A stretch of 32,147 nucleotides of DNA from an uncultured Bacteroidales bacterium (GTDB lineage: Bacteria > Bacteroidota > Bacteroidia > Bacteroidales > Muribaculaceae). Position 1 is the first letter of the stretch; the number at the start of each line of letters is the position of its first letter. Positions 1-32,147 of this stretch are shown here, piece after piece. The notes under the pieces were generated by a model. It was not told where the DNA came from. It saw nothing but the letters and a program-made list of their open reading frames with translations, and searched no databases. The position numbers were made by a program, and so were the translations under genes. Where the stretch lies: NCBI GenBank assembly GCA_947175575.1, contig CAMWNG010000018.1, positions 1-32,147 of the forward strand, written 5' to 3'.

Positions 1-751
1 TGTCATGCACACCGTCTATGAATGCAGCGTTGATAAGAGCCTTCAGATTTGTCAGGTGTTTATTGACAACCTTAGGCATATAACCATGATTACGGAGATA
101 ATTGATGTAACGAGCAATAAAAGCTCGGTTTATATCCGTCCATTCAAACTGGTGCAATGGGTCAAAACCTTCATAAACACCTATGTAACTTTTCCATGCC
201 TTACAGGATCCTGCGGAATAATCCGCACTGCCGATTTTGCGTGCACCGCTTTTGATGTCATCGACAAATTGAATGAGGAACGACCAGATAAGGCGATTCT
301 TCTCATCCTCTTTACGTTTCTTTTCCTCGGCTTTCAATCGTGCCTTTTCTCTCGCTGCCTCACGTTTCGCCAATGCTTTCCTTTCGGCTTCGGCTGCTTC
401 CTCTTTTGCTTTGCGTTCTGCCTCCACTTTTTCAGGCTCGGATATGTAACGAATATCCATGTCAAGAGCCTCGCGATCGAAATTGATTTTCGCAAGATGT
501 GTCTTTACGATTCCTTCAATCTGGGTCAGTTTGGCGTGAAGCTGATAATTCTTTTTCTGATGTGCGAGCCATGCACGTGGCGATGCCGTAGCTTTCAGCC
601 ATTCAGATACCTCCACTTGCAGAAGCGTTGAAATGAGTACATCCACCTTACGGGTATGGATGCGGATAAAGAGGGTCGCATTATCTTTCTTCAAGTCCTT
701 GTTACGGACATGAAACGGTGTCAGTTTCTTAGGAGAGGATGTTGTTGCCAT
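1..751 (-). CDS. Tyrosine recombinase/integrase, N-terminal part (runs off the left edge)
   Basis: The minus strand is open from an ATG at 751 to the window edge (about 250 codons, no stop). Residues 1-100 fit the arm-type DNA-binding N-terminus of Bacteroidota integrases (start MATTSSPKKLTPFHVRNKD). Residues 165-250 fit the SAM-like core-binding domain (IWSFLIQFVDDIKSG, then YINYLRNHGYMPKVVNKHL). Between them, residues about 105-155 form a very charged Glu/Lys/Ala/Arg helix, probably coiled coil, which is longer than the usual linker. The catalytic domain with the R-H-R-Y residues would lie beyond base 1, so activity cannot be judged. The gene points away from the ADP-ribose genes and marks one edge of a possible mobile element. 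The promoter at 821-853 supports this start. The family call is recognition by pattern; the element boundaries are not seen. Confidence 0.85.
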   Translation of the reverse strand, partial: MATTSSPKKLTPFHVRNKDLKKDNATLFIRIHTRKVDVLISTLLQVEVSEWLKATASPRAWLAHQKKNYQLHAKLTQIEGIVKTHLAKINFDREALDMDIRYISEPEKVEAERKAKEEAAEAERKALAKREAAREKARLKAEEKKRKEDEKNRLIWSFLIQFVDDIKSGARKIGSADYSAGSCKAWKSYIGVYEGFDPLHQFEWTDINRAFIARYINYLRNHGYMPKVVNKHLTNLKALINAAFIDGVHD

Positions 752-820
752 ATTTTTGAGGTTGCTAAAAGTTTGAACAGTGACATACACAGTTATTCAC
801 AATCAGTCACTTTGGTTCTG

Positions 821-853
821 CAAATATAACAACTCAAACCGCTATTTTCCAAA
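821..853 (-). promoter_or_regulatory. Bacteroidota-type promoter of the integrase
   Basis: On the minus strand a TTTG (complement of 850-853) lies 21 bases before TATATTTG (complement of 821-828). This matches the TTTG/TAnnTTTG form used by the Bacteroidota primary sigma factor. The predicted start of transcription is near 815, giving a 5' leader of about 65 bases to the ATG at 751. Confidence 0.6.
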
Positions 854-856
854 TCG

Positions 857-878
857 GGTCACCACGCAGGTCACCACG
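857..878. repeat. Direct repeat pair GGTCACCACG, 12-base period
   Basis: GGTCACCACG occurs at 857-866 and again at 869-878. A related pair, AGTCACTAT, lies at 1077-1085 and 1089-1097 with the same 12-base period. Single related GTCAC motifs sit at 806-810 and 1061-1065. The regular spacing suggests bound protein, possibly the integrase arm domain, but this is inference. Confidence 0.55.
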
Positions 879-1022
879 TTTTACGAACAAATATGAAAAC
901 TCAAAAATTCAACAAAATTCATATTGCGCTATTTTTCAGCATTTTGCATTTACTTCGTATTCGTCATCATTTGCCTCCATTCATAAACTCAGGTGCCGGT
1001 GGCACCACCTCAATAAAAGTTA

Positions 1023-1059
1023 AATCGCTAATTCACACCGGATTGGCGATTTTTCTTTT
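1023..1059 (+). terminator. Hairpin followed by a T-rich run
   Basis: AATCGCTAAT (1023-1032) pairs with ATTGGCGATT (1042-1051) over ten positions with one G-T wobble, and the following bases are mostly T. It has the form of a Rho-independent terminator on the plus strand, although no clear plus-strand gene lies upstream. It may shield the cargo promoter from outside transcription or be part of the recombination region. Confidence 0.4.
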
Positions 1060-1076
1060 AGTCACCATCCCCCCGT

Positions 1077-1097
1077 AGTCACTATAACAGTCACTAT
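1077..1097. repeat. Direct repeat pair AGTCACTAT, 12-base period
   Basis: The copies are at 1077-1085 and 1089-1097. Period and core (GTCAC) match the pair at 857-878 on the other side of the intergenic region. Confidence 0.5.
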
Positions 1098-1110
1098 TTT
1101 ACTCAAGATA

Positions 1111-1142
1111 TTTGTACTATAAAGAATAATTGCGTAATTTTG
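1111..1142 (+). promoter_or_regulatory. Promoter of the ADP-ribosylglycohydrolase unit
   Basis: TTTG at 1111-1114 and TAATTTTG at 1135-1142 are separated by 20 bases, a close match to the Bacteroidota consensus. Transcription should start near 1149, about 25 bases before the ATG at 1174. Confidence 0.7.
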
Positions 1143-1173
1143 TGGCGTAAATATTACACAAGACGATACGGAT

Positions 1174-1995
1174 ATGAACAAAAAACAAAGGCTTTCGCAT
1201 GCGAAAGCAGTGGTTCGAGGAGCTATTTGCGGAGACATCATAGGTTCTTCCTACGAATGCCATCCTACAAAAGATTATCATTGTAAGTTAAACACTAAGT
1301 TTAGTAGATTTACCGATGATACGGTTTGCACAATAGCCATAGCAGAAACTCTAATATTCAATCAGTCTTTTGCTGTCACAATGCAGAAGTGGTGTCGTAA
1401 ATTTCCTAATGTAGGTTACGGTGGTAGATTTAAAAATTGGATTTTTTCACACGTTCCTGAAGATTACGGGAGTTATGGTAATGGCTCCGCAATGAGAGTT
1501 AGCCCGGTTGGAGCTATTGCATCTTCTCTTGAAGAATGTATAGAATTAGCGAAAGAATCCGCTGTAATAACTCATAATCATCCAGAGGGAATTAAAGGTG
1601 CTCAGGCTGTGGCTCTTGCAATATTCATGTCGTTGGAAGGGGTCTCTAAAGATGAGATTCGTGACGAAATCGAGAAGAAATTTGATTACGATTTATCAAG
1701 AAATTATTCCGAGATTCAGACCGACTATAGATTTCAAGTCAGCAGCCAGAAAAGCGTGCCGGAAGCCATCATATGCTTCCTGACAAGCAGTGATTATGAA
1801 TCATCTGTCCGTCTTGCGGTTGCATTAGGTGGAGATGCAGATACCCAGGCGGCTATTGCGGGAAGCATAGCGGCTGCATATTACGGAGAAATTCCCGATT
1901 ATATACTCTCGGATTGTATGGCAAAATTACCTGAAGATATAAAAGCCATTATCCGAAAATTTGATTATGCTTTGGAATTGAAATATGGAGAATAA
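1174..1995 (+). CDS. ADP-ribosylglycohydrolase (ARH/DraG family)
   Basis: The protein has 273 residues, somewhat short for the family, with no signal peptide, so it should be cytosolic. ARH/DraG enzymes remove ADP-ribose from proteins, nucleic acids or small molecules using two divalent metal ions. The metal-binding elements are visible: GDIIGSSYE near residues 20-28, FTDDT at 46-50, a GNGSAMRVSP loop at 102-111, THNHPEG at 133-139 and GGDADTQ at 219-225. All key acidic residues are in place, so it is probably active. The last 11 bases overlap the next gene, a Nudix hydrolase, which suggests coupled translation and a shared pathway. The substrate is unknown. Base composition is AT-rich compared with the large operon downstream, consistent with horizontal transfer. 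Confidence 0.9.
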   Translation: MNKKQRLSHAKAVVRGAICGDIIGSSYECHPTKDYHCKLNTKFSRFTDDTVCTIAIAETLIFNQSFAVTMQKWCRKFPNVGYGGRFKNWIFSHVPEDYGSYGNGSAMRVSPVGAIASSLEECIELAKESAVITHNHPEGIKGAQAVALAIFMSLEGVSKDEIRDEIEKKFDYDLSRNYSEIQTDYRFQVSSQKSVPEAIICFLTSSDYESSVRLAVALGGDADTQAAIAGSIAAAYYGEIPDYILSDCMAKLPEDIKAIIRKFDYALELKYGE

Positions 1996-2677
1996 AAAAT
2001 ATTGTTATAAATATCCACATCCTGCGGTAACAACCGATTGCGTAATCTTTGGATTTGATGGCACAAATCTCAAAGTATTGCTTGTTCTGAGAGGTATCGA
2101 GCCTTATAAAGGAAAATGGGCCCTTCCCGGAGGTTTTTTGAACACTGATGAATCCGCAGAAGAGGGCGCTTTGCGAGAATTGAAAGAAGAAACAGGAATT
2201 GAATCTACATATATCGAACAATTTCATACTTATTCGGAGCCAACCAGAGATCCGCGCGAAAGAGTTATCACGATAGCATATTTGGCTTTGGTAAAACTTC
2301 AAGAGGTCAAGGGTGGTGATGATGCGGATGATGCCCGCTGGTTTCCTATCAACAATGTACCACAGTTAGCATTTGATCACGATGTAATTTTACGTGATGC
2401 ACTTGCTCGTCTTAGGGAAAGGATACATTTTCATCCAATTGGGTATGATTTGTTGGCTGATAAATTTACTCTCAAAGAGCTACAAACTCTTTATGAAGCA
2501 ATCCTCGGAGTACATTTTGATCGACGCAACTTTGCAAAAAAGATGCTTCATCTTGATATTCTGACGGAGCTTGATGAAACAATTTGGCCAACGCCAAAAA
2601 GGGCCGCAAATCTTTATCAATTCAATATTGAAAAATATCAGGAACTAAAACAGCGTGGTTTCCGTCTTGAATTTTAA
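1985..2677 (+). CDS. Nudix hydrolase with NrtR-like C-terminal winged-helix region
   Basis: The protein has 230 residues. The Nudix domain covers about residues 12-140, and the Nudix box from G50 to I72 is complete (Gx5Ex7REUxEExGU form, with REL and EE present), so pyrophosphatase activity is likely. The C-terminal part, about 150-230, with FTLKELQTLYEAILG, RRNFAKKM and a Gly-rich end, matches the winged helix of the NrtR/COG4111 family. In NrtR proteins this architecture is a repressor of NAD genes that senses ADP-ribose, often with a decayed Nudix box; other members are ADP-ribose pyrophosphatases. Here the intact box and the overlap with an ADP-ribosylglycohydrolase favour an enzyme acting on free ADP-ribose or a related compound, possibly with a regulatory role as well. 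Confidence 0.88.
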   Translation: MENKKYCYKYPHPAVTTDCVIFGFDGTNLKVLLVLRGIEPYKGKWALPGGFLNTDESAEEGALRELKEETGIESTYIEQFHTYSEPTRDPRERVITIAYLALVKLQEVKGGDDADDARWFPINNVPQLAFDHDVILRDALARLRERIHFHPIGYDLLADKFTLKELQTLYEAILGVHFDRRNFAKKMLHLDILTELDETIWPTPKRAANLYQFNIEKYQELKQRGFRLEF

Positions 2678-2723
2678 CCCTATACTTCTACAATTACAGT
2701 ATGAAATTATCTGACAAGGTGGT

Positions 2724-3197
2724 ATGAATATCGTATTTCTTGATTTTGATGGCGTAATGGATACTGTCGCGTATGATATGTATCTTGTGAAGAATGGGCT
2801 TCCGGAGTGTGACGATAAAGGCCGACCGGTATTTGATCCAGAATGTATTGAATGTCTAAGAATAATAATAGCGGAAACAAACGCAGATGTTGTTGTTACA
2901 TCTGACTGGAAATATATTGATAAGTACGAAGGACTTCTTCAGATGTGGAAAGATCGAAATATGCCCGGCTTTTTAACAGATGTAACTCCAAATGTGAGTA
3001 AGCATAGAGGTGATGAAATTGATTTATGGCTAAAAGAGTGTAAAATTGATTGTAACTATGTCATAATTGATGATCTTGATGAGTCCAATTTTAATTTTCA
3101 CCAATTAGAACGACTTATTGTGGTAAATCCGGCGGTTGGTTTAGACCATAATGCCGCTGAACGAGCCATTAGTATATTAAATCGGCCGTTAGCATGA
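2724..3197 (+). CDS. HAD-fold protein, similar to HAD domains of RNA-repair proteins
   Basis: The protein has 157 residues. Motif I is FLDFDGV with D7 and D9, motif II is VVVTSDW near residues 56-62, a basic KHRGDEID segment follows at 93-100, and the acidic motif IV is VIIDDLDES at 113-121. This compact, cap-poor layout is that of the small HAD domains found alone or in Swiss-army-knife RNA-repair proteins, which act as nucleic-acid-end or small-molecule phosphatases. It starts 46 bases after the Nudix stop and is probably co-transcribed. With its neighbours it could process products of ADP-ribosylation or of NAD-dependent 2'-phosphate removal from RNA. Family call is fairly secure; substrate is inference. 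Confidence 0.75.
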   Translation: MNIVFLDFDGVMDTVAYDMYLVKNGLPECDDKGRPVFDPECIECLRIIIAETNADVVVTSDWKYIDKYEGLLQMWKDRNMPGFLTDVTPNVSKHRGDEIDLWLKECKIDCNYVIIDDLDESNFNFHQLERLIVVNPAVGLDHNAAERAISILNRPLA

Positions 3198-3535
3198 AGT
3201 TTATTTCACTATATAAAAATTCTTTATCTTATCTCGTTGGTTGACTTAAGCTTCTAAAACACGGCTCCTTCATTTAAACTAAAAAGTTGCAATATACGCC
3301 TTTAGCGGTTCAGCCTTTTAACCGTCAATCACTCCTATTCAATTATTGTCATTGGGGAACGGGGTAAAGCTGCTTTCAAGATTGATCATTGGTTTACACA
3401 GGTAAAATGAACTGTCGTATTTCACACTTATCGTGTTCTCATTATTTCGGCCGTAATCATTTTTCTCTCCGAATCAGGCTAAAATCCGGTTAATATTTCG
3501 TAGTACAGATCCAAGTAGAACCCAGGGCGGCGAGT

Positions 3536-3609
3536 GTAGACAAATTATAATCCTTCGTTATAATAATCAACTATTATTCAGCCTCCTATAAAATAGGAAG
3601 TAGACAAAT
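3536..3609. repeat. GTAGACAAAT direct repeat upstream of the outer-membrane receptor promoter
   Basis: Two identical 10-base copies (3536-3545 and 3600-3609) are 64 bases apart, and the second lies just before the promoter at 3625-3656. They could be operator sites, perhaps for the HTH regulator encoded downstream. A chance repeat in AT-rich DNA cannot be excluded. Confidence 0.35.
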
Positions 3610-3624
3610 CCGGCATTTATGTGT

Positions 3625-3656
3625 ATTGGATCATAAGCTGAGCCATCGTAATTTTG
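3625..3656 (+). promoter_or_regulatory. Promoter of the outer-membrane barrel gene
   Basis: ATTG at 3625-3628 and TAATTTTG at 3649-3656 are 20 bases apart. Transcription should begin near 3663, about 25 bases before the ATG at 3688. Confidence 0.6.
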
Positions 3657-3687
3657 CAGCATAAATCAACCACGCTAATCACAATTT

Positions 3688-6039
3688 ATGCTAAAATCTC
3701 TTGGGCTACTGGTAGCCTGTTTTACTTACTCATTGTGTGTTATTGCACAAAATGGTCCTAATCCCATCTGGATTTCCGGAACGGTTTGTTTTCAGGATAG
3801 CACTCATTATCCGTATGAAGTTATACTTATGGGGGACAGCGGCATAGTAGCCAATCAGTCTTTCAATAAAGGGGAGTTTTTGATTAAGTCCGGTGAGATG
3901 CCGACTTCAATATCCGTCAAAGCACTCGGTCACACACTTGTTGAGAGGAATCTAAGTCAAGCAAAATTCCAGCAAAGGAATGATACCATAATATTGGATG
4001 ACGCTTTCTCGTTCGGATATCCTGCGCACGCGCTTAATGAAGTAGTCGTTACGGCGCAAAAAGTGAAAATACAGGAAGAGGGATTAAACTACATCATCTC
4101 AAACATACAGGGCAGTGATTTAGCTGATGCCGGTACAATGCTGGATATGATGGCATGGGTGCCGGGCTTGTCATTGGACGCTGCTGATAATATTCAAGTA
4201 TTCGGTGTATCGGGCTCACCTCTTGTATATATAAACGGTATAAAGGTTACAGATAAAGCGAAGTTGTCTTCGCTGTCCTCTAACACAGTCAGGAAGATTG
4301 AGGTAATACGAGTACCCGGGGCTGAATATCCTTCGGGCACAACATCCGTAGTTAGAATTACTACGACTATTCCATTGAAAGATGTTGTAAATGCGAACCT
4401 GATTGAAAGAGCCAATCAACGAAATCGGTTTAGTAATAGAATTACAGCGAATGCGTTCGGCACATTGGGAAAATTTGATTTGCTGGCATCTGTTGGCTAT
4501 TCTCATGGAAATGGCAGACAGTCGGCGACCTCGACAGAAGATATTTATGCAAAGGATGAGTCTCTTCTGCGGAATATAAGCATGTACCAAAAAGATATAA
4601 TTCATACGTCCAGGTGGAACTGGCTCGCCGGAGCGACATACCATCTGTCCGATAACGACGAGATTCAGCTGGAGTATTCCGGTAATTCATCATCGCGAAA
4701 CAGAGATTTCATCACCGAGCGTACGACTACCGTCAAGGATGTCCCTGAAATTACAAATTTTGAATCAAAGAATCTATCTAAGCCGAACAACCATACCCTG
4801 TTAGCTAATTATTCTCACGAATTCACAACATCGAGTCTGAATATATCGGCTACATATAATTATAAGCAGTCTGATAACGATGAACGGGTATTTTTCATCC
4901 CGGACAATATATTAAGCGAGATCAATACGAACCGTTCATCATACAATATGTTGACCCTTCAGGGCGATTATTCATGGAAGTTTCTGAATAAATTTCAACA
5001 GAACATCGGCCTTTACGGAGGGCGCGCAGAGAATAAATCGAATTCTGATTATACATTTATGGGCATACAACGAGTAAATAGCTCTGTGTCCTGGTTCGAA
5101 TTTTATTACTCATCGAGCTGGAATGTCAAGGGCTACGGCATAACGCCCGGTGTACGTTTCAGATATGAGCATCAGCAAAGTAAATCATTCGTCGAATCCG
5201 ACAATTCATCGTTTGATAAATCGTACTTTAACGTAGTGCCGCAGTTAAGCATATTCCACCGCTTTACTAAAAAATTTGCGATGAATTTATACTATAAATA
5301 CAGTTATTCTCTACCGAGTTTTTCAGACATAAGTCCGGCGATTACACTTTCAAATCTCATCTATTACCAGTCAGGTAATCCCGATCTGAAAATTCCGCGG
5401 CGACACAATGTAGTTCTCGTGTTTAATATACCGAAATTTTCTATTTCGGCCGAATATACTGCTATTCGCAATAAGATTGTAGAAATTACCCGGCCTATAG
5501 ATGACACCGAATTCTTTATGACCAGTCCTATAAATATGTCCGGAAGCTATTATCTCTCATTAAACGGAAGCTACAATCTGAATGTCACCAACAAATTCCG
5601 CCTGTATGCAAGCGCCAGTTTAACGAGGACACATACAGAGTATTACTATCTCGATAAGATACAAAAAAAGAATAATATATATACATTGATCTCATTAAAT
5701 GCAAGTTATAATCTCCGTCCAAACCTCAGTGTTTTCTTGAGTTCATATTATACGTCGCCTCAACTGGTTGACAATACGGATACCGGGTATACCTTCAATA
5801 TATCATTTGGAGGCAACCTTAATCTGATGAAATCAAAACTTACGCTTCGGCTTGCGGTTGACGACGTTCTTGCCCGCTCCGTAACGCCATATTGGACTTC
5901 GTTCTCTCCGAATCTGTATCGCACTCGTAGAAACCATTATGACACACGAGGCATAACCTTGACAGCCACGTACAGATTCACATTTGCGAAGAAAAAGTAT
6001 TCAGAACTTGATAATGCAGATGACTACGACAGAATGTGA
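3688..6039 (+). CDS. Outer-membrane beta-barrel protein of the TonB-dependent receptor type
   Basis: The protein has 783 residues. A signal peptide is visible (MLKSLGLLVACFTYSLCVIAQ). Residues about 28-110 look like a carboxypeptidase-regulatory-like beta domain, then LNEVVVTAQ starts a plug domain (about 115-225) with LDMMAWVPGL, VYINGIK and a VRKIEVIRVPGAEYPSG segment. The remainder to the C-terminus is long alternating strands rich in Tyr, Asn and Ser, typical of an outer-membrane beta-barrel (OMP_b-brl_3-like). It is shorter than SusC proteins and has no SusD partner here, so it is not a standard glycan-uptake pair. The regulator starting 20 bases downstream may control it or respond to it. 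Ligand unknown. Confidence 0.85.
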   Translation: MLKSLGLLVACFTYSLCVIAQNGPNPIWISGTVCFQDSTHYPYEVILMGDSGIVANQSFNKGEFLIKSGEMPTSISVKALGHTLVERNLSQAKFQQRNDTIILDDAFSFGYPAHALNEVVVTAQKVKIQEEGLNYIISNIQGSDLADAGTMLDMMAWVPGLSLDAADNIQVFGVSGSPLVYINGIKVTDKAKLSSLSSNTVRKIEVIRVPGAEYPSGTTSVVRITTTIPLKDVVNANLIERANQRNRFSNRITANAFGTLGKFDLLASVGYSHGNGRQSATSTEDIYAKDESLLRNISMYQKDIIHTSRWNWLAGATYHLSDNDEIQLEYSGNSSSRNRDFITERTTTVKDVPEITNFESKNLSKPNNHTLLANYSHEFTTSSLNISATYNYKQSDNDERVFFIPDNILSEINTNRSSYNMLTLQGDYSWKFLNKFQQNIGLYGGRAENKSNSDYTFMGIQRVNSSVSWFEFYYSSSWNVKGYGITPGVRFRYEHQQSKSFVESDNSSFDKSYFNVVPQLSIFHRFTKKFAMNLYYKYSYSLPSFSDISPAITLSNLIYYQSGNPDLKIPRRHNVVLVFNIPKFSISAEYTAIRNKIVEITRPIDDTEFFMTSPINMSGSYYLSLNGSYNLNVTNKFRLYASASLTRTHTEYYYLDKIQKKNNIYTLISLNASYNLRPNLSVFLSSYYTSPQLVDNTDTGYTFNISFGGNLNLMKSKLTLRLAVDDVLARSVTPYWTSFSPNLYRTRRNHYDTRGITLTATYRFTFAKKKYSELDNADDYDRM

Positions 6040-6047
6040 TTTTTTCG

Positions 6048-6055
6048 TACCTTTG
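6048..6055 (+). promoter_or_regulatory. TAccTTTG promoter element directly before the regulator
   Basis: The box TACCTTTG ends only four bases before the ATG at 6060, so a transcript from it would be nearly leaderless. No good TTTG is seen 19-21 bases upstream. The element argues that the start is 6060 and not the in-frame ATG at 6036, which overlaps the previous gene. Confidence 0.45.
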
Positions 6056-6059
6056 TAGC

Positions 6060-7166
6060 ATGAAGCTACTGAAAGTCTTATATCTCTCTATTTTATTGGT
6101 GTTACCTCTACAGGTGATGGGTAACACCAATAATCATATTCCATTAGACACTGTTGAAATCACAACATTCCTTGATACAGTTTATAGCCCGAATCTGCCC
6201 TCAATAGAATTAAAAATAGGAACATACCATAATTTTTACGGTTCTACGACAGTCGGGTATAAGTTGATATTGCGAGGGGAAGAACTCAATGTTAACGGAG
6301 CCCTCCTCTATAAGACTGATCCTGAATCAAATCATGATAATCCGATACACTTATTATCACCGTTTCATCTACATATTGGTGATTCCACTGACAACAAGCG
6401 GATTGATCATATTTATGTAAAACATAAATTCCCTCATTCATGTTATTTCTCTAAAGATGACTCGTTAATAATACTTACCGATAAAGGGAATCTTACGCTC
6501 TATCTGAACGAGGAAAAATGGGCTGCCGCGAAATACTCTCCTATACTTGAATCACTACATAATGAAATATCGGAGGCGGAAAATAATTTAGAAGAGACTC
6601 GTCATAAGTCGTATGTCATAATAGCTATTATAATTGTTATAGTCCTAACTCTGGGCGTTATTGTGCTCGTCTATCTTAGAAGACAACAACGTATCAAAAC
6701 TGAGCAGATGAACAAATTGCTTATGCTTTTGTCTGAAAATGAGATGACCACCAGGCAGCTCAAACACAAAATTTCGGGTTTAATGCGCAATTGTTTCGAT
6801 ACAATCAATAAGCTCTGTTATGAATACTTTGAAAAAGCAGACACCAGTTTCTTGAAAAAAAGTATTTATACTAAGGTTGAGGAAGAGATTGAGCAGCTAA
6901 AGTCTCCAGAACAACTCTCTCAATTTGAAAAAGACCTGAATGAGTACTGCGATGATATAATTCAGCGTGCGGAGATGCAGATTCCAAAGCTTTCAGATGC
7001 TGAAAAAACATTGTTGATCTATTTATATTCAGGCTTGTCAGCAAGGACTATATGCGTATTGATGGATGTTCAGCTCAAAACTTTCTACATGCGTCGCCTC
7101 AGACTTAAGAATAAGATAGAGTCATCCGATGCCCCTGACAAAGACTGGTTTGTTGCAAATATGTGA
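6060..7166 (+). CDS. Membrane-anchored transcriptional regulator with LuxR-like HTH
   Basis: From the ATG at 6060 the protein has 368 residues. It has a signal sequence (MKLLKVLYLSILLVLPLQ), a beta-rich probably periplasmic region up to about residue 155, a helical stretch, one strong membrane helix at about 185-207 (rich in Ile and Val), and a cytosolic helical part. The C-terminus, about 310-352, starts LSDAEKTLLIYLYSGLSART and ends in a recognition helix with FYMRRLRLKNKI, as in Bacteroidota membrane-bound LuxR-type regulators. So an envelope signal could be passed to DNA in one polypeptide without a kinase. It follows the outer-membrane barrel gene in the same direction and may form a sensing pair with it. 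No TPR array is obvious in the periplasmic part, unlike many relatives. Confidence 0.75.
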   Translation: MKLLKVLYLSILLVLPLQVMGNTNNHIPLDTVEITTFLDTVYSPNLPSIELKIGTYHNFYGSTTVGYKLILRGEELNVNGALLYKTDPESNHDNPIHLLSPFHLHIGDSTDNKRIDHIYVKHKFPHSCYFSKDDSLIILTDKGNLTLYLNEEKWAAAKYSPILESLHNEISEAENNLEETRHKSYVIIAIIIVIVLTLGVIVLVYLRRQQRIKTEQMNKLLMLLSENEMTTRQLKHKISGLMRNCFDTINKLCYEYFEKADTSFLKKSIYTKVEEEIEQLKSPEQLSQFEKDLNEYCDDIIQRAEMQIPKLSDAEKTLLIYLYSGLSARTICVLMDVQLKTFYMRRLRLKNKIESSDAPDKDWFVANM

Positions 7167-7173
7167 TATTTGT

Positions 7174-7560
7174 ATGAATGTCGAACAATTGCGTGATTTT
7201 TGTCTGTCGCTTGGCGAGGTAACGGAGAAACTACCGTTCGGAAAATTTTCCTCCAGATATGATTCACTGTTGGTTTTTTATGTCAAGGAGCACATGTTCT
7301 GTATGTTCGACCTCGATGATTTCACGTGGGTGGCTATGCGCTCTACCGCAGATGTAATAGAAGAAATCTCCCTGACACACAATGATGTCCTTCCTGGACG
7401 AAAGAACATGCGCTTATGGCTCAATGCCGGTCTTGGCGGCGATATCACCGACACAATGATTTTTAATCTCATCAGACGCGCTTACGAAATCATAAACGAT
7501 AGATATTCGTCTAAAAAGAAAAACTCCGAAGCCCACTCAGGATCAAAGAAGCGAACATAA
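7174..7560 (+). CDS. MmcQ/YjbR family protein
   Basis: From the ATG at 7174 the protein has 128 residues. An in-frame ATG at 7129 lies within the previous gene and would add 15 unlikely residues. The MNVEQLRDFCLSLGEVTEKL start, the PFG motif, LLVFYVKEHMFCMFDLDDF and the final NAGLGGDITDTMIFNLIRRAYEI match the small cytosolic MmcQ/YjbR (CyaY-like fold) proteins, suspected to bind DNA but of unsettled function. It starts seven bases after the regulator stop and is likely co-transcribed. The last 20 residues are a Lys/Ser-rich tail. Confidence 0.85.
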   Translation: MNVEQLRDFCLSLGEVTEKLPFGKFSSRYDSLLVFYVKEHMFCMFDLDDFTWVAMRSTADVIEEISLTHNDVLPGRKNMRLWLNAGLGGDITDTMIFNLIRRAYEIINDRYSSKKKNSEAHSGSKKRT

Positions 7561-7775
7561 TAAGGAATTCTTGGATTTCGTCCCACAATCCTAAAAATTA
7601 TGACATGTCCTTGACATTGTCATATACTCGCATGTCCTTACACAACCGGTCTAATCTAATTTTATTAGGGAAAGCCGTAATCCACGTATTACGGAAAACC
7701 GTAATAAAATTACACCGATAACCGCCTTTAAGTGTAAAATATTGGTATAATAATTGCATAATAAAATATATTTTG
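7561..7775. other. Region upstream of the large operon with inverted CCGTAAT half-sites
   Basis: No gene is seen. CCGTAAT occurs at 7675-7681 and 7699-7705, and its inverse ATTACGG at 7688-7694, so each outer copy can pair with the middle one. A direct repeat CATGTCCTT lies at 7604-7612 and 7631-7639. The half-sites are about 50-80 bases before the promoter at 7753-7783, a reasonable place for an operator. They could also form alternative hairpins in RNA read through from the MmcQ gene. Confidence 0.45.
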
Positions 7776-7783
7776 TAACTTTG
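7753..7783 (+). promoter_or_regulatory. Promoter of the kinase/FHA/PP2C/AAA operon
   Basis: ATTG at 7753-7756 and TAACTTTG at 7776-7783 are 19 bases apart, a close match to the Bacteroidota promoter. No comparably good promoter was noticed before the following genes, which are nearly back to back, so this one may drive the whole 13-kb unit. The transcript start is expected near 7790. Confidence 0.65.
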
Positions 7784-7789
7784 CACAAA

Positions 7790-7945
7790 GCTACCTACTG
7801 ACGGAGCATTCGCGCTCCCACGTAAAGACAGCTTTTTGACGGTTGGAAACGTCCCTGCAAGTACCAACCGGCATATACCGATTTCTTCGAGGATGGAGTT
7901 CCCTGTTTCCTCGCTATATAACCAAAACCGATCATCGTTAATAAA
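7790..7945 (+). promoter_or_regulatory. Structured 5' leader of the large operon
   Basis: About 155 bases separate the predicted transcript start from the first ATG. Three hairpins can be drawn: GGAGC/GCTCC (7803-7807 with 7814-7818), CGGTTGG/CCAACCG (7840-7846 with 7864-7870) and CGAGGA/TCCTCG (7888-7893 with 7908-7913). All are perfect stems of 5-7 pairs. No known riboswitch is recognised. It may be a control element for the operon. Confidence 0.4.
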
Positions 7946-9124
7946 ATGATAAAAAAATTCTTGTTACTCATCATAATCGCCATTCTCGGGATTTCCTCAA
8001 CCGCGTCAGCTAACAAGGCATATAAAACCATTTCCAAAACGGCTCTTTACGAACTTAACGAAAAAGGAGCAAGACAGCAGACCCTGTGCGAGATTCAGAA
8101 GGGTGATACGGTATATGCCACCTCGGAAACTGATGCCTACATAGCCAAAAACGAAGGCAACCGGCTCAGATACATCCCTGCGGAATACGGAGGACGCAAA
8201 GGTATGGCAGACTTTTCAATGCTTTATCCCATAAAACTTTCTCCGACAGACACCCTCCGCTATGTCCATGATTCAGCTATCAAGGACCGTACGGCTGCAG
8301 AGCGGTTTCTTGTTCCGGCCATGGACCGCGCCATCAACATAACCCCGGGGCCGGCCACATGGCTCATCGCCGTGCTTATCACCCTGGCATGCACCATCCT
8401 GTTCCTGGCCCTGAGCTGGTACCGGAATCCTTCGATGCTCTGGCTTTATCTGGCGGTGGCATCGCTTGTGGCCATGTCTGCGAGTGAGGTAATGTTTATA
8501 CTCAGTTTCCACAATCATGTGCTGTGGTTCATCATTCCGTCGCAAGTCGGAGGATGGGGACACACCATCTTGAATTTCCTGCTCATGGCCGTAATAGTGA
8601 CAGCTCAGGCTCTGGCACTCGCCGGCGTGTGGGTCATGGGGCTCACAGGCAAAAACAAGCGGCACGAAGGCGAGGATATCCCCGTATGGCTGTCCTGTAT
8701 GTCATTCTGGCCCATTCCTCTCGGTCTGGCACTGATCGTAATGACCTGGTGTGACAAAGCCGACATTCCGGGAAGCACCTATCTCATAGCAGTCGGTACT
8801 CTGCTGATTCCGGCTGTATGCGGTCTGGTATATGGATTCATGCACCGACGCTTCACCGAGGGCATCGTCTTCCCGCTGGCGCTCGTGGCAGGGGGCCTCG
8901 GCCTGGCGTGTTCGGTGATGATACTTGGCATGGTGATTATCCTGGTGGTGGTTGTGGCGGTCGTAGTGATCTTCCTGGGCGCTACGGCGCTTTCATTCCT
9001 CGGCACAGCGCTGGGACTGGAGCGCACAAAGATCGTTACCGATGACGGACGAGTGATCGGAGGTACTAAAAATCTTGACGGCACTGTATCGGGCGATGAC
9101 GGGCACAAATACAAGGTCTATTGA
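7946..9124 (+). CDS. Polytopic membrane protein with N-terminal periplasmic domain (operon gene 1)
   Basis: The protein has 392 residues. A signal peptide (about 1-22) is followed by a periplasmic domain to about residue 132 that looks SH3-like (ALYELNEKGARQQTLCEIQKGDTVY). About seven membrane helices follow, near 138-158, 163-187, 207-232, 247-268, 277-297, 306-328 and 329-353, and then a hydrophilic tail rich in Asp and Gly. The loop around 181-202 carries E-V-x3-L-S-x-H-x4-W-x3-P-x2-V-G, also present with the same spacing in operon gene 5, so the two are probably paralogs. No known family is recognised. As first gene of the operon it may be the envelope part of the system, possibly a sensor or channel; this is inference. 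Confidence 0.8.
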   Translation: MIKKFLLLIIIAILGISSTASANKAYKTISKTALYELNEKGARQQTLCEIQKGDTVYATSETDAYIAKNEGNRLRYIPAEYGGRKGMADFSMLYPIKLSPTDTLRYVHDSAIKDRTAAERFLVPAMDRAINITPGPATWLIAVLITLACTILFLALSWYRNPSMLWLYLAVASLVAMSASEVMFILSFHNHVLWFIIPSQVGGWGHTILNFLLMAVIVTAQALALAGVWVMGLTGKNKRHEGEDIPVWLSCMSFWPIPLGLALIVMTWCDKADIPGSTYLIAVGTLLIPAVCGLVYGFMHRRFTEGIVFPLALVAGGLGLACSVMILGMVIILVVVVAVVVIFLGATALSFLGTALGLERTKIVTDDGRVIGGTKNLDGTVSGDDGHKYKVY

Positions 9125-9126
9125 AT

Positions 9127-10065
9127 ATGGCAGCCGACAAACAGCAGAATATCAAGACCTCGAAATCCGAGGGTAAACCGCGTCAGATCTGGCGGCCGAA
9201 ACCGTTGAAGGATAAGTCGGCATCCGTGGAGTGTCCTTACTGCGGAGTAGCCGTAAAGCCCACCTATGTCATCTGTCCCCACTGCGGACATTCCCTCACC
9301 CCCGGAAAATGTTCGTTCTGCGGCGCACCGATGAAGCCCACCGCCAAATTCTGCACCAAGTGCGGACAGACTAAGGACGGAGTCACATGTCCAGCCTGCG
9401 GCACTCTGAATTCGCGCAACTTCTGCCGAAAATGCAATGCGCCTCTTACCCCTATGGCTCAGAAGGCCCTGGAGGCCGCCCAAAACGACCCTGCATTCAA
9501 GGCTGTGCAGGCAAAGGCCCGGGAACTCGCCGAGCTTCATGAACAGATCGAAAGTCTGAAAAACACACAGCCTCCCGTCCGGCTTTCGGAAGCCGATAAG
9601 GCTCTGCTTGACGAATACGCCGACGTTCTCGGGGCTATAGGCGCGACGACACCGAGACCGGCGCCCCGCATGGCCGACCCTACCCCCTCCCGGCCGCAAT
9701 ATGAGGAAAAATGCATGAATCTCGACGATATAATGGACGCTTACCGTCAGAAGGCCGAGGAAATGAACGCGGCACTTGCCGCCCTGACTCCTCCCCCCGA
9801 TTTCACTCCGGAGCAGCAGCGCGACTACTATTCCGCACGCAAAGTCCTCAACACAGAATATACATACACCACCCACGTAGACATGTCCGGATACTCCCCG
9901 AGTGTCTGGTGCTGCAATTACTGCGGCTGCCTGCATAACTGCCCTTCTGAATGTGCCGAACCGCAGCTCGGCGGCACATGGATCTATGTCTCCCCGGAAG
10001 AATATATCGAACAGAACAGTACAGTGACCGTCGACGTGTCATACAAACTCGTAGACGCCAAATAA
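9127..10065 (+). CDS. Multi-zinc-ribbon protein (operon gene 2)
   Basis: The start is the ATG at 9127, two bases after the previous stop; the TTG at 9121 overlaps that stop and is unlikely. The protein has 312 residues. After a basic N-terminus it has three CxxC-pair zinc ribbons between about residues 36 and 115 (CPYCG/CPHCG, CSFCG/CTKCG, CPACG/CRKCN), then a helical Glu-rich stretch, a Pro-rich linker (TTPRPAPRMADPTPSRP), a second helical part, and a late Cys cluster (CCNYCGCLHNC) near residue 260. It has no membrane segment. Zinc ribbons recur in the AAA protein and the FHA protein of this operon, so they may be the assembly handles of the complex. Function unknown. Confidence 0.8.
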   Translation: MAADKQQNIKTSKSEGKPRQIWRPKPLKDKSASVECPYCGVAVKPTYVICPHCGHSLTPGKCSFCGAPMKPTAKFCTKCGQTKDGVTCPACGTLNSRNFCRKCNAPLTPMAQKALEAAQNDPAFKAVQAKARELAELHEQIESLKNTQPPVRLSEADKALLDEYADVLGAIGATTPRPAPRMADPTPSRPQYEEKCMNLDDIMDAYRQKAEEMNAALAALTPPPDFTPEQQRDYYSARKVLNTEYTYTTHVDMSGYSPSVWCCNYCGCLHNCPSECAEPQLGGTWIYVSPEEYIEQNSTVTVDVSYKLVDAK

Positions 10066-10108
10066 AAATATAATTACGTATATATAAACCGATAAAAATC
10101 ACAATAAA

Positions 10109-10282
10109 ATGAAAAGTTTCATCAATTGGTGCTGGACAGGATTCGGCACAGGAATGACAAGCTTCCGCGCTTTAGGTCTTGCAATCATTACACTCCTCAT
10201 CGGAGTTATCGCTCTTTATTATGTAATCCGTTGGATTGTCCGCCTCTTCCAGAAGAACAGCGTGCAGACCGCTGTCGATTAA
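10109..10282 (+). CDS. Small single-pass membrane protein, 57 residues (operon gene 3)
   Basis: An ATG at 10109 opens a 57-codon frame ending with TAA at 10280-10282. The sequence starts MKSFINWCWTGFGTGM, has one hydrophobic helix at about residues 22-45 (LGLAIITLLIGVIALYYVI), then a basic RWIVRLFQK stretch and a short polar tail. The gap between the neighbouring genes would otherwise be about 250 bases in a very compact operon, which supports a real gene. The basic residues after the helix suggest that the C-terminus is cytosolic. It could be an accessory subunit of the membrane kinase encoded directly downstream. No homolog is recognised. Confidence 0.7.
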   Translation: MKSFINWCWTGFGTGMTSFRALGLAIITLLIGVIALYYVIRWIVRLFQKNSVQTAVD

Positions 10283-10314
10283 CGGAATAGCAACATCCAC
10301 TCCACCACATAATA

Positions 10315-13300
10315 ATGGCAGACAACGATAAAACCATAGGATCGGGCCGACGTCGCAATAATGGCAACGACGACGCCCACGCCACCGGTCGCGCTCCGCG
10401 AGGTAATAACGACGATGCCCACGCCACCGGTCGGGCTCCACGAGGCAATAACGACGACGCCCACGCCACCGGCAAAGCCGGCGGCCGTCTCAGCCCGTTT
10501 GAACAGAAAGGGAACGCCGACCTGCGCAACCGTCTGTCGGATAGTGCCGGTACAATCTCGTCAAACGAATGGCCCGATGAATTCGTGCTCGACGGTGTAA
10601 AATATAAGAACGACGGTGTGCTGTCGGCTTCATCCGGCGAGGCCATCGTCTTTACCGTCAGCCGCGGAGGCAAGAAATATGCCTTGAAGCTATATTATTA
10701 CGACCCCGACCATCGGCCCAACCATGTCCTGCTTGAAAAAATCCGCAAACTCGGCGGTAGCGGACTTCTGGTCAACATCGTAAGCCACGGCGAATGGGAC
10801 AATCCCAACCGTCCGGGCGAGAAAAATGACTATGAACTGATGGATTTCTGCGAGGGCGGATCTCTTGACGGCGTGATTCTCGAGGGCGATGAAAGAGCTC
10901 TGGCCGAGGTGGCCGTAAGAATGGCCTCAGCCATCGACTTCCTCGCCAAACACGGCATCCTGCACCGCGATATCAAGCCTGCCAATTTCTTCTATGCCGA
11001 TAAGGAAAGGACACAGATCGTACTCGCCGATTTCGGCATATCGGTGGAATGTGCGCCCGGCGAATTCGTAAAAATCGACGAGATGCGCTCGCCCGTCTAT
11101 GCTGCTCCGGAATTCTATACCAATGTTCCCGGCGAACCGACCGAGGTCGGGGTAGAGAGCGATTATTTCTCGCTTGGTGTGGCATTGCTCTGCCTGTGGA
11201 TGGGCAAAGACCGGCTCACAGCCAACGAATCGCAGCTGCTCCGATCAAAACTCAACGAGACCCTCCCGATGCCCGACAATATGTCGGATCACATGGTGTC
11301 GCTCATCAAGGGCCTTACACGCCTGAAGATGAACGACCGCGTGACTTTCGAGGACATCAAACGATGGGTAAAAGGTGAGACACTCTCCACGGGAGAATCC
11401 GCTGCTGTCAATTCTGATTTCAGCGTGGTTTTCAATTCATCCAAGAATCAGGTGGCGAACTCTCCGGCAGAACTCGCGCATTTTCTTATCGAAGACAAAG
11501 CCCTCGGCAAGAAATACATCTATTCCGGCCGCGTGACACGCTGGCTCGAGGACACCAACCGCAACGAGCTTGCCGTAAACGTAGAGGAAATTGCCGAAAA
11601 CATCTATCCCTCCAATCAGGACGCGGGCCTCATGGCTGTGGCATATCTGCTCGACCCGGCCATGGACTATGTGACACCAGACGGCCAGCATTTTACTAAT
11701 CCGGCCGATATAGTCGCATATGTGCTGTGCAACCCCGGAATCATGAGCCAAGAGGTTGTCGACCCGGCCTCCAACCTCATGATCTATCTTTCGGCTCTCA
11801 AGCTCGACAAAACTGTCGCCACTATGAGGGATTATGTAGGCTCGATGGATTTCAGGATCGTGTCAGAGGAGGAGATCAATAACTTCATCGCCTGCTTCTA
11901 TCTGGCCATGCTGATTGATCCCTCGCTGCCGTGCCCCCTGTCCGTAAGCGACGGTTGGCAATCAGTCGACAGCGTCGAGGAGGCTATGGAGGTTTTCCAT
12001 AAGGAAGGTGATCTTGACCTCATAAACAAAGTGATGCTCTGCAGCCAGCCCTTCATTCTCTGGCTCGCAGCCCGTAATCCGGCTCTTGCAGGACGTGTGC
12101 GTATGCTGCACGACAACGATACGGAGGACGTGGAAAGTCCCTACTACAATTCCTATTCGCCTTACCGTATAGCATACGAACTCATGCCGGAGGCTGACTT
12201 CGACTTCAACACTGACCCGAATGCCAAGGATCGTGTTTACACCATCCCCGAAGTAGGCGGTTATCTGAACCGTATGCTCATAAAATACTCGCTCGGATGG
12301 GGTGATGCCGAAAATTTCGAAAAGATTTTCTGCCGCATGGATAATGACCCGCTGGGCGATTATCTCCGCGCACGCGGCGAACATTACATGACCTTCCTGT
12401 CATGGAACAGATACTGCATGGACGACGAGTCTGAGGACAACACCGGAAAGCCGGGGCCCTACGATCTTGTGATCGGAGCATATAAGTCAACAGCCGGTTT
12501 CCTCGGTCACGCACCCAAGTATCTGCTTGGCGATCATGAACTTCACTCGCCGGACGACCTCAAAACCTTGCCGAAAGAGATGGTCGCCGAGGCCATCGCA
12601 GGTAAAGACCGTGAGTATCCCGATGACTCCGGAAAACCTGTGGCATGGCTCGACGCATGGCTCACGGTATTCTTCCAGGAAGATCCTAAACTCGATCTGT
12701 CCGCCAAGTTCACCTACGAGAAAAAGACGGCAGAATACGTTGATCTGATCGCCGAATACGCTCCGGACAACTATTATGTCAAACGCTACCGCAAGGCGTT
12801 GTCCCGCATCGACACCGCTGCCGTAGATCTCGATAAGAGTGAAAACAAGATAAAACGCAAACGCATTTTCTTCCTTATCGCTGCCGGTATCCCGACACTG
12901 ATAATGCTTATCTGCTCCTGGTTCTTCGATCTTCCTGACGGCAATCCTATAAAGGGGCATTTCTGGTCTACATATTGGATATGTGCCGTGTGCGCTTTTG
13001 TCGCTTTCATAGCCATGTCGGGGTTCTGGGGAGCAATCATTCCGGGTGCTGTAGGAGGTCTCGTGTTAGCGGGATTCGCTTGGGCCGGATTCGCTTGGTT
13101 CCCGTCGATCCTATACCTTATTGCGGGATTGATTCTCATAATCGCGGCATTCCTTGCATGCAGCGGCATGTTTACGCGCAAGAATGTAAATGACGGTCTG
13201 AAAATCGAAGCCAACACATTCCAGTACCGTCAGCTTGACGCCCTGTATTTCGCCTACCGCGACGATTCCGATAATCTCGATACGGCCGTCACCGATCTCG

Positions 13301-13977
13301 CCCTCGTGCAGGGTTCGGAAGATGAAACAGTACGCGAGAACATAGGCTTCGCCGGCTGGATCTGGACTCCGCTGGTGTGGATGATGTTCCTCCTCTGGTT
13401 CTTCGCCACACCTCAGATCAGCGGCAGCGCGGCATGGGTGCCCGGTGCGGGGACAGAAAAGTCCATCCCCGGAAAATGGGTGATCGGCAAGTGGGATGCA
13501 CGATATGCCGGCGGTTCCACACGTATCGTCTGCAACATCGATTCGGTGGTGGACGGCAAGGTCATCTACGGCACTATGGTTATCGCAGGCCAGACTCCCG
13601 TCGAAGCTCAGGGTCACGTGTCGAGCGAAAACGACTCACTTCCAAAGTATTTTCACTTCTTCCCTCGGACGGGCGATACCCAAAAACAATGTATCACGGC
13701 CGAATATGACAAAAATCAGAAGAAGATGACCGGTTACTACTACGACCGCAAAGGCATCATGCACCAGATTGAATTTGTATCGACCCCGCTTGACTCTCCG
13801 GCTCCGGCCAAAGCTTCGGCGGCTAAATCTCAAAAAGCATCCAAACCGGCGAAAAAAGCCGAGAAAAAGCCTGTCGAACAGCCTGTGACTCCGGCAGACC
13901 AGCCTGCTGCGGAACCGACTGACGCTTCCGCGACCGAGGACGCGCCTTCGCACACCTTCTGGGAAGACACCATGTAA
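10315..13977 (+). CDS. Large membrane-anchored Ser/Thr protein kinase (operon gene 4)
   Basis: The protein has 1220 residues. Residues 1-55 are polar with a KTIG motif (6-9) and 14-residue repeats. The eukaryotic-like kinase domain covers about 85-365: ALK with K125, a candidate helix-C Glu at E141, catalytic loop HRDIKPAN at 217-224, DFG at 239-241 and APE at 264-266, so it should be active. The glycine loop is weak (SASSGEAIVF). A long helical, mostly acidic region follows to about 845. Five membrane helices are seen near 851-872, 884-903, 905-926, 929-950 and 1014-1034. With the kinase in the cytosol, the odd number puts the C-terminal beta-rich domain (1040-1165) and its Lys/Ala/Pro tail in the periplasm. 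The natural partners are the FHA reader and the PP2C phosphatase of the same operon. Substrate not known. Confidence 0.92.
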   Translation: MADNDKTIGSGRRRNNGNDDAHATGRAPRGNNDDAHATGRAPRGNNDDAHATGKAGGRLSPFEQKGNADLRNRLSDSAGTISSNEWPDEFVLDGVKYKNDGVLSASSGEAIVFTVSRGGKKYALKLYYYDPDHRPNHVLLEKIRKLGGSGLLVNIVSHGEWDNPNRPGEKNDYELMDFCEGGSLDGVILEGDERALAEVAVRMASAIDFLAKHGILHRDIKPANFFYADKERTQIVLADFGISVECAPGEFVKIDEMRSPVYAAPEFYTNVPGEPTEVGVESDYFSLGVALLCLWMGKDRLTANESQLLRSKLNETLPMPDNMSDHMVSLIKGLTRLKMNDRVTFEDIKRWVKGETLSTGESAAVNSDFSVVFNSSKNQVANSPAELAHFLIEDKALGKKYIYSGRVTRWLEDTNRNELAVNVEEIAENIYPSNQDAGLMAVAYLLDPAMDYVTPDGQHFTNPADIVAYVLCNPGIMSQEVVDPASNLMIYLSALKLDKTVATMRDYVGSMDFRIVSEEEINNFIACFYLAMLIDPSLPCPLSVSDGWQSVDSVEEAMEVFHKEGDLDLINKVMLCSQPFILWLAARNPALAGRVRMLHDNDTEDVESPYYNSYSPYRIAYELMPEADFDFNTDPNAKDRVYTIPEVGGYLNRMLIKYSLGWGDAENFEKIFCRMDNDPLGDYLRARGEHYMTFLSWNRYCMDDESEDNTGKPGPYDLVIGAYKSTAGFLGHAPKYLLGDHELHSPDDLKTLPKEMVAEAIAGKDREYPDDSGKPVAWLDAWLTVFFQEDPKLDLSAKFTYEKKTAEYVDLIAEYAPDNYYVKRYRKALSRIDTAAVDLDKSENKIKRKRIFFLIAAGIPTLIMLICSWFFDLPDGNPIKGHFWSTYWICAVCAFVAFIAMSGFWGAIIPGAVGGLVLAGFAWAGFAWFPSILYLIAGLILIIAAFLACSGMFTRKNVNDGLKIEANTFQYRQLDALYFAYRDDSDNLDTAVTDLALVQGSEDETVRENIGFAGWIWTPLVWMMFLLWFFATPQISGSAAWVPGAGTEKSIPGKWVIGKWDARYAGGSTRIVCNIDSVVDGKVIYGTMVIAGQTPVEAQGHVSSENDSLPKYFHFFPRTGDTQKQCITAEYDKNQKKMTGYYYDRKGIMHQIEFVSTPLDSPAPAKASAAKSQKASKPAKKAEKKPVEQPVTPADQPAAEPTDASATEDAPSHTFWEDTM
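10366..10479 (+). repeat. 42-base tandem repeat in the kinase N-terminus
   Basis: Units lie at 10366-10407, 10408-10449 and a partial unit at 10450-10479. Each encodes NDDAHATGRAPRGN; the third diverges after ATG(K). Only a few synonymous changes separate the units, so the expansion is recent and copy number may vary between strains. The repeats are hydrophilic with Asp, His and Arg and probably unstructured. Confidence 0.85.
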
Positions 13978-13992
13978 ACCTGAATCGTAAAA

Positions 13993-14877
13993 ATGAAGAC
14001 CCGTATAATAATATTATTCTCCCTGCTGCTGTGCAGCCTCGCAATGAGCGCGCAGAAATATGTGGTGAACGGCAGAAAAGACAAAACCCGTGTGGTAGAA
14101 TATCACATGGTGGACGGACACTGGACTTATGTCAAAGGCGCCCGTGACATATATGTTCCGAAAGGTTACGAGTTCGAGGCCGTGGCTCCGGTTTCCAAAG
14201 ACACTATCGTGATGCCATACGAAGGAAAATTCTACCGGGTGGTATTCCCGGATAAGGAACTGAAACTGGTCGACGATATGGGTAAGGACTCTCACCTGGG
14301 CTTCCGTAACAAGCTGAGCAACACCGTCATCGGCAAATGGTACGCTACCGGCCGGCCCGCCGTCATAGGTCTTATTCTGTCGGCTTGCGCTCTTCTTGCT
14401 CTGGTAGTGGCTCTTTTCCGCGAAAATGTTCCGGCGATGTTCCGGGCGTTATTCGTGGCCTCTATGTGTGGCATATCGCTGCTCGAGGTTGGAGCCTTCC
14501 TCTCCCTGCACACCGACGCCTTCTGGTGGGTGAATCCCGATGATGTAGGCTATCTCGTAGCCATAATGACGCTTATTCCTTTCTCGGTAACGGTCGCCAT
14601 GCAGGTGTTCGCCCTCAAGGTGTACAATATGATGGGCAACTACGAAGGTGCTTTGAATGCGATCGTCAAAATCATTCTCGTAATCGGAATCGTACTCTCG
14701 TTTATCTTCGCCATCGCGGTCATTATGAACTTCCTGTTCGCCGCATGCCTGTTGATCGGAGCCGGATTCCTGTTTTCGGGCATGTCATACAAAGACAGTG
14801 CCGGCAACACTATACACAGCAGTGCGTTAGGAACTTATAAGACCGATAAATACGGCAACACAACTCATATCCATTGA
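13993..14877 (+). CDS. Polytopic membrane protein related to operon gene 1 (operon gene 5)
   Basis: The protein has 294 residues. A signal peptide ends near SLAMSAQ (about residue 21), a periplasmic beta-rich domain reaches to about 118, and about five membrane helices follow near 122-142, 150-172, 186-208, 221-246 and 247-263, with a polar tail (KDSAGNTIHSSALG). The stretch 165-186 (E165, H173, W178, P182, V185-G186) matches the motif of gene 1 residue for residue in spacing, and both proteins end in a short hydrophilic tail with D-x-G-x-x-I character. I take them as diverged duplicates. No known family is recognised. It lies between the kinase and the AAA protein, 15 and 3 bases away. Confidence 0.78.
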   Translation: MKTRIIILFSLLLCSLAMSAQKYVVNGRKDKTRVVEYHMVDGHWTYVKGARDIYVPKGYEFEAVAPVSKDTIVMPYEGKFYRVVFPDKELKLVDDMGKDSHLGFRNKLSNTVIGKWYATGRPAVIGLILSACALLALVVALFRENVPAMFRALFVASMCGISLLEVGAFLSLHTDAFWWVNPDDVGYLVAIMTLIPFSVTVAMQVFALKVYNMMGNYEGALNAIVKIILVIGIVLSFIFAIAVIMNFLFAACLLIGAGFLFSGMSYKDSAGNTIHSSALGTYKTDKYGNTTHIH

Positions 14878-14880
14878 TTA

Positions 14881-17427
14881 ATGAAAACCTGTCAGTCATG
14901 TCATAATGAAAACCGCGATGTGGCGCGGTTTTGCCGGTTCTGCGGCACCAAGCTCCAGGAAGAAGTAGTCCCCAAAGGCCACGACACCAAGAAGGCTCGA
15001 AAAAAGAACGACGCTCTCGACAGGCTCGTGGGACTCGAAGGACCCAAGGAACAGATCCGAGAACTCGTCTCCACAGTTAAGGCACTGGTCAAGCAGCGTG
15101 GCCGTGAGGTGCTCAACACCCTCAACACCAACATCCTCATCACCGGCCCGTCCGGCTCCGGTGTTTCGGCTCTGCACTTCGCCACAGGCGATTATATGTG
15201 CGACGAGGGAATATACGCTGATGATGAATGCGAACCCTTCAACCCTCTGACCATCGACACCCTTAATCTTGCCGAAAATCCGCTGACCTGCATCATGGTG
15301 GATGATACCCAGAAGATGATGCCCGATGATATCAACGACGATCTTCTGGGCTCGCCGATGGAATATGTGTTCAAAAACGCGCTTGCCGCAAGAAATCTCA
15401 AGGACGAGCGGCTCGCATTGATCATAGCGGGCGACAAAAGACTTCAGGAATACATCGATGCACATCCTGAACTTAAGGGATTGTTCGCCCTGAACATAAC
15501 GCTCCCCGAACTCACTCCCTCGGAAGTGGCGGACATTTGTGAGGATATGTTGGGAAATACATATAAGACCAAATTGTCGCCCGAGGCAAGGGAAAAGCTT
15601 TGCCGAGTGTTCAACTATGAACGACGCCATTCCGAGAAATTCGGCAACGCACACCTCGCGTCAATAAAGGTGAACGAACTCATGATGGCGGCTACGCGCC
15701 GAATGAAAGGCAAAACCGTGTCAGTCATTGAGGCCGAGGACGTCTCAGGCAAAGAATATGTGCCCAAGACGCTCGACGAGGTGATGCAGGAATTCGACAA
15801 ATATGTCGGTGTGGATAAAATCAAGAAAACCATGACCGGCATCGTCGATTCCATCCGGTCTTTCCAAAAACTTCATCCCGACCGGACATACGAACTGAAA
15901 GACCACTACCTGTTTGTCGGAAATCCCGGCACCGGCAAGACCACTATGGCAAGGGTGTTTGCCGATGCCCTGAGTGCGATGGGTATCCTTTCGTCGGGTC
16001 AGTTGATTGAGATCGCACCCAAAGACCTCAGAGGTCAGTATGTAGGACATACGGGTCCATTGGTTGACGCCGCATTCGACAAAGCCATGGGAGGCGTCCT
16101 TTTCATTGACGAGGCATACAACATGTGGAACGGTGCCGATGATCAATTCGGTAATGAAGCCGTAACGGTACTGCTTAAGAATATGGAAGACCGTAAGGGC
16201 AAGTTGGTCGTAATCCTTGCAGGTTATCCCCGTGAAATGGAGTATTTCATACATAACGCCAACCCGGGTCTGGAGTCACGATTTACGGAACCGGTCGATT
16301 TCCGTGATTACGATGGTGCGGAACTCACGGAGATTGCCCGACGGATGATAAAATCACAAGGCTACACGCTTGATGAGAACGCCGATCAGATGATTGACAA
16401 GTTCTTTGAAAAGATGTATGTGGGACGTCAGAAGGATTTCGGTAATGCACGCGATGTAAGAAATGCTGTCGACAAGGCCATAAAAGCTCAGAACAGCCGT
16501 GTTCAGCAGGCTCTGAGAGAGCATGGCTTTGACAAATCGCAGGAATTCGTTCTGACAATGTCAGATATTACCGGAAACGAGAAGCCCCCGAAGACTGTCG
16601 ATGAAGTTATCGCATCCATGGATGACCTCATCGGTATGACCGACATAAAGCAGGAGATCCGCAAACTGGCCAATGTGGCCATGGTGAACCGCATGCGCAT
16701 GGAACGCGGACTGGGCGCGGCGACACTTCAGCCTGTAAACATCATCCTTACCGGTAATCCGGGTACAGGCAAGACCACCATAGCCAAACGCCTCGGCGAG
16801 GTGCTCTACGCCGCAGGGGTGCTGAACACCGACAAGGTGGTGGAACGCGAGGCGAAGACCATCCTCTCGAGCTATGTGAACGCTTCCGGCCAAAATATGG
16901 ACAAGGCGGTCGACGAGGCAATGGGCGGAGTACTCTTTATCGACGAGGCCTACAACCTGCTCCCTCAGCCCGGAAGCATGAACAACACCGGCAACGAAGC
17001 CCTCGACGCTCTTATGACACGCATGGAGAACGACAAGGGCAAATTCGTGGTGGTGATCGCGGGCTATAAGGATCGCATGGCCGAGCTTATCCGTCGTGGC
17101 AACCCGGGTTTGATGAGCCGCTTCAACAAGTCGTTCCATATCGAGGACTACGATGCCGACTCTCTCACCGAGATTTTCAAGATGAACGTGAAGAAGCGCA
17201 AGTTCACCCTCACACCGGAAGCGGAAGAAGCGGTGAAAAGACGCATACGTGATATGGTGGCCAACAAGGGTTTGCACTTCGGTAACGCCCGCGAGGCGGT
17301 CAATCTGCTGAACGAGGTTGTCGAGATGCAGGGTAACCGTATCGCCGCCGACACCAGTATAATAGACAGTAACCCCGACGCTCTCACAATCATCGAGGCA
17401 GTCGATATTCCTCAGCTTTTTGAATAA
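14881..17427 (+). CDS. Zinc ribbon plus three AAA+ modules, CbbX/EccA/SpoVK type (operon gene 6)
   Basis: The protein has 848 residues. A zinc ribbon opens it (CQSCHNENRDVARFCRFCG, residues 4-22). Module 1 (about 45-290) has a decayed Walker A, GPSGSGVS at 89-96, without the ATP-binding Lys, and a VDDTQK Walker-B-like segment, so it probably does not hydrolyse ATP. Module 2 has GNPGTGKT at 347-354 and VLFIDE at 406-411. Module 3 has GNPGTGKT at 625-632 and VLFIDE at 684-689. Both active modules carry the NPGL-x-SRF element expected of CbbX-like AAA+ proteins. Relatives remodel Rubisco (CbbX) or serve type VII secretion (EccA). Here it sits in a kinase/FHA operon without Rubisco or secretion genes, so it is probably a remodelling ATPase controlled by phosphorylation. 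Confidence 0.9.
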   Translation: MKTCQSCHNENRDVARFCRFCGTKLQEEVVPKGHDTKKARKKNDALDRLVGLEGPKEQIRELVSTVKALVKQRGREVLNTLNTNILITGPSGSGVSALHFATGDYMCDEGIYADDECEPFNPLTIDTLNLAENPLTCIMVDDTQKMMPDDINDDLLGSPMEYVFKNALAARNLKDERLALIIAGDKRLQEYIDAHPELKGLFALNITLPELTPSEVADICEDMLGNTYKTKLSPEAREKLCRVFNYERRHSEKFGNAHLASIKVNELMMAATRRMKGKTVSVIEAEDVSGKEYVPKTLDEVMQEFDKYVGVDKIKKTMTGIVDSIRSFQKLHPDRTYELKDHYLFVGNPGTGKTTMARVFADALSAMGILSSGQLIEIAPKDLRGQYVGHTGPLVDAAFDKAMGGVLFIDEAYNMWNGADDQFGNEAVTVLLKNMEDRKGKLVVILAGYPREMEYFIHNANPGLESRFTEPVDFRDYDGAELTEIARRMIKSQGYTLDENADQMIDKFFEKMYVGRQKDFGNARDVRNAVDKAIKAQNSRVQQALREHGFDKSQEFVLTMSDITGNEKPPKTVDEVIASMDDLIGMTDIKQEIRKLANVAMVNRMRMERGLGAATLQPVNIILTGNPGTGKTTIAKRLGEVLYAAGVLNTDKVVEREAKTILSSYVNASGQNMDKAVDEAMGGVLFIDEAYNLLPQPGSMNNTGNEALDALMTRMENDKGKFVVVIAGYKDRMAELIRRGNPGLMSRFNKSFHIEDYDADSLTEIFKMNVKKRKFTLTPEAEEAVKRRIRDMVANKGLHFGNAREAVNLLNEVVEMQGNRIAADTSIIDSNPDALTIIEAVDIPQLFE

Positions 17428-17975
17428 TGAAAGAGATTGAATGTCCCGCATGCGGCGAGATGATTCCCGCCGACAGCAAATATTGTGACATGTGCGGCGC
17501 CGAGTTGCTCGAATGTGTGAACTGCGGTACGCTCGGCACCGACATGTTCTGTCCGGAATGTGGCAAACCCATGGTGGCCCGCAAACCCGACGCTTCCCCT
17601 GAAACCACACAACCGCAACCGGTCAAACCTGCTCAGAATGATGATGACGGAGGCAAAACCATCGGACGCCCTGCCGCTCGCAAGGATATAGTATTGAAAG
17701 CACGCAAGGGCGGATTCATCCTGCGTCCCGAGGATGAGGCCGTGATAGGCCGCAAAGATAGCCCCTATTCCGACATTTTGGCCGACTGCGACCTAATATC
17801 TCGCCGTCACGGCAAGTTCTTGAAACGTGGCCGCGACTGGTATATCATGGATTTCGGCAGTACAAACGGAACTTACGTTAACAACCGTGAAGCTGCTCCC
17901 GACACCCCCGTGAAAATCAACGCCGGAGATGTGGTCGACATAGGCACATATATTTTTGATGTGATCGAGCGATGA
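17427..17975 (+). CDS. Zinc ribbon-FHA domain protein (operon gene 7)
   Basis: The protein has 182 residues. Two CxxC-pair zinc ribbons lie in the first 50 residues (CPACG/CDMCG and CVNCG/CPECG). A Pro/Gln-rich linker is followed by DDDGGKTIGRP with T78, and then an FHA domain at about 88-180. The phosphopeptide-binding residues are present: GR at 108-109, SRRHGK at 125-130 and DFGSTNGTYVN at 142-152. FHA domains bind phospho-threonine, so this is the reader for the operon kinase. The linker KTIG also occurs at the kinase N-terminus and may be a phospho-acceptor that binds the FHA domain in cis or in trans, as with the N-terminal Thr of mycobacterial GarA. Start codon overlaps the previous stop (TAATG). 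Confidence 0.92.
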   Translation: MKEIECPACGEMIPADSKYCDMCGAELLECVNCGTLGTDMFCPECGKPMVARKPDASPETTQPQPVKPAQNDDDGGKTIGRPAARKDIVLKARKGGFILRPEDEAVIGRKDSPYSDILADCDLISRRHGKFLKRGRDWYIMDFGSTNGTYVNNREAAPDTPVKINAGDVVDIGTYIFDVIER

Positions 17976-18703
17976 TTACATCTTTGGCATATGAGGCCGT
18001 CTGCGACATAGGCTGTAAACGCTCGAACAACGAGGACATGGCCTACGCCTGCGGTCGCGTCGTGCGTGACGGATGTCTCGAAGGAGAAGTTGAGGTTTCA
18101 CCCGAGTCGGTCGTAGCGTTTGCCGTGGCCGACGGAATGGGCGGCTACGAAGGTGGAGAAGTTGCCTCGGAAATTGTCTCGCGTTCGTTCGCAACCTTCA
18201 TAAAAGGTCTTGAAGAAAAAGGACGTGATAATATCCTGATCGCTATAAAAGACTGGGCCCGCGAGGCCAACAGTCTGGTGCTCGAGACCGCCGGACTGCG
18301 GGAAGAACTCGCGGAGATGGGCACTACTTTTGTCGGCCTCATACTTTGCGATTCACGGCTATGGCTGATAAACATAGGCGACAGCCGGTGCTACCGGTTC
18401 AGACAGGGTGTGCTGAAACAGATGTCTACCGACCACTCCGAACGCGAGCGCACCGGCAACCGGAATGCCCCTTCCAACCTCATCTACAATTACATGGGCA
18501 ATGTACCTGAGGACTTTATATCCGATGTAACGCGCCTCGAACCACTCGAGGGCGATGTATATCTGCTCTGCTCTGACGGTTTGAGCGACCTTGTTTCCGA
18601 TGACGACATCGAAGTAGCCATCGGGTCTGCCGGACGCATGGTTGAACTGGCCAAAGAGGCAGGTGGTCGAGATAACATAACAGCTGTGCGCATCCGGTTA
18701 TGA
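17972..18703 (+). CDS. PP2C-type Ser/Thr phosphatase (operon gene 8)
   Basis: The protein has 243 residues, the usual size of bacterial Stp/PppA enzymes, with no membrane segment. The metal-binding and catalytic motifs are complete: RSNNED at 17-22, ADGMGG at 53-58, MGTT near 114, NIGDSR at 134-139, SDGLSD at 201-206 and GGRDN at 231-235. It should remove phosphate from Ser/Thr of the kinase, the FHA protein or their targets, using Mn or Mg. It overlaps both neighbours by ATGA, so its amount is tied to them by translational coupling. Confidence 0.93.
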   Translation: MITSLAYEAVCDIGCKRSNNEDMAYACGRVVRDGCLEGEVEVSPESVVAFAVADGMGGYEGGEVASEIVSRSFATFIKGLEEKGRDNILIAIKDWAREANSLVLETAGLREELAEMGTTFVGLILCDSRLWLINIGDSRCYRFRQGVLKQMSTDHSERERTGNRNAPSNLIYNYMGNVPEDFISDVTRLEPLEGDVYLLCSDGLSDLVSDDDIEVAIGSAGRMVELAKEAGGRDNITAVRIRL

Positions 18704-19515
18704 ATCTTTCCGAGTTGAAAAAAGAAATCGCACGCATAGTGCGCGAGGTGGACGATTCTGTCGATGAGCGCCTCGAAAAAGCCCTCGCATTATGTCCGGA
18801 AGAAGATGAAGCGGATGCGGTAGAAAAGGATATTATCATTTATTCCGCACTTGTCGACCTGTTGTGGCGGGAATGTCCCGACCATAGCCGCGATCTTACC
18901 CTGCTGCAGCTCTATGCGTTGCTGGCCGAAGCCTACGACGACGCTGACGATTATCGCGCTATGGAGGCTGTGGCTCAGGGTGTACTCCGGCTTATGCGCG
19001 ACAGGATGACACCGGCAGATGTGTACCGTGAGACCATTCCGCGCATTGCGGCGGCCATCGGTAATTCCGTTTATAATCACGCGTTGTATGAAATTCTTCT
19101 CCTTTATGTCAAATGCGTTCTTGCCGAGATGCCCGAAGACGTATTGGTCAAACCACACGTGAAAAAACTGCTCAAGCTCCACCTGCTCCTTGAATATTCC
19201 GAATGGCGCGAACGAGAATGGTCAAAGGATTTTCAGAATCAGATGAGCATGCTGTTTTCGGCTGAGGAACTGATGCACATAATCGCCAATCCGAAAATCG
19301 GACATCTGAGACGCGACCCTGTGGAATATACCCGTGCTTGGGAAGACATCTATTACGATGTGGAAGACGAGTTGACAACCCGATTCCAGAACGCCCCTCG
19401 CCAAAGAGGATTATGCCATCACATCTGGAGCGTGAAGCGCGAGTTGCTGAAGGATCAATACGGAATTGACTGGCGATCGCCCGCACAGATGAATTCACGT
19501 GTAAGATTTGACTGA
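18700..19515 (+). CDS. Helical protein of unknown function (operon gene 9)
   Basis: The protein has 271 residues and no signal peptide or membrane segment. It is almost fully helical by composition, with acidic N-terminal part (IVREVDDSVDERLEKALALC) and TPR-like helix pairs around LLQLYALLAEAYDDADDYRAM (about 69-90) and later. The C-terminal third is more basic with Trp and Arg (WSVKRELLKDQYGIDW). No family is recognised. Overlap with the phosphatase gene by ATGA and a 2-base gap to the Sel1 gene place it firmly in the system, perhaps as adaptor or scaffold. Confidence 0.72.
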   Translation: MNLSELKKEIARIVREVDDSVDERLEKALALCPEEDEADAVEKDIIIYSALVDLLWRECPDHSRDLTLLQLYALLAEAYDDADDYRAMEAVAQGVLRLMRDRMTPADVYRETIPRIAAAIGNSVYNHALYEILLLYVKCVLAEMPEDVLVKPHVKKLLKLHLLLEYSEWREREWSKDFQNQMSMLFSAEELMHIIANPKIGHLRRDPVEYTRAWEDIYYDVEDELTTRFQNAPRQRGLCHHIWSVKRELLKDQYGIDWRSPAQMNSRVRFD

Positions 19516-19517
19516 AA

Positions 19518-20348
19518 ATGGAAACTCTGACAGACCGTTTCATCAAGACAATCGCCGAGAATGACAGCGCCTCCACGGCCGTCGGCGAAATTGTCCGACT
19601 GGTATTCGAAAAACCTGACACTCCGGAAAAATTCGGACTGCGCGCCTATCTTTTCCATGAAGGTATCGGAGTGCCTGCCGATATGGAAATGTGCGTTCGA
19701 CTCGCTGAAAAAGCGGCTTTCGAGTATGGTGACCCTCTCGGATATTTCCTGCTCGGATACATGGCCGACGGAACTGATGATCGCCGAGCCCTCGAATTCT
19801 ATGAGAAATGCGCCGGAACTAAGAGTCGGTGGGGCGAACAGGCGCGCTTATGGCTGGGCCGGTATTTCGCGGATATACACCGCGGAAACGATATTGCTCT
19901 CGGACTTGAATATTTCCGTTCTATCGCCGAGGACAATTCTGAGGCAGCCGGATGGCTCAGCGATTACTACTGGAGTCTTGTGGTACCGGATTATCTCAAT
20001 GAAGACGATTGGAAATCAGAGCTTTTCAGATGGACATCATCCGCCGCCCGCCTGGATCCGGCCGAATATTCGTGGCGGCTGGGACTCTTGTATGCCGACG
20101 GCATCGGGTGCGAAAAAGATACGGACAAGGCGGTGGATTATCTGGAGGAAGCCTGCGACTACGACGATTGGCGCGCCGCACGGTCTCTGGCCGACATGCT
20201 CTCCGACGTCCTTAAAAATAATCCGGATATGAGTCCGGAAGAAAAAGCCGAATGTGAATCGGCCATCCGCGAGTGGAACGCCTGGGCTGACGAACAGCGT
20301 GAGGCGGAAATAAAGTCCGAACATGACCGCTCGGTCGAAGAAGATTGA
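19518..20348 (+). CDS. Sel1-like repeat protein (operon gene 10)
   Basis: The protein has 276 residues. Sel1-type repeats are visible at about 38-80 (HEGIGVPADMEMCVRLAEKA), 75-105 (YFLLGYMADG), 118-140 and 185-215 (RLGLLYADGIGCEKDTDKA). Such repeats form helical solenoids that bind other proteins and often act as adaptors in signalling or in effector pathways. No signal peptide is seen, so it is probably cytosolic. The acidic tail ends SEHDRSVEED. It is tightly packed between genes 9 and 11 and probably works as a scaffold of the system. Confidence 0.8.
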   Translation: METLTDRFIKTIAENDSASTAVGEIVRLVFEKPDTPEKFGLRAYLFHEGIGVPADMEMCVRLAEKAAFEYGDPLGYFLLGYMADGTDDRRALEFYEKCAGTKSRWGEQARLWLGRYFADIHRGNDIALGLEYFRSIAEDNSEAAGWLSDYYWSLVVPDYLNEDDWKSELFRWTSSAARLDPAEYSWRLGLLYADGIGCEKDTDKAVDYLEEACDYDDWRAARSLADMLSDVLKNNPDMSPEEKAECESAIREWNAWADEQREAEIKSEHDRSVEED

Positions 20349-20351
20349 ATC

Positions 20352-20999
20352 ATGAAACCGATATATCTCATCCTTGAAGCTCCGGAATCCGGAATTTCTC
20401 AATGCGCATCACGATTCTGGGGCAATCCCGATCTGCCTGAAAACACCCCTTATCCGATGTACATAGACGACGAAGGCGATGAATTCCCCTATTGGTTCAT
20501 ATGCCAGATAAATCTCGAAGAACTCGCGTCCTATGATCCGGACAATCTTCTGCCTCATAAAGGGCTGCTGTCTTTCTTCGCAAAGATTGACCGTTATATG
20601 GACAGCTTCGCCGCCACAGATTGTATTTCAGGATATGTCAGCGGCGCGGACGCTGTGAGGGTACTCTATTTCCCGGCGTTGGACAATATGCGTGAGGTCG
20701 TGCTGGTGGATGACGATGACAATCCGGTGACACCTAGCGAACTCAGCATCCGGTTCAGTACAAACAATGTGGAAAACGGGGATGAACACGAATTGTTCGC
20801 CCCTCCGACTCATCGCGAATGGGAAAACTGGGATTCACCTTTCGAGGATAGGATAATCCTTCTCCAGATCGATTCTTTCAGCGGCGAGGACTTCGAGCTG
20901 AACTTTATGGATTGCGGCGTACTGGATCTTCTGATTTCACGTGAAGATCTTAAAAAACGTGATTTTTCCGACGTGCGAGGCATTGTCCTCTCCACCTGA
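20352..20999 (+). CDS. DUF1963/YwqG-like protein (operon gene 11, last)
   Basis: The protein has 215 residues. The opening GNPDLPENTPYPMY, the FICQINLEEL strand and GLLSFFAKID are typical of the DUF1963 (YwqG) fold, a predicted cytosolic ligand-binding protein of unknown activity common in stress and effector-immunity loci. A late acidic LQIDSFSGEDFELNFMDCG segment and the terminal ISREDLKKRDF also fit. Its stop lies three bases from the stop of the converging MsrAB gene, leaving no room for a separate terminator. It is the last gene of the unit; a link to the phospho-signalling genes is by position only. Confidence 0.78.
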   Translation: MKPIYLILEAPESGISQCASRFWGNPDLPENTPYPMYIDDEGDEFPYWFICQINLEELASYDPDNLLPHKGLLSFFAKIDRYMDSFAATDCISGYVSGADAVRVLYFPALDNMREVVLVDDDDNPVTPSELSIRFSTNNVENGDEHELFAPPTHREWENWDSPFEDRIILLQIDSFSGEDFELNFMDCGVLDLLISREDLKKRDFSDVRGIVLST

Positions 21000-21002
21000 C
21001 GG

Positions 21003-21950
21003 TCACTCCGCATCAAGCAAGGGAAGATAGTCAGCATATCCGGCAGCAGCCATTTCGGCAGCCGGGATGAAGCGGAGTGCCGCTGAGTTGATGCAGTAGC
21101 GCAGGCCACCTTCCGATTGCGGACCGTCAGGAAAGACATGGCCAAGATGTGCGCCGCTGCTGGCTGAACGGACTTCGGTACGTATCCGACCATAGGACGT
21201 GTCGAGATGTTCGGTGACGAGGTCATCGGTTATGGGACGTGTGAACGCCGGCCAGCCACAACCAGAATCGTATTTACGTGAGGAAACAAACAGCGGGGTG
21301 CCGTCGGTGATATCCACATATATACCGGGGCGGAATTCGTGGTCATACTCGTTCACGAAGGGGCGCTCCGTGGCGCCGTTCTGGGTCACCTCCCACTGCA
21401 GCGGGGTGAGACGGCTCCGAAGGTCCGACCGGTCATTCCACGAATGTGTGCGCATATTCCGTGCCTCTGCGAAGAGCGAAGGATCCACATGACAGTAACC
21501 TCCCGGATTCTTGTAGAGATAGTCCTGATGATAATCCTCCGCCGGATAGAAATTCCTGAGCGGGGCTATCTCCACTGCCATCGGCCCGTCGAGACGGCGC
21601 CCCACCGTGGCCGCTACGGCATTGATGACCGGAACATCGGCCTGATCTGTGTAATAGATGCCGGTACGGTATTGCGTGCCGACGTCGTTTCCCTGACGGT
21701 TGACTGACTGCGGGTCTATGCTGCGGAAATATAATGTCAGCAGGTCGGACAGGCCCATGCGGTCGGGGTCATAGCTCACCTCAACGGTCTCGGCCGCTCC
21801 GGTCTCCCCGGTACACACCTGACGATATGAAGGATCAGCCACAAGGCTGTTGGCATATCCGGCTCGGGTTGCCGTTACACCCGGGACGAGCGACATCAGA
21901 TGGTCGGTGCCCCAGAAACATCCTCCGGCAAGGTATATTTTCTTTTCCAT
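21003..21950 (-). CDS. msrAB: Peptide methionine sulfoxide reductase MsrA-MsrB fusion
   Basis: The protein has 315 residues without signal peptide, so it acts in the cytosol on both Met-S- and Met-R-sulfoxide. MsrA spans about 1-155 with the catalytic Cys in AGGCFWG at 8-14 and NPGGYCHVD near its end. MsrB spans about 170-310 with [18 protein letters not shown] and the catalytic Cys in [14 protein letters not shown]. The usual two CxxC zinc pairs of many MsrB proteins are not seen, so this is a zinc-free type. Residue 16 of the MsrA motif is Asp where Glu is common. Upstream on the minus strand is a small PAS protein gene in the same direction, with an 85-base gap. Confidence 0.95.
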
Positions 21951-22035
21951 ACGTAACTTTTAAGATAAGTTCTGATGACTTCAGTAGCCGATATAACAAC
22001 ACTTCGCACCGCGTCGCGGTTTTCTGACCCAAAGA

Positions 22036-22398
22036 TCAGTTTCTGACATAGTGAGGCAGTTCGTCGGGTATGACCATGGAGAGTTCGACAAGACCGCCGA
22101 GAGAGCCGTCGGTCCTGTGCCATACAGTCTGATATATCATCTTGCGCAGACCCTCTTTCTCAATAGTATAGGCGTTCGAACCGCCTTCGGCGAGCAGACG
22201 GCGGATTATGCCCTTTGAACGATCATTATGATATTCCATTATGTCATGTCCTATAAGGTCACCTCCGCCTCGGGCAGCGAATGTCTTGCGTGAACGCTCG
22301 TTCATGTATATTATTCGGCAAGCCGTATCCACGACCGTCACCGCACAATCCATTCCATATGCCCATTCCGGGATAAATTCATTCTCCATATCAGTCAT
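22036..22398 (-). CDS. Small single PAS-domain protein
   Basis: From the ATG at 22398 the protein has 120 residues (MTDMENEFIPEW). A longer reading frame to 22461 would include the promoter box at 22410-22417 and is unlikely. The core is one PAS fold (about 12-110): CAVTVVDTACRIIYMNERSR, a GHDIMEYHNDRS segment and a QTVWHRTDGSLGGLVELS end. There is no output domain, so it may be a redox or ligand sensor acting on another protein. It precedes msrAB in the same direction, which hints at oxidative stress; that link is inference. Confidence 0.7.
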   Translation of the reverse strand: MTDMENEFIPEWAYGMDCAVTVVDTACRIIYMNERSRKTFAARGGGDLIGHDIMEYHNDRSKGIIRRLLAEGGSNAYTIEKEGLRKMIYQTVWHRTDGSLGGLVELSMVIPDELPHYVRN

Positions 22399-22409
22399 TT
22401 TTATTCGCA

Positions 22410-22417
22410 CAAATATA
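22410..22417 (-). promoter_or_regulatory. TATATTTG promoter element of the PAS gene
   Basis: The minus strand reads TATATTTG over the complement of 22410-22417, twelve bases before the ATG at 22398. No clear TTTG is seen at the proper distance upstream, so the promoter is partial in match. Confidence 0.45.
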
Positions 22418-22560
22418 CGCATTATTTCTGAAAGAAGTCTCCCGTGATAGAACACTCTCATATTTTTTTGAAAATTTTACTATCACCTCAAAACCTACCT
22501 GCCTTTCACGAAGTTATAATACATATAGATAAACAGAATCATCCTTTAATTCGAGGTACT

Positions 22561-23802
22561 ATGAGATACATTTCCAATGGCCGCGGTTCTCTCCCGCTGA
22601 TAAGCCTCATCGCTCTGCTGTCGGTGTCACTGACCGTAAATCTGCCGGGTCTGGCCGTGTCGCCCATGCTCGGTAAGCTTTCAGACATCTTCCCCCATAC
22701 CGGGCAGTTGGAAATACAGCTGCTCACGCTGCTGCCAAATCTTGTCATCATCCCCATGATTCTGATTTCGGGCAAAATTACGAGTGTGAAAAACCAGACC
22801 GCCGTGCTGGCCGTCGGACTCTCCATTTTCCTTCTTTCCGGCATACTTTACCTGTTTGCGGATTCGATGCCGATGCTCATCGGACTCGGTGCACTGCTGG
22901 GCGTCGGCTGCGGCCTGATAGTGCCGATCGCAGCCGGCCAGCTCTCCGAATGGTTTTATGGTGAGCAAAATTCCAAAGTCCTCGGGTTCAAATCCGGAAC
23001 ATCGAACGGTATAGTGATTCTGGCCACGATATTTGTAGGTTGGGCTGCCGATTTCAGCTGGCACACATCCTTCTGTGTATATCTCGTGCCGGTGATTCCC
23101 CTGCTCCTGCTCCCGTTCATGACCAATACCTTCATCCGTAAGCATCTCCGCCCCGCCCCTGCAAATGATCCGACACAGCCGCAGACCACCGGTGCCGCGC
23201 CTGAAAAGAAATTCGCACGCCCGATACTCATCCTCGCCGGGGTAATCGCTCTTTATATCGGTCTCACAGCCACATCGATGGTGTTCACCTACTACCTCCC
23301 CTTCACGATGAAACACTATGGCCTCACGACGTCGCAGGTCGGAATCGCCACAGCCATGTTCTATGTGACCGCCATGGTCGGAGGCTTTTCGCTTACACCG
23401 TATATCCGCGTGGTAGGCCGCACCGGGCTCTATGTCTGCATCATCATAATGACAGCCGGAATCCTGATGCTCGGATTATTCCACACTATGGCCACCTATG
23501 TGGCCGGAGTACTCCTGATCGGCCTTGGTTATGGGTTCTTCCAACCGATAATCTACACCAAAACCACGGAGATAGCCCCCGACAAGACTCTTTCCACAAA
23601 GTATTTCTCCTACACACTCGCCGGCAACTACATCGCAGTCTCCATACTGCCGCTCATCGTGGAGCTGTTCCAGCGCATTTTTGACAATCACACCGCCGAC
23701 TTCCCCTATTTTCTTAGCGCATCCGCTTTAGGCATAATCTTTATAATCGGACTGCTCAAGCGTCGCTCATTTGTCTGGCAGACAGGACGTAATAGAAAAT
23801 AG
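22561..23802 (+). CDS. Major facilitator superfamily transporter
   Basis: From the ATG at 22561 the protein has 413 residues and about twelve hydrophobic helices in two halves joined by a polar loop near residues 198-217 (LRPAPANDPTQPQTTGAAPE). The frame is open back to 22444, but the 39 extra residues are hydrophilic and do not fit the fold. Features include GKLSDIFPHTG in the first loop, GLGALLGVGCGLIVPIA in helix 4 and GLGYGFFQPIIYTKTTEIAP near helix 10. The substrate cannot be told; the sequence resembles drug- or sugar-efflux type members. Its final 36 bases overlap the end of the converging gene at 23767. Confidence 0.88.
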   Translation: MRYISNGRGSLPLISLIALLSVSLTVNLPGLAVSPMLGKLSDIFPHTGQLEIQLLTLLPNLVIIPMILISGKITSVKNQTAVLAVGLSIFLLSGILYLFADSMPMLIGLGALLGVGCGLIVPIAAGQLSEWFYGEQNSKVLGFKSGTSNGIVILATIFVGWAADFSWHTSFCVYLVPVIPLLLLPFMTNTFIRKHLRPAPANDPTQPQTTGAAPEKKFARPILILAGVIALYIGLTATSMVFTYYLPFTMKHYGLTTSQVGIATAMFYVTAMVGGFSLTPYIRVVGRTGLYVCIIIMTAGILMLGLFHTMATYVAGVLLIGLGYGFFQPIIYTKTTEIAPDKTLSTKYFSYTLAGNYIAVSILPLIVELFQRIFDNHTADFPYFLSASALGIIFIIGLLKRRSFVWQTGRNRK

Positions 23803-25008
23803 GCTGTCGGCGAGGGCGTCGATGTCCTCTGAGTCCAGCAGCTCTGAGGACGCGAGCGGATCGATCATGCGGGCGAGATACTCGAGTTCGGACACGAAAA
23901 CGTCCGCCTTATCGCCTGACTCTCCGCAGGCATCAGAGCCCGCGACCTCCGTGGCATAATGTCTGATTTTTTCAGCAAGAATATACCGTCTGAGTGTGCG
24001 GATTATATTCAGCAGGCGCCCAAGCTCATCTTCCTTACGCTTTTTAAGTTCCTGAGCCTGCAAGAGCTCCTGCCGCTTGAGTTCTTCCTGTCGTTTCAGG
24101 TCTTTCGCACGCTGATCACATTCGGCCTGCCAGTCTTTGATTTCCTGCATGGCATCAAAGATTTTCAGGACCACCTTATCCATCTTCTCTTCCAGCCTTG
24201 AAAATTCCGTATCCTCCACGATGAAGGTCCGGAATGAAAAATTGCGTGTCACGGTGATTTTCAGCATCCCGGTGAAACTGTATTCATACACTGAGTATGG
24301 TGAATCGGAGGGTTTTACACGTTTGCGCTTCTCGGAAATCGCTATGGGCACCTTGACTCCGTTTATGCTGATTACCGTTTCTTTCGATGATGCGTCGACC
24401 TTGCACCCGAAAGCCTCAAAGATGCTTATTATGGAATCGAATATACACAATGCACGGGAGAAAGTATCTTTTGACACATCTATATCAAGATGTTCCTTCG
24501 GCATCATCCGCCCGGGCATTTTCAGCCGTTCATTGTAGGGCAGCTCGGAGATACGGTGAAATTCCCTGGTGTCGCGGATAATCTCCCGCTTGCTGCGTAA
24601 TGTCTGCGCTACAGGAAAAATACGCACAACCTCATCTATATTCCGGCGCCACGTGCCGTTGGCGGAATCGAAATCTATTTTGAACGCACCGGCATTCGCT
24701 TTTTTCAAAGTTCCCCGCCCCGGATGGATGTCCTGATTCCCGGAAACGACCTGCTCCTTCGGAGGCTTGTCTGCACATGTGACGGTGATGACCGGATTTT
24801 TATGCGGGTGTGGCAGAGGCTTTTTCTCCACCGGTTTGCCGAATTTGAGTTTCGACCAGTAAGCCGAGTCAGGTGTGGGGATGTTATGGCGTACGCAGGC
24901 CTCTTTCAGGAAACGGGAGGGGATGTCATATTCCTGTGCTACGGCAGAGAGTGCCTTTTCCCATATGCGTGAATAAAGCTCGACACGTTTTATCTCGATG
25001 TGTCTCAT
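23767..25008 (-). CDS. Protein of unknown function with N-terminal HTH-like domain and coiled coil
   Basis: The protein has 413 residues. The first 65 residues (VELYSRIWEKALSAVAQEYD, then FLKEACVRHNIPTP and YWSKLKFGKPV) match a widespread bacterial domain that looks like a helix-turn-helix of the kind found in mobile-element or regulator proteins. The middle (about 110-270) is mixed alpha/beta. A charged coiled coil of Lys, Glu, Gln and Arg spans about 280-335. No enzyme motif is recognised. The 3' end overlaps that of the MFS gene by 36 bases in the opposite orientation. Cytosolic; DNA binding is plausible but not shown. Confidence 0.7.
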   Translation of the reverse strand: MRHIEIKRVELYSRIWEKALSAVAQEYDIPSRFLKEACVRHNIPTPDSAYWSKLKFGKPVEKKPLPHPHKNPVITVTCADKPPKEQVVSGNQDIHPGRGTLKKANAGAFKIDFDSANGTWRRNIDEVVRIFPVAQTLRSKREIIRDTREFHRISELPYNERLKMPGRMMPKEHLDIDVSKDTFSRALCIFDSIISIFEAFGCKVDASSKETVISINGVKVPIAISEKRKRVKPSDSPYSVYEYSFTGMLKITVTRNFSFRTFIVEDTEFSRLEEKMDKVVLKIFDAMQEIKDWQAECDQRAKDLKRQEELKRQELLQAQELKKRKEDELGRLLNIIRTLRRYILAEKIRHYATEVAGSDACGESGDKADVFVSELEYLARMIDPLASSELLDSEDIDALADSLFSITSCLPDK

Positions 25009-25048
25009 GGACTAAAATCTTAACTTTAATTAAATTAAATGATTTGCG

Positions 25049-25056
25049 CAAAGATA
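25049..25056 (-). promoter_or_regulatory. TATCTTTG element, minus strand
   Basis: The complement of 25049-25056 reads TATCTTTG, about 40 bases before the ATG at 25008. No good TTTG is found upstream. It forms a divergent pair with the box at 25079-25086. Confidence 0.45.
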
Positions 25057-25078
25057 CGATTTATTCGTGAGTTATGTT

Positions 25079-25086
25079 TACCTTTG
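25079..25086 (+). promoter_or_regulatory. TACCTTTG element of the aldo-keto reductase gene
   Basis: The box lies 25 bases before the ATG at 25112. An in-frame ATG at 25067 would put the promoter within the coding region, so 25112 is preferred. Confidence 0.5.
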
Positions 25087-25111
25087 CAGAAAACTGACAT
25101 TATTATTTGAT

Positions 25112-26116
25112 ATGATCAATCCCCCTTACTATGCTGATGACAGCCGATACAACTGCGGCATGACATATGAACGATGTGGCCGGAGCGGCCTCCTGCTACC
25201 ACGTATCTCCTTGGGCCTCTGGCACAATTTCGGTGACATAAACCCGCTTGCCACAAGTCGGGACATGTTGCATTTCGCCTTCGACCATGGAATCACCTGC
25301 TTCGACCTCGCAAACAACTACGGTCCGTCCTACGGCTCGGCCGAAGACACTTTCGGCCGTGTGATGGAGAGTTCCTTCCGACCCTATCGCGACGAAATGG
25401 TAATAACCACCAAGGCCGGACATGACATGTGGCCCGGGCCGTACGGCAACTGGGGCTCCCGAAAATATCTGATGGCATCGCTCAACCAGAGTCTCCGCCG
25501 GATGCACCTCGAATATGTGGATATTTTCTACAGCCACCGGTTCGACCCTCAAACACCCATGGAGGAAACCCTGCAGGCTCTTGTGGATATGGTGCGTCAG
25601 GGAAAGACTCTCTACGTGGGCATATCCCAATGGCCCTACGAGGCGTCACAATTCGCCTATGATTACCTGGGCGCCCGCGATGTACCCTGTCTGATATATC
25701 AGGGCCGATATAACATGATCGACCGTAAGAAGGCTGATGAAGGAATAGTGGAACAGGCCGCGGCCAACGGCGTAGGATTCACGGCATTCTCACCTCTCCA
25801 GCAGGGAATCCTAACCGACCGCTATCTGAACGGTATCCCCGACGGCTCACGCGCTTCCCGCGGCAGAAACCTCAAGCCGGAAATGATTACTCCCGAGCTG
25901 GTGGAGAAGCTCGAGAGACTCGACGCCATAGCCCGGCGCCGCGGACAGACTCTCGCCGAGATGTCTCTCTCATGGCTGCTCAAAGACCGGCAAGTAACAT
26001 CTGTGATCGTAGGTTGCAGCTCCGTTAGCCAACTTGCAGACAGCCTCGGCTGCCTGAACAATCTGGCCTTCAGCCGGGAAGAATTGGCAGAAATCGACAG
26101 CATCCTCTTAGCCTGA
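25112..26116 (+). CDS. Aldo-keto reductase, YghZ/AKR14-like
   Basis: From the ATG at 25112 the protein has 334 residues, the usual size for the family. The catalytic tetrad is complete: D65 and Y70 in FDLANNYG, K101 in TTKAG and H142 in YSHRFD. The DLANNYGPSYGSAEDTFG segment, MWPGPYGNWGSRKYL and the NADPH-binding end VTSVIVGCSSVSQL are those of E. coli YghZ-type enzymes, which reduce L-glyceraldehyde 3-phosphate and methylglyoxal. It is cytosolic. Lone gene with its own promoter. Confidence 0.92.
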   Translation: MINPPYYADDSRYNCGMTYERCGRSGLLLPRISLGLWHNFGDINPLATSRDMLHFAFDHGITCFDLANNYGPSYGSAEDTFGRVMESSFRPYRDEMVITTKAGHDMWPGPYGNWGSRKYLMASLNQSLRRMHLEYVDIFYSHRFDPQTPMEETLQALVDMVRQGKTLYVGISQWPYEASQFAYDYLGARDVPCLIYQGRYNMIDRKKADEGIVEQAAANGVGFTAFSPLQQGILTDRYLNGIPDGSRASRGRNLKPEMITPELVEKLERLDAIARRRGQTLAEMSLSWLLKDRQVTSVIVGCSSVSQLADSLGCLNNLAFSREELAEIDSILLA

Positions 26117-26202
26117 CCGCAAAGTATAGTTTATTATCCGTCGTAAAATTTATAAAAACCGTTAAATCCATACCGTACAGTCCCTGTTTCTGAATCTATT
26201 GT

Positions 26203-26219
26203 TGTTTATATAGTAAACA
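26203..26219. promoter_or_regulatory. Palindrome TGTTTA-N5-TAAACA upstream of the lipocalin gene
   Basis: A perfect inverted repeat of six bases with a 5-base spacer lies 42 bases before the ATG at 26261. It has the form of an operator for a dimeric regulator. No fully matching TAnnTTTG promoter is seen in this gap. Confidence 0.4.
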
Positions 26220-26260
26220 AGTGCTCCTAAATCACTAACCACACTCAACATATAAGCAAC

Positions 26261-26761
26261 ATGAAAAAGATTTTTTCCTTATCCGTGCTGCTTTGCCTGC
26301 TGACAGGATGCAGCAAACTGACGGTAGACAACTCCGTTGTGAACGACTTTGACCTTGACCGCTTCCTCGGCGGCTGGTACGAAATCGCGCGTTTCGACCA
26401 CAGGTTCGAACGCGGTATGGAACAGACCAAAGCCAACTATACTCTCCGCGAAGACGGAAAGGTTGATGTGTTGAACACCGGGCTTAAAAACGGTAAACCG
26501 ACTGAAGCCAAAGGTGTGGCTAAGCTTACAGATACTCCCGGACTACTTCGCGTATCATTCTGGGGGCCGTTCTACTCCGACTACCGCATCCTGCTTCTCG
26601 ATCCGGACTACCAATACGCGCTCATCGGAAGCGGCACCGACGACTATCTGTGGATACTCTCCCGCACCCCGCGAATTTCCCCCGAAATAAAAGACAAACT
26701 CCTTGCCGAAGCCCGAAAACGAGGCTATGACCCGGCAAACCTTATATGGGTAAAGCAATAA
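26261..26761 (+). CDS. blc: Lipocalin family lipoprotein, Blc-like
   Basis: The protein has 166 residues. The signal peptide ends in a lipobox LLTGC, so it is lipid-anchored at Cys17, probably on the outer membrane. The lipocalin signature GGWYEIARFDHRFERG is at about 37-52, followed by the beta strands with NYTLREDGKVDVLN, the WGPFYSDYRILLLDPDYQYA segment and the ending LWILSRTPRIS. Bacterial Blc proteins bind lysophospholipids or other lipids and respond to envelope stress. A strong inverted repeat at 26780-26827 follows. Confidence 0.9.
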   Translation: MKKIFSLSVLLCLLTGCSKLTVDNSVVNDFDLDRFLGGWYEIARFDHRFERGMEQTKANYTLREDGKVDVLNTGLKNGKPTEAKGVAKLTDTPGLLRVSFWGPFYSDYRILLLDPDYQYALIGSGTDDYLWILSRTPRISPEIKDKLLAEARKRGYDPANLIWVKQ

Positions 26762-26779
26762 CCCCTTCCCCTTTCCTAC

Positions 26780-26827
26780 CTTCAAACCACCGATGTAGCG
26801 GAAAACGTCCCCATCGGTGGTTTGAAG
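26780..26827. terminator. 16-bp perfect inverted repeat after the lipocalin gene
   Basis: CTTCAAACCACCGATG (26780-26795) pairs perfectly with 26812-26827 across a 16-base loop. It lies 19 bases after the lipocalin stop and would make a stable RNA hairpin. There is no T run after it, so it is not a typical Rho-independent terminator; it may protect the 3' end or terminate in a Bacteroidota-specific manner. Confidence 0.6.
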
Positions 26828-27044
26828 TTAATGGATAATTCAAGCGGCAGACCTCCTTCGCAAAAATTCTTTTAAACGCTTCACGCCTGTCGCACCCAAA
26901 ATGGTCAATCCCCCGTATTGGGCAGCCTTTGCCAACCCAAAAAAGATGACCCGAAGAAAAGTTGGATTATCGCTAATAATCAGACACTTATTTCATAGCT
27001 ACATACTTAAGAATATCTTTTATTTTATTATTTCTCCTCGAATC
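26828..27044. other. Intergenic stretch without recognised features
   Basis: AT-rich. A 63-codon open frame (26901-27092) runs across the promoter of the next gene and lacks protein-like features, so I do not call it. Confidence 0.5.
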
Positions 27045-27076
27045 TTTGCTCCGATACTAAAGGTTTTGTATATTTG
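27045..27076 (+). promoter_or_regulatory. Strong promoter of the EVE-like gene, near-leaderless
   Basis: TTTG at 27045-27048 and TATATTTG at 27069-27076 are 20 bases apart. Transcription should start at about 27083, only a few bases before the ATG at 27089. Confidence 0.65.
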
Positions 27077-27088
27077 TAAAAAAAAGAA

Positions 27089-27886
27089 ATGAGCATTGTG
27101 ATTTTGAAATGGAACCCAAGCTTTTCTTCCTATACGATGGCAAGGTTCCTGAACGATTTGGAGAAAAGTGCGTTGGCTAATAACGGCAATGTAGGTATGA
27201 ATTGGTCGATATGGGATGCCGACAAGGTAAAAACGGGTGACGTCTGTTTCTTGCTCAAGGTAGGATATGGCCAAACCGGTATCACAGCGCGTGGTACGAT
27301 TACATCCGACCCATACTCCGGCGAAGACTGGGCATGGCGTAACCGCCCGACTATGTATTGCGATTTCGACTTCGAAACGATGATAAATCCCGATGCTTAC
27401 CCTCTTTTGAATTCTGCGGAACTGACGAAAGCGATTCCCGATTTTGATTGGTACGGAGGGCACTCCGGAATCGTTTTAACTGAAAAGCAAGGTGATAAAT
27501 TAGAGCGGCTCTGGCATGAATATATGCAAAGTCAGGCACCTTACTTTGAAAAAGCATCTGATCAGAATCTTTTCATTAACGCTCCGTTCGTTTCCACCGA
27601 TGAAATCCCTTACACTGTGAAACTCGAGTCGGGCTACAATGGTCACAACATCTATATAAAAGCTCAAGAGGGAGATATAACCACCAAATTAACAGTCTAT
27701 AATTATCATCGTTTCTTAGGGAAATTCGGAGTCAAATCATGGAGAGCCTTAAAACAACTGATCATTGAAAAATATCCCACGGTGAGCGCCCTCCGGGAGC
27801 TGTGCGCAGACCTGTTCTGCGCTAAAATAGAATTCAATGTTGACTTCTACAAATTAACCGGCAACGACGATGAGGATGACAACTAA
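27089..27886 (+). CDS. EVE/PUA-like domain protein of unknown function
   Basis: The protein has 265 residues. Residues about 1-140 resemble EVE/PUA-like domains: a WNPSFSSYTM opening, WDADKVKTGDVCFLLKVG, and ARGTITSDPYSGEDW, followed by YCDFDFETMINP. EVE domains recognise modified nucleic-acid bases and are often part of restriction or other defence proteins such as McrB fusions. The C-terminal half (about 150-265) is helical, with YNYHRFLGKFGVKSWRALKQ and an acidic end (GNDDEDDN). No nuclease motif is seen. Composition is AT-rich compared with the large operon, and the gene stands alone. The EVE call rests on pattern similarity only. Confidence 0.5.
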   Translation: MSIVILKWNPSFSSYTMARFLNDLEKSALANNGNVGMNWSIWDADKVKTGDVCFLLKVGYGQTGITARGTITSDPYSGEDWAWRNRPTMYCDFDFETMINPDAYPLLNSAELTKAIPDFDWYGGHSGIVLTEKQGDKLERLWHEYMQSQAPYFEKASDQNLFINAPFVSTDEIPYTVKLESGYNGHNIYIKAQEGDITTKLTVYNYHRFLGKFGVKSWRALKQLIIEKYPTVSALRELCADLFCAKIEFNVDFYKLTGNDDEDDN

Positions 27887-27946
27887 GGATCACCTGCTAC
27901 ATTAATCGTACCGATCTTTTTTTCAGAAACATCTTCAAAAAGACAA

Positions 27947-27974
27947 GAATTGCGCAACTTTCGCTGCGCAATTC
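27947..27974. terminator. 10-bp perfect inverted repeat between convergent genes
   Basis: GAATTGCGCA (27947-27956) pairs with TGCGCAATTC (27965-27974) over an 8-base loop, between the stops of the EVE-like gene and the minus-strand GHL10 gene. Probably a bidirectional terminator. Confidence 0.65.
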
Positions 27975-28002
27975 ACATTGATTAGTAAAATTCTTCGGTC
28001 AG

Positions 28003-29778
28003 TTATCTTACATATACCGGCATGGGGGTGCCGTCGGCGTTGATTATGTATACGCCCGGGCCAGGTAGTGTCATAGTCAGCACTGATGATTCCGAAATTA
28101 TCTGAACACCGGCCACATTGCAGACTGTGGCATATCGGGGCGCACGGTTGAATGTCACCACATTGCCCGAAACTGTCATTTTTATTGCGGATTCATCATT
28201 GACAGCTGCTACGTCGCTTCCTTCATAGTTGACTAGTGCGGGCTTATTCTCAAAGCCATAGCCGTCATAAACACATACAGCATACCAACATCCTTGGCTC
28301 TTGTCGGCGGGCAGTGTGTAGGATGGTGAATATGTGACATCAACGAGATATTTCGAATCGATGCCATCACCGTCGGGGGCGAGTGCCGACTCATAAGTCA
28401 CATCATCAGGCACCGCATAGACAGTGTAGCGTATTATCGTCCGGCCCTTGCGCTCAATGGCGTCCCAGCTAAGTTCGCCATTATTATCGGTAAGCGACGA
28501 CACTTCGGGATATGTGGGATGTTCCTTCCAGTCTACTACAGGCACCAACGCCTTTGTGAGGTAGCTGTTTTCGCCGATATAATCACCCAGACCCTTATAA
28601 AGGGGGCCATTGATCGACTGAGTGTTGTAATATATCTGACCTGCCGAATTGTTCTTTGTGTACTTGCGCGACAGATCCACCTGAGCGGCGATCTCTTGCC
28701 ATCCCACCTCGTCGTTGCCGCCAAACTCGCTTTCGAGCTTATAAGCCGCGATGGATGTATAGCAATGTCTGCCGAAATGATCTGCCGCCATATTCCACCA
28801 CTCGCACAGCGGGTCATGAGGTGCCGTCGGGTGGTTGCGCGCCCAATAGATCTGCGGGCTTATAAAGTCGATAGAGCCATCGGCGAGCCATGCCAGGCAG
28901 TCGGCATAGATTTTGTCGTATTGCCAGTCAGATGACTTGATAGCGGGTGTAGGCAAGTTATATTCCGAGGCCGAGTAATGCCCCACTCCGGCAGGGCCGA
29001 TGCCAAACCGCATGTCTGGGCGCTCGGCCTGCAACTCGTCGAACACTTCTCTTACAAAGCTATTTACATTTTCTCTACGCCAGTCGTATAGCTCAAAGCT
29101 GCTACCAGATTCAATCCATGTGTCGTAGTCGGAGCTTTCACTATCCTCGCCATCGAGAAAAGTTGAACCCACCTTGGCTCCGGGCATACCCGGACTCGGA
29201 TAGAAGTAGTCGTCAAAGAGCATACCATCGATGTCGTAGTTGGTATAGATTTCCTTGAACACGTCAAGGCAGTGACGGCGAGCCTCCTCAATTCCGGGGT
29301 TAAACATTCTCCAGGAGCCATACAGCCCCCACATGACCCACCCATTCTTGATCCATTCCTTATCCATCGGGGTAGTATACTCTATGGAGCTGGCGGTGAT
29401 TCGGAATGGGTTGAGCCACGCATAGCATTCGAGACCGCGCTTATGGCACTCCTCTACGGCGAAGGCCAGAGGATCCCAACCGGGGTCTTTGCCGCGTTTG
29501 CCCGTCAAATCCGAGCTCCAGGGCTCAAGGGTGGATTTGTAGTACGCGTCGGCGTTGGGGCGCACGTGGATGCATACGCCTGTAAAGTTCTGACGTTTGA
29601 AGTTGTCGAGGTACTCGCGCAGCTCTTTCTGCTGCTCGGTCTTGTTACCCGCTTCTTTGGGCCAATCGATACCCATACCGGCCATCCATGCCGATCGGAA
29701 TTCGCGCTTTGGCGCCTCCGCTTTTGATGTGAAAGCCAGCAGTATGGCTATCAACATCGTTAAAACCATTTTTTTCAT
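28003..29778 (-). CDS. Secreted glycoside hydrolase-like protein, GHL10 (DUF187) family
   Basis: The protein has 591 residues with a signal peptide (to about residue 20, AFTSKAEAPK). The catalytic-like TIM barrel covers about 25-410: EFRSAWMAGMGIDWP, FTGVCIHVRPNADAYY, PLAFAVEECHKRGLECYAWL, NYDIDGMLFDDYFYP and FISPQIYWARNHP. These match GHL10/YngK-type proteins, predicted to act on cell-wall or host glycans. A fibronectin-III-like domain follows (about 430-530), and the last 50 residues (CNVAGVQI, GPGVYIINADG) resemble C-terminal sorting domains of Bacteroidota secreted proteins, so export beyond the periplasm is possible. A long leader, 29779-30150, lies upstream. Confidence 0.88.
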   Translation of the reverse strand: MKKMVLTMLIAILLAFTSKAEAPKREFRSAWMAGMGIDWPKEAGNKTEQQKELREYLDNFKRQNFTGVCIHVRPNADAYYKSTLEPWSSDLTGKRGKDPGWDPLAFAVEECHKRGLECYAWLNPFRITASSIEYTTPMDKEWIKNGWVMWGLYGSWRMFNPGIEEARRHCLDVFKEIYTNYDIDGMLFDDYFYPSPGMPGAKVGSTFLDGEDSESSDYDTWIESGSSFELYDWRRENVNSFVREVFDELQAERPDMRFGIGPAGVGHYSASEYNLPTPAIKSSDWQYDKIYADCLAWLADGSIDFISPQIYWARNHPTAPHDPLCEWWNMAADHFGRHCYTSIAAYKLESEFGGNDEVGWQEIAAQVDLSRKYTKNNSAGQIYYNTQSINGPLYKGLGDYIGENSYLTKALVPVVDWKEHPTYPEVSSLTDNNGELSWDAIERKGRTIIRYTVYAVPDDVTYESALAPDGDGIDSKYLVDVTYSPSYTLPADKSQGCWYAVCVYDGYGFENKPALVNYEGSDVAAVNDESAIKMTVSGNVVTFNRAPRYATVCNVAGVQIISESSVLTMTLPGPGVYIINADGTPMPVYVR

Positions 29779-30157
29779 GATAATGATTTATAGACCCGGA
29801 TGATTCCTCTATCCGACAGGTTAAAAATTAAAAGCGCAGGAATCTGTATCTGTTGCCATCTTACCATTGGAGGCTTCTCGCATTGCCTTACTTGTGTCGG
29901 ACGGCAACCGCAGAAGCCCACGCTCGTATATGCAACCATTGCATCCGGCAATATTTCTCTCGAGATACTGTGCCGAAAGCAAGATAATCACATATCCACG
30001 GGCATCTACCGTTGCTCAATCCCTGTCACAAGTATGAATTTTGCGAGAATTCCCAATGGACAAGAATCAGCGCGGATAAACGCTTTCTTATGTATTTTCA
30101 CTACATCCCGCACCGCTTAACCCCAGACCGGGGCTTCTGCGAAGCGGTTTGCGACCG
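29779..30157 (-). promoter_or_regulatory. Long structured leader or separate small RNA upstream of GHL10
   Basis: A strong minus-strand promoter at 30158-30189 gives a transcript with about 370 bases before the GHL10 start. Read on the minus strand, CGCAGAAGCCC (30141-30131) can pair over 11 bp with 29919-29909, while that same middle strand can instead pair with 29887-29872 (7 + 5 bp, inner loop of 4). A local hairpin (ACCGCTT/AAGCGGT, with CCCC/GGGG inside) between 30148 and 30112 competes with the first helix. Such exclusive pairing is what regulatory leaders do. A T-rich stretch (about 29834-29819) may end an independent RNA. I recognise no known family. Confidence 0.5.
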
Positions 30158-30189
30158 CAAATTTACTCATTTTATTTTGTGTTACCAAA
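30158..30189 (-). promoter_or_regulatory. Promoter of the GHL10 leader transcript
   Basis: On the minus strand TTTG (complement of 30186-30189) is 20 bases before TAAATTTG (complement of 30158-30165). A close match to the Bacteroidota consensus. Confidence 0.6.
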
Positions 30190-30546
30190 AATATCGCCAA
30201 GAAATGCAGTGATGTTAAAACATCGTGATTTATATCAATCTCGGAATATAATTCGTAAAAGGAAAAAGTAAGTAATCTTCGGCTTGCCTCCTTGTCATAA
30301 GACAACGGAATCCACCCCAATCATGAGGCGGATTCCTTTATAAATCCTTAATTTTAAGAGATCTAACTAATGAATAGGCGATAATACTCGTACTCGTTGA
30401 AGTGGTTTTTAATTAACTCATCCAATTAATAGTCAAAGGAATACGTTTTAACTAGCAAAATGCTGATTCACATATTTCACGCCACTTCACGCTAATACAA
30501 TGTTACAGTCAATATAACGATATGATAGAAGGGTACGTCATCAGTT
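30190..30546. other. AT-rich intergenic stretch
   Basis: No gene is supported. It contains one hairpin at 30307-30336 and otherwise AT-rich sequence without evident structure. Confidence 0.5.
30307..30336. terminator. Hairpin GGAATCC/GGATTCC
   Basis: A 7-bp perfect stem (30307-30313 with 30330-30336) with two extra inner pairs. A short T-rich run follows on the plus strand. It may end minus-strand transcription of the toxin-antitoxin pair or separate it from the GHL10 promoter. Confidence 0.4.
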
Positions 30547-31425
30547 TTATACTGCGTCTATTGGTCTATCAGGATTAAAGTTTAAAAAGAAATTCTTTCT
30601 GTGTTTTAGTAAATTCGTAATCTCGCTACACATAAAGACACAGTTAAAATCGTATATTGGTTTACTTGTACCAATATTGCTAGGGCGAGTTAATTTGAGT
30701 TCCAAATTATAGTAATTTATTAATGTTTCATCTTCTGTACCATCGGCAGCGAAAAGAAATAGGTATTTACATCCCACCGTTTCTCTAACTTTTTGAAGTA
30801 TCGGAACTATGTAATACCAAAATACCACTTTCCCAATTGATTGTGGAAGATTATATTCTCTCCATAATTCTTTTGCCTTTTCATTAGAGCAAAAGTGTAC
30901 CAATTCAATTCCTGAATGAGTATTTGAAACACGTATTATATGCTTATTTGGATCCTTAGATTTATCGCCCAATAAAAATTTAAGAATATTTTGTTTAGTG
31001 TTTGTTTGCTGTGAAATGAAACGCTTTATTTCATCATCTGCAATATCTCTCCCAGCTCGAAATTGTTCTAATATAATAGCCGCTAAATCTTCCTCTTCTT
31101 TATTTTTCGGATTAGAAATTAGGCGTTTTGCAAGGGCATAGACTTTTTTCCTTTCTTTGATTTGCTCCTCATCAAGATGTTGGTAAAGAGCTCCACATTT
31201 TAAAGAGAAAAAGAAAAGTGGAATTCCATCCTTGGTTTTAATAATGTAGTATGCCGTAGAACCTTCTGCATCTTCATCCCAGGCTGTATTACGCAAACTA
31301 TCAATTAGATTTGGATTCCTTGTATTCTCGAAGGAAAAAATTAAAGACTTATGCTCATCCTTTGAAGATAATCTATGACATAACAAACTCTTAAGACAAT
31401 CACTTTGTCGTTGTGTTATCTCCAT
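30547..31425 (-). CDS. Putative toxin partner of the Panacea antitoxin; possible GNAT-like C-terminus
   Basis: The protein has 292 residues, cytosolic, AT-rich gene. The start is one base after the stop of the upstream Panacea gene, so translation is coupled. The N-terminal half is charged and helical (LDEEQIKERKKVYALAKRLI). Residues about 165-250 (GIELVHFCSNEKAKELW, GKVVFWYYIVPIL, CKYLFLFAADG, LINYYNLELKL) look like the core of a GNAT acetyltransferase, with a hydrophobic strand and a final YY before the last strand, but no clear acetyl-CoA R/QxxGxG/A loop is visible. With a Panacea (DUF4065) partner, the most likely role is the toxin of a type II pair. The catalytic activity is not certain. 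Confidence 0.6.
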   Translation of the reverse strand: MEITQRQSDCLKSLLCHRLSSKDEHKSLIFSFENTRNPNLIDSLRNTAWDEDAEGSTAYYIIKTKDGIPLFFFSLKCGALYQHLDEEQIKERKKVYALAKRLISNPKNKEEEDLAAIILEQFRAGRDIADDEIKRFISQQTNTKQNILKFLLGDKSKDPNKHIIRVSNTHSGIELVHFCSNEKAKELWREYNLPQSIGKVVFWYYIVPILQKVRETVGCKYLFLFAADGTEDETLINYYNLELKLTRPSNIGTSKPIYDFNCVFMCSEITNLLKHRKNFFLNFNPDRPIDAV

Positions 31426-31426
31426 A

Positions 31427-31906
31427 TTATTGAGTGCAATTACCTAAATGAGAAATGAAATATCGTCTTAATTTAATTCGGTTTGCATCAACCTTAATAT
31501 CTTCAATTGATATGGGATTATTGCATGCATCAACGGGGCCGAGTCCCTTACGCGCATTTTTCCAAGAATATTCCCCATGTGATAATCGACTAAGACTCCA
31601 GGAGTCTTTATGAGCATATTGTGAAAAAACCTTATCAAATATCGGAATATACTCATCCGCTATAGTGCAATCACCATATTGAGGAATTGCACCGAAAAAC
31701 TTTATATAATCTCGAATAGCAACAAGGACGGGTCCATACTTCCATGCGTAAAAGAGTTCGCGAAATAGAGGCCGACCAATTTGAATAAGTGATTCACGTT
31801 GGGCAAAATAGAGTAGCTTATGTAGTTTCATTTCATCAATTGAAACTCCATACTCATGTCTGTATCTAGAAGCTATATACTTCGTGAAGTCAATTGCTGT
31901 ATACAT
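31427..31906 (-). CDS. Panacea-domain antitoxin (DUF4065, SocA/GepA-like)
   Basis: The protein has 159 residues. The Panacea signature is clear: MKLHKLLYFAQRESLIQIG, PLFRELFYAWKYGPVLVAIR, followed by YSWKNARKGL and the helical end. Panacea proteins act as antitoxins against many unrelated toxins, and SocA of Caulobacter is an adaptor for proteolysis. Antitoxin first and partner next, one base apart, is the usual order of such pairs. A strong promoter lies directly upstream. Confidence 0.88.
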   Translation of the reverse strand: MYTAIDFTKYIASRYRHEYGVSIDEMKLHKLLYFAQRESLIQIGRPLFRELFYAWKYGPVLVAIRDYIKFFGAIPQYGDCTIADEYIPIFDKVFSQYAHKDSWSLSRLSHGEYSWKNARKGLGPVDACNNPISIEDIKVDANRIKLRRYFISHLGNCTQ

Positions 31907-31926
31907 ATTATTACTCTATTTTAGTG

Positions 31927-31958
31927 CAAAATTAGTAAAATATTTTGAGATTGACAAA
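31927..31958 (-). promoter_or_regulatory. Promoter of the Panacea pair
   Basis: On the minus strand TTTG (complement of 31955-31958) is 20 bases before TAATTTTG (complement of 31927-31934). Transcription should start near 31921, about 15 bases before the ATG at 31906. Confidence 0.7.
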
Positions 31959-32089
31959 TTCCAATCATTTGTTGATATAACAATTAACTCTATAAAACAG
32001 TTTGAATGAAGGCTTTATCATTGATCGTGAGAAATAGTTTCAGTAGCGGTTTTGTGGTGGCGAATATAGGCAAGTGTCTGATTTACATA

Positions 32090-32134
32090 GGGAGGGGTGA
32101 CGTAGGGGGAGCTACGTAACTCGCCACTCCCTCC
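32090..32134. repeat. Imperfect inverted repeat near the right edge
   Basis: ACGTAG (32100-32105) and CTACGT (32112-32117) form a perfect inner stem; the flanking GGAGGGG and CTCCCTCC can extend it imperfectly. The surrounding bases are GC-rich and unlike the AT-rich pair next to it. It may be the edge of another element or a terminator of a gene outside the window. Confidence 0.4.
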
Positions 32135-32147
32135 TGTAATATAGGGA

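What the first reader, a model, noticed from the sequence alone, without database searches (positions are those of the whole stretch)
7753..20999. Undescribed-looking membrane phospho-signalling operon: kinase, FHA, PP2C, triple-AAA, twin membrane proteins
Eleven co-directional genes with overlaps or tiny gaps from one promoter encode a Thr/Ser kinase writer, FHA reader, PP2C eraser, a CbbX/EccA-like AAA+ protein, zinc-ribbon proteins, two polytopic membrane proteins, a small membrane protein, a Sel1 adaptor and a DUF1963 protein. Known relatives in part are T6SS threonine phosphorylation (PpkA/PppA/Fha), TerY-P triads and ESX EccA, but no secretion, tellurite or VWA genes occur here. The combination suggests a remodelling machine controlled by phosphorylation at the envelope, with unknown output (stress response, defence or secretion control).
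Basis: partly seen in the sequence, partly recalled or inferred. Interest (0 to 1): 0.85.

Follow-up and report, generated by a model that had tools for sequence, protein, structure and literature searches.

The report
Kinase–FHA–phosphatase circuit with AAA+ machine
A bacterium carries a conserved five-gene switch in which a membrane kinase seems to hold a string of threonine tags that a partner protein, often bearing the same tag, is built to read, wired to a protein-remodelling motor whose target is unknown.

The parts
7754..7783 (+). possible Bacteroides-type promoter upstream of the operon (TTG, then TAACTTTG)
   Evidence: sequence; consensus recalled, not tested; the sigma-70-type scan gave no excess (8 found, 12.5 expected)
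7946..9124 (+). M1: N-terminal hydrophobic segment (signal-like), SH3-like domain, several TM helices (accessory)
   Evidence: SH3 part pLDDT 75-87; SH3 folds head the list, best E 0.02
9127..10065 (+). [not shown]
10109..10282 (+). S1: 57-aa single-TM protein (accessory, 7 of 33 loci)
10315..13977 (+). membrane Ser/Thr kinase: Thr-repeat tail, kinase domain, helical domain, 4-5 TM, beta-barrel, disordered end (core)
10315..10569 (+). kinase N-terminal tail: KTIG plus DAHATG repeat x3; DNA tandem repeat 10366-10472, 42-bp unit x 2.5
13993..14877 (+). M2: relative of M1 (accessory)
14881..17427 (+). zinc-ribbon triple AAA+ protein of the CbbX/SpoVK/EccA type; AAA1 degenerate, AAA2 and AAA3 intact (core)
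17427..17975 (+). double-zinc-ribbon FHA protein with linker motif DDDGGKTIGR; nearest solved relatives GarA/OdhI; only FHA hit in this genome (core)
17972..18703 (+). PP2C phosphatase (core)
18700..19515 (+). HYP: protein with C-terminal YGIxWxSPxxMNPxVxFD module (accessory cassette)
19518..20348 (+). Sel1-repeat protein (accessory)
20352..20999 (+). DUF1963 protein (accessory; often beside HYP elsewhere)

Best explanation
[not shown]
Against: No phosphorylation, binding or ATPase activity was measured. The motif match was seen by eye first and tested on the same data. 11 of 27 loci share no Thr 4-mer between tail and FHA, among them L056, L120, L122, L126, L127 with clear KSDT/SDTG/SNTG-type tails whose FHA protein lacks the motif; and the one shared 4-mer of L005 (HKTI) is not its repeat. 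So phosphorylation of an adaptor copy is not universal. L013 and L055 tails lack repeats; L009, L112, L118 and L125 repeats are within reach of shuffles (21-60 of 500). The link from FHA to AAA rests on gene order and shared zinc ribbons only. 21 of 33 loci show neither M1 nor M2 nearby, so sensing by them is not general. The kinase's later domains found no significant structural match (best E 0.1), and neither did M1 (best E 0.02).
Confidence: 0.55

Rival explanations
1. Anti-phage defence system: the kinase is the effector, released by infection and held back by PP2C, with the AAA protein as sensor.
Confidence: 0.2
2. Envelope-stress or cell-wall regulator whose AAA+ protein activates a peptidoglycan or surface-polymer enzyme, as SpoVK does MurG; phosphorylation sets timing. 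This is a narrower form of the best explanation and can be true with it.
For: SH3-like domain in M1; best NCBIfam model is SpoVK (443.3 bits, cut-off 423); SpoVK activates MurG (PMC10659427 abstract).
Against: The SpoVK score sums three stretches; no cell-wall enzyme was recognised among the recurrent neighbours; 21 of 33 loci show neither M1 nor M2.
Confidence: 0.35
3. Regulator of a secretion or export machine encoded elsewhere (T6SS- or T7SS-like).
For: Kinase, FHA and PP2C resemble PpkA/Fha/PppA (recalled); the FHA protein also matches the T3SS FHA-fold family Yop-YscD_cpl above its cut-off; AAA resembles EccA (371 bits, cut-off 466.7).
Against: T6SS VipA in 0 of 20 carriers; EccA model below its cut-off; no secretion machine gene recognised among recurrent neighbours. 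T3SS, T7SS and T9SS were not searched genome-wide.
Confidence: 0.1
4. The shared Thr motif is a by-product of low-complexity linkers and common descent, without docking function.
For: Linkers are low in complexity; the test followed the observation; 11 of 27 loci do not match.
Confidence: 0.15

Closest known systems
PknG - OdhI/GarA circuit of Actinobacteria
   Same: flexible N-terminal kinase extension with Thr sites; FHA substrate with a Thr motif outside its FHA domain (PMC8546545 passages); FHA domain most like GarA/OdhI
CbbX / SpoVK / EccA clade of AAA+ chaperones
   Same: AAA2 matches CbbX and AAA3 matches EccA1; GY sensor-1 signature
   Different: three or more modules in tandem with an N-terminal zinc ribbon, fixed beside a kinase and an FHA gene
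T6SS threonine phosphorylation pathway (PpkA, PppA, Fha; recalled)
   Same: kinase, PP2C, FHA
ArnA/ArnB/ArnC network of Sulfolobus
   Same: zinc-ribbon plus FHA adaptor controlled by a kinase and a phosphatase
   Different: no VWA protein here; bacterial PP2C; AAA+ machine
TerY-P triad (recalled) and GAP1-N2-linked kinase/PP2C/VWA genes
   Same: kinase, PP2C, zinc ribbon (PMC7159879 passages)
   Different: no VWA or tellurite hit

Membership tests
PknG-OdhI/GarA circuit | kinase N-terminal extension with Thr sites that recruit FHA | tested here: inconclusive
   Thr-repeat tail present and matched to FHA; phosphorylation not testable
PknG-OdhI/GarA circuit | FHA substrate with phosphorylatable Thr motif outside the FHA domain | tested here: inconclusive
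   a Thr 4-mer shared with the tail in 16 of 27 loci, none in 11; the window has KTIGR in the linker
PknG-OdhI/GarA circuit | TPR C-terminal domain (rubredoxin in most) | tested here: not met
   no TPR or rubredoxin hit on the kinase; helical domain of unknown kind
T6SS PpkA/PppA/Fha | T6SS structural genes | tested here: not met
   PF05591 in 0 of 20 carriers; control rang in E. coli
EccA (T7SS) | passes NCBIfam EccA cut-off | tested here: not met
   371 bits against 466.65
EccA (T7SS) | T7SS genes in the genome | not tested
   WXG100/EssC not searched; none seen in the operon
SpoVK | passes NCBIfam spore_V_K cut-off | tested here: met
   443.3 against 422.95 bits, but summed over three stretches
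SpoVK | protein of sporulating Firmicutes | tested here: not met
   found in Bacteroidota, triple AAA; phyletic statement from PMC10659427 passages
CbbX | passes NCBIfam CbbX cut-off | tested here: not met
   384.8 against 459.25 bits; no RuBisCO domain among the operon proteins
TerY-P triad | VWA (TerY) gene with kinase and PP2C | tested here: not met
   no VWA hit listed for the eleven proteins
MADS, PD-T4-6 and other kinase defence systems | whole-protein match to a defence kinase | tested here: not met
   kinase-domain hits only

The most novel reading that the evidence does not exclude
A previously unnamed class of phospho-switched AAA+ machines in Bacteroidota whose kinase and FHA adaptor carry a lineage-specific threonine barcode: tail array and adaptor motif change together, which would keep each circuit insulated from other kinases and FHA proteins and make cognate pairs swappable parts.
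Probability: 0.35. Interest if true: 0.85.

Novelty: new variant of a known kind. Interest (0 to 1): 0.66.

Why it matters
It would show kinase-to-FHA specificity written in a short repeated sequence that can be read from the genome, so a cognate pair could be predicted and tested by swapping tails. It also joins two worlds usually studied apart: Hanks-kinase/FHA signalling and the CbbX/SpoVK/EccA chaperones, giving a direct way to ask how a dedicated AAA+ chaperone is switched on and off. The named carriers are uncultured Bacteroidales assemblies, and none of the papers listed by my searches (listings and starts of abstracts, four papers by passages) has a title or abstract start that describes such a circuit in them.

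Full report
The observation. Eleven genes run on the + strand from 7946 to 20999 with gaps of -4 to 43 bp. Pfam and NCBIfam confirm the named domains. Catalytic and binding signatures are present in the kinase, FHA and PP2C proteins; of the three AAA modules the first has lost the Walker A lysine (GPSGSGVS) in this window, though the four closest relatives aligned keep it. The assembly of origin has 2.36 Mb in 107 contigs, 91.8% complete; named relatives are Muribaculaceae, Bacteroides, Prevotellaceae and other Bacteroidales metagenome assemblies.

Closed circuit. The operon's FHA protein is the only FHA hit in 10 of 20 carrier genomes, the window's among them; kinases are more numerous, three hits in the window's genome and one in G045. 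None of the 20 has the T6SS sheath protein VipA.

Structure. M1's first domain is predicted as an SH3-like barrel (pLDDT 75-87) and SH3 domains, bacterial ones among them, head the fold search, though no E-value is below 0.02. The kinase beyond its catalytic domain is predicted as a helical domain (pLDDT near 90), a membrane part and an eight-stranded barrel, then a disordered end; fold matches, lipocalin-like barrels among them, are weak (best E 0.1). Hydropathy gives four or five membrane segments; with five, the barrel would lie outside if the kinase is inside. This is inference.

Known or new. Searches of 5.39 million open papers for the combination (I saw listings and starts of abstracts, and passages of four papers) showed no description of it; the nearest, PMC7159879, treats other systems in the passages seen. 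Subscription papers are not covered. The parts are known and the docking logic has a precedent, so I rate it a new variant of a known kind; the coupled tail and adaptor motifs are the surprising element.

Noticed in passing
window 30547-31906 (-): SocA/Panacea antitoxin gene (PF13274) next to an unknown 292-aa gene in about 34% GC DNA: a likely toxin-antitoxin pair.
   Followed up: partly
window 1174-3197 (+): ADP-ribosylglycohydrolase, NrtR-like NUDIX regulator and a HAD-like gene (the last by eye) in a row: probable NAD or ADP-ribose module in 37-43% GC DNA.
   Followed up: no
L155-L175: HYP-type protein with the C-terminal YGIxWxSPxxMNPxVxFD module, next to a DUF1963 gene in 15 of 21 loci read, in Muribaculaceae mostly without the core: an unfamiliar two-gene cassette.
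   Followed up: partly
L130 5911-18206, L131 5082-17788: A second, different cluster with three FHA, one PP2C and three kinase-like genes in sister genomes; in L130 its first FHA protein also has a zinc-ribbon-like start and a KTVR motif.
   Followed up: no
L058 (G013:C61): Contig with BspA-like LRR and choline-binding-like repeats (by eye), probably Firmicutes and mis-binned, holding a PP2C piece, kinase, zinc-ribbon and 1839-aa AAA cluster: a possible distant relative of the system.
   Followed up: partly
L006, L007, L116, L118, L127: A TPR histidine kinase and a LuxR-type response regulator lie upstream of the system in five loci (families checked in L006), perhaps its transcriptional control.
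   Followed up: partly
L109 10445-10966, L113 9289-10083: SUKH (SMI1/KNR4) genes inside or just after the core in members from another class.
   Followed up: no
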